A stretch of 62,907 nucleotides of DNA from Aurantiochytrium sp. KH105 (Eukaryota > Sar > Bigyra > Thraustochytrida > Thraustochytriidae). Below the pieces are notes generated by a model. It was not told the origin of the DNA. It made no database searches and was given only the letters and a program-made list of their open reading frames with translations. The stretch's first letter is position 1; each line of letters begins with the position of its first letter. Below are positions 1 through 62,907 of the stretch, one piece after another. The DNA is taken from positions 1-62,907 of the forward strand of contig BGKB01000270.1 in assembly GCA_003116975.1 (NCBI GenBank), written 5' to 3'. A program made the position numbers and the translations under genes.

Positions 1-2
1 TC

Positions 3-98
3 CGCGAAGTGGAAAGTATTGCGGGCTCCATCTACTTCCGGTCGCGACCACGCAAGCTTACGGAAAGCAACCAAGAAAATTTGAATTCGATTGTATGA
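3..98 (+). CDS. 3' end of a dynamin-like GTPase gene (partial)
   Basis: The reading frame enters from the left edge and ends at a TGA (96-98). The encoded stretch contains SIYFR followed by a basic, Gln/Asn-rich tail. The same SIYFRPPS-type motif ends the two downstream dynamin-like copies (around 3555 and 7430). This is therefore the last ~31 codons of a third, upstream member of the tandem array. Only the tail is present, so its integrity cannot be judged. Confidence 0.7.
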   Translation, partial: REVESIAGSIYFRSRPRKLTESNQENLNSIV

Positions 99-1100
99 TA
101 TTGAACAATCCTATAGGCCTACCCTTTTTTATTTTATTTTTAATTTCGCGTGGGTGATTGGAAGAAGCCGAAACGCAGCAGGCCATGAGGCGACATCTTC
201 ATGATCCCACAGCCGCTGCTCAAACAAAACCCGCAGCTAAAGAAATTATCATTAGCCCACTGTGCAGCAACCCAGCGAACGGAAGGAACACCCGCCGCAC
301 GGCCCACATCCCTCCGCAGTATGGGCGAGGGTCGCCAGCGATCTAGGCGCGGCCCGCAGAGCGACAGACGCAGCGCATACGCTGCAGCGCACACGCCATA
401 GCGCCCACGACCGACGGACGCAGAGGCCCGGCCGCGAAGACCGTCGCGTGGAGGCGCTGCCCGGAGCTGACTGGCTGCTCCGCGTGCTCGCGGCCTGCTC
501 CGCGCCGTTCGACGCGAAGGATTGGCAAAAGAGAAGCAACTTGCCAGGCTTGTCATCCTCATCAAGTGAGCTGTCACGGCTGCGGCTCGATCGAGCAGCC
601 ACTGACAGCTGCAGAGAGCCAGTCGTGTGGCGTTGGCTTGACAGTCACCAGCCGCAGCCGCGGCTGCTGCAACACTTAATCAATCGCTGGCCATGCTTGA
701 TCGTTCGAAGCATCTTGCCTAGGATCGGTGACACATAACAGAGGTCGAAGACTCGAATTCGGCGAGAGATGGCCGCTCGATTGTCGCTGGAGGTATAGCA
801 CGAAGACCAGAATTGTGACACCAGCTTTTCGTGATACAGTACAGCACAGCACAGCACAGCACAGCACAGCACAGCACAGCACAGCACAGCCGCGGGGGTA
901 ACACTACCGGCTGCTCGACTGTCAAGCAGATAAATTCGACAGAAGCCTGGAGACGAAAGTGGAGCTTTCTTTCGACGTGGCTTGCCGCTTGCTCAACGTG
1001 CTTCACCTCCTTCGAGAAGAGCAGCCTTCAGGCACAGGAGCAAAGTAAAGCAGACTCGGATTGTGGAACAAACCAGAAAGATCCGAGGCATTGGAGGACA
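99..1100 (+). promoter_or_regulatory. Upstream region of dynamin-like copy 1
   Basis: About 1 kb without a convincing gene. The first 30 bases after 157 are a scrap of ABCF coding sequence (see the relic at 3704). The remainder is nearly the same as 4106-5001 ahead of copy 2. It holds a GC-rich stretch (300-560) and an ACAGC repeat (841-890). Conservation between the two copies reflects recent duplication and does not by itself show regulatory function. Confidence 0.5.
841..890 (+). repeat. ACAGC pentanucleotide microsatellite, 10 units
   Basis: Ten perfect ACAGC units lie 210 bases before the copy 1 ATG. The equivalent site before copy 2 (4767-4791) has five units, so the repeat has changed length since the duplication. 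An open frame runs through the repeat from a GTG at 831, but copy 2 has no equivalent methionine codon and the natural start is the ATG at 1101. Confidence 0.95.
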
Positions 1101-3703
1101 ATGGCACTTCGCCAGACGGACGTGATGAGCGAAGGAACTGACTTGCGCGTTACTGTGCTGGGGTCGATCAACGCTGGCAAGTCAACGCTATTGAATGCGC
1201 TCATTGGAGCAGAGTTGCTGCCAAGTGCGGCAACGATCGAGACAGCTTGCATTGCAGAGGTGCGTCACGACGCGCGCTTGGAGCCCGGAACATTCAAGTG
1301 CTCCGCAGTGGTCGAAGAAGGCGGAGAACCGACAGAAGTCATCTTCGGCGAACACGAGGATGAGCGTCGTGATTCCCATGTAAAAGTCTTGCAATGGATT
1401 CGGGACAATAACAAGGTCGAAGGCATGCCTCGTCTCACCATTCGCACCAATCTGACGACCGCAGAGCATTACACCTCACTCGGACTCGGGGGCATCAGTT
1501 TTTTTGATGTCCCTGGCACAAACGAAACCAATGGGTATGAGGATCGAGTAAGAGAGGTTGGCAAAGTTCTCGAACGCGCTCACTTTGTCTGCATCGTCGT
1601 GTCCAAGGACGACATCGGCGCCACCAACATGGAGGAACTCGGTGCGCTCGTTCGAAAATACACGAAGCCGTCGTGCCAGGTAGGGCTTTTCATCAACAAA
1701 ATGGATGATGTCGATCTGAAGGAACGCGACAGGATCCAAACATGCGCAGAGACGGTGATTTACAATGAGGAGAGACGCAAGGCGCTCTTTGGACGTCCCA
1801 TCAGCTTTTACTATACAATGGGTAAGGCCGCTTTGCATAGCGCCTGTAGAGGATGCGATCTTGAGGATTGCGATCTCATCGGGACGCATATGGCGATTAT
1901 GCGCCATCTGCTCAAGGCTGAAAAGAAGAAGCAAAAGAAGCTGAACGCTCAAGCAGAAAATCTTTTTGACGAAATTGAAAATCAACAAGGTATCGTGGGC
2001 CCATTTGTTGCCCGGAATAACGATGTCAGCGATGTGGAACAGCGAGCCAGAGACATGCATGATCAAATCGCTCTCGAGACAAGGAAGCTTTCCGGCATTG
2101 ACGCGATTTGGGAAAAGCTCGTTCTCGACATGCTCAAATCTCGAATCCAAATGGTTCAAGACTCGCTCGATATGAGCTCGAGAAGTGTACTGGTGCACTC
2201 GGACTTTGCTGACCTCAAGAAGCTTGCAAAATATGCGCCCGAGGCTGTCGAAGTCCTTGCCAGGCTCCTTTTGCTGCAAAGGTCTTATAAGGAACTGGAG
2301 GTCTCTCTCGAGCTGGCTATTGCAAAGTACGAGAGCGACGTGAATAGGCATCGTGCGGAAATGGACGACTTCATCAAAAAGAGAGTGCCTGACCTTGTCA
2401 TCTCTGTCCTCGAGAACAGCATCTGGAGTGCTGCTTCGTCCGCATCTGTCAAGAGCATTATAGCTTGTGGAACCCTGAAGACAAGATGGGCTATCCAGGA
2501 AAAGCGCGCAAGCGGTCTGTACGATCAAGTGGACCGCGGAAGTCGTGAGGAACTCCAGGTTTATCTCGCGAACTTTATTCGCGACGCCAAGACGCTGCAA
2601 GCGCATGTGCCAGATCCACGGCATGAAGCGAATGTGAGCAAGTCGATCAGCGTAGCCGTCTGTTCGAAGTCACGTAGCTTTGTTCAGCTCTCGAATCGGT
2701 TTGCGGAAAGTGATTGGACAGAAGACGAAGCACACATGGCCAGAGCTTATCAACCGACCTCCATTTCTACTTTACCCAAATCTCTAGGAGATGCGCCCGT
2801 ATGGTTTCCAGATCTGACTGAGCACTTTAAGAGTGCTTTCCAGATCTGACTGAGCACTTTAAGAGTGCTGCAACCGCTCTTGATCCAAATGGCCCAAAGT
2901 TTACGGAAGAACTTTTGGAGCTCGCCGGTAGGGCTACTCAAGCTGGCCTCAAGGCGTCGCCCGGGCTTCGAACCTTTGTGCTGTCGGTGTACCCGGTCAT
3001 TACAGAAGCCGCCGCGTGGTATGCGACCGTGATGCAGGCTCTTGACACGGTCAAATGGGATGTAAGAAGTTTGGGCTTTGCGCGCAAAGAATTTAGCGAT
3101 TGGTGGATTGATCGCCGCGATTCTTGGTTCAATGATCGGAAAACGTCTTCTTCTGGCGGCTTTGTTGACCTCATTGATGGCGTGGGGAAGTATAAGAAGA
3201 AATATCGTGACCGGGAGGTCATAAAAGGCATCGTGAAGGGCGCGATGGTCGGTGTCGGGGCGGGACTTTTGGCCGCGATGGGGGGCGCTTATGTGTGTGG
3301 CGCTCTTACGACCCTAGAATTCGCTGTAGGAGGGTCATTTCTATATAGCAGTGAAGTCTTTGGGGCGCTGAAAGGAGAAAAACGAAGCAAAGAGCGGGTG
3401 GACCGCCGCAAAATTGCATTTGAGGAGTGTGTCGAAAAGTTCGAACCGTTGGTAGACATCCATTTAGCGTCACTCGAAATTCTGCACGCTGGGAAAATCA
3501 CAGCGGAAGATATCCAAAATTTCGTGGACAATGTGAAATGCAATGCACCCTCTATCTACTTCCGGCCACCATCGCAGGTGAAAGCGGTATCAGAGAAGAA
3601 TAAAATTCGATTTTATGATTATGAACAGTTGATTGATCACTTCAGAAGGGATTTGTTAATGTCTCGCTATCAACTCGATCAGTCTCGATGGACTCGCGTG
3701 TGA
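1101..3703 (+). pseudogene. Dynamin-like GTPase, copy 1, disrupted by a 32-bp tandem duplication
   Basis: The first frame (1101-2849) has a dynamin-type GTPase domain: P-loop GSINAGKST, a G3 motif DVPG and NKMD as G4, then helical sequence. At 2806-2837 a 32-base segment is repeated exactly at 2838-2869. Because 32 is not a multiple of three, the frame runs into a stop at 2847-2849, and the rest of the protein continues in another frame to 3703. Copy 2 has a single version of this segment (about 6707-6742). Copy 1 would make a protein with an intact G domain but without its C-terminal third, which holds a hydrophobic, membrane-associating stretch. It may be a pseudogene, a truncated functional form or an assembly artefact. 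Confidence 0.8.
2806..2869 (+). repeat. Exact 32-bp direct duplication that breaks dynamin-like copy 1
   Basis: Two perfect, adjacent copies of a 32-base sequence beginning TTCCAGATCTGACTG (2806-2837 and 2838-2869). No base differs between the copies, so the event is very recent or is an assembly error. Confidence 0.95.
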
Positions 3704-4105
3704 AGGCTGTGAGAGAAACAAGGTTGTTGCCGCCGTTTGGGAGTCGTACGGTGCCATGATTCAAGGATGAGGACGAAGCAGCAGCGGCGGCGAGCTAGTG
3801 CTGCCATGGAAATGATGGTGTTCCAGGAAGACAGGGATGGTGAGGTCCTCGTCGCCAAGCTCGAGCTCTCACAGTAAGTGCACATCGACAGCGACGTTGG
3901 CAGGAACGGCAACTGTGGAAATCCAAACATCAATACGGTGGTAGATCGCAGCAGCGAGGAGAGTCTGGAACGATGTCCCACGAGGAGTTTGGAGCGCATG
4001 AAGTAATTTAAAAGTGCACCTAAAAATGATAGCAAGGAGGAGGGGTCTCGGTTCGCCTGTTAAAAAGAAGCCGAGACGCAGCAGGCCATGAATACGCGGC
4101 GCGAT
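3704..4105 (+). pseudogene. Decayed fragment of the ABCF gene between dynamin copies
   Basis: This stretch aligns with 8121-8545 of the downstream ABCF gene. Shared blocks include GTCGTACGG.GCC, GA.GACGAAGC.GC.GCG, GTGTTCCAGGA, CCAA.(A)CATCAATACGGT versus CCAATACGGT, GGAGCGCATG and GAAGCCGA.A.GCAG. It is riddled with substitutions, indels and in-frame stops and cannot be translated through. Its position directly after dynamin copy 1 mirrors that of the true ABCF gene after copy 2. The tandem duplication therefore once included the 5' part of ABCF, with a breakpoint inside its coding sequence near 8545. A much shorter scrap of the same relic is at about 157-190. Confidence 0.85.
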
Positions 4106-5001
4106 CTTGATAACCCCACAGCCGCTGCTCAAACAACACCCGCAGCTAAGTAAAGAATTATCATTGGCTCAGTGTCCCTCTGTGCAGCAACCCAGCGAAC
4201 GGAATGAACACCCCGCATCCCTCCGCAGTATGGGCGAGGGTCGCCAGCGATCTAGGCGCGGCCCGCAGAGCGACAGACGCAGCGCATACGCTGCAGCGCA
4301 CACGCCATAGCGCCTACGGCCGACGGACGCAGAGGCCCGGCCGCGAAGACCGTCGCGCGGAGGCGCTGCCCGGAGCTGGCTGGCTGGTCCGCGTGCTCGC
4401 GGCCTGCTCTGCGCCGTTCGACGCGAAGGATTGGCAAAAGAGAAGGAAACAATTCAGCCAGGCTTGTCATCCTCGTCAAGTGAGCTGTCACGGCTGCGGC
4501 TCGATCGAGCAGCCTGGCAGCTGCAGAGAGCCAGCCAGTCGTGCGGCGTCGGCTTGACAGCCACCAGCCGCAGCCGCGGCTGCTGCAACACTTAATCAAT
4601 CGCTGGCCATGCTTGATCGTTCGAAGCATCTTGCCTAGGATCGGTGACACATAACAGAGGTCGAAGACTCGAATTCGGCGAGAGATGGTCGCTCGACTGT
4701 CGCTGGATGTATAGCACGAAGACCAGAATCGCGACACCAGCAGCAGCCAGCTTTTCGTGATACAGTACAGCACAGCACAGCACAGCACAGCCGCGGGGGT
4801 AACACTACCGGCTGCTCGACTGTCAAGCAGATAAATTCGACAGAAGCCTGGAGACGAAAGTGGAGCTTTCTTTCGACGTGGCTTGCCGCTTGCTCAACGT
4901 GCTTCACCTCCTTCGAGAAGAGCAGCCTTCAGGCACAGGAGCAAAGTAAAGCAGAATCGGATTGTGGAGCAAACCAGAAAGATCCGAGGCATTGGAGGAC
5001 A
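4106..5001 (+). promoter_or_regulatory. Upstream region of dynamin-like copy 2
   Basis: Near-duplicate of 190-1100. It contains the shorter ACAGC repeat (4767-4791) and ends in a context AGGACAATGG around the start codon that is identical in the two copies. No separate gene is evident. Confidence 0.5.
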
Positions 5002-7497
5002 ATGGCACTTCGCCAGATGGACGTGATGAGCGAAGGAACTGACTTGCGCGTTACCGTGCTGGGGTCGATCAACGCTGGCAAGTCAACGCTATTGAATGCG
5101 CTCATTGGAGCAGAGTTGCTGCCAAGTGCGGCAACGATCGAGACAGCTTGCATTGCAGAGGTGCGTCACGACGCGCGCTTGGAGCCCGGAACATTCAAGT
5201 GCTCCGCAGTGGTCCAAGAAGGCGATGAACCGACAGAAGTCATCTTTGGCGAGCACGAGGATGAGCGTCGTGATTCCCATGCAAAAGTCTTGCAATGGAT
5301 TCGGGACAATAACAAGGTCGAAGGCATGCCTCGTCTCACCATTGGCACCAATCTGACGACCGCAGAGCATTACACCTCACTTGGACTCGGAGGCATTAGT
5401 TTTTTTGATACCCCTGGCTCTCGTGAAATCAATGGGTATGAGGATCGAGTGAGAGAGATTGGCAAAGTTCTCGCACGCGCTCACTTTGTCTGCATCGTCG
5501 TGTCCAAGGACGACATCGGCGCTACCAACATGGAGGAACTTGGTGCGCTCGTTCGAAAATACACGAAGCCGTCATGCCAGGTAGGACTCTTCATCAACAA
5601 AATGGATGATGTCGATCTGGAGGAACGCGACAGGATCCAAACATGCGCAGAGACAGTGACGTACAATGAGGATAAATGCAAGGCGCTCTTTGGACGTCCC
5701 ATCAGCTTTTACTATACAATGGGTAAGGCCGCTTTGCATAGCGCCTGTAGAGGATGCAACCTCGACAAATGCAAGCTTATGGGGACGCATATGGCGATTG
5801 TACGCCATCTGCCCAAGGCTGAAAAGAAGACGCAAAAGAAGCTGAACGCTCAAGCATATGGTCTTATCGACAAAATTGAAGATCAACAAGGTATCGTGGG
5901 CCCATTTGTTGCACCAAATAACGATGTCAGCGATGTGGAACAGCGAGCCAGAGACATGCATGATCAAATCGCTCTCGAGACAAGGAAGCTTTCCGGCATT
6001 GACACGATTTGGGAAAAGCTCGTTCTCTACATGCTCAAATCTCGAATCCAAATGGTTCAGGACTCACTCGATATGAGATCGAGAAGTGTACTGGTGCACT
6101 CGGACTTTGCGGACCTCAGGGAGCTCGCCAAATATGCACCGGAGCAAGTCGAAGTCCTTGCCAGGCTTCTTTTGCTGCAAAGGTCTTATAAGGAACTGGA
6201 GGTCTCTCTCGAGCTGGCCATTGCAAAGTACGAGAGCGATGTGAATAGGTATCGTGCGGAAATGGACGACTTCATCAAAAAGAGAGCGCCTGACCTTGTC
6301 ACCTCTGTCCTCGGAAAGAACAGCTGGAGTACTGCTTCGACCGCATCTGTCAAAAGCATCATAGCTTGTGGAACCCTGAAGACCAGATGGGCTATCCAGG
6401 AAAAGCGCGCATATGGTCTGTACGAGCAAGTGGACCGCGGAAGTCGTGAGGAACTCCAGGTTTATCTCGCGAAATTTATTCGCGACACCACGACACTGCA
6501 ATCGCATGTGCGAGATTCACAGCATGAAGCGAATGTGAACGAGTCGATCAGAGTTGCCGTCTGTTCAGAGCCACGTAGCTTTGTTCAGCTCTCGAAACGG
6601 TTTGCGAAAAATGCTTGGACGGAAGACGAAGCACACGTGGCCAGAGATTATCAACCGACCTCCATTTCCACTTTACCCAAATCTCTAGGAGATGCGCCTG
6701 TGTGGTTTCCAGATTTGACTGAGCACTTATTTAAAAGTGCTGCAACCGATTCTGATTCAAATGGGACAAAGTTTACGGAAGAACTTTTTGAGCTCGCCGG
6801 TAGCGCTACTCAAGCTGGCCTTAAGGAGTCGCATGATCTTCGAACCTTTGTGCTGTCGGTGTACCCGGTCATTACAGAAGCCGCCGCGTGGTATGCGACC
6901 GTGATGCAGGCTCTTGACACAGTCAAATGGGATGTAGAAGATTTGGACTTTGCGCGCAAAGAATTCAGCGATTGGTGGATTGATCGTCGTGATTTCTGGT
7001 TCAAGGATTGGAAGACGTCATCTTATGACGGCAAATGTGACCCCATTGATGGCGTGGAGAAGTGTGAGAAAAAACATCGCGACTGGGAGGTTTTAAAAGA
7101 CAATGTGAAGGGCGCGGTGATCGGTGTCGGGGCGGAACTTTTGGTCCTTGGAGGGACATTTTTCATTCAGTCCGCGCTCGGGAACGCTGGAGTCACTGCG
7201 GCGCAACCATTATTAAAGAGACTCTCGAATGGACTGAAAGAAACTTGGCCTTCTAGAGGCGACGAGTGCGCAGACAGGTACAAAACTGCATTCGAGGAGT
7301 GCAAGAAGAAATTTGCATCATTGGTGAACATCTTCCTCGCGTCACGCAAACTTCTGACGGCTGACAGAGAGGAAGTCACAGCCAAAGGTGTCGAGAATTA
7401 TCTCAGCAGAGTGCGAAGTAATGCACGCTCCATTTACTTCCGACCACCATCCGAGGTGAAAGCAGCATCCAGCAGGCAAAAAATTATGTTTCTATGA
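5002..7497 (+). CDS. Dynamin-like GTPase, copy 2 (intact)
   Basis: An 831-residue protein. The G domain has the P-loop GSINAGKST (residues 21-29), DTPG (136-139) and NKMD (199-202), the G1/G3/G4 set of the dynamin superfamily. A long helical region follows (about 290-700), then a short hydrophobic segment near 712-740 that could insert into a membrane, and a charged tail with the SIYFRPPS motif also found in copy 1 and in the leftmost fragment. Dynamin-family proteins hydrolyse GTP to tubulate, divide or fuse membranes. The layout (GTPase, helical stalk, hydrophobic C-terminal segment) recalls bacterial-type dynamin-like proteins, mitofusins and immunity GTPases. The exact target membrane cannot be read from sequence. 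The ATG chosen is shared with copy 1. Copies differ by scattered substitutions, including non-synonymous changes around G3. Confidence 0.85.
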   Translation: MALRQMDVMSEGTDLRVTVLGSINAGKSTLLNALIGAELLPSAATIETACIAEVRHDARLEPGTFKCSAVVQEGDEPTEVIFGEHEDERRDSHAKVLQWIRDNNKVEGMPRLTIGTNLTTAEHYTSLGLGGISFFDTPGSREINGYEDRVREIGKVLARAHFVCIVVSKDDIGATNMEELGALVRKYTKPSCQVGLFINKMDDVDLEERDRIQTCAETVTYNEDKCKALFGRPISFYYTMGKAALHSACRGCNLDKCKLMGTHMAIVRHLPKAEKKTQKKLNAQAYGLIDKIEDQQGIVGPFVAPNNDVSDVEQRARDMHDQIALETRKLSGIDTIWEKLVLYMLKSRIQMVQDSLDMRSRSVLVHSDFADLRELAKYAPEQVEVLARLLLLQRSYKELEVSLELAIAKYESDVNRYRAEMDDFIKKRAPDLVTSVLGKNSWSTASTASVKSIIACGTLKTRWAIQEKRAYGLYEQVDRGSREELQVYLAKFIRDTTTLQSHVRDSQHEANVNESIRVAVCSEPRSFVQLSKRFAKNAWTEDEAHVARDYQPTSISTLPKSLGDAPVWFPDLTEHLFKSAATDSDSNGTKFTEELFELAGSATQAGLKESHDLRTFVLSVYPVITEAAAWYATVMQALDTVKWDVEDLDFARKEFSDWWIDRRDFWFKDWKTSSYDGKCDPIDGVEKCEKKHRDWEVLKDNVKGAVIGVGAELLVLGGTFFIQSALGNAGVTAAQPLLKRLSNGLKETWPSRGDECADRYKTAFEECKKKFASLVNIFLASRKLLTADREEVTAKGVENYLSRVRSNARSIYFRPPSEVKAASSRQKIMFL

Positions 7498-7525
7498 TCA
7501 TCGAACTCTGCGGTGGTTAATAGTC

Positions 7526-7526
<1 letters not shown>

Positions 7527-7560
<34 letters not shown>
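7527..7560 (+). repeat. TC dinucleotide microsatellite (17 units)
   Basis: A run of TC repeats lies 30 bases after the stop codon of dynamin-like copy 2, probably within its 3' untranslated region or the spacer to ABCF. Confidence 0.95.
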
Positions 7561-7563
<3 letters not shown>

Positions 7564-7843
7564 GCTTGCCTCGTCTTGAAGGAGTTGCTTGTGAACGCTA
7601 AGAGAAAGGAGACCCGAAGACATAACGAGATGGTTTCAATAATTATGTAGAGAGCTTTGTTTTGAGCTGGCCCTTGATGCGTCTTTGCTTGACTTTGAAA
7701 AAGCTATGCATCCGCATGGCAAACATCATCCCTTTCAGCCATGAATCATGCTTCGTCGATGCGTCGCTCCAAGTCGGGTGCCTTTGTAGCAGGCCTACGG
7801 GATCGTTCACGCCTCGTTCCATTATGGTTTTCGACGAGCAAGA

Positions 7844-7887
<44 letters not shown>
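7844..7887 (+). repeat. AAGC tetranucleotide microsatellite (11 units)
   Basis: Eleven AAGC units lie about 100 bases upstream of the ABCF start codon. The ABCF frame is open through the repeat from an ATG at 7741, but a poly-(Lys/Ala/Ser/Gln) leader is not expected in this family. The repeat is more likely 5' untranslated sequence. Confidence 0.9.
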
Positions 7888-7989
7888 CCTTGCTTGGTAT
7901 TCTTCGACGTATTCTTTCAGTCATTCGTTTATACAGAGCGGGATTGGCCGGCAACGACGCGAGGCAGCCCGGCGCGAGAGCAGGCGAGG

Positions 7990-10233
7990 ATGGCGTCGTT
8001 CACAATCGATGCGGCGCGCGTGGGCGAGCTGCTGGCGCGCGAGCTGGACGGCAAGCTGGACGAGGATATTGTAGAGTACCTGAGCGGGATGGTGGCAGAA
8101 TGCGAAGAGCCTGGCGAGGATGGCAGCGGGCTGGAGGAGCTGCTGGCGCCGTTCCTGGAGTCGTACGGCGCCGCGGAGGACGAGGACGAAGCGGCGGCGT
8201 TGGCCAAGCGGCTGAGCGGCCTGATGCTCGAAGAAAAGATTGTGGCGTTCCAGGAGGAAAAGGACGGTGGTGCCATCGCTGCCAAGCTCAAACTCCCCGT
8301 GCAAATGAATGGCGACGCCAGCGGCGGGAATGGCGGCGGCGAGGATGACGACACATGGGGGCTCAAGACGGTGACGAACAAGCCAAATACCAATACGGTC
8401 GTGGACAGCATCAGCGATGCCTTGAACAGCAAAAAGAGTCTGGAGCGCATGCAAAAGCGCGCCGAAAAGGACCGCAAAAAGGAGGAGGCTCGGATCGCGC
8501 GCGAGGAAGCCGAAATGCAGCGGTCCATGGAGGCCGAGTACGACATGCCAGCGAGCCAGGGCAAGATGACCGTGAACCTGCGGAACAAATCCGAGGACGT
8601 GCTCATTGAGAATGTGAACATTTCTGTGGGCGGCGGCAAGTCGCTCCTGGAGGACGCAACGCTGCAAATTGTAAGCGGACGGCGCTACGGCCTGATCGGC
8701 CGCAATGGTGTTGGTAAATCGACGCTCTTGCGACACATTTCCAAGCGTCAGCTCGAGGGATTTCCCTCGTACCTCCGCGTTGTCCATGTGGAGCAGGAGG
8801 CTGTGGCAAACGCGACGCCTGTGATTGAGGTTCTTCTCATGGCGGATGAGGAGCGACAGGCGCTGCTTACCAAGGAGAAGGAGCTCATGGCCAAGTTGGA
8901 GAGCGATTCGCTATCGACCGAGGAGGCCACCGAGGTAAATGGTCGATTGCGCAAGGTGTACGACGAGCTCGCGGCCATTGGGGCGGATTCCGCGGAAGCA
9001 GAGGCTCGATCCATCCTTGGAGGCCTTGGTTTTTCGGAAAAGATGCAAGAGGCGCCGACAAACTCTCTTTCTGGTGGCTGGCGCATGCGTGTGGCGTTGG
9101 CGACGGCGCTGTTTTTGAACCCGGACATTCTGCTGCTCGATGAGCCGACGAACCACTTGGATATTCTCAGTGTGATTTGGCTCGAGGAGTATCTCAGCAC
9201 CTACCCGAAGACGCTGATCCTGGTATCGCACGATCGCAAGTTCACCAACAATGTCATTACAGATGTCATCCATCTCGAACACCAAAAGCTCAACTATTAC
9301 AAGGGCGACATCGATATCTACGAGCAGACGCGTGAGAACCAGCGGCTGCAACAGCAGCGCGAGTATGAGAGCCAGCAGGCGAAGCGCGCACATATGCAAA
9401 AGTTTGTGGACAAGTTCAGGTACAATGCCAAGCGTGCTTCGCTTGCGCAGTCGCGCATCAAGGCATTGAACAAGATGACCTTGGTGGCCGAGGTCTTGGA
9501 CGATCCCGAGTTTCAGTTTAGTTTTCCGGCGCCTCAGGGGGATCTGAACAAGGCTATTGAGGTCAAGGATGTGTCCTTTGGGTACCCGGGCAAGGTTGAT
9601 GAGGAGGGCAAGCAAGAGCTTCTCTTTGAGCACGTGGACTTTAGCGTTTTCACGAGCTCTCGCATTGTCATTTTGGGCGAGAACGGTTGCGGAAAGAGTA
9701 CGCTCATTAAGAACATGCTTGGCGAGCTTGATCCGGTGAGTGGCTATGTGGAGCGGAACCCCAAGGCACGCTTCGCCTTTTTCACCCAGCACCATGTCGA
9801 CCAGCTTGATACCAAGAAGTCGGCGCTTGACTACATGTTGAGCACGTTTCCGGGCACCAAACCCGACGAAATGCGCCCGCACTTGGCACAGTACGGTATC
9901 CCGGCTGACTTGGCGAACCAGCGCATCGGGACTATGTCGGGCGGTCAAAAGTCGCGCGTGGCCTTTGCCAAGATTACCTTTACGCGTCCGCATGTGATTG
10001 TTTGTGATGAGCCTTCGAATCATCTCGATTTGGAAACGGTCGCAGCCTTGTGCATGGCCATTAATACTTTTGAGGGCGGCATTGTTTTGGTGAGCCACGA
10101 TCAGTACTTGATCGAGATGGTGGCCGAGGAAATTTGGGTTGTCAAGGACCGCCGCCTCATCAACTTCAAGGGTAATCTCGACGATTACAAGCGCTGGGTC
10201 AAGGCGATGGCTGACGCAGCGCGTCAACAATAA
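7990..10233 (+). CDS. ABCF3: ABCF-family ATPase, ABCF3/GCN20 type
   Basis: A 747-residue soluble ABC protein with no membrane segments. After an N-terminal helical region comes the charged WGLKT...NTNTVVDSISDAL stretch characteristic of GCN20/ABCF3. Two ABC cassettes follow: Walker A GRNGVGKST, signature LSGGWRMRVALA, Walker B LLLDEPTNHLD; then Walker A GENGCGKST, signature MSGGQKSRVAFA, Walker B IVCDEPSNHLD. A charged linker joins them. ABCF3/Gcn20 proteins bind ribosomes and, in yeast, work with Gcn1 to activate the Gcn2 kinase on starvation. Length matches yeast Gcn20 (about 750). I take the ATG at 7990 (MASFTIDAARVGELL) because the upstream in-frame extension is a microsatellite leader. 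The 5' part of this gene was copied into the dynamin array as the relic at 3704-4105. Confidence 0.92.
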   Translation: MASFTIDAARVGELLARELDGKLDEDIVEYLSGMVAECEEPGEDGSGLEELLAPFLESYGAAEDEDEAAALAKRLSGLMLEEKIVAFQEEKDGGAIAAKLKLPVQMNGDASGGNGGGEDDDTWGLKTVTNKPNTNTVVDSISDALNSKKSLERMQKRAEKDRKKEEARIAREEAEMQRSMEAEYDMPASQGKMTVNLRNKSEDVLIENVNISVGGGKSLLEDATLQIVSGRRYGLIGRNGVGKSTLLRHISKRQLEGFPSYLRVVHVEQEAVANATPVIEVLLMADEERQALLTKEKELMAKLESDSLSTEEATEVNGRLRKVYDELAAIGADSAEAEARSILGGLGFSEKMQEAPTNSLSGGWRMRVALATALFLNPDILLLDEPTNHLDILSVIWLEEYLSTYPKTLILVSHDRKFTNNVITDVIHLEHQKLNYYKGDIDIYEQTRENQRLQQQREYESQQAKRAHMQKFVDKFRYNAKRASLAQSRIKALNKMTLVAEVLDDPEFQFSFPAPQGDLNKAIEVKDVSFGYPGKVDEEGKQELLFEHVDFSVFTSSRIVILGENGCGKSTLIKNMLGELDPVSGYVERNPKARFAFFTQHHVDQLDTKKSALDYMLSTFPGTKPDEMRPHLAQYGIPADLANQRIGTMSGGQKSRVAFAKITFTRPHVIVCDEPSNHLDLETVAALCMAINTFEGGIVLVSHDQYLIEMVAEEIWVVKDRRLINFKGNLDDYKRWVKAMADAARQQ

Positions 10234-10647
10234 TCATGCGTTTCTTTTGCTTTTTGATCTGCTCTTTTCGTTGGATGCTTGACGCATGGACTTGAATCAG
10301 CCTTATTGTGGAAGAAAAGGGCAAAACGGACGAGGAAAGAAAGGCGCCAACTGCGAGCGCCAAATGTTTGGACGCTGCAATGCAACGCAACGCAATAATG
10401 GTGGTCATGATGTTCATGCATAAATAGACCTAAGCTATCAAAGCGAAATTGGAGCGAAAAAGGAGTCTTTGGAGCCTCTGCGCGAGCGCGCATCTTGAAT
10501 TGCTTGCTTCCAACTTTCTATTCTCCACGCTTCTTTACTTTTTCCCTCAAAGAATTTCATAAAACAGCACATGCAAAAGGAAGCAACTCCTCGACACGCC
10601 ATGTCTTTGTTCTCTGTGCCGTTTCTTTTTTCTTTCCCTTTTTCTCT
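10234..10647. other. Convergent 3' spacer between ABCF and the Sfi1-like gene
   Basis: 414 bases separating two genes that run toward each other. The sequence is AT-richer than the flanking coding DNA, with T-rich tracts near 10620-10645. It should hold both polyadenylation regions. I see no gene or structured RNA. Confidence 0.6.
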
Positions 10648-12255
10648 TTACATGACGAGACTTGAGACGGCGTCTCGTACTGCATAGGCTCGGAGACGAT
10701 TACGAAGAGTCCGCATATACACAAGAAGCCACTGCTGAAAGCAGACACGTAGGAGTCGTTCGCGGTGCTCCTGCACGTGCATTCGCCACGCAAAAAAGGT
10801 CCGTCCTAGCAATTGGGTTTCGACCTGAGAGCGATCTTGGCGCTGCGCATGCGCGACGCGCCGCCAAGCTTGAAAATTACGACGGAGACGTATTCGATCG
10901 GCATGAAAGGCGCGCGCCTGCGCCCGTTGAAGCCTTTCGGCACGTTGCACTGCAGCGGACTGGGCCCAGGCGCGCAAGCATTTTCTGGCGAGGCTATAAA
11001 GTCGCTTGGAATGAGCGTATCTGCATAATTTGCCAAAGAGGACGGCGGCCGCCCATGCGCGAAAGAGTCTCGACGCGAGCTCTCGACGACGTCGCAACTG
11101 GCAGTTTTGCTGAAAGATGCGCCGCGCTGCCTGGAGGCGCTCCATATATTGGATTTCGGCTTCGTTGCGCAGAACTGGCTTTGAGCGAGGAGATTTCGCT
11201 GGACGTGCAGGAGAAGGAGTCGCGCGCTGTGCTTGCACGCGCTGTATTTGGAGTTGAAGTTCAGCAATGCGCTGTTTGGCAATGACAACATTTTCCGCAT
11301 TTTGTTGCTGAAAGACAATGAGACGGTCTTGTAGCCTCCTGTTGACGTCTTGCAGCTTTTTTTCGTTGGTCTGGTGACGCTGCAGAGCATCTTCAAGAGT
11401 TACGATGCGCTGCGCAAGCACGCCATCGCTGCGACGACTCGAGGCTTGGCGATGCTCCTGCGCTCGAGTCGCGATTTGTTGGGCGTAGTCTCTCCCTACG
11501 CCTGGAGTGCTTGCAGGTCTCGCCGAAGAGGGTCGGGACAAAGCGTTGCGACGCGGGTAGGCCGAGCGGGCGGACTGCAAAGATAAAGGCATCTGACTTG
11601 GCGGAGGCACGATCGGTGGTGGCGGCGGGGGCGATGGAGGCGGTGAGAGCGACCTCTGCCGACGTTGAACAGCTGCGTCTCTCGATCTTGGCATCGTCCG
11701 ATTGGTTTGACTACGTGAACGTGACCTTGAGCGCACACTTGCTGTTGTTGGAGACGATCTCCGGTCCGTGCGTTGCGATGAGTAGGGTCTGGTGCTAAAA
11801 GGAAAGTGCTGCGAAGATGCAGGACTTTGAGGGATGGGCATCGACCTCGAGATGCCTCGGGAGGGTGAAGGGTACACATTGTCGCGGGTCGGCGTCCTCG
11901 AGTTTGCACGCGGTGTCCTAAGGCGATGACGTGGCTTGCGAGGGGTGGCTTCGACAACGCCAGGGCTTGCCGCATTCTTGCCGAGGTCGCGGTCTATGAA
12001 GCGCAATTGTGCGCGAGGCGTGTCGCCGCCCTCGTGGCGACGTAAAAGTCGCAGCCTGTTGCTGCTCGGGTCCGCCGTCCCCGGACGTCTATGTCCGTGC
12101 GAGGAGGCGAGGATGGTCTCTTGGGCGTCATGGCCAATGCTAGCAGAGTCCTTGCGCGAAGGCCTGGGCGCGGTTCGTGGCGTACTGAGCTGTTTGCGGC
12201 GGTTAAAGGCTGCAGAGTACGACGACACGAGGTCGCCGTCCTCGTCATCCTCCAT
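10648..12255 (-). CDS. Sfi1-repeat (centrin-binding-like) coiled protein
   Basis: A 535-residue protein from an ATG at 12255 (MEDDEDGDLVSSY) with a G at -3. The first ~270 residues are disordered and rich in Ser, Arg and Pro, with a PPPSPPPPPP run. A short coiled-coil heptad region follows (about 290-350). The C-terminal third has at least five Trp-centred repeats of the form L(F/C)xxWxxxx: LFRAWAAAV, CLRAWAQSA, NFQAWRRVA, TFFAWRMHV, CFQQWLLVY. This is the Sfi1 type, long helices that bind centrin at centrosomes, basal bodies or spindle poles. Sfi1 family assignment rests on the repeat pattern alone. The upstream extension has no ATG before its GTG at 12378. Zoosporic protists need basal bodies, so the role is plausible. 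Confidence 0.6.
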   Translation of the reverse strand: MEDDEDGDLVSSYSAAFNRRKQLSTPRTAPRPSRKDSASIGHDAQETILASSHGHRRPGTADPSSNRLRLLRRHEGGDTPRAQLRFIDRDLGKNAASPGVVEATPRKPRHRLRTPRANSRTPTRDNVYPSPSRGISRSMPIPQSPASSQHFPFSTRPYSSQRTDRRSSPTTASVRSRSRSRSQTNRTMPRSRDAAVQRRQRSLSPPPSPPPPPPIVPPPSQMPLSLQSARSAYPRRNALSRPSSARPASTPGVGRDYAQQIATRAQEHRQASSRRSDGVLAQRIVTLEDALQRHQTNEKKLQDVNRRLQDRLIVFQQQNAENVVIAKQRIAELQLQIQRVQAQRATPSPARPAKSPRSKPVLRNEAEIQYMERLQAARRIFQQNCQLRRRRELASRLFRAWAAAVLFGKLCRYAHSKRLYSLARKCLRAWAQSAAVQRAERLQRAQARAFHADRIRLRRNFQAWRRVAHAQRQDRSQVETQLLGRTFFAWRMHVQEHRERLLRVCFQQWLLVYMRTLRNRLRAYAVRDAVSSLVM

Positions 12256-12630
12256 GCCCGTCCGTTCGCGCGGGCACGACCGGCAGTCATCCACGACGGC
12301 CGTGATCGCGCGTGCGCGAACGCGCCGCGCTGCGCCGCTCTCGCTGTGCGCACGTTGCGCGCACGTTGCACGCACCACGCGTGTTTCTTTCTATTTGTCT
12401 GGTCTTTCGTCGGCAGCCCGCTGCTTCGAAGTCGACTCGAAGGGAAAAAACCGCCAGTGGGGTCCTGATTTGGTGGGTATAGACTGGGTTCGTTAGCCAG
12501 CGCGGCGCTGGCTGTGGTCGCTGTCGTCATTCACCATACGTACACGACGTTGGAGGCGAAGACACAGTTTACACTGTCAAGTTTTGCATTGGAATTGGAG
12601 AAGAAAGGGGAAAGAACGAAAAACTACTTT
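12256..12630. other. Spacer between glyoxalase copy a and the Sfi1-like gene
   Basis: 375 bases between two minus-strand genes, serving as promoter of the Sfi1-like gene and 3' region of the glyoxalase. CG-rich near the Sfi1-like start. Nothing else recognised. Confidence 0.5.
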
Positions 12631-13839
12631 TTAGTTGACAAGAGCCTTGTGCGGCATGTCGCGCTGGATGACCTCGACCTGGTACCCGGTAGGGTCCTTG
12701 ACAAAGGCAATGGTGGGAATCTTACCATCGCTGGGCTTCTTCACAAACTCGACACCGACGCGCTCGAGAACGTCGCAAAAGGAGTCAAGATCGTCGACGA
12801 GAAAGGCGAGGTGTCCATAACCCTGGGGCGCGGGCTTACCGTCAAAGGTGGTGTCGTTGCCGTTGTGGTAGACGGGCCCATCGTCATCCTCGGTGCCGTG
12901 GTTCCAGGTAAGTTCGAGGCAAGGGTCCCAGAGTTCCTTGGTGATGGCTTCTACGTTTTGGGCTTTGAGATCGTCGAGTACTTTGGTGGGCGTGGCGAGA
13001 AAGAAGAGTGAAAAGTCGCTGTGGGCGCTCTGGCGCACAAGCTGCATGCCAAAGAGGTCGCGGTAAAACGCAATGGACTTTTCCGGGTCCTTGACTCGCA
13101 TCATGGTCTGACTAAAGTTAAAAGCGTCGGCATCTTGCCCCTTGCGATGACTGGGGACGAGCTCGATCCAATATCCGTCCGGGTCGAGGGCGAAAGCAAT
13201 GCCCTTCATGCGACCCTCGTCAGGGCGTTTCTTGAAGGGCACACCGTTGCTTTCGAGTTTTTCGGAGGCGGCGTAGACGTCCTTGACATTGAAGGCAATG
13301 TGCCCAAAGCCCACAGGGTCGGTGTTGCCGGCGTGGTGGAGCTGGGGGCGGCCGACGTGGTCGCGCTGGTCGAGCTCACTCTCGGGAATGTCTTCGGTGC
13401 CGTGGTTGTGCGTGAGCTCAATGTACGAGAGACCCTTGCGCGAGTCCCAGAGGTACTTGTGGGCCTCGGCGGAGCCAACCGGGGGAAGGTTTGCCTTTTC
13501 GGACTCGGGCAAGGTCGCGAGAAAGTAGAGCGAGAATTTTGCGTCGCTAAAGTGGTACTCTTGGATGAGCTCGCAGCCAAAGTGCTTTTTGTAAAAGTCG
13601 ACCGAGACCTTGGGATCACGCACACGGAGCATGGCGTGCTGCCAGGTCGGGTTGAGATCTTGAAGCGTCTTGACGCTTTCGGCGTCAAAGGGGCTCGCCA
13701 GCTCGTGCATGTCCTTTTCCGGCGAGGTGGTCATGTTTCGCAGCGCAGTGCGCGTCAAGGCATCGCGGGTTGCGACGGCGCTACGTCCAGCGACTCCAAG
13801 CGCGCCCGCCGCGCGGGGCAGACGTGTGGCAAGCATCAT
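12631..13839 (-). CDS. GLO1: Two-domain glyoxalase I with mitochondrial-type presequence
   Basis: A 402-residue lactoylglutathione lyase made of two fused glyoxalase domains, as in yeast and Plasmodium. It isomerises the hemithioacetal of methylglyoxal and glutathione to S-lactoylglutathione. Each half has the expected metal-ligand motifs: ELTHNHGTE, GFGHIAF and DGYWIELV in the first; QTMMRVKDP, ELTWNHGTE, GYGHLAF and TGYQVEV in the second. The first ~38 residues (MMLATRLPRAAGALG...) are rich in Arg, Ala, Ser and Thr with a single acidic residue, a typical mitochondrial targeting profile. They are absent from the neighbouring copy, which starts just before the conserved SPFDAESVKTLQ. The pair is a tandem duplicate, with closely similar proteins in the same orientation. 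The Gln ligand of the first half is replaced by His (WQHAMLRVRDP). Confidence 0.93.
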   Translation of the reverse strand: MMLATRLPRAAGALGVAGRSAVATRDALTRTALRNMTTSPEKDMHELASPFDAESVKTLQDLNPTWQHAMLRVRDPKVSVDFYKKHFGCELIQEYHFSDAKFSLYFLATLPESEKANLPPVGSAEAHKYLWDSRKGLSYIELTHNHGTEDIPESELDQRDHVGRPQLHHAGNTDPVGFGHIAFNVKDVYAASEKLESNGVPFKKRPDEGRMKGIAFALDPDGYWIELVPSHRKGQDADAFNFSQTMMRVKDPEKSIAFYRDLFGMQLVRQSAHSDFSLFFLATPTKVLDDLKAQNVEAITKELWDPCLELTWNHGTEDDDGPVYHNGNDTTFDGKPAPQGYGHLAFLVDDLDSFCDVLERVGVEFVKKPSDGKIPTIAFVKDPTGYQVEVIQRDMPHKALVN

Positions 13840-14276
13840 CGATCGTCGGCGTTGCCTGCTGTGCTACGAGCTGGCTGGTCTGGTCAATCCGATTTTCGGA
13901 TTCGTTCGGATTTGTGAACACTGGCAGCCGTGCTTATCTTTGGCCTATTTGGCAAGTGTGTCAGTGCATCATGAACAAGAGCTTGTCACAGTGCATCCCG
14001 GACGGTCAGTGAGTCAGAGAGTCAGTCGGCGTGCAATGGCACGGCGAATGGGGCCGGAGCGTTCTCTGCCAACTGAATGGATCGTGAAATGAATGAATCA
14101 ATGAAGAGGGAGAGAATCGTCATGGCATCACTAGGCCTAGGCCTAGCATGTGACGAGAAAAAAACATTATGACGGGAGAAACGACAAAATATCCCGGAGC
14201 TGCCATCAGTGGCACTGATGAGTAAAGGGGAATGCGGAGAAAAAAGAAAATGATAATGGATGACGATGATGATAAA
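13840..14276. other. Spacer between the two glyoxalase genes
   Basis: 437 bases between same-strand genes. It should contain the promoter of the presequence-bearing copy and the 3' region of the other. It has an AGGCCTAGGCCT palindrome (14132-14143) and GTCAGTGAGTCAGAGAGTCAGT-like short repeats near 14005. No gene seen. Confidence 0.5.
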
Positions 14277-15395
14277 TTAGTGCTTGCTCTGGAAGGTGGT
14301 GGTGGGCAGATCGCGCTGGATGACCTCGACCCAGTACCCGGTGGGATCCTTGACAAAGGCAATATTGCGCATGGAGCCATCTTGGGGCTTCTTTTTGAAC
14401 TCGCATCCGGCCTTTTCGAGCTCTTGGCAGAACGTCTCGAGGTTGTCAACGAGGAAGCCAACGTGGCCAAAGCCCTGAGGCACAGTCTTGCCCTTGTACT
14501 CGGTGTCATTGCCATTGTGGTACGAGGGACCTTCCTCGTCTTCGGTGCCGTGGTTCCAGGTGAGCTCGAGGCAGGGGTCCCAGAGCTCCTTGGTGATGGC
14601 CTCGACCTTTTGGTCCTTGAGGTCCTGGAGCGCCTTTGTAGGCGTGGCGAGGAAAAAGAGGGAAAAGTCGCCCTTTTCCTTGGGATAGTGGCTCTCGCGG
14701 ACGACCTCCATGCCAAAGAGGTCGCGGTAAAAGGCAATGGACTTGACGGGGTCCTTGATGCGCATCATGGTCTGGCTAAAGTTGTGGCGGTCGGCCTCGG
14801 GGCCCTTGCGGTTGCTGGGCACGAGCTCGATCCAGTAGCCGTCCGGGTCAAGGGCAAAGGCGATGCCCTTCATGCGTCCCTCGTCGGGGCGCTTCTTGAA
14901 GGGCACACCGTTCTTTTCGAGTTCCTCGGAGGTGGCGTAAACGTCCTTGACGTTGAAGGCAATGTGTCCGAAGCCCACGGGGTCGGTGTTGCCATTGTGG
15001 TAGAGCTGGGGGCGATCGGCGTGGTCGCGCTGCTCGAGCTCACTCTCGGGCTTGTCCTCGGTGCCGTGGTTGTGCGTGAGCTCGATAAAGGCGAGTCCCT
15101 TGCAGGAATCCCAGAGGAACTTGTGTGCTTCTGGGGTTCCGGGCGTGGGCGCCTTGTCCTGGAGGTCCTTGGGCAGGGTGGCCAGAAAATAAAGGGAGAA
15201 CTTGGCCTCTTCAAAGTGCATCTCGTTGACGAGGGTGCATCCAAAGTGCTCCTTGTAGAACTCGACGGAGGCCTTGGGGTCGCGCACGCGGAGCATCGAG
15301 TGCTGCCATCCCGGGTTGAGACCCTGGAGCGTCTTGACGCTCTCTGCGTCAAAGGGGCTCGGCGTCTCGCGCAGGTTGTCTGCTTCGATGGGCAT
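14277..15395 (-). CDS. GLO1: Two-domain glyoxalase I, cytosolic-type copy
   Basis: A 372-residue paralogue of the gene at 12631-13839, lacking the presequence (start MPIEADNLRETPSPFDAES). Both domains are complete: WQHSMLRVRDP, ELTHNHGTE, GFGHIAF, DGYWIELV, then QTMMRIKDP, ELTWNHGTE, GFGHVGF, TGYWVEV. It detoxifies methylglyoxal with glutathione. Absence of any leader suggests the cytosol. The C-terminus ends in SKH, which is not a canonical peroxisomal signal. It is divergently transcribed from the TPI gene across a 1.15-kb spacer, so the two could share promoter elements. Confidence 0.93.
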   Translation of the reverse strand: MPIEADNLRETPSPFDAESVKTLQGLNPGWQHSMLRVRDPKASVEFYKEHFGCTLVNEMHFEEAKFSLYFLATLPKDLQDKAPTPGTPEAHKFLWDSCKGLAFIELTHNHGTEDKPESELEQRDHADRPQLYHNGNTDPVGFGHIAFNVKDVYATSEELEKNGVPFKKRPDEGRMKGIAFALDPDGYWIELVPSNRKGPEADRHNFSQTMMRIKDPVKSIAFYRDLFGMEVVRESHYPKEKGDFSLFFLATPTKALQDLKDQKVEAITKELWDPCLELTWNHGTEDEEGPSYHNGNDTEYKGKTVPQGFGHVGFLVDNLETFCQELEKAGCEFKKKPQDGSMRNIAFVKDPTGYWVEVIQRDLPTTTFQSKH

Positions 15396-16547
15396 GGTGG
15401 CTGCTGCTCGTGTCTTACTCTCTCGTGCGACTGGCGCCTGCTGGCTGTCTTGCTCGCTCGGCTGCTCGCTTGCTGGCTCGCTCGCTCGCTCGCTTGCTGA
15501 CTTGCTTTGCTCTTGGTTTGCTTCCCTCGGTGCGTTTGAGGTTTGCTGAAGCGAGGCGAGGATATGGACGCGCTCCGCCTCAGGTCGCCTGGGATCGATC
15601 CAATGCCTCCTGGCCTCGCTCGACCCGAGCTTCGAACCGGGCGGCCGCGGCGGGCGGAAGCGCGGACCTCCGTCTCGCTCTCGACGGCAAGCTCGGGCCC
15701 AGTCGCGAGCAAGGCCGAGAGAGAGAGAGGGCGACAGAGAGCGAGACAGAGGGCCGGCACCTGCACCGCAGGGTTTCCCGAGCAGGCCAAAGCAGGCTCA
15801 GCCAGCAGCAGGCAGCTGAGACGACGCGCTCCGTCCGCCGCACTTTCTTCCCCTCGGCGCGAACCCGGCCACGGCGCGCGAGCTGGGCGCGCTGGGCGTC
15901 CCCGAGGGCGCGCACACCGCCGCGGCGTACGCGGCGCGGCTCTGCCGCCCTCCTCCGCTCCGCGCTGCTTCCTCCTTTCCCCTCCCTCCCTCTCTCCCGA
16001 CGCACTGTGTGACTGACGCGCCGGGCGCCGTTATCACAAATCGGGCGCCGCGGCACAAGAGCGCGGCCCCCTCCCTCTCTCCCGCTCCCTCTCTCCCTCT
16101 CCCTCTCGCGTTGCCGCGCCTCGCCGCGCCTCGCCTCGCTTCTCGCCTCGCCTCGCCTCGCGCGGGCGGGGCGGAGGAGGCGGGAGGAGGCGCAGGCGCA
16201 GGCGGAGGGCGGCCGCGGCGGGCGAGCGGCGGCAGAGTGCGGGCTGCGCGGGCTGCGCTGGCTGGCTGGCGCGGCGGCGCGGCGGGCGCGGGCCCGAGGC
16301 GAGGGCGGCGCGAGAAAGATCCGAGGGGCCCCGAGAGAGAGGCGAGGATTTGTCGAGGTCCGGCTGCAGCTGGCGGGGATGATGAGTGAGTGAGTGAGTG
16401 AGTGGGACCAGGAGCGGTCGATCGGAGGATAGGATGTGAGCGAGCGGCAAACCGAGATCACCGCGAAGGAGAGACAAGGCAAGGCAAGAGCAGCAGCAGC
16501 AGCAGCAGCAGTGAGACGCAAGGCAAGGCAAGGCAAGGCAAGGCAAG
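15396..16547. promoter_or_regulatory. Divergent promoter region between glyoxalase I and TPI
   Basis: 1152 bases with no gene. It contains CTCG/CTTG-type repeats near 15450-15500, pyrimidine-rich CTCTCC tracts (16065-16110), a CCTCG-rich block (16120-16160), GAGT repeats (16384-16404), CAG repeats (16490-16511) and AAGGC repeats ending at the TPI ATG (16520-16547). Very GC-rich (15850-16320). Antisense and sense open frames here are low-complexity Arg/Pro/Ser strings typical of GC-rich non-coding DNA. Confidence 0.6.
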
Positions 16548-17306
16548 ATGGCGGCACGTCGGATTCCGCTCGTGTGCGGCAACTTCAAGTTGAACGGGTC
16601 CCGCTCCATGCTCGAGGGCATCGCCAAGACCCTGAACGGCGCGTCCCTGAGCAGCAACGTGCAGGTGGGCGTGGCGCCGTCGGCAGTGCACCTGGACCTG
16701 ATGCGGCAAAAGCTGCGCTCCGAGGTCATGGTGGGCGCGCAGGATTGCTGGACCAAGGGCTCGGGCGCCTTTACCGGTGAGACCAGCGCCGACATGCTCG
16801 TGGACCTGGGCCTCGAGTTCTCCATTGTGGGCCATTCCGAGCGCCGCGAAAAGGGCGAGACCAGCGCCGAGATCGGCGAGAAGGCCGCGTACGCCACGTC
16901 CAAGGGCCTCATGGTCATTGGCTGCATCGGTGAGAAGCTCGAGCACCGCGAGAGCGGCAAGACCATGTCGGTCATCACGGAGCAGATGCAGGGCTACCTG
17001 GCCGCGCTCAAGGAGGAGGAGATGTGGAGCGACATGGTTCTCGCCTACGAGCCCGTGTGGGCCATTGGCACCGGCAAGACCGCCTCGCCCGAGCAGGCTC
17101 AGGAGGTCCACGGCGAACTGCGCGATTGGCTCAAGACCAACATTTCCGAAAAGGTCGCGGCCGAGACGCGCATCCTCTACGGTGGCTCCGTCACGGAGAA
17201 GAACTGCGACGAGCTCATCAAGAAGGAGGACATTGACGGCTTTCTCGTGGGCGGCGCCTCGCTCAAGCCCGAGTTCGTCCAGATCTGCCAGGCTCCGGGC
17301 AACTAA
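16548..17306 (+). CDS. TPI: Triosephosphate isomerase
   Basis: A 252-residue TIM-barrel enzyme interconverting dihydroxyacetone phosphate and glyceraldehyde 3-phosphate. Catalytic residues are visible: Lys in CGNFKLNG near the N-terminus, His in IVGHSERR and Glu in AYEPVWAIGTGKTA. The phosphate-binding YGGSV and GFLVGGASL motifs are also present. Length is normal for TPI. It is a stand-alone enzyme, whereas many stramenopiles also carry a mitochondrial TPI-GAPDH fusion. No targeting peptide is evident, so this looks cytosolic. The Trp of the usual GNWKMNG is Phe here. The start follows a run of AAGGC repeats and has G at +4. Divergent neighbour of glyoxalase I. Confidence 0.97.
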   Translation: MAARRIPLVCGNFKLNGSRSMLEGIAKTLNGASLSSNVQVGVAPSAVHLDLMRQKLRSEVMVGAQDCWTKGSGAFTGETSADMLVDLGLEFSIVGHSERREKGETSAEIGEKAAYATSKGLMVIGCIGEKLEHRESGKTMSVITEQMQGYLAALKEEEMWSDMVLAYEPVWAIGTGKTASPEQAQEVHGELRDWLKTNISEKVAAETRILYGGSVTEKNCDELIKKEDIDGFLVGGASLKPEFVQICQAPGN

Positions 17307-17940
17307 GCTTCAAGAAAGAAAGGGAACATGAGTGAACAATTGTTGTGTGAGATGTGCGTGGAAGTTAACTCGCAAATCGTGCACGAACCACCCACGGACA
17401 TTTCAACAACGTCAACTACACTACGGCGACTTTCTCTTTTTCTTCTTCTTCTTCTTCTTCAAATTTTTCTCTTTTTGGGGGGGGGAAGGGAAGAGACTTT
17501 GCTGCGATGGGTAGCAGGTTGGGGAGCAAGTTCTTAATTTTGCTAAGTAGTACTTTTTATCGTTTATGTAACAATGTGGATTCGTTGGCACAGAAAGGAA
17601 AGGAGCCAGGGGTAGGGTAGCGTTGCGTTTACAAAGAGAAATCCGCAATGAACTTCTTCTTCTTCTTCTGTGCTGGTAAGCTGGTTGATTGTCTGGCTGT
17701 CTAGCTTGTTGCCTGGCTAGCTGGTCGCGCCTTAAAATTGGAAAAAAAAAGAAGAGGAGACAATCAAGTAAGAAGTAAAAATTATTCCAATACTTATTTG
17801 AATCGTTAAATAAAAGTGCTCGAGTTCCCGCGGTGCGTGCTCCCATGCATGCGTACGTGCGTCGTCGATCCTAAAACGTCGAAAAAAAGTTGATGATGTC
17901 CATCCATCCACACCAAGGCGCCAAAAAAAAAAAACATGGT
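17307..17940. other. Convergent 3' spacer between TPI and the BTB-WD40 gene
   Basis: 634 bases with TTC-repeat and poly-G/poly-A tracts (17436-17482, 17650-17670, 17740-17757, 17924-17936). It contains the 3' untranslated regions of the two converging genes. No gene or structured RNA recognised. Confidence 0.6.
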
Positions 17941-20760
17941 CTACTCGCCGAGGTCCCAGACGCGAACGGTCTTGTCAGCCGAAGCGGAAGCGAGCTTGCC
18001 CGAGGTAAGAACGTGCAGCGACTTGACCCAGCTACGGTGGCCAACAAGCGTCTTGACGCAGAGTTTAGTGGAGGTGTCCCAGATCTTGATGCAGTTGTCG
18101 CGCGAGGCCGAGGCCAAGAGCGGGCGCGCCGATGGTCCCGGTCCCGGCAGGCTAACCAAAGACTCTACAACGTCCGAATGCCCAATAAGTTTGCCGGCAG
18201 GCTTGCCAAAGACTTGCTCGCGCAGATGCCAGAGGCGAATCGTGCGGTCGGCCGAGGCGGTGGCCAAATACTTGCCAATTTGCTTGATGGAGCGGATCGA
18301 GCTGCGATGGCCGTGCAGCGTTTTCACAAGCTTCCAGTCGCGCCGCGGGTTCCAAATTTTGACGGTAGCATCTTGCGACCCAGTCGCCAAGAGATCGTGG
18401 GTGCGATTGCCGCGTAAGACGGTGACGCGGCAGACGCCGTAGACATGGTCTGTATGGCCCGTGAGGGTGCGCTCGCACGCATACGTGTCCAAGTTCCAAA
18501 CCTTGATGGTGTTGTCTGCAGATCCGGAAACGAGACGGCCGGCCACCTCGGCGATGGCTACGACCCAGCCAGTATGTCCCTCGATGACCTTTACACAAGT
18601 CCATGTTTCTGGGTCCCAGATGCGAATCGTTTGGTCGAACGAGCACGAAGCCACCTTGCCGTTGCTGAGAGAGAGAAGACCAAAGACACGTTCCTGATGT
18701 CCTTCCAGGACACGCTCTGAGCCAATCTTGTGCTCGGCCGCGGGCTGTGGCCAAACGCGGATGGTGTGATCGCGTGAGCCTGATACGAGGTTACCGGCGG
18801 GTGACTCTGTCACCGCATACACGTAGCCGCCATGGCCCTCGAGCATGAAATCGCATTTGTCGTCCTTGACTTGGCTTCCGCGCGCCATCGCGTAGCGTCG
18901 CAGTTTGGGGATCGAGTGGTCGTCGTCGTCGTCGTCATCGTCGTCGCGTTCCTCACCTGCCGTGTCGCCGTCATCGTCGTCATCGTCATCGTCATTAGCC
19001 GCGGCCGCGGTCGCGTTGTTGTTCTCTTTGCCTTGATCTTTTTGTTCACTCGACGAGTCCGTTCGATTGGTCGCGTCATCGTTGCCGTTGTTCGTGGTGT
19101 TGTCATCGTCATCATCGTCGGCGACCTGAACGCGTTTGATGCGTTCAGCGCGACGCTCGCGCTTGACCTTTTCCCAGCCAATGGTTCGCTCCCAGACCTC
19201 GAGAAGGTCCGGAGTGTCCTGAAGCTCTTGAAAGAGCATTTCGATTTCCTCGTCGCTGAGGTGTGCGAAGCGAATGGTTCCGTTCTCCAGAATCTTGGCA
19301 AAGGCTTTGCAGCGGTCTTCGTCCTCTTCCTCCTCATCGTCGTCGTCATCGTCGTCATCGTCATCGTCGTCATCGTCATCGTCGTCCTCCTCTTCTTCGT
19401 TCTCGTCTTTGATACGGTCGGTGTCCTCCATGTCTGGGTTGTCGTCCTTTTGTGCGTTTTCAGTTTCGTTGTCGCCATCGTCGCCGTCCTTTTTATCGTG
19501 GTGAGCCTTTGCGCGTTTGGCGGGGTGGTCGGCGTTTTGGGCGCCGCGCTTGCGCGACTTGGCCGCGGCTGTTGACGCTGAAGAGGATACGGAAAGGTCG
19601 TCGGGCTTGCCTTCGTCCGCAGAGACGGGCCTTACGGTCTCGACGGGCTTATGCGATGCCCAGCGCACGAGTGCCCGAACGACGGAAGCCTCGCTGTTGC
19701 ACTTGAGGTTGTCGCGGCGCAAAAGGCGCTCAACGGCATCCGAGGCAAGTTCGACCCATTCGGACTGCTTGGTAACCTCCATGAAGTGATCGCTCAAGTA
19801 GTCGTCGGCGAGCTCCTCGAGACGACCGCAGTCAAAGAGATTACCAAGCGCGCAGATGCGCAGGGCGTTGCTGGGCTGAAGCTTTTGCAAGAGGTACTCG
19901 ACGCAGAGATCGACGCCGCCCTGAAGGCCGAGAAAGTGGCAGGCCCGCAAGGTTTCCGAGACGGTCGAGTCCGAGAGCGAGAGGGAACCAGTGTAGATGA
20001 AGGCGATGGCGCGGAAAAAGGCAGCGCCCTCGACGTGTGCGCTATCGAGAGAAAAGCAAGAGACGCCTTCAAAGGCGCGCGAGAGCCCGGACTGCTGCAT
20101 GACCGAGGCCTTTACGACGGCGGCGCCGTCGGGAAAGGCGGATGATGCAGCGGCGGCGGCGGCGCCAGAGGAGGAGGAGGAGGAGGCGGAGGAGGAATTT
20201 GCGCTCGCCGAGCTAGCGGCGACGCGTTTAATGCTGCGCAGACCGCGCAGAGCGTGGCGCAAGAGCGGCGATACAGCCGTGACAATGAGACTGTGCATGC
20301 GCATATTTGCGAGTCCATCCGCAAAGCAGGCGATGGGCTTGCCCTTGAACTCGCGCATGATTTCATCGCGATTCGCGAGACATTTAACAAAGACGACGAG
20401 ATCGAGGCCCTGTTTCTGCGTCCACGCGGCGGCGAGCTTGTTGCGGAGATCGGCGTCATGCTGGTTGCTGCGGTAGGCGACCTTGGCGTTGTCGCTGGTG
20501 CTGTCCCCTGCGTGATGTGCGGCTCGGCCGCTATGGGAGCTGCAGCTGCTGGTGCTGCGCACGGGATACGAGTTTCCCGTGCTGCTGGCGTCGTCCTCGT
20601 CGTCGCCCTCGCCGCTACGCGTGCTGCGTGCGCTGCGGCTCCTGGACAGGAGCGTGGGCGTACTGGGCGCGGCGGGCGGCGTGTTGTTGTTCAAGGGCTG
20701 CTCAAGCGCGTACGAGTCGAAGCGCTGGCGCCTGGCCTCGGGGATCCCGTCGAAGAGCAT
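17941..20760 (-). CDS. BTB-BACK-WD40 repeat protein
   Basis: A 939-residue protein. After a Ser-rich leader (about 1-100), a BTB/POZ-like domain (about 110-260) is interrupted by a Ser/Ala-rich insert. A BACK-like helical region follows (LRACHFLGLQ...LQKLQPSNALRICALGNLFDCGRLEELADDYL). A long acidic linker with an Asp-only run (encoded near 19330-19395) and basic patches leads to seven WD40 repeats, one complete propeller, over the last 300 residues (ending IRVW, IRIW, IKVW, VKIW, IRLW, IKIW, VRVW). BTB-BACK proteins commonly act as Cullin-3 substrate adaptors, with the C-terminal propeller binding the substrate. WD40 in place of Kelch repeats is unusual. Function as an E3 adaptor is inference. 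Confidence 0.85.
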   Translation of the reverse strand: MLFDGIPEARRQRFDSYALEQPLNNNTPPAAPSTPTLLSRSRSARSTRSGEGDDEDDASSTGNSYPVRSTSSCSSHSGRAAHHAGDSTSDNAKVAYRSNQHDADLRNKLAAAWTQKQGLDLVVFVKCLANRDEIMREFKGKPIACFADGLANMRMHSLIVTAVSPLLRHALRGLRSIKRVAASSASANSSSASSSSSSGAAAAAASSAFPDGAAVVKASVMQQSGLSRAFEGVSCFSLDSAHVEGAAFFRAIAFIYTGSLSLSDSTVSETLRACHFLGLQGGVDLCVEYLLQKLQPSNALRICALGNLFDCGRLEELADDYLSDHFMEVTKQSEWVELASDAVERLLRRDNLKCNSEASVVRALVRWASHKPVETVRPVSADEGKPDDLSVSSSASTAAAKSRKRGAQNADHPAKRAKAHHDKKDGDDGDNETENAQKDDNPDMEDTDRIKDENEEEEDDDDDDDDDDDDDDDDDEEEEDEDRCKAFAKILENGTIRFAHLSDEEIEMLFQELQDTPDLLEVWERTIGWEKVKRERRAERIKRVQVADDDDDDNTTNNGNDDATNRTDSSSEQKDQGKENNNATAAAANDDDDDDDDGDTAGEERDDDDDDDDDHSIPKLRRYAMARGSQVKDDKCDFMLEGHGGYVYAVTESPAGNLVSGSRDHTIRVWPQPAAEHKIGSERVLEGHQERVFGLLSLSNGKVASCSFDQTIRIWDPETWTCVKVIEGHTGWVVAIAEVAGRLVSGSADNTIKVWNLDTYACERTLTGHTDHVYGVCRVTVLRGNRTHDLLATGSQDATVKIWNPRRDWKLVKTLHGHRSSIRSIKQIGKYLATASADRTIRLWHLREQVFGKPAGKLIGHSDVVESLVSLPGPGPSARPLLASASRDNCIKIWDTSTKLCVKTLVGHRSWVKSLHVLTSGKLASASADKTVRVWDLGE

Positions 20761-23392
20761 GGCGTCCCTGCCGCCGGTCGCGCCGCCGGCGTTGCGAGTC
20801 TGCTCTCCGTCCAGGTCGGGTCTGCGAGCCTGCGCGCGCGCGAGCGGCCGCGAGCGAGCGGCCTCGCTGCACCCGGCGCGCTAGCGCGAGCGAGCCGCGC
20901 TGCCTGCCTGGCTGCCTGCCTGCCTACCTGCCTACCTCCCCGGCTCCCGGCCGCGGCTCGCCGCTGCTCGTCTTGCGCGTCTGCTGCGCGCGCGCCCTGC
21001 CCTGGCCTGGCCTGGCCTGGCCTGGCCTGCCGCTGCTCGCGCTGGCGCCGTGCGGGCGCGCGCCTTCTGCCTCTGCCGGCCTCCGCCTGCGCCCGCCCGC
21101 CCGCCGGGGCCTGTCTCTCTGCCTGTCTCTCTCTTTGCCCGCCTTTGTCTGTCTGTCTGTCTCTGTGTGTGGCTCTGGCCGGTCTGGCCTTCTTTCTTTC
21201 CTTTCTTTCTTTCCTTCCTTCCTTTCTTTCCTGCCGCCTCGACGCGATGCGACCTCCTCCCGCGCCGCTCGCTCCCGCCGCCTCACAGTGGAGTGTCCTG
21301 CCGCTGCGGTGCGCGCCCCTTCTCGCCTGCTTGCGTGTCTGCGCTCTCTGGGCCGGCTGCGGGGAAGGGAGGAGGGGCGGAGCTCGAGTGGTTTGGTTGG
21401 TGGATTGACTGAGACTGTGACTGGAGTGCTTGCTTGCTTGATTGCTTGCTCGATTGATTGACAGTGAATAATTGATTGATTGATTGCCATTGATTGATTG
21501 ATTGGCTGATTGATTGATTGGTGGCTGATTGATAGGCCGTGGCTGCTGCTGCTGCTTGTGTTGCTTGCCACACCACCAGCGGTGGTTGATGGACGGGCAG
21601 GGAGATTCGGGAGGAGCCTCGGTCGATTCGATGATTGACAGTGGCAGGAATGGGGACCGAGGGTCGAGTTGGAGACCGGCGGAGCAGAGCAGCAGCTGGC
21701 AGCAGCAGCAGAGCAGCCGTGGCGGAAGGGCAGAGCGATTGGCGCCCGGCGCTCAGTGCTCTGTAGTCGTATACAAGCAGGGAGAATCTAGAGAAAAGGA
21801 AGGAAGCAGGGAAGGACGCAGGAAGAGGCCGCAGGAAGGAAGGCGGCGGTGCGTGCGTGCGGAGGGAAGTCCTTGGAGAGCCAACCACCGCGGGCCAGAG
21901 GCCGCCGATGGCGCATGCTGCGCTGCACTGCGCTGCAGCGAGGCCCACGTGCAGGGCCAGGGCGGCAAACTGAACTGGCGTGGCACGCTTGATGCCTGCA
22001 TGCCCGCTTGCCTGGCCCGAGATCTGATTGGCGGGCTGCAGCTGGTGTGGCTGTAGCCGCAGCCGCAGCTGGCTGTGGCTGTGGCGGGCTGGTTCGTGGG
22101 CGAGAGCCTTCTTCCCCGTCACGGTCGCGGCATCATGCATGCATATGCACGCAGACGATGGCGGTCAATGTGGAGGCACGGCCGTCTCTCTCGCTCTCCC
22201 CCGTCCGCATCCACCCTGCTTGTGCTGCCAGCTGCAGAGGGAGGAAGGGGCGGCGGGAATGGTGGGGCCGTGGGCGGTCGCAGTGCAGCTCGCCGTTGCA
22301 TCGTTGCTTGCCTGTCTGCTCTTGTGCTTTTCTGCGTGCTTGCGTGCGTGCGTGCGTGCATTGGAAGAGGTCCGGAGTTGGAGGCTGGGAGCGGCAGGAG
22401 AGCGAATCTAATCTCGCGCGGCAGAAAAAGCCCTGACAGAGAACGGCAGTCTGTCACAAGACCCCGCCCGCCGCACGCGCGTTGAGCAACTTGATGATTA
22501 TGAGCCACCTCGCAGCAGCAGCCGCCGCCGCCATAGCTCGCATCGCACGCACAAGTTCAAGCTTGGGGCGAATTTGCAGCAGCCAGCAGCAGCAGCAGCA
22601 GCAGCAGCAGAGGTCTGTGCTGGAAAAGAGCACGCCTGCTGGCCGTGGGGCGGCAGCCAGCCAAGCAACCAAGCCACCAAGCCACCAACCAACCAGCGCG
22701 AGGCATACGTAGATAAAATGGCGGTAGTAGCTTGACTCGAAGATGCAGGGCGGGCGATCGATTTTATAATTCGAAGGAGAGGTGCCAACCAACTGCGGAG
22801 CCCGTTCTTTGGGGATGGGAACTTGGCCTTGCGGGCGAATCAGCCGCCGCCAGTTGTGGCCGAGATAGATGTGCGCGGCGGCGGCACGGGCTCCGCAGAC
22901 CGCTGTGCTGCTGCCACCATCTGACAGCGAGGTGTCTGCTGCTCTTGCCAGCCATAGCTGACAGACAGTGCGTCTTGCGAGCGAGGGCCGTCCGCGGTGA
23001 TGACTCGGTCTGCACTGGCGACGTCGATCGACGGTCAGGCGCAGACAGTCAGTCCACGGTATGAAATGTGACTGACATGCGCGGTCTCGACTCGGACCAC
23101 CACGACGACTGGCCCTGGCTGGCCGTGTCCGCCCCGACATGTCATCGCAATCGAAACGACCAAATCTTGAAAAGTCGTCGCCAGCAAGGGGGGTCGGGTA
23201 AGTACAAACATGCGTCTCGAAAAATAAAATAAAAAATCCTGAGAACGGAACAAACTCCTAAGATAGGAACAGGAAGAACATTGGTGGTCACGGTATCGTG
23301 CACGATGCTGTCGCTGCGCGGCGATGCGAAGGGAAGTGACAGTGAGTGCAAAGATCCAGCCGTGCAGAGCCGGCACTATTAGATATAGATAT
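20761..23392. other. 2.6-kb intergenic region of low-complexity DNA
   Basis: Upstream of the BTB-WD40 gene and before the transposon. It is built of microsatellite-like tracts: CTGCCTGCCTAC (20900-20940), CCTGGCCTGG (20997-21035), TTTC/TTCC (21190-21235), TTGATTGATTG (21450-21530), GGAAGCAGGGAAGG (21800-21845), GCGTGCGTGCGTGC (22335-22362) and CAGCAGCAG (22576-22612). Open frames in it are compositionally biased and lack any recognisable domain. I see no gene. Confidence 0.6.
23389..23392. repeat. Left target-site duplication (ATAT) of the transposon
   Basis: ATAT directly precedes the terminal CCC of the left inverted repeat and directly follows the terminal GGG at 27962-27965. Four-base duplications are typical of piggyBac elements, but those use TTAA. 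Confidence 0.6.
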
Positions 23393-23402
23393 CCCGATGA
23401 TT

Positions 23403-23430
23403 TCTAATGTGGATTATAATCCACTTTAGA
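23403..23430. repeat. Left subterminal palindrome of the transposon
   Basis: A 28-base inverted repeat with one mismatch pair. The core GTGGATTATAATCCAC is a perfect 16-base palindrome and the outer arms are TCTAA/TTAGA. It pairs with a palindrome of equal length at the right end and is a likely transposase-binding site. Confidence 0.8.
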
Positions 23431-23935
23431 ACCTTTGGAAGGTGGTGCATCAAAAAAGAATGTTGTATTGTGGATTAAGGGTGACATTAAGTACCCTGAT
23501 TCTGCCCGTTTCTAGAGTCTCTAGCCCATTCACGTCTTCGCTTTTGGAGATGACACTGTGTCTGGTTGCTCAGTCTTGCCCAAGGTGCCACACGAAATCG
23601 GCCCAAGGTTGTGCGACAGTTAGTTTACCTTTTTTCGGAGATGGCAAAGTCGCTTTGCCTGCGTTCTGCTCGACGCTCAGTTTGCGGGCTATTCAGGGCG
23701 CGTACCCAAGCCCGCGGCTGCGTACAGGCCTTCTAGCAGGTCGCTTGCGCTGGTGAACGAGGCCGAGTGGCCTAGCCCGCCGGCGCAGCAAGCACCACGC
23801 TCAGCACGAGCTGCGAAAACGACATCTTCGTGGAACCTGCGATCTAACCATCACTCTAACCATCGCAACCTGGCCGAGGGAACGCAACCTGGCCAAGCGC
23901 AGGCAACGCGACGCAACGGAGAACCTGAAGGATCG

Positions 23936-26900
23936 ATGGAAGCCGTGAGGTGCAATGCGTGCAACGAATTTGGTCACAAACGTTCAAATCACAAGGATTG
24001 TAGAATGAACAAGAAACGTCGAACAGACTCTGCCGTCGATGGGCCATCGTCTTCGAACACCTCAAGCACGGTATGCGACACCAACTTCCAGAGTGGTCCA
24101 TCCCGTACCGCGTCTTGTTCATCGTCGACCTCTGCTTCGAATTGCGTAGCTGCATCTGCACCAGCTGTGACGGTCTCGAACGCGCCAATCTCGTCAGCAA
24201 CAGCGCCAATGCAGGCAGCAACCGGAACAAGCTTTCGCCAAAAGTGGATGAAGCTCCACCAAGAACCTTTGAAGCTTGTTTCGCGGGATGAAGCTGCGAG
24301 ACTCTGCGGCGTGGATGTCATGGCCAAGCACCATGTTGACTCGATCCTTGACACTCTCGACAGTGTGTGTCGTGAAAAGAACAAAGCCGAGCCTTGGGAC
24401 GAAACGAGCCTTTTTCTCACAATTCTTGGTGCTGACGGCAAGCATCATCTCCTTAACTCGATGTGCCAAAGCCTACTCATGGCGGGGAAAGCTGAAAGTC
24501 ATGAATGGGAGTTTCTTGCCTTCCTTGCCCAGCTCTTCTGGACCACGGGATATACCAAGGCGACCAAGAAAAACTCTTTCGAGCTTCTTTCAACTTTTAT
24601 GACGATGAAGGGATATGCCGGTACGGACGTACTCTTAGACTTGACGCGATTCAACACTCTGCAGAAGCACTTTCGAGGATTCCCACCGCAAGCATCGGCA
24701 AACGCTTCGAGTCATCTGGATGAGACGGACAATGCAGCGAAGATGCATTCTCTTCAGGAGAAGCTTGCTGAAATCACGCTACGATTGTTTGCTAACAAGA
24801 ACCTTCGAGTCACTATCGATGACAGAAATCTTGGAACTGTTTCCGCGAGTAACCCGGTGAACACGTACCGTCCGCGCAAGCGCCATCAGAACGGCGCCGG
24901 CTCCGATGCAAGTGCAGACGCTATATTTCGTGTGAAGCTGTTTGGCCAGCTCTATGATCGCCAGTACAACCAGGCTCAGGTCCTTGAAAAGATTCTGCAA
25001 CGCATCAAGGATGCTGCTGGCGGGGATGTTGCTGGAGTACAGGTTTGCCTTGATCGAGGTTATCCTTCGGAAGAGCTATACAAGCTCTGTGCAAGGCTCG
25101 GATTTGACCTTATTGTGGTCAACGATAAAGAGCGACATCAGGGGAATCCATTTCTATCGCACACTGCTCAGAAGGATACCCGAGCCAAGTACGTAAACCG
25201 TGGGTGGGCGACGTCAAATCTCAACATCCATCCAAAATTCCTTGTCGACGATGCTCCCAAACTTGGTAGCGAGATTTTTGCTGCAAGTAAGAGTCTGACG
25301 CGTGGCTCTGGTCGATCAAAGGTCATTGCTCATGCTTATGCTGTTCGCGAGTATGGTGACGCCAAGCGATCACGCATCCATCGCTTTGTTTCAATGCTAC
25401 CATCTGACATGGAGGACGCTTTTAAAAACACGTTCGTCTTTGAGTCCTCCGGTCGCGTTCTTGAAAGCATTGCGCAGACATGGCTGTTTTATCCTGCTCC
25501 AAAATCTCGCCGTCCAACACCGATAGTGACAGCTGATTCTGAGAACGACATGGAGACTTCGAGTGTTGCAGAGACTTGTCTCGATGATGGCGAAATTGCT
25601 CTTGACGGCGATGACTACGAGGACGAAGAATACGAAAGCAATAGTGAGGTCTGTGAAGGCGAAGAGAACCCTGAAGATGCTGGTGCATGCGTGGCACATT
25701 GTGACGACGAAGTATGCGATGCTTCACAATCCGATCGAAACAGAACGACCAGCCCCTCGCACTCCGAGGACATGGAGCCTCTGCCCAACGAGCCTATGAC
25801 GGATGCAATGCGGAGAATAATTGAGGCCCCTTCCCCTGAACGCAAGGACGTGGAAGCGCACATTTCCGCATCGGTTGTCCCATTAACAGCGGGCCAACGC
25901 TGTGCAGATTGGTTTATGCTCAAGATGCTTCTTATCACAGGTACGTCAGCTCAGCAAATTGCAAAGGAGGACGCTCGATGTAGGCCTTTTCTGTACGAGG
26001 ACCCTACGCGCACAAAGCCCCCCCAGGTCCTGACCTCGAGTGCGCTGAGCAGGATGCTATGTGCCGGGTGGTTCCATGTCAAAAAACCAGACGGAAGTAA
26101 GGCAAACCGGGCAATGGCGATTGGGATCATCAATGAGTCGGGAATTACTCGCCAACTACGCAAGAAAAAGTTCGTGGATGCTGTGTTTGAAATTGGCTTA
26201 GTCCAAAAGAAGGGAAGACCGGGTCTCGGAGTGAGCGCTGACAATATCATCGTCATTCGCCCACCTGGTGAGACAAACCGTGCTGCTCGCATCGTGGCAC
26301 CATTAGAAATTAAGACGAAAGTCTCGCCACGCACCCAAGATCGTCCAACTAAGATTTCCAGGAGACACGGGCCATATTTCTGCTGCAATGTGGGTTCCAC
26401 AAAATGGTTCGAGGCCGTCCCAACCGAGTATCGTGGTCAACTCCTTCACCAGGCGGCCATTTACGATTCTGAATATGTGGTGTTTTGCGTCGGAACCACA
26501 AGGACAATTAACTACGTGGTCCTTATTCGATCCCCTCTTCAAACTCGCCAGAAGTGGCTTCAAGCGTTTGAGGAGGTGGAGCGCCGGTTCATCGACTGGG
26601 CTTACGCTGCCTCTCCTGCCTTATCATCGTCGGCCATTCCTTGCGCTTACACAGAGGAAGATCGGAAGCTTCTCGCCTCCCGACTTCCTCTTTGGAGCGC
26701 CTATCACTCGCGTCTTAAGTCAAGTGGGATTTTCGTCCCTGTCCGGCTAACACGCTCATTGGTGCAGTATTACTACAGCGCCTCAAAGCAGGGGGTGGAT
26801 GGCCTTGATGATTACTCAGAGCGCTTTGACACTCGCGCTTTGAAAACCAATTGGGAGACTAAGGTGGTAATTGGCATGGTTACCGACGTGCTGATCAATG

Positions 26901-27544
26901 CGCTGATCGTGTGGCGGATCATTATTACATCGAACAAACTCGGTGGCGAATGGCAGAGCTTGAAAAAATTCCAACAAGAGTGCTCAAGGAGCTGCCACAT
27001 CAGCGATTTTGTGAAGCAGGTTACGCTGGGCCTTCTCGCCAAAGCGAGTGGTCTCAAGCGGGGCCTTTCAAACGAACATGTCATTGGCAATGCAACGGAG
27101 TTGGGACGGCCGGTACAGGAGAATAATGGCCATGTCACCACAAGGAGGCTCACAAATGACGAACATGCCAAGCTGAGAATTTCGAATGGAAAGCGTGACG
27201 TCATTCAAAGCGCGAATACGAACAGTGTAAAGACACTTCGTCTCAGCGGGAATTCTCATCCAGAGGTAGGGTGCAACCAGAAACGATGCGTGGTGTGTGG
27301 CGAAGGATCCCGAAAGCGTTGTAGTTTCTGTAATGTTACCCTCCACGTCAGGCTTAAAACCTCAACAAGCCAGACCAAGACTTGTTGGCGGCAGTGGCAT
27401 GAGGATGACATTGTTCGGCGCCGCAACTATGCTCGTCGGTCACCCACCGCGTCTTCAAGCCATTCTGGAAACAGTACACCGCAATCTTCGCATCACTCGG
27501 GTTCAAGCACGCCATGCTCTCATACTCATCATAGCGCGCCTTAG
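23936..27544 (+). CDS. piggyBac-like DDE transposase with an inserted YqaJ-type nuclease domain
   Basis: A 1202-residue protein from the ATG at 23936; the frame is open back to 23624 but has no earlier ATG. Order: a zinc knuckle at the extreme N-terminus (CNACNEFGH...C, residues 6-22); helical DNA-binding region; first half of a piggyBac DDE core with Asp in VTIDDRN (295), Asp in VCLDRGY (373) and probable third Asp in REYGDAKRSRIHRFV (475); an acidic linker (about 530-620); a PD-(D/E)XK nuclease module with GQRCADWF...ITGTSA (653-672), LGVSAD (764-769), LEIKTK (790-795) and a downstream GQLLHQAAIYDSEYVVF; the second half of the piggyBac core, YYYSASKQGVDGLDDY (945-960), matching the YNxxMGGVDxxDQ region; and a C-terminal Cys/His cross-brace domain (1113-1155). 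The nuclease signature is that of YqaJ/lambda exonuclease. It lies inside the transposase fold. All key acidic residues are present. Confidence 0.85.
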   Translation: MEAVRCNACNEFGHKRSNHKDCRMNKKRRTDSAVDGPSSSNTSSTVCDTNFQSGPSRTASCSSSTSASNCVAASAPAVTVSNAPISSATAPMQAATGTSFRQKWMKLHQEPLKLVSRDEAARLCGVDVMAKHHVDSILDTLDSVCREKNKAEPWDETSLFLTILGADGKHHLLNSMCQSLLMAGKAESHEWEFLAFLAQLFWTTGYTKATKKNSFELLSTFMTMKGYAGTDVLLDLTRFNTLQKHFRGFPPQASANASSHLDETDNAAKMHSLQEKLAEITLRLFANKNLRVTIDDRNLGTVSASNPVNTYRPRKRHQNGAGSDASADAIFRVKLFGQLYDRQYNQAQVLEKILQRIKDAAGGDVAGVQVCLDRGYPSEELYKLCARLGFDLIVVNDKERHQGNPFLSHTAQKDTRAKYVNRGWATSNLNIHPKFLVDDAPKLGSEIFAASKSLTRGSGRSKVIAHAYAVREYGDAKRSRIHRFVSMLPSDMEDAFKNTFVFESSGRVLESIAQTWLFYPAPKSRRPTPIVTADSENDMETSSVAETCLDDGEIALDGDDYEDEEYESNSEVCEGEENPEDAGACVAHCDDEVCDASQSDRNRTTSPSHSEDMEPLPNEPMTDAMRRIIEAPSPERKDVEAHISASVVPLTAGQRCADWFMLKMLLITGTSAQQIAKEDARCRPFLYEDPTRTKPPQVLTSSALSRMLCAGWFHVKKPDGSKANRAMAIGIINESGITRQLRKKKFVDAVFEIGLVQKKGRPGLGVSADNIIVIRPPGETNRAARIVAPLEIKTKVSPRTQDRPTKISRRHGPYFCCNVGSTKWFEAVPTEYRGQLLHQAAIYDSEYVVFCVGTTRTINYVVLIRSPLQTRQKWLQAFEEVERRFIDWAYAASPALSSSAIPCAYTEEDRKLLASRLPLWSAYHSRLKSSGIFVPVRLTRSLVQYYYSASKQGVDGLDDYSERFDTRALKTNWETKVVIGMVTDVLINALIVWRIIITSNKLGGEWQSLKKFQQECSRSCHISDFVKQVTLGLLAKASGLKRGLSNEHVIGNATELGRPVQENNGHVTTRRLTNDEHAKLRISNGKRDVIQSANTNSVKTLRLSGNSHPEVGCNQKRCVVCGEGSRKRCSFCNVTLHVRLKTSTSQTKTCWRQWHEDDIVRRRNYARRSPTASSSHSGNSTPQSSHHSGSSTPCSHTHHSAP

Positions 27545-27919
27545 GCTTGCAACCAGCACGTTGAGTATGAGTACAGTTTACGAAGTGCCATGGCAGAGAG
27601 ATCGATAGGATTTTCTCGCGTTTCGAACATAGCAACTTGTATTCTAACTCAAAATGATCTATATAGAAATTTTGAGCTCCAAACTTGCTCTGTAGACCTG
27701 CTAGATCCGCACAATCATCGCCTACATGAAGCGAGCAAACACGACTCGGCCCATTGAAACGAAAGCTGTAACGCTTGTAACCGAATTTTCAACTGATAGT
27801 TCAAAAACACTGCTTATTTCCTATACTTATTGTCATCCTTAGTCAACAATACGATATTCCTGTATCTCTGCACCACCGGGCCGTGAGGGCCGATTAATTA
27901 GGAAATCGTCATATAGGTG
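27545..27919 (+). other. 3' non-coding part of the transposon
   Basis: 375 bases between the transposase stop and the right palindrome. AT-rich, with no further ORF of note, and ending in GGAAATCGTCATATAGG before the palindrome. Confidence 0.6.
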
Positions 27920-27947
27920 TCTATTGTGGACCTTCGTCCACAATAGA
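27920..27947. repeat. Right subterminal palindrome of the transposon
   Basis: Perfect 12-base arms (TCTATTGTGGAC) around a CTTC loop. It faces the left palindrome and has the same length and core. It is followed by TTTCTGTCATCGGG, the right terminal repeat. Confidence 0.9.
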
Positions 27948-27961
27948 TTTCTGTCATCGGG

Positions 27962-27965
27962 ATAT
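27962..27965. repeat. Right target-site duplication (ATAT) of the transposon
   Basis: ATAT follows the terminal GGG and matches the ATAT before the left end. Confidence 0.6.
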
Positions 27966-28183
27966 AACCGGCCGCGCGCGGCCGGCCGGCCGGCTGGCCG
28001 AACGAAACCTCATCCTCATTCTGGCCGACTGACGGTCCGCTTTCGGCGAGGCGGCGAGACGGCGACGGTCGGGCGGAGCGGCACAGGGAAGTGGGGAGCC
28101 CACCGCAGAGACCGCGACCGCAGCCGGCGGCGAGCAGCAGCAGCAGCAGCAGCAGCAGTTTGCGAGCCAAAGGGCAAAGGAAG

Positions 28184-29668
28184 ATGAACATGAAAGGGCA
28201 GGTGCAGCGCAGCGTGCGCGTGCTGCGAAGGTCAGACCGCGAGGGCGTCATTCCGCGGGAAGTCCTCATGCACGCGCGCGGTATTGTGTTCATGACGCAA
28301 ATCAAGGGCGCGTGGCTCTTTAGCGGAACCTTGGGCACCGGCATCTTCATGAAGCGACTGAGCGCGAGCAAGTGGAGCCCGCCGGCGTCCATTGTCATGA
28401 CGAGCGTGGGCGTAGGCCTTCAGGCGGGAGGCCAAAAGGCCGACATTGTCATTGTGCTCAACGACGATAATTCTGTGCGGGCCTTTGAATCGCATGGCCA
28501 GCTCAAGCTTGGCGGAGATTATGCGATATCGGCCGGGCCGTTGGGGCGCACCATCAAGGCCGAGTTTGCCCTCTCGGGCCAGGGCTTTAGCGGAATGTTC
28601 TCGTATAGCATGAGTCAGGGCTTCTTTGCTGGCGTCTCGTTGGAGGGCGTCCTTCTCGTCTCTCGCGCCACGGACAATCGTGGCTTTTATGGCACAAGGA
28701 ATGCGCATCTGCGCAACATCGTGCGTGGTGATGTAAGCGTGCCTTCGGGCCTCAAGGCCGAGCTCGTAGCGGTGCTGCAGCACGTGCTCACCAATCTGTG
28801 CACTGGACGAGCGTTTGAGGACGGCCTCGATGATTTGCGCAACAATCCCGAGCTCATGGCTTCCCTCACGCAGGACGACGCCGATCTTGCCGGCGACCCC
28901 AGGCCGAATCCGCGGGACGACGACGATCTCGTGCGCAAGCAGCGCCAGCAGAAAAAGGCACAGGCGCCCTCGCCGTCGTCGCCTCCGCCGCCCCCGCCCC
29001 CGCCCCCGCAACCACAACCCTTGGCCAAGCAGCAGCAACAGCAGCAGCCAAAGCGGGCTCCTTCATCCTCGCACTTGACCCGTCGCATGACGGACGAGGA
29101 GCACGCCATGGCAGCAGATGGGAGAAATATTCTAGCGGGCGCACTCGATATGCATAGTCGCCAGGCCTCCGCATCGCCCTCCTCCTCTGCACAAGCCCAG
29201 TACCCCGCTTTTGATTCCTCGGACGATCTCCTTGGACTTGAAAATTACTATGCGCAAGCAGGAGCGCAATCATCACAACAAGCGTTATCGCCGCCACCGC
29301 CGCCGCCGCCGCCATCATCGTCGCAAAAGCAAGCCCAACAGCCCCAACCTCGGGCGTTGGCGTCGAGATCGTCTTCTGCGCGACAGTCTGCGGGAAGCGC
29401 AGGCTTTGCACCGCGGTCCCTCGAGGCGCCTCTGGCGTATGGTTCGACCAAGATCTTTGCGACAAAGGATCATGTAGTGAATGAGAGCGACCCTGCCATG
29501 ACGGCTCACAATATCATCACGGTCCGCAGGGGCGACCCTCTCTTTTTGCTAGATGGAAGCCTGCAGACAGGCATGCCTTACCCCTACGCTGACTACGTTT
29601 CCGTCCAGCGTCTCTCCGATGGGCACTCTGGCAAGGTCTCCAAGTATTGCCTAGCGTATTCCTTGTGA
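28184..29668 (+). CDS. SH3YL1: SYLF-domain (Ysc84/SH3YL1-like) protein with C-terminal SH3-like domain
   Basis: A 494-residue protein from the ATG at 28184. Residues ~1-220 form a SYLF (DUF500) domain: VIPREVLMHARGIVFMTQIKGAWLFSGTLGTGI near the start, then ADIVIVLNDDNSVRAF, a GG-rich DYAISAGPLGR turn and FSYSMSQGFFAGVSLEG. A disordered middle is rich in poly-Pro and poly-Gln. The last ~50 residues resemble an SH3 fold (ITVRRGDPLFLLDG...DYVSVQRLSDGHSGKVSKYCLAYSL). Known SYLF-SH3 proteins bind phosphoinositides and actin regulators at endocytic or macropinocytic membranes. The transposon ends 220 bases upstream of the start codon, so it may have altered the promoter. The GTG-initiated 31-residue extension is poly-Ser and probably 5' untranslated. 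Confidence 0.85.
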   Translation: MNMKGQVQRSVRVLRRSDREGVIPREVLMHARGIVFMTQIKGAWLFSGTLGTGIFMKRLSASKWSPPASIVMTSVGVGLQAGGQKADIVIVLNDDNSVRAFESHGQLKLGGDYAISAGPLGRTIKAEFALSGQGFSGMFSYSMSQGFFAGVSLEGVLLVSRATDNRGFYGTRNAHLRNIVRGDVSVPSGLKAELVAVLQHVLTNLCTGRAFEDGLDDLRNNPELMASLTQDDADLAGDPRPNPRDDDDLVRKQRQQKKAQAPSPSSPPPPPPPPPQPQPLAKQQQQQQPKRAPSSSHLTRRMTDEEHAMAADGRNILAGALDMHSRQASASPSSSAQAQYPAFDSSDDLLGLENYYAQAGAQSSQQALSPPPPPPPPSSSQKQAQQPQPRALASRSSSARQSAGSAGFAPRSLEAPLAYGSTKIFATKDHVVNESDPAMTAHNIITVRRGDPLFLLDGSLQTGMPYPYADYVSVQRLSDGHSGKVSKYCLAYSL

Positions 29669-30031
29669 CGTGTGATACATTGTAGAAGTCTGACAAACCA
29701 AGGCCATTTTCTTCATTGCTGATCGTATGATTGTCCTCGGTCCTGTCAAATGAGTGCTCTCGGCGTTTAGCCTTTGCTCTGAAAGCGAGTCCAAGATTGA
29801 CCACAACGTTTCATCGTATTTCGATGACTTGGGTCTGCTGACGAGATTCCGCGATTTGGTTTCTAATAACAGCCAAGATGAGCGTACGATTCGCCGCTCG
29901 ATTCCCTCCGAGGCTTTCAGCGTTTGTTGAGCGTTTGCGCTTCAAAAAAAAAAAAAAGAGAGAAAGAGAAGAAGAATAAGGATGAAATTGTTGTTGTTGT
30001 TGATTTTGTATGTCTTTTTTTTTTGTGGTTT
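29669..30031. other. Convergent 3' spacer between SYLF and acyl-CoA synthetase genes
   Basis: 363 bases with poly-A (29945-29957) and poly-T (30016-30025) tracts suitable as polyadenylation regions for the two convergent genes. No gene recognised. Confidence 0.6.
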
Positions 30032-31960
30032 TTAAAGACGCGCTTTGCCAGCGCAAATGTCGGCATAGGCCTCGGCCGTGAGGGGCTTGTACTCTCGCGT
30101 GGACGTGTCGAGGTAAAAGAGCGGATCAGAAATGATCGCAGGATCGAAGCCATCCTTTGCAAGGTCGACCTTGCGATGCTTGAAAGTGCCCGTAAGATCC
30201 ATTTGTGGGAGAATTCGGACAAAGTGAGGGACCGCATAGGTGGCGAGAGAACGATGCACATGGTCAGACAATGCCGCCAAGTCGACAGTATCGGCACTCA
30301 CACCGTCCTTGAGAACAATCGCCGACATGCATGCACGGCCGTCCGGGCTCCCTGGGATCTGGACACCGTAGACATTGGCCTCGAGGACGCCCGGGAGCTC
30401 TCCGACAACTTGCGCAACCTCGCCCGTCGCCACGTTCTCACCCTTGTATCGAAAGGTGTCGCCAACGCGGTCAACAAAGTACAAGAAACCATCGCTGTCA
30501 TGACGCAGGAGATCACCCGTACGAAAGTAGCTGTCGCCCTTGACGAGAACATCCTTGAGGATCTTCTTGTCACTGGCCTCCTTGGAAGTGTAGCCGACGA
30601 AGCGGAGACGCTCATTGTCAGGGTCCATGTAACCAAGCAGCTCGCCGGGCTCGCCCGGGGCGCATTCGATGCAAAAGCCAGTCTTGGGATCGCGCACTGG
30701 CGCCTCATTCTCCACATCATGCTTGACAATCCTGAACTTGGTCAGTTTCTTGATAAAGGGTCCGACGCGACCAACGGCGCCGACGCGAGAGTGGTCCCCG
30801 TTTAGCACGCCACGGCAATGATTCATAAAGGAGATATTGCCCTCCGTGGCGCCGTAGAACTCGCCAATCTCGGGAATCTGGAAGCGCTCCTGAAAAGGGA
30901 CCCAGATCTCGCGGCGAAGACCGTTTCCGACGGCCACGCGCACCTTGTGCCGGCGGTCCCAGGGCGAAGCTGGCGTATTGGCCAGATAACGGAAGAGCTC
31001 GCCAATATACTGTACAGCGGTGACATTGTGCTCCGCGCAGTGCTGGAAAAATCGCGTAGCAGAGAACTTGCGCGAGATTACAATGGTTGACCCCACGACG
31101 AGCGCGTTGCCAAACCCAATGCCCAGGCCGCTCGAGTGGTAGAGAGGGAGGCAAGTGTAGGTGACGTCGTCTCGCTCTACGCCGAAAATGTTCATGGTGA
31201 GGCCCATGGTCATGAGACGCGAGTTGCGGACAACGCAGGCCTTGGGCAAGCCCGTCGTGCCACTCGTGTAAATGTAGGCTGCTGCCGTGTTCTTGCCCAT
31301 CTTGGAGCGCCACGCGCGGGGCGACGGCGGCGACGAGGGCGGAAGCTCGTCCTCGAGGCGCTTGGTGATGCCAAGAATGCCCTGGGCCTCGAACTTGCGC
31401 ACCACGTCGTCAAAGGAGAGAATCAATTGAAGGTTGCAGGCGGCAATGCCTTCGGCCACATCGGCCACGGCGGACTCCACCTCGGCGCCATAAATGAGCG
31501 CGCGGCACTTGGCCACGTCGAGGCTGTGCAAGAGAGGCTTGGCCTTGTTGTTGCTGTTGATGAGCGCTGCCACCATACCCGCCTTGAGGATACCCAGGTA
31601 AATGTAGAGGTACGGCATGGAATTGTCCGCAAAGAGAGCCACCACATCGCCCGCAGCGAGACCTTGTGCGCGGAGCATGTGCGCCACGCGGCTGGCGAGC
31701 GCGTCGAGCTGCGCGAATGTCAGGGACTCGCCGCTTTCCGCAAAGATCGCGCCGGTCTTGTTGGGCGTCTCGGCAACATTCTTCTCCCAGAGATCCACAA
31801 TCGTGGCATCCGCCGGGAGCTTTTCCAAGAACGCGCCCTTGGCGACCTTGGACAGATACTCGACGTCGCTGGCGATCTGATACTTTTTGTCCAGAGCCTT
31901 GAGCGCCACCAAGCCGGCGCCGGCGCCTGCTGCGATCTTGAGTAAGCGTTTCGAGTCCAT
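30032..31960 (-). CDS. SLC27A: Very-long-chain acyl-CoA synthetase / fatty acid transport protein
   Basis: A 642-residue ANL-superfamily enzyme of the FATP/ACSVL group. It activates long and very-long-chain fatty acids to acyl-CoA with ATP. Evidence: AMP-binding motif YTSGTTGLPKA (231-241), GEFYGATEGN, and the family signature FRTGDLLRHDSDGFLYFVDRVGDTFRYKGENV near the C-terminus. A hydrophobic N-terminal stretch (LLKIAAGAGAGLVAL) may anchor it. The last three residues ARL match the peroxisomal PTS1 consensus, so a peroxisomal pool for beta-oxidation is plausible. Length is normal for FATPs (620-650). Confidence 0.93.
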   Translation of the reverse strand: MDSKRLLKIAAGAGAGLVALKALDKKYQIASDVEYLSKVAKGAFLEKLPADATIVDLWEKNVAETPNKTGAIFAESGESLTFAQLDALASRVAHMLRAQGLAAGDVVALFADNSMPYLYIYLGILKAGMVAALINSNNKAKPLLHSLDVAKCRALIYGAEVESAVADVAEGIAACNLQLILSFDDVVRKFEAQGILGITKRLEDELPPSSPPSPRAWRSKMGKNTAAAYIYTSGTTGLPKACVVRNSRLMTMGLTMNIFGVERDDVTYTCLPLYHSSGLGIGFGNALVVGSTIVISRKFSATRFFQHCAEHNVTAVQYIGELFRYLANTPASPWDRRHKVRVAVGNGLRREIWVPFQERFQIPEIGEFYGATEGNISFMNHCRGVLNGDHSRVGAVGRVGPFIKKLTKFRIVKHDVENEAPVRDPKTGFCIECAPGEPGELLGYMDPDNERLRFVGYTSKEASDKKILKDVLVKGDSYFRTGDLLRHDSDGFLYFVDRVGDTFRYKGENVATGEVAQVVGELPGVLEANVYGVQIPGSPDGRACMSAIVLKDGVSADTVDLAALSDHVHRSLATYAVPHFVRILPQMDLTGTFKHRKVDLAKDGFDPAIISDPLFYLDTSTREYKPLTAEAYADICAGKARL

Positions 31961-32555
31961 CGTGCCGGGCCGAGGTCCGCGCTAAAATTGCAAACGGGCC
32001 TGTGCACGTGTTTGCTTGCCTGACTGCTTGCTTGCCTGTCGAAGTGCCTGCTTGCTTGCGTCCGTGCGTTCGCGTTCTGCGGCATGACGGCGGCGCTGGT
32101 CCCAGGTCGAGGCGGGCTGGCCCATTTCGCAGATGCCGTCCGACACCGGCCACAGAGGGGGGAGGGGTACTAGTAAGGCCGCGTCCAAGGCGTTGCAGAT
32201 CTCCCGAAGCGGCGCCGCTGGGGACTGACAGTGTGAGTGAGAGACCGCACGTGTGCAGCCCAGCCAGCAGCCTGGCAGCTGCAGCTGCAGACCACCGTTT
32301 GTTGTGCTTCTTGTGCTGCTGCGTGTGTTGTTGCACAAGTAGCATGCCTGCTGGTGCTGCTTGTGCTTCTTGTGCTACTGGTGCTGGTGATGCTGTAGCT
32401 GGTGCTGGTGATGCTGGTGCTTGCAATGGCATGGCCGTGCCGCGGCGGCCACACCGGGGGACCTGAACTCTGGATCCGCACCCGCCACACCACGAACGAA
32501 AAACAGCCAGGATCCAAGTTGAAAAAAAAATTCTCGTTGTTTTTGTCACCAAGAA
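31961..32555. other. Upstream region of the acyl-CoA synthetase gene
   Basis: About 600 bases rich in TGCTTGC and GCTGGTGCTGGTGATGCTG repeats (32000-32060, 32340-32425), then A-rich sequence toward the tRNA. Frames crossing it are repetitive and unconvincing. Confidence 0.5.
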
Positions 32556-32568
32556 TAAAAAAAAAAAC
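32556..32568 (-). terminator. RNA polymerase III T-run terminator of the tRNA
   Basis: On the minus strand a run of about twelve T residues starts a few bases after the 3' end of the tRNA. Pol III ends transcription at such runs. Confidence 0.8.
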
Positions 32569-32570
32569 CA

Positions 32571-32640
32571 GCGCAAACCGGGAATCGAACCCGGGGCCTT
32601 CGCATGGGAAACGAAGATTTTACCACTAAACCATTTGCGC
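32571..32640 (-). tRNA. tRNA-Gly (anticodon CCC)
   Basis: The minus strand folds as a cloverleaf. The acceptor stem GCGCAAA pairs with TTTGCGC. The D-arm is GGTTTAGTGGTAAAA. The anticodon stem TTCGT/GCGAA (last pair T-G) encloses loop TTCCCAT with CCC at 34-36. The T-arm is CCGGG TTCGATT CCCGG. Box A- and box B-like sequences are present, there is no intron, and no CCA is encoded, as usual in eukaryotes. It reads GGG codons. Confidence 0.95.
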
Positions 32641-32720
32641 TCGTTCCACGTGGTATAGGTAAGACAACGAACACAATAATATAAAGAAACATACTTGAAA
32701 CAGCAAATTTACATAGATTG

Positions 32721-33671
32721 TCACTCATCTGCAGCATCAGACTCGGCGTCCGAATCGTACACGACGAACCATTCGCCCGTAGCAATATCTCGTGAAGCAA
32801 CAAGAGCCATACCGCTGCCATTCCCGTCTTCGTCTTCAAGCTCAACCACCTGAGCATTTGCACGGCTTCCCTTGGATGTGGGGAGCTCACAATCGGGCAT
32901 GTCCTGCTCGCGGACGATGATCGTCCCTGCCGAGATAGCAGCCGCAGCGTAAAATCCATCCTGATTGACAAAATCTGCTTCCTGCGCTCGCGCGTCCTCT
33001 TGTAGATAAAAATCCCGAGCATAACTCACAGACGGCTGCAATGCGGCGGGCAGCGCGGTCTCGTGCCACCACAGACGAGTATTCACCGCAATGAGATCCC
33101 CCGGCCCACAAACAATGGCAAACTTATCATCCGCTCGAAGACCGCTTCCCTGGCGCTGCACAAGCTCATCGGTGGGGCGGAGAAACCAATGCTTGGTGCC
33201 AGAGACCTGGATGTGAAAGGTGCCGTCATGAGGAACGTCATCCGTGTGCTCACGGCGGCCACGCAGAGGCTGCCCATCGCTGGGCTGGTGACAGCCTGCA
33301 AAGAACCAAATCGAGTCGCTATGACTCTTTGCGAACGGGACACCGACGAGAGGCAGACCTTTGGGCACGGTCTTGGCAATAAAAGAGGCATACCAGCTTG
33401 GACTTGACATCGTAACAAGCTCTTGGTTGGCCTGCCGCAGAGCCTCTTTCTGGCCTGGTACCTGGCCATTCTCCACACACCATGTTGCCTGCGAGGCGGC
33501 GTCGAGTCCATGCCAGGTATCCTCCAGGTCAACCTCGTTCACCTCGACCGGAGAGACGGCGCCCCGCACAACGACCAGCGCCGCCTGCGCAAAGACTGCG
33601 CCCGCATCGGCCCGTGACGTCGCCACGAAGCGCCTCGCGCTACGGCGCCGCGCTGCGCGCCCAGCCTCCAT
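32721..33671 (-). CDS. JmjC/cupin-like 2-oxoglutarate oxygenase with a SET-like C-terminal tail
   Basis: A 316-residue protein if started at the ATG at 33671 (MEAGRAARRRSARRF). An in-frame ATG at 33977 would add 102 residues, but that stretch crosses an A-rich tract and has no domain-like sequence, so I prefer the later start. Residues 115-225 look like a JmjC/cupin-8 fold: His-x-Asp in HTD (142-144), FHIQVSGTKHWFL (152-164) and a distal His in WWHETAL (203), the expected facial triad for Fe(II). The last ~75 residues resemble the end of a SET domain (MALVASRDIATGEWFVVYDSD), without its catalytic N-terminal part. An acidic tail closes the protein. It may hydroxylate a protein or demethylate histones; the substrate is unknown. 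Confidence 0.6.
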   Translation of the reverse strand: MEAGRAARRRSARRFVATSRADAGAVFAQAALVVVRGAVSPVEVNEVDLEDTWHGLDAASQATWCVENGQVPGQKEALRQANQELVTMSSPSWYASFIAKTVPKGLPLVGVPFAKSHSDSIWFFAGCHQPSDGQPLRGRREHTDDVPHDGTFHIQVSGTKHWFLRPTDELVQRQGSGLRADDKFAIVCGPGDLIAVNTRLWWHETALPAALQPSVSYARDFYLQEDARAQEADFVNQDGFYAAAAISAGTIIVREQDMPDCELPTSKGSRANAQVVELEDEDGNGSGMALVASRDIATGEWFVVYDSDAESDAADE

Positions 33672-34330
33672 CGATGGCGCGCCACCAAGAGATTTCGTCT
33701 TTGCCACCCACCACTGGTCATCAAATCGGGGCGATAGTGGTCGCAAAAAAAAAAATGAAAAACAAAAATCGTCACCGTATCGAGCGAAAAAGGTCGCGTG
33801 GTTCTTGGCTCCGGTGCAACGATGTCGGCACAAGCTTCGCACTCGCGCTTTCCAGTGGCATCGACAACCAACGCCGAGTCGAACTTGAGCATATGGAGTG
33901 TAGCGACGGAGTCTGACCACGGATGGCACATTCCCAAGCCCAGAAAGGACCTTTAACATCTCCTCCCGTCTCGCCATTGGTCATGCAGATCATCAGGAAT
34001 CACAAAGTCCTCATTGGCAAGGATAAGCATACAAATTCCGAGCAGGTATTTGGGTGCGGCGTGAGGTGCACCAGCAGCTTCACTGACTGCCGCGTCCTTT
34101 TGCTTGCTCAAGCCCAATCATTCGACATTGACAGCTTCTTCCGTGTCACCAGCGTGTAGGGTCGAAGCGAATGATTTGGCACAACTTTTTGTATCCGTAT
34201 CCACGCGCCGCGTCAACGCCAAGCATTGCGTCCCACTGGATTGCGAAGCGTCCATACGGGTTCCGCCATTCCAAACTACGACGTCGCAATCATCGTTGCA
34301 TGAGCGAAGCAGGATATCCGCAAAGCACCA
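33672..34330. other. Upstream spacer of the oxygenase-like gene
   Basis: Contains an A-rich tract (33745-33770) and no recognisable gene. Part of it is open in the frame of the oxygenase gene back to 33977. Confidence 0.4.
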
Positions 34331-34454
34331 GAGGGAGGACGTACAACAGGTGGTGCGCAAACGAGCTTCGTGTTCATGTCATCGCCTTTTTAGAGGGAGG
34401 ACGTATAACAGGTGGTGCGCAAACGAGCTTCGTGTTCATGTCATCGCCTTTTAG
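34331..34454 (+). repeat. 62-bp tandem duplication
   Basis: Two adjacent, almost identical 62-base units (34331-34392 and 34393-34454), each beginning GAGGGAGGACGTA and containing ACAGGTGGTGCGCAAACG. They lie in non-coding DNA. Confidence 0.9.
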
Positions 34455-36254
34455 TAGCCGATTCTTGGGCGAGACGTTGCCATTGATAGCTAAGCGAAAG
34501 TCCTCGTACAACGAGAGGCGCTTTACGTGCGCTGCAATGCCAGTCCAGCAAGCAATCTACGCGCACTTGCGTACGGGCACACAGACTCTGGCGCGCTCAA
34601 CTAACGCTTTGTGTCGAATTTGCTGATCAACAATAAGGCGACCTCGACCACCTTGGCGTCCAACTCGCTCAACTAGCAAAGCGTCTCATTCATGGTTGAT
34701 GATGATGGAGGCAAAGTGACCGGAGGTCTCATATTATCCCCAGAATGCCGATGAAGCGAAGCGAAAGTCCGTCTCCTTTGACCATTTTAAAGATACAAAT
34801 GTGCGCCAGAAGATCGCGTGTGAGAGAGGAAGAGAGGAAGAGCCTGTAGATGTGCAGATGTGCAAAATGATCTCTGCCTTGAACAACGAGTAAGCAGTCG
34901 AAGGCGGAGAAGATTTTGCATGATCGAGTTCCAGAAAAGGCACTCTCTGAAGAGACAGTGTCACCCTTGTTCGCTTGCTTTCCGCGGCGATGACTCGAGC
35001 TCTAGAAGCTTGTTCGCTCGCCGTCGCGTTTGCTCGCTGAACAAAGTTCGCGTATTGCGGATGCACGCGCAATCGGGTTCTTGCTGCTCTTAGAGCGCGC
35101 AGACGACAGTCGGGCGGGCAGCCTCGGACACTGCTCCGCTGCGCAAGAGGTCCCCGCACCGCGCCGGGCTGACGCGTCTTTGCAGCTGCCAGAGACTGGG
35201 ATGGTTCATGAGCAGCCCCAGACTCACTGCCATGGGAAGGCGCCAATCCTGGCTCGCTGCAGAAAGCATTGATGCTGCCGCTGGCTGCTTGCTTCTTCTT
35301 GATGCTCGCTCGCCTGCTCCGTTCCGGGTTTGCTGCCACCCTCCGCCGCCGCGCGCTTGCCTCATTTGCCTCGCTCGCTTGCGTGCTTGCTTTTTTCTCC
35401 CTGCTTGGCACCAAAGAGAGCGCAAAGGCTCGAAGTTTGCGTTGCGCTCATAATTTGCGTTGCGCAGAATGCGTTGCGCGGCAAACAAAGTTTTTGGTTT
35501 TGCAATCTGACCAAGAGGAAAAGGAAAACCAGCACGACTGAAGGCACGTGCGCTTTCAGCTCTTCGCGTGCGGCGTGCGGCGTGCAGGGCATTTGAAAAG
35601 GTGAGTCGTAGGCGTGTGTCCCGAGAATGCGCGTGCGCGCTGCATGGTTTGTCACGGCGCGGCTGCAGAGGATGGGTTTCCTCTTTTCTACGTTGCTTCC
35701 GATGTGCTCATTGACAAATGAAGAGGGAAGCCAGAGTAGGCATGCACGCACGAAAGCAGCTTGACAACAGGGGCCATGGCAATAAACAAAGACTGACTAA
35801 TCCTGCCAGCAGCAGGCCCGAGCTTCAATCAGATACGCGAGCTCTATTCAACGAAAATAAACTGTAGTACGTTTACTCTTTCGCAGCAAAAAAGGTACGT
35901 TTGATTTGTCAATGCTCCCACACCATGTTTGATTATTCTGACGTACTCTCAACTGTAGCTTCAATACTTTTTTTTTTCTGCAATGCAGCGTATCGCAACT
36001 CCTCATCGTCGTCCAGAACTTCGCAAAGGTCATCTTAAAGCCGAAGCGGTCGGTCCGTGCGTCACGATTCGCTTGGTCCAAGCTTTGCAATACAAGCTCG
36101 GAGGGACGCGCACCTCCTTTTTAAAAATAAAAACTCAGGGAGATATAAAACAAAAAATAGCCTCTAGCCTACCGTGTGCGCAGAAAGTGAGAGATTACAA
36201 GGAGGTAAGATCGGTCGTTCACGCAAACTCAACGCCCAGACCGCACGGCACACG
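34455..36254. other. 1.8-kb spacer before the TIR-NACHT-WD40 gene
   Basis: Lies 3' of the minus-strand TIR-NACHT-WD40 gene. Frames up to 226 codons exist (for example 34734-35414, minus) but are rich in Ala, Arg and Ser with no domain. Repeated GCGTTGCGC-type sequence near 35440-35480. I see no gene or structured RNA. Confidence 0.5.
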
Positions 36255-39200
36255 CTAATACAACAATGCGGTTTTGGTCTCAGGTTCGGACCCTCGGACA
36301 TGCAAGATGTGTACTGACCCGATAACGTCACCAATAACGAAAACACTTCCCTGCCGAGCTGTCTTTTCGATTGCGTTGTCCGTCGTGAAGCCTATGACTT
36401 TGCTTACCTTCACATGCGTTCCGTTCTCAATGTTCACCAAAGTCTTCGTTCCAAGTGCAGTCGATCCCTCCGCCTCATTCGCGTCGAGTGCCTCGCCCGT
36501 TCGAGCGTTCCAGTAACGAGTAGTACCATCGTTAGACTTTGAAATGACGGTATCGCCCTCGATGGCCACGCTGCTGACCGAATCAGAGTGTCCCTTCAAA
36601 ACGTGCTTCTCCTCGCCCGACGTAGCATTCCAGATGCGCACCGTCTTGTCAGAGGATCCACTCACGACCGTATCGCTCTCAATCGCCACGCTGCTGACTG
36701 CAAACGAGTGCCCTTCCAACACGTGCTGTTCCTTGCCCGACGTAGCGTCCCAAATGCGCACCGTCCTGTCCTGGGACCCAGTCACTATCGTACCGGCGTC
36801 AATCGCCACGCTTCTAACCGAACCAGAGTGCCCCTTCAACACGTGCAGTTCCTTGCCTGACGTAGCGTCCCAAATGCGCACCGTCCTGTCCTGGGACCCA
36901 GTCACGACCGTATCACCCTCAATCGCCACGCTGCTGACTGCATCAGAGTGCCCCTTCACCACATGCTGCTCCTCGCCCGATATAGCGTTCCAGATGCGTA
37001 CCATCTTGTCCGTTGACCCAGTCACGACCGAATCGCCCTCAATCGCCACGCTCAAGACCGTAAACGAGAGCCCCTTCACCACGTACTGCTCCTCGCCCGA
37101 TGTAGCGTTCCAGATGCGCACCGTATTTTCTTCTGAGAAACCCCCGCCGGACCCAATCACAACTTTATCGCCATCAATCGCCACGCTTAAGACCGCCCCG
37201 AATGGCCCCTTCAAAACGTGCTGCTCCTCGCCCGACGCGGCGTTCCAGATGCGCACCGTTCTGTCCTGGGACCCACTCACTATCATATTGCCCTCGATAG
37301 CCACGCTGCTGACCGCTTTAGAGTGCCCCTTCAACTCGAACTGCTCCTCGCCCGACGTAGCATTCCACACGCGCACCGTCTTGTCTCCGGACCCACTGAC
37401 GATGGTGTTGCCCTGTATCGCCACGCTCAAGACCGGACCAGTGTGCCCCTTCAGGACGTGCTGCTCCTCGCCCGACGTAGCGTTCCAGATGCGCACCGTC
37501 TTGTCAGAGGATCCACTCACGACCGTATCGCTCTCAATCGCCACNCCTGGGACCCACTCACTATCATATTGCCCTCGATAGCCACGCTGCTGACCGCTTT
37601 AGAGTGCCCCTTCAACTCGAACTGCTCCTCGCCCGACGTAGCATTCCACACGCGCACCGTCTTGTCTCCGGACCCACTGACGATGGTGTTGCCCTGTATC
37701 GCCACGCTCAAGACCGGACCAGTGTGCCCCTTCAGGACGTGCTGCTCCTCGCCCGACGTAGCGTTCCAGATGCGCACCGTCTTGTCAGAGGATCCACTCA
37801 CGACCGTATCGCCCTCAATCGCCACGCTTTTGACCGCAAACGAGTGCCCCTCCAACACGTGCTGCTCCTCGCCTGACGTAGTGTTCCAGATGCGCACCGT
37901 CCTGTCTTCGGACAATCCCCCACCGGATCCAGTCACGACCGTATCGCCCTGTATCGCCACGCTGTTGACTCTCCAAAAGTGCCCCTTCAACACGTGCTGT
38001 ACTTTTCCCGACGTAGCGTCCCAAATGCGCACCGCATTGTATCCAGACCCAGTCACAATTGTATCGCCCTCAATCGCCACGCAATTGACCGGATCAGAGT
38101 GCCCCACTAACACGTGAAGCAAGGGGTCGCGGGGATGAGTAAGGGCGACGCGAACAGGCTCTAGCCATGGCTGATCAGGTGTTTGCAGACTGCGTACCAA
38201 GGGATCTTTCGAGTCGTGTCCAAGACGCGCCAGCACTTGCGACGCAAGTTCGTTTGGGTCGTAGCTGAGGGCATGCACTGCTTTGCTCAGGAAGCGGGGC
38301 GTATCACTTTCGGGCGCAAAGTAGATACCGAGTTCGACGCAGTCGCTAATGAGATTTCCGATTGTGGCGCGCCTTTGCGCTTCATCGTCACCGACAGAGA
38401 TGGCGCTCCTTACCCATGCAAAGTCATTCAGGAGCGCGAAAGCCTTAGCGCGCTCGCCGCTCTTGACGAGGTGAAAGATGGCGTGACGGAGAGAAAAATC
38501 ATTGTCGCGCGAGCTGCTACAGTATTTGGCCAAGGCTTCATGGCCATCATCAATGTCCATGCCAAGATTTCCACTCAGATGAATATCAAGCAGCCAGTCT
38601 GCCATTCGCTTGTGGACGAGCGCCACACGACCATCGTCGCGTCGATATAGGAGGTTGCTCGCGTCGTCAACCATATCATCCGTATCATCTTGGTCTGATT
38701 GCAGGATTGCACTTAGTTGCTGGACACTCAGCGGTTCACGAGCAGCTACGATCGGCGCCAGGAGCATCTTGTACTTTTCCTCATCACCAATTTTTGTTTG
38801 CAGGCCCTCAAGGTACACGTGAAACATGGCGCCAAGCCCATAAGGAATGGCGTCTTCGTGAGAAATGTCCTGCAAGGTCAGCAATCCGCCTCGCTTTTCC
38901 TCGTGTATCCGGCTCAGGGTTTCGGGAAGAAAGGTTGTCCAGAGAAAGAGACCTTCGGATCGTTCGGAGAGAATCTTGGCGCAAGAAGCAACGTCTTTTG
39001 GTTCCACAACATCACTCATGTCGTGTAACAAATGCTCGATATGAAGCTCGATGTCGCGAAGGTTTTCTTCGTCCTTGAGCTTCAGCACTTTGGAATCAAG
39101 GCTGTTGTTGGTGATAACGCTTCGAATCTCGCCTTCTGGACGTGTGCTCACGACCAAGCTGAGCCATGCTGGCATCACGTCCTTCCACGTGCAAATGATC

Positions 39201-40753
39201 TTTCGCAAAACATCGTCGCTCTTGCTGCACTCGTCGAGAGCGTCGAGCACGACCACTTGTCGCATCTGGCCTGTGCCGAGCTTGTTCAAAGGATCGACAA
39301 GAATTGTTTTGAAAAGACCCGCCAGCGTCTTTTCTCGAAGACCCTCCGAGCTTACTTGATCGAGTGCTTCAGGGAAATGAGACACGGTCTGACACAGTTG
39401 CCAAGCAATGCTCAGAACGGCTTCATTAGGTGAAGCCGCGGTCCCATCATCGTGTCGAAAGAAATGGTACGCTGCCACCAAGATGCGCGAGCGCTCTTTC
39501 TTGCTTCGACGCCACAAGCTACGCACCCGAGACGACTTTCGGCGCGGTTCGATGCTCTTTTTAGCATCTACGTTGGTCATGAAAGCGCCACCACGATGAC
39601 AAAGCTCGGCCATGATGACGCTTTTGCCGACGTCGCCGTCGCCCACGAGAATGAAGACGGCACTCTGTTTCTTGTTGCACCAGTCGCAAAGCTCGTCAAG
39701 AGTTTGACGCCGCGTGCCGACAGTGTAGCTTTCTGCCTTTTCTCTAGTCCATGCCTCGGAGCTGCAGGGGCGCAACCGATGACGAATGCGGCACATGAGG
39801 GGTGTCAGATCTGACGAGGCCTCTGGGAAATCGATGCGTGACCATATTGTGCCGACAAGATGCGTTATGGCTTCGTCCGACAGTGTCGATAGATCATCGG
39901 GTGACTGTTTATTGAGAGCGAGTTGGAATTGCCCCTTCCATTGGGTCACGGCATCGGCCATGGTCGGTTCTAGCGCAGCGACCACAATCCGATCTGCGCG
40001 GTTCTCGCGGGCGTCCAGAAATTCTCGGACGCATTTCTCGCGGCGGTCTCCTCGGTTCACCTTGTCCATGTACCCCTCGGTTGCGAGGACGAGGAAAACC
40101 TTGGATAATGCAATACCTTGTGACACGCTCTCGTCGGCGCTTTGCACCCCCTGGTTTTCGTCAAGCCATATTTTTAAATCATGCTGGTCTTTGAGGCGCT
40201 TCGCGATCTCTTTTGCCATGTCGCGTGCCTTTCGGTCGTAAGAAATAAATGCGTCGAAGATCTTGCGGAGGTGCTTGCCGCTTCCCTTGAGTTGGAATTG
40301 GTCGAGAAGATGAGAAATGATGGCTGTTTCAGGCTCGCAAAAGTCAAATTGTACCTCGTCGGCCATACGATAGCTAATTGCACCGTGCCACGTCCTTTGG
40401 AAGATCATGGTCTCGTCCACGATGACTGGAACGAGCGCATGGGGCAGCTTGCGAGCTACGGCCTCGACGAGTGATTTATTCCACTGCAATGCACCGCTCA
40501 CTACCATCGCGGCCACGTTTGCAACCTTGGCTTCCTCTTTCGCCTCTGTGACGTGGCTCGCGGTGCGAACGGGCGAGCGAAGGTGAGGTTGGATCCTGTT
40601 GATCAAAGCTTTGGCTGCTTGCCCATCTGCCGGGTCGTAGACCACGAGGACGGCAATGCTCGCAGGCAGCACCATTTTCGGCTCATCTTCGGTCCGTACT
40701 TCATTGTCGTGACCTCTCTTGAAGAGCGCAAGCAAGCGCGTCGTCCAGCTCAT
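36255..40753 (-). CDS. TIR-NACHT-WD40 STAND protein (interrupted by one unresolved base)
   Basis: One gene read in two frames on either side of an 'n' at 37545: 40753-37546 and 37544-36255. Residues 30-150 resemble a degenerate TIR-like domain. A clear TIR follows (164-262; FDAFISYDRKARDM, LKIWLDENQG, SVSQGIALSKVFLVLATEGY), with Glu208 placed like the catalytic Glu of TIR NADases. The NACHT ATPase has Walker A GDGDVGKS (371-378), AAYHFFRHDDG and Walker B VVVLDALDEC (501-509). From about residue 905 come 13 or so WD40 repeats of about 40 residues, nearly identical (VAIEGDTVVTGSxDRTVRIWDATSGKEQHVLKGHS type). This is the NWD/STAND layout used by fungal incompatibility and other NLR-like receptors: WD40 senses, NACHT oligomerises, TIR signals. 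Near-identical WD repeats imply concerted evolution. The frame break coincides with the assembly gap and a repeated ~280-bp segment, so I treat it as an artefact. Confidence 0.85.
37545..37545. other. Unresolved base, probable contig join inside the WD40 array
   Basis: A single n. About 280 bases to its left (37265-37544) recur almost exactly to its right (37547-37826), with one difference near the end. Two contigs ending in the same WD repeats were probably joined without resolving the overlap. True repeat number is therefore unknown. Confidence 0.75.
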
Positions 40754-41320
40754 GACAGTTTGTTTCCTCTGTTGGGCCGTGGTCGCGCTCCTTCACCTCG
40801 TCGTCCTTCTCCTCGCGCGGGCTCGCGCAGTCGCCGCGAGCCTGCTCTTGTTTGGCGCGGCCAGCACCGCGGCCAAGCCCTGTGTTCAAACGCGTTTGCC
40901 ACCGTTCTCAGGTACCGAGAGTAAAAAAAAAATTTATAAAAAAAAACATTCAACACCGGGACTTCGCGTGCAGTCCCCTATCACACTACTAACCCGGCCC
41001 TACGTGACTTTTCTGCTCAGTGCGAATGAGATGAGGAGTTGCCCACGTGGTATGATCGAATGTGGGACCGTACTCGATTTTGGATATTATATAGCTACGC
41101 TGTGCAGGATGATGTCCGCCGCGATCCTGGGAATAGAAGACGAAGGTAGGTATACTTCTCGCCGACCACTGCAAACGACAATGGAGCGCGAAATCTGGGT
41201 GGACGACGCCGCCGCAGCGGTCGCAGAGATGGAAGGCGGTGGTACAAAGATTGGGCAAGTCGCAGCGAGAGCGCGGACGCGGAACTGCCACGTCGACTGA
41301 CAATGCGTGCGCGTGCGTAG
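40754..41320. promoter_or_regulatory. Divergent spacer between TIR-NACHT-WD40 and LRR genes
   Basis: 567 bases between two divergently oriented genes. A-rich tract at 40922-40949. A possible first exon of the LRR gene is ATG at 41108 to a GT donor at about 41151 (phase 2, compatible with the next exon), but this is not certain. Confidence 0.4.
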
Positions 41321-41869
41321 AATAAGATGGCACAGAGACTTTGGAGATGACGCCGCTGAAACGCTTGCCGAAGCCTTGAAAATGAACACAAGTGCCCACA
41401 CACTCTCGTATGTTGCAGCGACCGCAGCAAATACACGAACCGTTCACGTTCACTCACAAATTAGAGCAATGAAAACAAGCAGTATTTCGTACAATTCTGT
41501 GGGCGACAGGGGAGCTGAAGCGCTTGCAAAAGCTCTGCAACAAAACTGTTCTCTCCGATGGCTCAAGTAGGTCGTTTTGTCTTCGCACGCGCACGATTTA
41601 CACAACTAATCTTCTATCTATTTATTCTCCGCTAAGTCTTCGGAGCAACAATATTGGCGACGAAGGTGCCACTGCATTCGCAAACGTATTGGAACATGAT
41701 AATACTTGTCTGCAGACGCTCTAGTAAGTGAAGGGTTTCCTTTGTATTGTTCTCACGTCCAACTTACGCTTTTGATGAGTCCAGTCTCGATTACAATAGG
41801 ATCACCAACGAAGCAATCTTGCTGCGCGTCAAGTCATTTTTGCAGCGAAACAAATATGAAGGGAAATAA
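41321..41869 (+). CDS. Small LRR (ribonuclease-inhibitor type) gene with one repeat per exon
   Basis: Four exons, each encoding about one 28-residue LRR: 41321-41407, 41483-41566, 41637-41723 and 41785-41869 (TAA). All junctions are phase 2 with GT...AG introns of 61-75 bases (donors such as GTAAGTG and GTAGGTC, acceptors CAG/AAG before T). Repeats read like ...YNSVGDRGAEALAKALQQNCSLRWL and RSNNIGDEGATAFANVL, the RNI/NOD3 type. The first exon and start codon are uncertain. Such LRRs are protein-interaction surfaces; no other domain is seen. The same exon design is found in the larger gene at 49094-53492. The first listed repeat is degenerate (IRWHRDFGDDAAETLAEAL), so decay is possible. Confidence 0.65.
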
Positions 41870-42798
41870 TCGATGACTCTACAAGATGGAAGCGACACTT
41901 GAAGCGCACAAGGTGACCCTCGTAACGCTTATAGCGAGGTGCGTGCCGGTGCGAAACATTAACTCCTCAACACATTCTCGCCAATCACACACAATCTTCG
42001 TATCCGTCGCACACATCGAACAAGCTGAGTCTCGGCGCGCATTCTGCTAATGCAAACTAGCATGCTCTCTCGGTGACGGCATCACGCCCATTACTTGCTG
42101 CGCTGAGCAGGCAGTCGGGCATCTTCCTTGTAATAAGCCACTGATGAGAAGCATCTCAGCCGCCACAGCTTGCTCGGCAGCAGAGAGCTGCATCATTTTC
42201 ATCATTTTAACATGAGTGCATTTGCGCACTTCTCTCATGCTCTCAATGATTTGCTGTTTCGTGACCTTGGTCTTGTTGGAAATCAAAAATGCGCCGCGAG
42301 GCTATCTTGACAACGTCACGCGGAAGTCTCAACAACGCGTTCACCAAGGTGGCTTTTCAGAAAGCCACCGCAAAGTGATTCCGTAAATGCGCGACTCTAA
42401 TTAACGAAGAAATTTGACTTCTGCCTTTGCGCGTGCGGAGCGGGAGCGAAAGGGCGGGCAGACGAATGAACAGACGGTCGAAGTCTTGCTGCAACGCGTC
42501 GCGACGGCGCTCAGGGAAGACAATCGAGCCGGAGAAGAGGGGCCGCGGGCACGCGCCGTTTGAAGTCTGCACGCCTCGATGATCCGCGAGGCAGCAGTGA
42601 CTCTATCGGTAGGACGAGGTTTCGAAGACAGCCTGAGATGTGGCTTGAGTGAAGTGCATTCTTGACACATTTAGCCTGACAGTAAGCTGACGGGGCCAAC
42701 TCTCTTTATCGACTTATTGAGACGCCGCGCAGGCGCCCAGGCGGGCAGGCAGCACTGATGTGCGTGCTTGGCGAACGGTGTCGCAAGCCTGCGGTGCT
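41870..42798. other. Intergenic region without a supported gene
   Basis: 929 bases. The longest sensible frame (42047-42286, minus, 79 codons) has a helical Met/Ala/Gln-rich sequence but no domain, no paralogue in the window and no splice support. Otherwise nothing seen. Confidence 0.4.
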
Positions 42799-43120
42799 AT
42801 CGAGGACCAAGAGTAACGCCACCACAGCTGGAGGGCATGGACCAGATGACGTCAACCTTTCGCCCATGGGAAGTCTCATCTAAGGTCTATGCTGCAGTCA
42901 GTGTACTTGGTGAGGGCAGGCTACAAAGTCACGGTAGTGAACATCTCCTAGCTGGTAAGCCTCAGAACGGACCCATGCCCCTAGTCAGCACCTCTGTACA
43001 TCACTTATTCAAATCTTGGTCTTGGCGCGAAGACAAAGCCTTCCCAGCCTCAGCAGATCCGAATCATCCGTAGCCAATCAGCGTTAAACAGAATCCATCT
43101 CACAGTCCATTTCTTAACAG
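42799..43120 (+). repeat. About 320-bp dispersed direct repeat, copy A
   Basis: Matches 43830-44155 with scattered differences, from ATCGAGGA to CCATTTCT.AA. Shared blocks include CCCATGGGAAGTCTCATCTAA, GCAGTCAGTGTACTTGGTGAG and AGATCCGAATCATCCGTAGC. Non-coding in both copies. No target duplications or terminal repeats recognised. Confidence 0.85.
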
Positions 43121-43829
43121 GTGTCCATACGCACAGGCGCGCGCCCATTGCAGTGCTCGGCGCAGAGTCTCGCCGCTGGTAGCAGCTTGGAGATCGAGCC
43201 AGCGAAGATGCGTGCAGGCGCTGGGGGCGTGAGCAACGAGAGGCGTTGGGATGCCAAAACCGCGACTGTTACGATGGAGATGCGCGTTCCGAGAAGACTG
43301 CCTCGCGCTGCCCGACGATTTGATCATTAAATTGGACAACAGCAAGCAACAAAGAAAGACCACCGCGGCGTCCCAGACGCTGTTAGCGCTTACGGTGCGT
43401 CGCGTCAAGTGCAGACATGCTGTCTGCAAGTTTATACTTTGTGAAAGTCGATGTTAAAGCCGATGCTGGCGACCAAGCAGGGTACAAGTCAATGAGTCGA
43501 TGCGGCCACGGCCGCTCGCTATGCAATCATGGTGTCAAACGCGCAGTGAGCGAAAGGCCTACACACAATATTCCAGATCAGCGGGAAAACATTGCAAGGA
43601 GGACCGTCGTCATGCGCTGCGCCATGCACACTGTGCCCTCTGAGGCGTCAAGCCTGTTGTCGCTTGCAGTGTTGCCCTGCCTTTTTTGGCATAATAAGAC
43701 AAGACAGCAGCGCGAGGGCGAAGTAGCTTCTTCCAACAGGTATGTGCCACACGAGCGTCGGCCTCACTGTCGTCTTCGGAATACTGTTCAGGCCAGTGCC
43801 GAAATGTCATTGAGCTATATCACGAGTAT
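43121..43829. other. Spacer between the two 320-bp repeats
   Basis: 709 bases with an open frame (43417-43848, plus) lacking any domain. No gene supported. Confidence 0.4.
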
Positions 43830-44155
43830 TATCGAGGATAAAGAATGACGCCATCACGGTTGGACGGCATGGACCAGACGACGTCAACCTTTCCCCCATG
43901 GGAAGTCTCATCTAAAGCCTCCTGCTGCAGTCAGTGTACTTGGTGAGGGCAAACTACAATGTCACGGCAGTGAACATCTCCAAGCCGGGAAGTATGACAA
44001 AGTCCCGTGCTCCTCACAATCTCCTCTGTACATTTCTTATCCAAGTCTCGGACCTGGCGCCGAGGCAAAAGCGAGTCCCATCACGACCAGATCCGAATCA
44101 TCCGTAGCTAACCAGCGCTAAACAGAATCCATCTTACAGTCCATTTCTCAATAAG
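43830..44155 (+). repeat. About 320-bp dispersed direct repeat, copy B
   Basis: Second copy of 42799-43120, about 1.03 kb downstream in the same orientation, somewhat more diverged at its centre. Confidence 0.85.
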
Positions 44156-44346
44156 TATGATCAGGCAAGGGCACTTTTTGTAGCAGTTGCTGTTGATGGA
44201 ATGAGAGGCAGAGCCGTTACAGCGGAAGGGACGGAACTTGAGGCTGGCCATGGCTAGATGCGTCAAGTTCAGTCGAGAATTCGAGGCGCTCAGAGCAAAT
44301 CGCAGTCGGTCCCATTTAGCCTCCGCGCGTCGTATCCAGATTTGTA

Positions 44347-44490
44347 TTTCTGAAGTGCGTTTTTAGCACTGATTTATTACTCGGGGGGCAAACTTGCGCG
44401 GAATTTGGACAATTGCGGCGTCTTCTACACGGTCGCGTCTCCACGAACTCTCCGTTCAATCGCTTGTCAAATAGGGCTATTTTCCTCTTA
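44347..44490 (+). repeat. Left arm of a ~140-bp inverted repeat
   Basis: Begins TTTCTGAAGTGCGTTTTTAG and runs through TTATTACTCGGGGGGCAAAC and TTTGGACAATTGCGGCG. The reverse complement of 48876-49011 matches it almost throughout. The two arms bracket 4.4 kb of repeat-rich DNA, which suggests a mobile element with long terminal inverted repeats. No clear target duplication is seen. Confidence 0.8.
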
Positions 44491-44499
44491 CGATAGCTA

Positions 44500-46700
44500 T
44501 TCAGCAAGTCGAGCAATTCGGCTTGCAAGTGGCAGTCAGTCATTTGCTCTACTATTATCCAGTCATTGCAGTTACTGTCAATATTGGGGCATTGGCACAA
44601 CACCCAGCTGCAGATTGCAAGTGCTGCTCGACACATTTGCAAGTGCAGAACCGCCCATCGCAAGTGCAGAATCACTCCTTGGACTTGCTGTTTGGCCTGC
44701 CACTGCTAGCTGCGCTGCCAGGGGCTAAATGAAGAGGGCGCCTAGGCGGCAAATGAATCTTTAACGTTTGCAAGTGTAGAATGAGCTATGTAAATGAAGA
44801 ATTCTTTACAAGTCAATGGTAGATAAAGAGCAACCATGGTAGTAAGTGGAGCTCGACTTGATGCAAGTGCAGAATTTTTCCTCGCAAATGCATATTTTGC
44901 CTTGTGAACCAGTTTTGAGAACAGTGCGGGGCGCGCATACCTCAGCGAAAGCAAATCTGAGGAGCATACAGACCGCAGTGCGAAAGCCAAAGACAGGCAG
45001 TGGGGAGCGCTATTACCACAGCAAAGTTAATGACAAAGAAGCGTGTGGAGCGTTCACGCCACAGCATCAGCAACAGGGAGGGCACCGAAAGCAGGCTGTG
45101 GCGCGTGCGTTTAACAGCACGAACGCCAGCATGGGAAAAGGCATAGTAAGGAGAGCGACAAACAAAGCATGTGGGTTGAGCGCAGGTTCTAAGGCATGCG
45201 CATACCAAAGCAGTAGCAACAGAGGGGTTGCGAGTGCTCCGCTGCCGCAGTGCAACTTCAGTGCAAGTTCGCGGCACGGGGTGATTCGGGCGCTCTTGAC
45301 AATAACTAGTCAGTCGTAGGTTGAGCGCAGGTTCTAAGGCATGCGCATACCAAAGCAGTAGCAACAGAGGGGTTGCGAGTGCTCCGCTGCCGCAGTGCAA
45401 CTTCAGTGCAAGTTCGCGGCACGGGGTGATTCGGGCGCTCTTGACAATAACTAGTCAGTCGTAGTCGAGCAATGCGGCTTGCAAATGCAGAATCAGCTTT
45501 GCCAGTCATTTGCCTCACTGGCAGCCACAGCCAGCCATTGCAGCAGAGACCCAGCCAGCCTCACTGTCAATCCATTGAACGGGGCGTCAGCAACACTCAG
45601 AGCGCAAGTGCTGCTCATGACATTTGCAAGTGCAGAACCACCCATCGCAAGTGCAGAATCAATCTTTCTTGTTGCAAGCCCTAGCCGTCTGAGACAGTCA
45701 GAGTGACCAGGGTGCCTTATCAGTAAGTCCTTCTGCGATAGGCTACATGCAAGAGCAGAAATCGCCTTGCAAATAAAGAATTCTCTCTGTTATTCGCCAC
45801 TACAATGGCAGACATGGGAGCACGTGCAGCCATGGCAGATCGACTTGCATTTGCACCTCGACTTGCTGCAAATGCAGAATTGTGACTCACAAATGCAAAA
45901 TCACCTTGGTGTACTATTTATAAAAATTGTGTGGGGTCGCGCTTACCTCAGCAAATATGTAGTAGTGTGGGTCAAGCCAACCACAGCAAAAATAGCAACC
46001 CAAGAGCCTATAGAGAATAGGCCTGACCACAGCGGCGTCAAAGTGCAAGAGCAGCTGATTGCTTGCAGCGTTCGTATAACAGTAACAACAACAGCATGAG
46101 GACTTCTCTGCTTTGCAAGAACAGAATGAGGGCTTCGAGCAAAGCCTGTGGGTCGTCCTGCCGCAACAGAAACAATAGCAAGCTTGCAAGTGCAGGACTA
46201 GCATTGCAAACGAAGAACTCCCCTTGTCAATCGCCACACCTTTGGCCGAAACGGGATTATGGGGAGATCGACTTGATGCAAATACAGAATAGTCCCTCAC
46301 AAATGCAGTCGACTTAGTATATACACTGCTGCCTGATAGAAACAGAGCGGGAGCGTGCATACCTCAGCAGGAACAACAGCCCGGAGTATGCCAACCACAG
46401 TATAAACAGCCATCCGAGAGCCATGTGGAGCGTTCACACCACAGCACCTTTTGACTCTCTAAGGACGGATTAGGCGTTTGTACTACAGCAACAGAAACAG
46501 CATCAAGACCTGCCTGGATAGCGGACAAGCGAGCCCGACTAGTACCACAGCAGCAAGAACAGAATAAACATCGAAATAGAACAACAGCAACGACATCATT
46601 ATGACTTCAAGCGAAGCGTGTGGGACGACATACCACAGCAACTACAACAGCTCGAATGCAAGTGCTCTCCAGCACTCTCAGCAAATGGATGGAGAGAAAC
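44500..46700 (+). repeat. Degenerate higher-order repeats built around a TGCAAGTGCAGAA motif
   Basis: A loosely conserved motif (T)GCAA(A/G)TGCAGAA recurs many times, for example near 44632, 44656, 44863, 45479, 45625, 45650, 45867, 46275, and again at 47497 and 48311. Longer blocks repeat too: 44505-44690 resembles 45465-45680, and 44765-44960 resembles 45740-45960 and 46180-46370. No convincing coding capacity. It fills the inside of the 44.3-49.0 kb inverted-repeat element. Confidence 0.7.
45175..45464 (+). repeat. 145-bp perfect tandem duplication
   Basis: Units 45175-45319 and 45320-45464 begin GTTGAGCGCAGGTTCTAAGG and end CAGTCGTAG, and appear identical. They are part of the repeat-rich element interior. 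Confidence 0.92.
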
Positions 46701-47102
46701 AAAGGTGCGGGATGGGCCTTCCGATTGTGGCGATGACGCGCCCTTTGTAGCTAGGCGATAAGGCCCTTGTGCAACAGCGGGCGAAACCCGGACTTCACGT
46801 CAAAATACCTTGCTGGTGCGAAGTTCCCCAAGGAGTTCAAGCGTGATCAATGCAAGAGTTGATGTTGTAGGAATTGCAGGTTCAAGCATAGACACTATTG
46901 AGCTTGCTCTCGTTCTTGCAAACATTGCGGTAAAAGACGATCATTGAGCAAAGGCTGCGCTTACTGGTGTGATTCGACCAAGTCCCTATGCTCTTAAAGC
47001 GCGCTTGCTTGATGCGACTTCGCGCACATATCGGGGGTAGGCACACGAGCCATAACAATGAACAGTGCTGAGCTCTCCAGGGTGGGAATTACGGCGAGTG
47101 CC
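46700..47102 (+). other. Spacer with a possible decayed Cys-rich frame
   Basis: Around 46821-46973 one plus frame encodes a basic, Cys-dense segment (CKS, CRNC, CSRSCKHCGKRR, CAYWC) broken by two TGA codons. It could be a decayed zinc-ribbon ORF or chance. No family assigned. Confidence 0.2.
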
Positions 47103-48740
47103 TATCAATCTTCAGTCGCCGCAGGCTTGAAAGAGTGGAGCACAGAATGGCTCCTCACTCCGAACTCAGACGTGATGAGAGAAAAAAAAACTGATGAACC
47201 AAAGCGGCGCAGGCGTTCCCTCAGCTGCAGATGAGTGATGGAGCCATCTGCTGCTGCAGCTGCTGCTGCTGCTGCTGAAGCCATCATCTGCTGCTGATAC
47301 GCTGCTGGCCACGTGCAACATTAATAGTTCATTACCGACGCTCTTGAAATCACACTCTGTTCGGGATGTGGCGGTTGCGGTGTACTACACGACAGTAACG
47401 GGACCGTTGACCCGTAATGATAGTTCTGCGCTTGACTCATCGGACTTTCAGACTCAAACTGCGCGGTTGAATTCGGCAAGTTGTGCTACCATATTTGCAA
47501 GTGCAGAATCAGCTTCGCCAGCCGCCAGCAAGGGCGCCACCTGCTGCCCCGGGCATCGCGTCGACCTACATGAACGCGAATGAGAACCAGGCGCCCGATG
47601 TTCAGGATTACCTCCAAGCGCGGCTTGCTGCCGCAATATATCCTCACGAAGCTGCTCACGGCAACAAGGACAAGGCAATCGCACTCAAAGCAACTGCAGA
47701 CCGCCTCCTTCAAGATTTCTACAAGAACGTACCGCTTCATGACTTTGGCGAACCCGCTACTGCGCGCCGAGGAAGCTCTTATTCATTGGCCTACTCCCAA
47801 GTCTTCTTCTTCTACAAGTCATCTTTCGTCAAGACCGGCTCCCTCGGCTACGGATATAATCAAAAAAACAATTCCATCGGAAAAAACGCACTTCAGATCG
47901 CGGGTGCTTTAGCCCCGCAGGGTATCAATCTTTAGTCGCCGCAGGCTTGAAAGAGTGGAGCACAGAATGGCTCCTCCCACTCCGAACTCAGAGGTGATGA
48001 GAGATAAAAAAAACTGATGAACCAAAGCGGCGCAGGCGTTCCCTCAGCTGCAGATGAGTGATGGAGCCATCTGCTGCTGCTGCTGCTGCTGAAGCCATCA
48101 TCTGCTGCTGATACGGTGCTGGCCACGTGCAACGTTAATAGTTCATTACCGACGCTCTTGAAATCACACTCTGTTCGGAATGTGGCGGTTGCGGTGTACT
48201 ACACGACAGCAACGGGACCGTTGACCCGTAATGATAGTTCTGCGCTTGACTCAATCGGACTCTCAGACTCGAACTGCGCGCTTGAATTCGGCAAGCTGTG
48301 CTACGATATTTGCAAGTGCAGAATCAGCTTCGCCAGCCGCCAGCAAGGGCGCCACCTGCTGCCCCGGGCATCGCTTCGACCTACATGAATGCGAATGAGA
48401 ACCAGGCGCCCGATGTTCAGGAATACCTCCAAGCGCGGCTTGCTGCCGCAATATATCTTCACGAGGCTGCTCACGGCAACAAGGACAAGGCAATCGCACT
48501 CAAAGCAACTGCAGACCGCCTCCTTCAAGATTTCTACAAGAACGTACCGCTTCATGACTTTGGCGAAGCCGCTACACCGCGCCGAGGAAGCTCTTATTCA
48601 TTGGCCTACTCCCAAGTCTTCTTCTTCTACAAGTCATCTTTCGCCAAGACCGGCTCCCTCGGCTACGAATATAATCAAAAAAACAATTCCATCGGGAAAA
48701 ACGCACTTCAGATCGCGGGTGCTCTAGCCTCGCAGGGTAT
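47103..48740 (+). repeat. 820-bp tandem duplication (two units)
   Basis: Units 47103-47922 and 47923-48740 are about 95% alike. Each starts TATCAATCTT.AGTCGCCGC, contains a CTG trinucleotide tract of differing length, a TTGCAAGTGCAGAATCAGC motif and a small open frame. They lie just inside the right inverted-repeat arm. Confidence 0.92.
47570..47935 (+). CDS. Hypothetical small protein in tandem unit 1
   Basis: A 121-residue frame from ATG (MNANENQAPDVQDYLQARLAAAIY...). It continues HGNKDKAIALKATADRLLQD and a Tyr/Phe/Ser-rich stretch (SYSLAYSQVFFFYKSS). No recognised domain. A homologous frame lies in unit 2. Differences between the two are mostly amino-acid changing (D/E, P/L, V/A, G/E), so there is no sign of purifying selection. 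The frame ends at the unit junction. May be non-coding. Confidence 0.3.
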   Translation: MNANENQAPDVQDYLQARLAAAIYPHEAAHGNKDKAIALKATADRLLQDFYKNVPLHDFGEPATARRGSSYSLAYSQVFFFYKSSFVKTGSLGYGYNQKNNSIGKNALQIAGALAPQGINL

Positions 48741-48876
48741 TGTATCAGCCAAGTTCCTCGATAATGGCTTGTGGCTGGCTTATTTCCCTGTTGCAATGTC
48801 TTGCTGCCAGTATGACCAGACTGCTTCTTCACTTGCAAGCCACGTTGTTCGACTCGATGCGCTGATGAGCCCTTGA
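48385..48876 (+). CDS. Hypothetical small protein in tandem unit 2
   Basis: A 163-residue frame homologous to 47570-47935 but extending past the duplicated unit to a later stop, adding a stretch (AKFLDNGLWLAYFPVAMSCC) that includes hydrophobic residues. Function unknown. This copy is the better candidate for a complete gene because its frame does not end at a repeat junction. Confidence 0.3.
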   Translation: MNANENQAPDVQEYLQARLAAAIYLHEAAHGNKDKAIALKATADRLLQDFYKNVPLHDFGEAATPRRGSSYSLAYSQVFFFYKSSFAKTGSLGYEYNQKNNSIGKNALQIAGALASQGIVSAKFLDNGLWLAYFPVAMSCCQYDQTASSLASHVVRLDALMSP

Positions 48877-49011
48877 AACAGGCCTATTTGGATGGCGGAT
48901 GAATGGCGGGGTTCGTGGAGCCGCGACCGTGCGGAAGACGCCGCAATTGTCCAAAATCTGTACAAGTTTGCCCCCCGAGTAATAAATCAGTGCTAAAAAC
49001 GCACTTCAGAA
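48876..49011 (-). repeat. Right arm of the ~140-bp inverted repeat
   Basis: Reverse complement of 44347-44490, with the outer end reading ...TAGCACTGA and TTTCTGAAGTGCG on the minus strand. It ends about 80 bases from the stop codon of the kinase-RBR gene. Confidence 0.8.
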
Positions 49012-49093
49012 ATTAGTTACCGTTAACCTAGTCCTCGTCGCCATCCTCCTCATCATCGCTGTCCTCATTGTCGTGGTCGGTGTCCTCCTCCTC

Positions 49094-52000
49094 CTAGTCG
49101 TCCTCCTCATCATCGCTATCCTCAATATCGTCATCGTCTTCACCGTCGCCAGAGCTCTCATAATGAAACCTTTCGAAGACGAAGTCTTCGTCAACTAAGA
49201 CGTCACTTTCGTTATCGTTGCTTGACTCCTCATCCCAGTTCTCGTCGACAATATCCGCGGTAAGGAGTGGATGCAGACTCTGCTTGACGTTGGCACGTAT
49301 GCCTGCGTCTTCGATTTTCTCTGCCATGTAACGACGAAGACGCTGCGTTCGAAGCTGAACCCATGCTTGCTGCACGACAGCAAAGCCGCAAAATAACGGG
49401 TTTTGTTCGCCAGTAGGCTTAGATGCGCACCTCGCAACGTGCCGATGGCAAGCAACTGTATCATCGCCTGTATCCTGCAAGCACCATGCACAAAAGTAGC
49501 ATGAGCAAGCGCCACATTCGAGAGCACAGCAGCCGTCAAAGTCAGCAAAGACCGCCGAACAGCGCGGACACGACATGGCGAGGACCTGATTTTGGATGGT
49601 ACGAATGTGGTTCTGCGTTGTCGGGTCCAGCCCATGTTCGCGAAGCGCTGCGTCAACGCGATCGCGAAGCTGACGCTCTTGTTCGGCTGCAGCGTCTCGC
49701 TCAAAGTGCGCGCGTACAATGTTGAGTAGAGCTGCAAAGTCCTCGTCTGGAACCGCGGCCGCAATGGAACGCCCAGGAATGACATTGTCGCAGTTTGGTG
49801 TGACACATCGCATGCTTCCATCCCGTTTTACGTTGACGTGAGCCTGAGGCTGAGCAGCGGTGCGAACCGACTTGCTCAGGCACTCTCTGCACGTGAAGTG
49901 GCCGTCGGCGCAAGGGACACCCTCACTGACGAGCCAAATGTCAAGGCAAATTGTACACGAGGCGACCTTCACAGGCTCGGCCTGAAAGGCTTCGTGACGC
50001 AAGGCTGCGAGTGCAGTCGGCCGCTGATTCGGGTCTGCGGAATTCAGATCCGAAATGAGCGAGCGAGTTGCGTCGGATATCTCTGCGTCCTCGAAGAGCT
50101 CCGCGAGAACCACGCCCGCAGAAAACATGTCCACGGCAGGCTCAACCTTGTCGACATTTCCATGGCGCAGCTCGGGCGCCATATATCTGATGGTAGCCTG
50201 CAAAGGCTGGGTCATGGTCACGTCGTGCATCTGGACGCCGTCAAAGTCCCCAAGTACCGGTGAAAGACCCCTTGCAAGAAAGATGTTTCCTGGCTTGACA
50301 TCGCAATGCACAAGGCCTCGCGAGTGCAGATCGTGCAGGCCGCTCAAAAGTCCGATAGCAATACGTCTGCGCGTCGCCAAGTCTGCATGGGGATTATCGC
50401 CGATCCATTTTTGAAGATCGCCGCCTTCGTAAAAGGGCATTAAAATGCAGCCCTGATGGGCATCCTGCATGAACACGCCCTGAATGCGCACTATATAGGC
50501 CGACTGAAGTTCAGCAAGCGCTGTGACTTGGCGGTAAAAGCGACTGCTCCACTCTTCCCTTGCAAGGTGAAAAGATTTAAGCACAAACACGCGGCCGTCC
50601 GAGTCGCGAACTTGAAGCACAGATTTGCCGGAATTTGGCGCAAGGTCTGCGAGTTCCTGGAAATCTTTGCGCTTCACGTCTGAGAGCAGAAGCCCCAGCT
50701 CAGATAACTTCTGAGTGGCAGGATCAGTCACGTCGATGCTCTCAAGCCACTTTCGATCAGAGAGAAGCTCGGGATAATGCTCTTCCGCGTGGCGCAGTAC
50801 GCGTGCGCGCTTTCTGCGAAGCTCGCTATCCAGCCTGTAGACGCTCGCCATCTGAGTTAGCTCTCCCTCAAGACCTACAATCCTCGCCTCGGCTTCTTTC
50901 GAGCCTCTCCTAGCATCCTCGCGAGCCTCTTTAAGGTCGTAGTCTAGACGCCTGCGCTTTCTGGTCTTGTCTCGAAGGTCCTCAAATAGACTCTGGACGT
51001 CTTTTATGCTCAGCGATGAGAGACCGGGCTTTAGACGCGAGAGCAATCTTCCGAGTTCCGTTGCTGCTGATTTTAAGCGCATGATGCTGAGCGCCAGAAA
51101 ACGCTCATAGAACTCGGTCATAGTTGCCAACGCGAGCTTAAGCGCGTCAGAAGGAAATTCTTGTGCAGCATCCGCGTCCGCAGTACACAGGACACTAAGT
51201 TCCTCTGTGAGCGCGTCTCCGATAGCTCGAATGTTGGGCGCCAGCTCGCGTCTTTTCATTGGGTGCCTGAGAAATGCGGTAACTGTGGAAGATTTACCGT
51301 CGCTTGCTGCTTCTTCGTCCAGTCTGTCCATCGCGGCGAACGTGCGCTCTCGCGCACGCTGCATCTTATACAGCTCCATCCATGCCTTGAGAGCATTATA
51401 GGCTTTCTGAGCAGTTGCATACACGCGCTCAGGGGTGACCACATCAACTGATGGTAGGTCGAGTGTGAGTTCGACGCCGGTCAAAGCGCAGCACCGCTCT
51501 CGAAAGCTGCTAAGCACGTTCTCAGGATCAAACTCCTTTCTGAACTTTTCAAGCTCGCCTTCAGTTCCGCCTGCCAATGCTTCTTCGATGAGGCGTACGG
51601 CTTCCGCTCGAGCGTGATCCCGTTTGGGCGCTTGCTCTGGTGCGTCTCGAACTTGCATTTGGAGTGTCTCAAATTCTTGAACCTTTTTCATTGCACTCTT
51701 CTGCTGCGCGTCGAACTTTGCAAGAAAAGCAATCGGACTCTTGGGCTCAATCGCTTTTGCAATTTCGTCTTGCAGCGATGAACATTGGTCGAATGTGCCC
51801 GCGCTACGCGTCTCGCCATGAACCTTGCGACGCATTCCGCGGGCGTACCAAGCTTGCGTAGCGAGCGCTTCGAGCGCGCTCATCCCTGGCTCGACAGCAA
51901 GGATTTTCACGAACGCAATACGCTGGTCGATATCGGTAATTCCCCGTGCCGAAAGTTCGGCAAAAGAGAAGTCGCGAGCCTTCCTGACTGTGCGCACGTC

Positions 52001-53492
52001 TAGTTCGAAAAGCTTGACAACAACTTTTCGCGCCGCCTTGGTGTCGGCATTTGCGAGAGGGAGCGAGTCCACGAAAGAAAGAAAGGCGGACAGATTCGAG
52101 CGATCCTCTCTAGGAGTACGCGCAAGTGCTTTTTTGATCCCAAGAGACTCACTCGAAAGGCCTACGCTGTGCTCGAAAAGAAGCTTGGCTAGGATCAGAC
52201 TCTTTTTTTTATTGCTGGCATCGCAAGCATGGATCATTGGGGTCAAGCCCAAGCTGTCACGCGCATTGATTTGTGCCCCGCCTGCCACGAGTGCTTTTGC
52301 CCTCGTAACATCGCCTTTCTTGCATGCTTGCATAAGAGGCGTCTGGCTCTCTTCGTACAAAGCCCGATTGCGTTCGAGAGCGGCCTTGAGAGCACGATTG
52401 CCGTAATCGATGCTGTTTTGGGATTGTCAGAAAAAATATGGCGCAGACTTTAACAGCATATCTTCGAAACTTACATCAGCGTCTGCAGCGTCTTGTTTTT
52501 CGCGAGTGCGTTCGCCAGCGCCGTAGCGCCCTCTGCGCCGATCTTGTTGTCATGAAGACTGCGCTCATTATAAATATGAGACGCCAAGATGAACGAAATT
52601 GCGCGAAGAGTTGCATTCCGTCGCATCCCATGCATGAGTGCGTGCGTACGTGAGTTGTGGTCAGCTCTTGTTGCTTCTTGGGCTTCTGGCCCCACTTTCA
52701 CTTTGTCGCGATGACTTACTTTAGCGTCTGTAGCGACTCATTGCTCGCGAGTGCGTTCGCCAGCGCCTCAGCGCCCTCGTCGCTGATATTGTTGTACGAA
52801 AGCCTGCGCTCGTCACAACATGTGACGCCAAGACGAACGAAAGTGCGCCAAGAGTTGCATTCCATCGCATCCCATGCGTGCGTGCGCACGTGAGTTGTGG
52901 TCAGCTCTTGTTGCTTCTTGGGCTTCTGGCCCCACTTTCACATTGTCGCGATGACTTACTTTAGCGTACGCAGCGACTCGTTTCTTACGAGTGCGTTCGC
53001 CAGCGCCGTGGCGCCATCATCGCCGATGTTATTGTCGGCAAGCCTGTGCTCGTCATAACATGGGACGCCAGATGATCGAAATCGCGCCAGGGGTTGCATT
53101 CCGTCGCACCCGATGCGTGCGTGCGTACGTGAGTTGTGGTCAGCTCTTGTTGTATCCTTCTCGGGCTTCTGGCCCACTTTCACTTTGTCGCGATTACTTA
53201 CTTTAGCGTCTGCAACGACTCGTTCGTCGCGAGTGCGTTCGCCAGCGCCGTGGCGCCCACGTCGCCGATATTGTTGGCTTCATGACTGCGCTCGTTATAA
53301 ATATGAGACGCCAAGATGAACGAAGGCGCGCCAAGGTTTGCATTCCATCGCATCCCATGCGTGCGTGTGTACGTGAGTTGTGAACAGCTCTCGATTTGGG
53401 AGGTCTTAGAATTTGTCATTTACGTACCTGATATTCGTCGCGCCGTTTTTGATCGCCTCAATCGCTCTGTTGAGCTTATCATGGTCGCACAT
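49094..53492 (-). CDS. LRR-ankyrin-protein kinase-RING/IBR protein (spliced)
   Basis: Model: exons 53492-53428, 53285-53202, 53043-52960, 52803-52720, 52558-52475 and 52412-49094 (TAG), 3720 coding bases, 1239 residues. All introns are GT-AG and phase 2, and the four middle exons are exactly 84 bases, one 28-residue LRR each (for example LADNNIGDDGATALANALVRNESLRTL). The last exon continues the LRR, then ankyrin repeats (SQTPLMQACKKGDVTRAKALV, GLTPMIHACD), a long helical region, a kinase domain (about 725-945; Lys746 in FVLKSFH, HCDVKPGN 836-843, DFD 856-858, APEL), a RING-like CTICLDIW...CADGHFTCREC (from 953), an IBR/RING2-like SCPRC...CGACSCYFCAWC, and an acidic tail. It should phosphorylate and ubiquitylate targets chosen by the repeats. 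The start ATG at 53492 is the best candidate, but the frame is open upstream to 53630 and includes CPQCRSC. Confidence 0.75.
52471..53290 (-). repeat. Tandem LRR exon-intron cassettes (4 units of about 240 bp)
   Basis: Four units, each an 84-base LRR exon with its intron of 142-161 bases. Exons share GGCGCTGGCGAACGCACTCG on the minus strand, and introns share blocks such as CATATTTATAA and GGCTTCTGGCCC (plus strand). Unit spacing is 245, 240 and 242 bases. The array arose by recent tandem duplication of an exon plus its intron. Confidence 0.9.
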
Positions 53493-56103
53493 TGCCGCAA
53501 ACTCGTTGCATATAAGAACTTTCTGCGCGGCCTCCTCACAAAACGAAAAGCGCAGCACCAGACCAATGATCTGCTTGCAGCTTCGACACTGTGGACACGT
53601 TTGTCTCCTCAACGTCGTGAATGCAGCGTCTTACGCTTGAAGACACGAGAGCGGGAACTCGCGGAAAGTTGCGAGCGAAAGTCGCAGCGGCGCAGCAGTC
53701 GGAGGGAACCTACCCGCGTGCACGAGGGCAGAACGGATCACCGTGGCTTGGGGGTTCTTGCAGAGTACACCGATGTATGGTGCCGAAGTCTCGTGAGATG
53801 CTGTTTTGCCCTACGTGCACAGCCATGCGCGTCGTATTGGATTGTGCAGGCAAAAATGGATCGCGAGAAGTCCAGACCACAGCCAGCATATTGGATAAAA
53901 CATTTACAATTTGTTTACAATAGATCCGTTGGTCAGCCCTGACTGTCCATGTTGCCTGGACTCGGCCGCGGACTTGGACTTGGTCATAGTCTGTTGCTGC
54001 GCCCTCCTCTAGGTCTCGCGTCATATCGGGCGCGCGCCTGCTTGCTCTGTCGGTACGCCGCCCGACAGCGCGGCGCTCCGCGCGTGGGAGTCGCAGCTTT
54101 GACAATGCGGTTCTGAGGACCGTAGGCATTAGGTGTTCCTACGCTCGCGTACAGTGCGAATAGCGCGGAGAGCGTCGAGGCCAGGGGCATTTTTTTTTCA
54201 AAGGCACAGATTAGGATGGGCCTGGCATTAGGCCTACTGGCTTGCAGATAGATGCCTGTGGAGAACTCGCGCTTCGAGAGCGCAGAAAGAGCTGCAGAGG
54301 CGAAGCGCGACGCTTTTCTGCCGCTGGAATTTTTTTTATAGCACAACTTTCTTGGGGGGTGATGAAGGTGGTCAAATTTCAATGCAGGAGTAGTCAGGGC
54401 GCGTCGGGCAGCTGCCTCACCGTGCTCTCGAGTCCGATCTTCGTGGGCGATCAGGGAAAAAGAGAGCGAGGGACGTATTTCGTAAGAACAGAGCGAGATG
54501 TTTTCTAAGATGGCGAAACATCCTATGCTGCGTACGTATGAGGTCGACGTGTCTGGTATGCAAAACGCCCAGACTTACGTGCATCGTGAAGGAACCAACT
54601 GCAACTTGCTCAGCCGACGAGCTGGCCAAGAATTGATTTGGCCAGCTCGAGGGGTCTTGTGCGTTGCAGGCTCGCGTTGCGTCTTGCGCCGTAAGCATGC
54701 ACATGAGCGACATGCGCTCGGGCCGGGCGCCGATTGACCAGCCCTCCTCGTCGTCCTCGTCATCGTCAACGCTGCTCCTCGTCAGGCGGGCCTCGGGAGT
54801 GTTGAAAGGCGGCCGTGACAGCGCTAGTGCTTTTTTTCCATTGACCACGATCACGTGTAAGTACTTTATCCATGCACAGCAAAGTGAGCAAATGACTTCG
54901 GCAATTGAACAATTCTCTTCCTGCTCCACTCAACGAACGCATTCAACGATCCTTTTCGCCTCATTACCGACGGTCGCAGACGATGATGCTCGGCATTACG
55001 GAGACGTCGGGTCGCTGCGACACAGTCTGGAGGCTACATGCCGAGCCTAGTAGGCGCGCGCGCGCTCATGCTACGAAGCAAGACGACCCGAGTGGACGCT
55101 GCGCGGAGCCATCTGGAGATGAGCCGACGAGGATGACAAGAGAGGATGGCAAGCGCCGAGGCACGAAGGCGCGAAGGTGCGAAGGCGCGGAAGCGAGTGC
55201 GGCCGCCGCCGGCGCGAGCAAGACGCGAGAGGAGCGGGGGCTTGAGTCTGGCGAGCTGCTGCGGAGGCGTGCGCGTCGAACAGACTGTTTCACGCCGCTC
55301 GACGACTCGACCTCGGGTGCGCTAACAAGCAAGGCGAAGAAAAAACTTCTGCAGCGTCCAAGGCCCTGGCGAGCGCTTGTGATCGAAGATGACTTGAGCG
55401 GTGCAGCGTGATTGTTCTGTGCAATGGGCTACTTGTGCGCGTGGCGGTCTTGTATTGAGATCACGTTCAAGTTAGCTGCAGCAAAGTCGATTGTTGAAAA
55501 AAATCGCGACTGCTAGCGCCAATCACTTTTTCGATGCGCAGTTTATGGCGACGCCGGCCATCAATCGCCAAGTTCATGCGGCCATCATCGCTCGCGCCAA
55601 AAGCAAAACTTTAGTCATGTCGTCAAAGTCGTAGCTTGCTCCTGGGCCTCATGCGCGAAATCCTCGCCGTTGAAATGGCCTCATTCGGCGAAAGTCGCTG
55701 TGCTGTTGCTGTTTCGCGTAGTAAGCAAAGGCCGAAGGGCGTTGAATTCACGCGAGCGGACCTAGCTGGCGCTGTGCGGTGGAAGGTTGTGTCGTTGACA
55801 ATGGCTCACTGCTGATGAACTTGGACACTGAGCGCTCGAGGTTTACTGCCACCAGCATCGTGTGAGCTTCCTAGTCACCTACAATCTTGCTCTCTCCTTT
55901 CTGGCGTCCCTTGGTTGAGCAGGCTAGAAGCAACTTTTGAACGTCTTTCTGCGGGTCTGTCAGATGAGCTTGCATGTTCAGCGGACATCCTCGTCGATGT
56001 CAGGCAAGACCGGCGCCGGCCTTGGCAATAACTTGAACCTACTTGACCTCATCGTGTGCCCACGCGCGAACGAAAGCATTCATGGCAAGTTGGCTTGCTA
56101 TAT
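53493..56103. other. 2.6-kb region without a supported gene
   Basis: Upstream of the kinase-RBR gene. Frames such as 54905-55411 (plus) and 54417-54929 (minus) have no domain. Part of it (about 55115-55390) resembles 58369-58600, a diverged direct repeat sharing GAGGAGCGGGGGC/GAGAAGCGGGGGC and GCAAGGCGAAGAAAAAA-type blocks. The second copy lies directly 3' of the decayed kinase-RBR paralogue. Confidence 0.4.
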
Positions 56104-56629
56104 CCCTATTTCAGACGACATTGCAGTTTTAACTGCAAAGTACTGCTTATTTCTATCAAAATCGGGCTCCATATAAATGATAGAAGCTAAAAACTTGCGC
56201 AATAAAACTGCGTTCTTTGCCGAAGCCCCATATTAAAATCAAAGAGACACATGATAAGTGTCTTTCTTTCGTTCGGGTTGAAAGTCTTTTTCCAAGACCA
56301 CCACCCCGTCCTCCGCGGCCGCCGTGGCGGTAGGACATGTGATGATCCGGAGGGATTTCTCCCGCGCACTGCCCTCGCGCAACTTCTACTGCACCCACGA
56401 ACCCAGAAGTTTGGGCAAATGAAAGAGCGCGTTTCAAGGTTTGCGGTGCTATGTTTAGCATCGCCTCGCACGCATTCTGCACGATCTCCCACTGTATCGA
56501 AGATAGACAAACTTTGCAGTTTTAAACCCAAGGTTTATATGGGAGGGGTTAAAAAGTTTTTAAATCGGCGCGGAACCAACAAAGAACGCAGTTTTATACC
56601 CAAAGTTAAGCAGGGGCTCTGAAATAGGG
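56104..56629. mobile_element. 526-bp MITE-like element with CCC...GGG ends and ATAT duplication
   Basis: The left end is CCCTATTTCAGA (56104-56115) and the right end is its exact reverse complement TCTGAAATAGGG (56618-56629). ATAT lies on both sides (56100-56103 and 56630-56633). A subterminal palindrome TTGCAGTTTTAACTGCAA follows the left end. It has no transposase, so it is non-autonomous. The CCC start and ATAT duplication are shared with the nuclease-fused piggyBac-like element at 23393-27961. Confidence 0.75.
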
Positions 56630-56633
56630 ATAT

Positions 56634-58629
56634 ACTAGCGCACACGTTGGAAGAAAATACCAGAGAAGACGGGGCGCCGAGTACGGGTGCTTGCTGCTGG
56701 ACTTGGGAGAGTCTGAAACTGAGCCGCCGTGCTTGTCAACCAAAGCAGCTTTCAACGATGATCTCAAAAACAATACGGTAGCGAAGAAGATAGCTTGAGG
56801 CTGACTCGTGGACGTATGGCCAAAATAAGATCGGAAATGAGAGACGGCGAGGACTCGCTGATTTTGATTGTTGCCTGGTTTCGAAGATATGCGTTTCTTT
56901 CTGCATGCTGGCGATTATCACAGCAGATCGACTTGTAAGAGACATTTCAGCCCCAAATTATGACACCTGTATGACCCTGGTGTCACGCAATACTTGCTTG
57001 CACGACACATGGTCCTGTTCTCTCTTGCTGCTTGCTGTTATTCTCGCGATGCGCTGACGAAATGTCGGGCAAAAGAAGCCGGCACGAGCTGGCGCGTTGG
57101 GCGCAGCGCCGACTTAGCTCTTGCCCGTATCTACAACGTAAGCATTGCTTCTGAGGTAGCATGGGACTTGCCAGGTTGGTGCTCCTCAAGGCCGGGAGTG
57201 GCGACGTGAAGGAGGCTTGGGCCATCACTTGGATCTTCGCAAGAGTAATGCCAGAAGGAAAAAAAATCTTCGCCATTTGCAGCAGCACTCTCAGCTTTGC
57301 GTTCTCTCGGCATCGCTCACGGTCAAACCCATACACGCGTATCTTTGCCACAATGACGGAGTTCGCCTTAATGATCTTGTTCATGCCAGCACCAGCTCGT
57401 GCAGATCGTGCAGGATTGCGCCTTTCAACTCTAATTTCGAGCAGTGCGCGGAGGGAAAGGGGAGAAGAAGGAAAGAAAGGGGAGGGAGAAGGGATGTCCG
57501 AAGCTGCGAGGGCCGCCTCGAGGATGATGCTGCAGCTGCTGCTAGGGTCCGCACCGCGCGCTGCGCCAAAGCGGCCTGGGTGGCAGGCTGGCCGGGGTCC
57601 CAGGGCCCGAGGAGGAGACGCGCTGCCCCTGGTGGCTGCCGAGACGATGATACCTGGGAGACGAACCGAGTGGGCTCGCGCGCGGAGGTGGGGGGGTAAA
57701 AAAAGGTGGTCGTGCAAGGGCAACTTGCGTGGCCGCCAAAGAGCTCGACAGACGAGTGGAGGTCTTCATCATAGTCTTACTCTTACTCTCGGCGAAGTGT
57801 CGCTCGGACGGTGGTTGGTGCCATACGGCGGTATTAGAAGACGTTCGGCGAGAGACTGGGGCGAGACCAAGCATATTGTTTCCTCCTTCAATGGGATGAA
57901 AGGCATGACGGTTGCGGCAATGATGAGCACGTCTTTTCGAGCAGCGACAAACATTCGCCCTTGATTTTTCTCTTGGACCAAGACTGCCTCGTGAGCCACG
58001 CGTCTGGCTTTGGCGTCGGTGTCTAACTTGCCGCGCTGCAGCTGCGAGCTCGTCGATGTGCCAAGATCTACAACAGCCAAGTGTGTTATCGCGCGCTGCA
58101 AAGTGGATCATTGGTCCTTGCAAATGAACAAACAGCCAGGCACAATCGGCGAAGGGTTGGCGAGTCTCTCTTGTTTCGTCGCCGCCGCCGACGCAGATGA
58201 TGATGCCCGGAATCGTGGAGACGCTAGGGGCGCGCCCAGGCAGCGCGCGGGCCCTGACAGATGGCGTCGAGAGCCCGATGTGCTCAGGCGGACGCGCGCT
58301 CGTGGCAGGTCTCGCCGCAGCGCCTTGCCGTTGGAGCGGCTTGAGGATGGATGGATTGAGCCAACGACGATGAGCCAACGACGAGCGAAGGCGCGAAGGC
58401 GGCGACTGCAGGCGCGGGTGTCGGCGACGTGAGCGAGAGAGCCAGGAGAGAAGCGGGGGCGTGAGTATGGTGAGCTGCAGTGGAGACGTGCAAGTTAGAA
58501 AGACCGCTTTGCGCTACCCGAAGATTCGACCTGGTGTGCAAGGCGAAAAAAAGGCTGCCGCAACGTCTTGGGCCTCGGCGAGCACTTCAGGTCAGGGCAA
58601 GGGCGTTTCAAACATTCTCGCAACATTTA
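56634..58629. other. 2-kb region without a supported gene
   Basis: Overlapping long frames occur on both strands (56983-57723 minus, 57161-57964 plus, 57542-58378 minus) in GC-rich, Arg/Ser/Pro-biased sequence. None has a recognisable domain, and they overlap each other, so at most one could be real. The segment 58369-58600 is a diverged copy of 55115-55390. Confidence 0.4.
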
Positions 58630-60482
58630 CTAGTCGAACCTAACGTTTTCGCCGGCAATGTCCGGCGTGAGGAGAGGACGTAGCTTGGCCTGGACGATGG
58701 CACGTATGCCTTCATCCTGAATACGATTTGCCATGTAGTGACGTAGATGTTGTGCACGAAGTCGAGCTCATGCTTGCTGCACGACAGCGAAATCGCTAAA
58801 GAATGGGTCCTTTTCTCCACCAGGTTTTGGTGCGCATCTCGCCACGTGCTGATGACAAGCCTGCGAGTCAGTGCCTGTGTCCTGGAGACACCATGCGCAG
58901 AAACGACACGGGCAAACGCCGCATGACAGAGCACAGCAGCCGTTAAGGTCGGCAAAGGCTGTCGAGCAGCGCGGGCACGACATGACGAGGACTGAATCTT
59001 GAATTGTGTGAAGGTAATTCTGCATCGTCGGATCCAGCCCATGCTCACGCAGAGCTGCATTGTGACGAAGCTAGAGCTGGCGCTTCTGCTCGGCTGCGGC
59101 GTCTCCCTCAAATGCTTGCGCACGATGTCGAGCCAATTCGCAAAGTCTTCTGGGACAGCAGTTGCTATGGCATGTCCCGTAATGAGGAGCTTGCAGTCTG
59201 ACGCGACACAGCACATGCTGCCATCTCGCAAGAAATTCACGTGAGCATCAGGCCGAGCCGCGGCACGAACTAAGTGGCCCAAGCACTCTTTGCACATAAA
59301 GTGACCGTCAGCGCAAGAGACGCCCTCATCGGCGGGATAAATGTCGAGGCAAATGGCACACCAGGCCTCCTCCACAGGCCCGACCTGAAAGGCCTTGTGA
59401 TGCAAGGCCTCGAGTGCAGTAGGCCGCTGACTTGGATCTTCAGACCACAGAGACGATATAACTGACTTGGTTGCGTCAGACATCTCTGTGTTCTCGAAGA
59501 GCTTCGCGAGAACCACGCCCACAGAGAACATGTCCACGGCAGACTCAACCTTGTCAGCAACTTCGTCGCGCAGCAGCTCGGGCGCCATGTATTGCTTGGT
59601 CGTTTGCAAAGGCTGCGTCATGGCCACGTCGTGCATCTGGACGCCGTCAAAGTCCCCTAGCACTGGTGAAAGACTTGGTGCGAGGAAGATATTCTTTGGC
59701 TTGATGTCGCAATGCACAAAACCTCGCGAGTGCAAATCGTGCAAACCGTACAAAAGACCGGTGGCGATGACCCTGCGCGTCGACAAGTCTGCAAACGGGT
59801 TGTCTCGAATCCAGGCATCAAGGTCGCCACCCTTGTAAAAGGGCATCAAAATGCAGCCCTGATGCGCGTCCTGCATGAAGGCGCCCTGAATGCGCACAAT
59901 ACAGGCTGATTCTATCTGAGCAAGCACTGACGCTTGACGGTAAAAGCGACTGCTCCGCTTTTCGTTGGCGAGATGAAAGGATTTGAGCACAAACTCATGG
60001 CCATTTAGATCACGTAGAAGTAGGACAATTTTGCCAGATTTGGATGAAAGCTGCGCGACAGTCTCAACATCTTCACGCTTTGCGTTCGTCAGCCAGAGAC
60101 CCAACGTGGACAGCTCGTGGGGTATGCTGTTTTGTATGCGCAAGCTCTTGAGCCAATCTTGGTTTTGTATCAATTCTAACAAAAAAAGTTCCTCCGCATG
60201 CTTCAACACCCGTGCGCGCTCTTTGCGCAGCTCGCTGTCGAGCTTGTAAACGCTCCCGATCTGAGCAAGCTCATGCTCGAGGCCAGGAATTCGAGCTCGA
60301 GCTTCTGTATCTCCGTCATCGGCATCCTCGCGGGCGTAGCGAAGATCGTGTTCAAGTCGTTCACGCTTCCGCTTCGTTTTGCGCATGCTTTGCATGATCT
60401 CTTCTACGCCCGTCGTGCACGGCTCACATAACCCGGGAACGTGCTGAGACAGCACCTCGGCGAGCTCTTTGACGCGCTGTTG
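58630..60482 (-). pseudogene. Decayed paralogue of the kinase-RING/IBR gene
   Basis: From 60482 the minus strand encodes the second half of the helical region, then a kinase domain (FVLKSFH, HCDIKPKN, GDFDG, APEL) and RING-like CAICLDIY...CADGHFMCKEC, closely matching the gene at 49094-53492. Downstream there are several lesions: loss of one base near 59112 (CATTTGAGG versus CACTTTGAGC), a TAG shortly after, and a TGA in place of the Trp codon after FAVVQQA. The IBR part (SCPRCSTAFADLNGCCALSC...CAWC) survives in another frame. The LRR, ankyrin and N-terminal parts are absent, because the sequence meets an unresolved base at 60483. A truncated kinase-RING protein from the first frame cannot be excluded. 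Confidence 0.85.
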
Positions 60483-60483
60483 N
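60483..60483. other. Unresolved base, probable contig join
   Basis: A single n. To the left is the kinase-RBR paralogue, cut mid-gene; to the right begins an unrelated 1.4-kb tandem repeat. The two sides may not be adjacent in the genome. Confidence 0.7.
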
Positions 60484-62907
60484 TTTTGGCATGGATCAGA
60501 GGCCTTGGCGGTGGTCCATGAGGCGTTTGTTTCACCGAAGAGGAGGTGTGTACGGGCGAACAAAGCTGCTACACAAGCTGCAGACCCGGCGAGACGTGCT
60601 CGCCGAGCGGACAGGTACAAATGAGCGCTAGGCAATATGGAGAGTCGTTTCTAAGATCGCTGACGCAGGTTACAGGTGTGTTTGGTGAGGAAGAGAGCCC
60701 AGAGTGCATTGCACGTGCAAAGTATTGGCTTGGAGGTTGGTCTTACGGATAGAAAAAGTTGCCGCATCGTCAGCGAGTGGTCAAAATTGCGTGCAAGAGC
60801 TTGTGTGAGAGCTTGGCTGCGGATTAGAAAAATAACAGCCGCGTTCGAGGTGCAAGAAGGCGAGGAAGGTAAAAGTGAACAATAGGGGCCAGCGTTGGCA
60901 ACGCACGCGAGAGCACGCAAAGATGCGCGATTATGGCCGAAGAGATTTGGAAAGGCTGGCAAGCATGTGGCAGATCCGCGAGAGCAGTTCTGGCAGCGTG
61001 CGGCTTGTGTAAGTCAAGGCTAACGATGCGAACGAGATGTTGCTTGGCTTGAGTTGATGTGCTTTGGTCCGGCCTCAGCCTGCCGGCCCTGACGGATGAT
61101 CCACAAACGAGCTTGACAAGACTGGTCCAAGTGAGTAGCTTGGCTCTATGATTTTTGTTTGGATTGAGCGACTGTTGTTGGAAAGAAAAGCATGATAGTG
61201 CGTTTGACCCTTTCATTTCTTGTTTTTGAGCTGAGATGTTTGTTGGTTGATACGTTGCCTGCAGAAGAAATGAGCTGCGTCGTAGGACAGAGCGACGCGT
61301 GTGATGCATAGGTCTTGCACGGAGAGGTGGCGTGGCTTGAGTTCGTCGGCGTGAGCGGAGAGCTCGTGCAGGCAGCGCTGTGTGAAAAAAAAAAACTCAC
61401 ACAAAAACACAAAAATGAGGTGTGGCTTTGTGGCGCGAGATCGAGCGAGCTAGGAATGGCAGAGGCAAGGCAGAGGCAAGGGTGGCCAGCGTAGGACTGG
61501 TGCAAGAGCTGGGCGTGATTATTTTTGCTGTTGGCGACCACGTGCGGCAGTGAAGGATATGGTTAAAGTCAAAAAAATCACGAACAGATAAGGAGAGAAT
61601 ATGGGAGCGAGTGTATATGGCAAGCTTTGGCTACGTCACGGCCACGAAAAAGTACGCGCGTGGCAAAGCGAGGCGGCGCAGAGTAGGAAGTAGTGCTGAG
61701 GCAAGCAGTGAGCTCGTCGACAGAGTCATCGTCTCTGCATTGGATGCGAAAGAGGCTCCTATTTAAGGAGGCAAGCTGGCTGGGCTTGTCCACCGCAGAT
61801 CTCAACGGGAAGGCTGCAGATTGTCCACGCAGGCTGTGTGCAGGCTTTAGCAAGATGTTGCGGCGTCATGTAAGCATTTTCGCATGAATGAAGGGCCTTG
61901 GCGGTGGTCCATGAGGCTTTTGTTTCACAGAAGAGGAGATTGACACGGGTTCGTGACGCTGCCACGCAAGCTGCAGACCCGGCGAGACGAGCTCGCCAAG
62001 CTGACTGGCACGTATGAGCGCTAGACATTGTATGCGATTGTTTGCAAGATGGTTGACGCAGGTTGCAGGTGTGATTGTCAAGCAAGAGAGCCCAGCGTGC
62101 ATTGTACGTGCAAAATGCAGGCTTGCAGACTGATTGTACGGATAGGAATAGGTGCCGCATCGTCAGCGGGTGGTTAAATTTGCGTGAGCAAGCTTGTTTG
62201 AGAGCTGCGCTGCGTATTAGATAAATATCAGCCGCGTTCGAGGTGCAAGAAGGCGAGGAAGGTAAAGGTGAGTAGTATGTGGCAATGTTGGCAACGCACG
62301 CGAGAGCACGCAACTGCACTGCGATCATTGTCGCACAGCTTGAAGAAGACTGGCAGGCATGTGTCAGATCCGCGAGATCTGTCTCGGCAGCGTGCGGCGT
62401 GTGTAAGTCAAGTCTAGCGTTGCGAACGAGGTGTTGCTTGGCTAAGTTGATGTGCTTTGGCCCGGCCTCAGCCTGCCGACACTGACGGATGAACTGCAAA
62501 TGAGCTTGAAAATACTGGTTCAGGTCTGTAGCTTGGCTCTACGGTCTTTGTTCGGATTGAGCGACTGTTGTTGGAGAGAATAGCATGCTAGTGCGTCTGT
62601 CTCTTTTCCTTTTTCTTTTTTTTTTAAATTGAGCCGAGCTCTTTGTTGGTTTCGTTGTCAGCAGAAGAGGTGAGCAGCGACGTAAGACGGGGCGACGCGC
62701 GCGATGCATAGGCCTTTCATAGAGAGGTGACGTGGCTAGATTTAGTCGGCGTGATCAAAGAGCTCGTTCAGGCAGCGCTGTTGTGAAGATGGAAAAGGTC
62801 CAAAAAGAAGACAACGAGGTGTGGCTTTGTGGCACGAGATCGAGCGAGCGAGAGATGGCAGAGGCAACACAAAGGCAGGAATGGCCAGCGCAATCCTGAG
62901 GCAAGAG
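60484..62907 (+). repeat. 1.39-kb non-coding tandem repeat (at least 1.7 units)
   Basis: The sequence from GGCCTTGGCGGTGGTCCATGAGGC at 60501 recurs at 61894, and similarity continues to the right edge (61418-61480 matches 62815-62870, both with GAGGTGTGGCTTTGTGGC). Copies differ by many substitutions and small indels. Minus-strand frames such as 61759-62499 have no domain and are not well kept between units. No tRNA or rRNA recognised. It could be a satellite or subtelomeric repeat; it runs off the window. Confidence 0.8.

Follow-up and report, generated by a model that had tools for sequence, protein, structure and literature searches.

A probable piggyBac-related DNA transposon of Aurantiochytrium sp. 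KH105 with a lambda-exonuclease-like domain inside its transposase core

Results

Reading frame and protein layout

The window (the whole 62,907-nt stretch of Aurantiochytrium sp. KH105 DNA analysed) carries on its forward strand a transposase-nuclease open reading frame of 1202 aa (23936–27544; ATG at 23936, stop at 27542–27544), assigned from the frame itself and the order of its motifs. The frame contained zero internal stops by frame count, against 34–63 in each of the five alternative frames over the same stretch. The motifs VTIDDRN, VCLDRGY, REYGDAK, GQRCADWF, ITGTSA, LGVSAD, LEIKTK and GVDGLDD were all present in the product in the order given by the initial annotation, which had proposed that one polypeptide joins a piggyBac-like transposase to a nuclease of the lambda-exonuclease type. 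Both catalytic residue sets were found, and the transposase core houses the nuclease, after its second catalytic Asp (D2) and before its third (D3). Sequence, model or comparison shows a protein made up of an N-terminal zinc-knuckle-like motif, a DDD core with the nuclease between D2 and D3, and a C-terminal Cys/His domain.

The N-terminal motif (residues 6–22, C6 C9 H14 H19 C22; 23951–24001, forward strand) was recognized from its Cys/His positions and a weak match to Pfam zf-CCHC_6 (E 0.45). The C-terminal Cys/His zinc domain (residues 1113–1155; 27272–27400, forward strand) was delimited by C1118, C1121, C1129, C1132, H1137, C1150 and H1155, invariant in all 14 aligned family members; compared by sequence with the piggyBac CRD it gave no significant match (z 1.6, 27 of 300 shuffles as good).

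Transposase core

D295 (24818–24820) and D373 (25052–25054) were paired with piggyBac D268 and D346 by profile-profile alignment of the same-genome family with piggyBac (E 1.9e-5, unequalled by any of 60 column shuffles). The family profile replaced the single-protein test because the window protein alone gave no significance over D1/D2 (pairwise z about 0; in a motif test, 107 of 300 shuffles did as well). The third catalytic Asp, D955 (26798–26800, all three on the forward strand), corresponds to piggyBac D447 by comparison with piggyBac and the family members, and the DDD triad is thereby homologous to that of piggyBac in sequence and profile comparison. The GVDGLDDY segment around it matched piggyBac residues 436–515 (PDB phmmer E 0.0031; z 12.7, 0 of 300 shuffles as good). 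Tested member by member against piggyBac, the D3 region was significant in L176 (z 8.4), weaker in L206 (z 5.5) and L174 (z 5.1), where it narrowly exceeded the best of 200 shuffles, and not significant in L203 (z 2.7, exceeded by the best shuffle). The initial annotation had taken the Asp of REYGDAK as D3. The family does not conserve this residue, D475: L201, L175 and L176 have N there, and further members have S or another residue. D3 lies instead in GVDGLD, 3' of the nuclease.

Pfam DDE_Tnp_1_7 was not matched above its cut-off in the window protein; among the other members L176 reached 18.6 bits (cut-off 22.4) and no match was listed for L203, L206 or L208. A Pfam scan of the core with the nuclease excised matched no family, and the sole NCBIfam match was a weak one to IS1182 over D2 (E 0.019). 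The nuclease is preceded by an acidic linker (residues 531–640; 25526–25855, forward strand), with 36 D+E versus 6 K+R in residues 530–640. A scan of the window protein for C/DxxH gave CVAH at 585, inside this linker, and DGKH at 167, before D1.

Nuclease domain

Residues 643–897 (25862–26626, forward strand) form a YqaJ/lambda-exonuclease domain by Pfam, PHROG, phage alignment and structure model. Scanned alone, this part matched Pfam YqaJ at 22.5 bits, barely above the cut-off of 22, and in the whole-protein scan at 18 bits, below it. Two PHROG exonuclease families were also matched (E 1e-4 and 2.2e-4), and seven columns were invariant between the nuclease part and 10 phage exonucleases. Alignment with lambda exonuclease located the complete catalytic set E, D, E-x-K, Q: E734 (26135–26137; lambda E85), D769 (26240–26242; D119), E791 and K793 (26306–26314; E129, K131) and Q835 (26438–26440; Q157), all on the forward strand. 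The closest folds to the structure model were PD-(D/E)XK exonucleases of the lambda type, so that the prediction of such a fold for residues 640–890 held. The model is to be read as compatibility with this fold rather than independent proof, because its alignment used 38 viral-contig homologues at 15–22% identity; the single-sequence model was unusable (pLDDT 34.6).

Element ends and target duplication

The reading frame lies within a predicted complete transposon of 4,569 bp without target duplication (23393–27961, forward strand), delimited by ends common to deleted copies and by a partner locus without the element on contig C219. The terminal inverted repeats, from end comparison, are CCCGATGA at the left (23393–23400, forward strand) and, at the right (27954–27961, reverse strand), TCATCGGG as written on the forward strand. 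Inside the left end, a palindrome scan located a 30-bp palindrome (23402–23431), one of just two in the 62.9-kb window with a score of at least 11 and a candidate binding site for a dimer of the C-terminal zinc domain. Its half-site is repeated further in (TTGTATTGTGGATTA, 23463–23477, forward strand; direct repeat D5, TGTGGA core), and a 28-bp palindrome (27920–27947; repeat and palindrome scan) lies inside the right end.

ATAT stands at 23389–23392 and 27962–27965. The same ends recur on deleted copies at unrelated sites, and in close copies ATAT flanks all 8 ends (one end scan printed only sites with at least three A/T among the four flanking bases; a second was unfiltered). The second copy of the locus, on C219, lacks the element; its junction is too diverged to reveal a duplication and by edit count is, if anything, nearer to a reading without one. 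The duplication was therefore decided by two other insertions, L179 and L180, whose empty partner sites carry one ATAT each; like the window copy, both have intact ends and ATAT duplications. The insertions on C281 and C46 were compared without their right flanks, and their partners are uninformative on duplication; one of the C281 partners, L234, diverges two bases short of where ATAT ends. Compared in this way, the loci show an apparently ATAT-targeting element whose ends were mobile in the past. Inverted repeats of other lineages were sought as ATATCCCGATGA with at most two mismatches, a search that other ends would escape; L176 and L175 each gave one right end (ATAT and AGAT, respectively, read inwards) and no left end.

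Gene family in the same genome

Searching the same genome gave 54 matches, mostly parts of genes. All 14 long reading frames aligned (the window's included) contained both parts in the same order, in a sample selected for frame length and similarity to the query and so biased toward the full architecture. For L175, which has one stop within its match, the longest frame (1244 aa) was used; L204 and L207 were left out, their longest frames in the fetched stretch being 612 and 562 aa. Matches on C184, C133, C84:86444, C40, C152, C310, C73 and C241 lay outside the full proteins analysed, only a part of C133, L184, being taken for dN/dS. Six members had an intact DDD triad. The window protein, L176, L203 and L206 combined it with all five nuclease residues; L205 and L208 lacked some of the latter, and since they did so despite an intact triad, the nuclease may be dispensable. 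Of nine close comparisons, only four gave the nuclease a lower dN than both other parts; in L171–L172, from the window's close group, the nuclease had a dN/dS of 0.655, against 0.305 for the part before it, and was not the most constrained. No relatives were confirmed in viral_contigs or genome_contigs, and tblastn of the nuclease against phages gave nothing at E <= 1.

Discussion

Known systems

In its DDD order and GVDxLD helix, and perhaps in its C-terminal Cys/His domain, the protein resembles piggyBac and piggyBat, and its D1–D2 spacing of 78 residues equals that of piggyBac (piggyBat, 72). The element shares with both a 4-bp palindromic A/T target duplication, 5'-CCC ends and subterminal palindromes. 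It differs from them in having ATAT for TTAA, ends in CCCG rather than the piggyBac motif CC[C/T]T (given in the available part of PMC2872659), an N-terminal zinc-knuckle-like motif, no DDE_Tnp_1_7 match above cut-off and, between D2 and D3, a nuclease of ~255 aa with an acidic linker.

Lambda exonuclease, LHK-Exo and RecE share the fold and catalytic residues of the nuclease but are stand-alone, phage-type enzymes outside any transposase. Herpesviruses carry an alkaline exonuclease, and the piggyBac-herpesvirus fusions of teleosts, alike by title alone in joining a virus to a piggyBac-like transposon, are reportedly entire viral genomes in which the nuclease has its own gene. TnsA of Tn7 is a nuclease of the restriction-enzyme kind. 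It too acts beside a DDE transposase, TnsB, but the Tn7 proteins are bacterial and separate, and TnsA is an endonuclease for the 5' ends (PMC9527255, in part). The initial annotation was aware of no element described with this architecture; as a general idea this is too strong, given ISL2EU, KolobokE and Dada, which are cited here from excerpts. ISL2EU is likewise a DNA transposon encoding a YqaJ exonuclease, but in a second, separate ORF, with a Harbinger-like transposase, A|AT|T target and GG ends (PMC4482050, PMC9179366), whereas here nuclease and transposase share one ORF. KolobokE has a lambda-exonuclease-like nuclease, and Kolobok elements duplicate TTAA, end in 5'-RR and carry a C/DxxH motif (PMC9587614); the present element has 5'-CC ends and ATAT. 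Dada elements of Laccaria and Ectocarpus likewise have an exonuclease inside the DDE domain, between the second D and the DxxH motif, but this is a DEDDy DnaQ-type 3'-5' exonuclease rather than PD-(D/E)XK, the triad is DDE with DxxH, and the targets are small-RNA genes (PMC3706591). In the excerpts of the literature searched, no earlier report of piggyBac with such a nuclease was found, and papers naming both 'piggyBac' and 'YqaJ' described no such fused protein.

Proposed working and alternative explanations

Taken whole, the locus is best explained, with a probability of roughly 60%, as a complete piggyBac-related cut-and-paste DNA transposon using ATAT for TTAA, whose single protein combines transposase and nuclease. 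Transposase dimers would bind the ends, with zinc domains on the palindromes; as in piggyBac, hairpins would arise on the flank, here ATAT, their opening would leave 4-nt overhangs, and the element would join a new ATAT. The nuclease appears to adjoin the stretch corresponding to the piggyBac insertion domain, which lines the channel for flanking or target DNA. From there it could degrade the exposed 5' strands of the broken donor, and resection might bias repair to homologous copying, restoring or multiplying the element, over simple closure. This role is the most likely guess for the nuclease, if a little short of an even chance; to our knowledge piggyBac needs no nuclease, which counts against it.

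DDE/D transposases carry insertion domains (PMC7351741, in part), and the nuclease adjoins the stretch where they do so. It might accordingly be an enlarged insertion domain gripping flanking or target DNA without resection, its catalytic residues kept only by recent descent, as the loss of nuclease residues in L205 and L208 beside an intact triad would allow. This is rather improbable: the five residues persist in the window protein, L176, L203 and L206, which share 19–58% identity with the window protein by region, and in both deep comparisons dN is lower for the nuclease than for the other two named parts. Lambda-type exonucleases, the closest folds found, need a free end, which makes it more doubtful still that the nuclease does part of the cutting (for example of the non-transferred strand or of hairpins) by analogy with the endonuclease TnsA beside TnsB. 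There is precedent in Tn7, where a nuclease beside the DDE transposase cleaves 5' ends (PMC9527255), and here the nuclease is even fused into the catalytic domain; against this, the single active site of piggyBac cuts both strands through a hairpin (PMC7351741; both papers in part).

L181, L182 and L202 are missing catalytic residues in both sites and still keep frames of 1173–1233 aa, dN/dS is about 0.22 for L181/L182 and L202/L184, and L172/L173 retain frames (1222 and 1267 aa) despite decayed ends, as expected if most of these were host genes domesticated from an ancient transposon, with the window copy a late mobile relic. The intact ends and ATAT of the window copy, L179 and L180, with the single ATAT at the empty partners of the latter two, make this unlikely as the main account. 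Chance likeness, a pseudogene, or a transposase and a viral exonuclease joined by misassembly are scarcely credible readings: D1 and D2 of the window protein alone do not beat shuffles and its whole-protein YqaJ score is under the cut-off, but the two parts in the same order in 14 of 14 frames already contradict them, and the fold match of the nuclease and dN/dS below 1 also speak against them. Since the joined frame recurs at other loci, the fusion is not a product of misassembly, nor is the nuclease part a separate exon.

Implications

More tentatively than the transposon itself, a distinct lineage beside piggyBac may be proposed, with ATAT targets and an exonuclease taken into the DDE insertion region, in which excision and donor resection in one protein would give homology-coupled transposition; same-genome descendants would have become host genes, losing catalysis and keeping DNA binding. 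Nucleases are found repeatedly in eukaryotic DNA transposons (ISL2EU, KolobokE, KolobokD, Dada); for PHIS elements, which include ISL2EU, the available part of PMC4482050 states that the role of the additional ORFs is unknown. ATAT and TTAA are both palindromes with a central TA, so their contrast is a natural one in which the target rule of the superfamily can be examined. Here one polypeptide holds both a lambda-type exonuclease and a piggyBac-like transposase; the relatives of the latter are understood in structure and serve as genome-engineering tools, so the role of such nucleases becomes directly testable by point mutants.

Reading frame, nuclease and catalytic triad

The transposase-nuclease ORF ran uninterrupted from 23936 to 27544 on the forward strand (1202 aa), the other five frames across this interval held 34–63 stops, and all of the motifs cited in the initial annotation were found in its translation. 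Against a Pfam cut-off of 22 bits, the YqaJ domain reached 18 bits in a scan of the full-length protein and 22.5 bits when scanned alone; exonuclease and RecE-like families of PHROGs matched it at E values of 1e-4 and 2.2e-4. A 15-nt stretch at the element's right end (27945–27959) is an exact inverted match to 24817–24831, which encodes the first catalytic motif (IDDRNL).

PMC7351741 gives the catalytic residues of piggyBac as D268, D346 and D447, and describes an insertion domain (residues 372–433) that follows the fifth strand and splits the RNase H fold. The segment C-terminal to the nuclease matched piggyBac residues 436–515 (E 0.0031; z 12.7 against shuffles), and P, Y, G, V, D, D, W, M and N were common to the window protein, piggyBac and piggyBat in a three-way alignment of this segment. 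Because the matched range includes D447, D955 is assigned by alignment as the third catalytic Asp; the earlier reading, in which the GVDGLDDY segment followed the third Asp, is therefore revised, D955 belonging to this post-nuclease segment. Residues 95–530 of nine family members were aligned to piggyBac and piggyBat with hhalign (E 1.9e-5 across 227 columns), pairing D295 with D268 and D373 with D346 at a score of 46.9 (best of 60 column shuffles, 23.5), and the assignment of the first and second Asp rests on this family alignment. The two are 78 residues apart in the window protein and in piggyBac, and 72 in piggyBat. In single family members, Pfam DDE_Tnp_1 matched L206 above and L203 below its cut-off, and DDE_Tnp_1_7 matched L176 below cut-off. 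The three piggyBac-matched aspartates thus place the nuclease between D373 and D955, and its proposed insertion inside the transposase catalytic region holds at the level of sequence alignment. The domain is predicted to lie on the D955 side of the stretch equivalent to the piggyBac insertion domain.

Element ends and composition

Inverted repeats of 12 bp (ATATCCCGATGA) were located at 23389–23400 and 27954–27965. The left and right ends aligned across ~46 bp, a score equalled in 1/2000 shuffles and in 21 of 19,506 random window pairs. Only two palindromes scoring at least 11 were present in the 62.9 kb (23402–23431 and 27920–27947), each adjoining one inverted repeat. In piggyBac a palindromic 19-bp repeat (bp 17–33; PMC7351741), and in piggyBat imperfect palindromes (PMC11707139), are described as bound by a dimer of the C-terminal zinc domain. 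The GC content was 51% in the element and 64% and 58% in its flanks.

Elsewhere in the window, a tandem duplicate was observed (162–3272 and 4065–7144, 90% identity), the second copy overlapping a dynamin-like GTPase ORF (5002–7497). An ORF at 36546–40753 encodes TIR, NPHP3_N and WD40 domains with tandem 120-bp repeats, and is reminiscent of NOD-type immune receptors.

Mobility and target site

Copies were sought in the genome from which the window comes (76 Mb, 367 contigs). Two of them, L179 and L180, carried one common internal deletion, which fuses 24312 to 26628, and had exactly the ends of the window element; two more left ends were found on contigs C281 and C46. The element has been mobile in the past: the flanks of these four insertions and of the window insertion were mutually dissimilar at E 1e-8. 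ATAT flanked 8/8 ends examined in close copies. ATAT is duplicated upon insertion, since exactly one ATAT is present at the empty partner of the C24 insertion on C13 and at both empty partners of the C36 insertion on C17. The partner of the window locus, on C219, lacks the element, its junction being too altered to judge duplication. The more distant copies L175 and L176 each yielded a single right end, bordered by ATCT and ATAT, respectively. The C36 insertion may be recent, since in its comparison with C17 (L180, L228) the filled and empty sites have flanks that are 98–100% identical.

Family in the genome

The family listing comprised 54 matches, of which many represent different pieces of a single gene, and fourteen long ORFs including the window protein were aligned. 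Across the three main parts these were 18–92% identical to the window protein. Six of the 14 ORFs have an intact DDD triad, and four combine it with the full set of five nuclease residues (L171, the window protein; L176; L203; L206); residues of both active sites were lost in L181, L182, L202 and L173, the last closely related to the window protein. The second Asp was altered in L172, L173 and L175. The C-terminal Cys/His residues were invariant in all fourteen, and this block is repeated in L181 and L182 in the family alignment. L172 and L173 (C36, C17) are full-length ORFs, 90–91% identical, with decayed inverted repeats and N or G at the second Asp. Four 204-aa frames of equal or near-equal score (L196–L199; C195, C21, C103 and C256) matched solely query residues 976–1175, after the third Asp to the zinc domain, at 42%.

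All six locus pairs compared aligned at ~92–95% in their longest stretch, several including flanking DNA. These paired loci may reflect haplotypes or a duplicated genome, and are therefore not counted as independent insertions. Second copies also exist for the sequences flanking the window, C24 and C36 insertions (95–98% partners), which likewise suggests separated haplotypes or genome duplication.

Relation to known elements

The TTAA target and CC[C/T]T ends of canonical piggyBac (PMC2872659) were both absent from the window element, which is therefore named piggyBac-related, a lineage beside canonical piggyBac. YqaJ of ISL2EU is described as a separate ORF (PMC4482050; PMC9179366), whereas here it shares the ORF of the transposase; Dada elements of Laccaria and Ectocarpus carry a DnaQ-type exonuclease between the second D and DxxH (PMC3706591). 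No earlier description of a piggyBac element with YqaJ or another exonuclease was found in the open-access literature covered. Among papers that mention both piggyBac and YqaJ, one uses the two words as filters for removing transposon genes, another states in general terms that viral domains like YqaJ can fuse with transposases, citing piggyBac-herpesvirus fusions, and a further one concerns recombineering.

Possible roles and selection

By analogy with piggyBac (PMC7351741), excision would proceed through hairpins on the 4-nt flank, and their opening would leave 4-nt overhangs for re-insertion at the same tetramer. The insertion-domain region of piggyBac lines the DNA channel; the nuclease, predicted to lie near the corresponding region, may resect 5' strands at the donor break, which would favour homologous repair. 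Alternatively, the nuclease could have a role in cutting, or a structural one. Of the three parts named, the nuclease showed the lowest dN between L171 and L174 (0.195 vs 0.274 and 0.327) and between L171 and L176 (0.328 vs 0.450 and 0.536), but in only 4/9 close comparisons overall, and its dN/dS between L171 and L172 was 0.655.

A further alternative is that most family members have been domesticated by the host. Whole-ORF pairwise dN/dS in the nine close comparisons was 0.22–0.53, so the proteins are under constraint. A search with the window element's repeat found no ends for L181, L182, L202 or L184, and the frames of the first three are kept at 1173–1233 aa. L202/L184 (C69, C133; dN/dS 0.222) and L181/L182 (C296, C23; 0.225) are under constraint even though the active sites are missing from L181, L182 and L202, which suggests that these genes are used by the host, as candidate domesticated genes.
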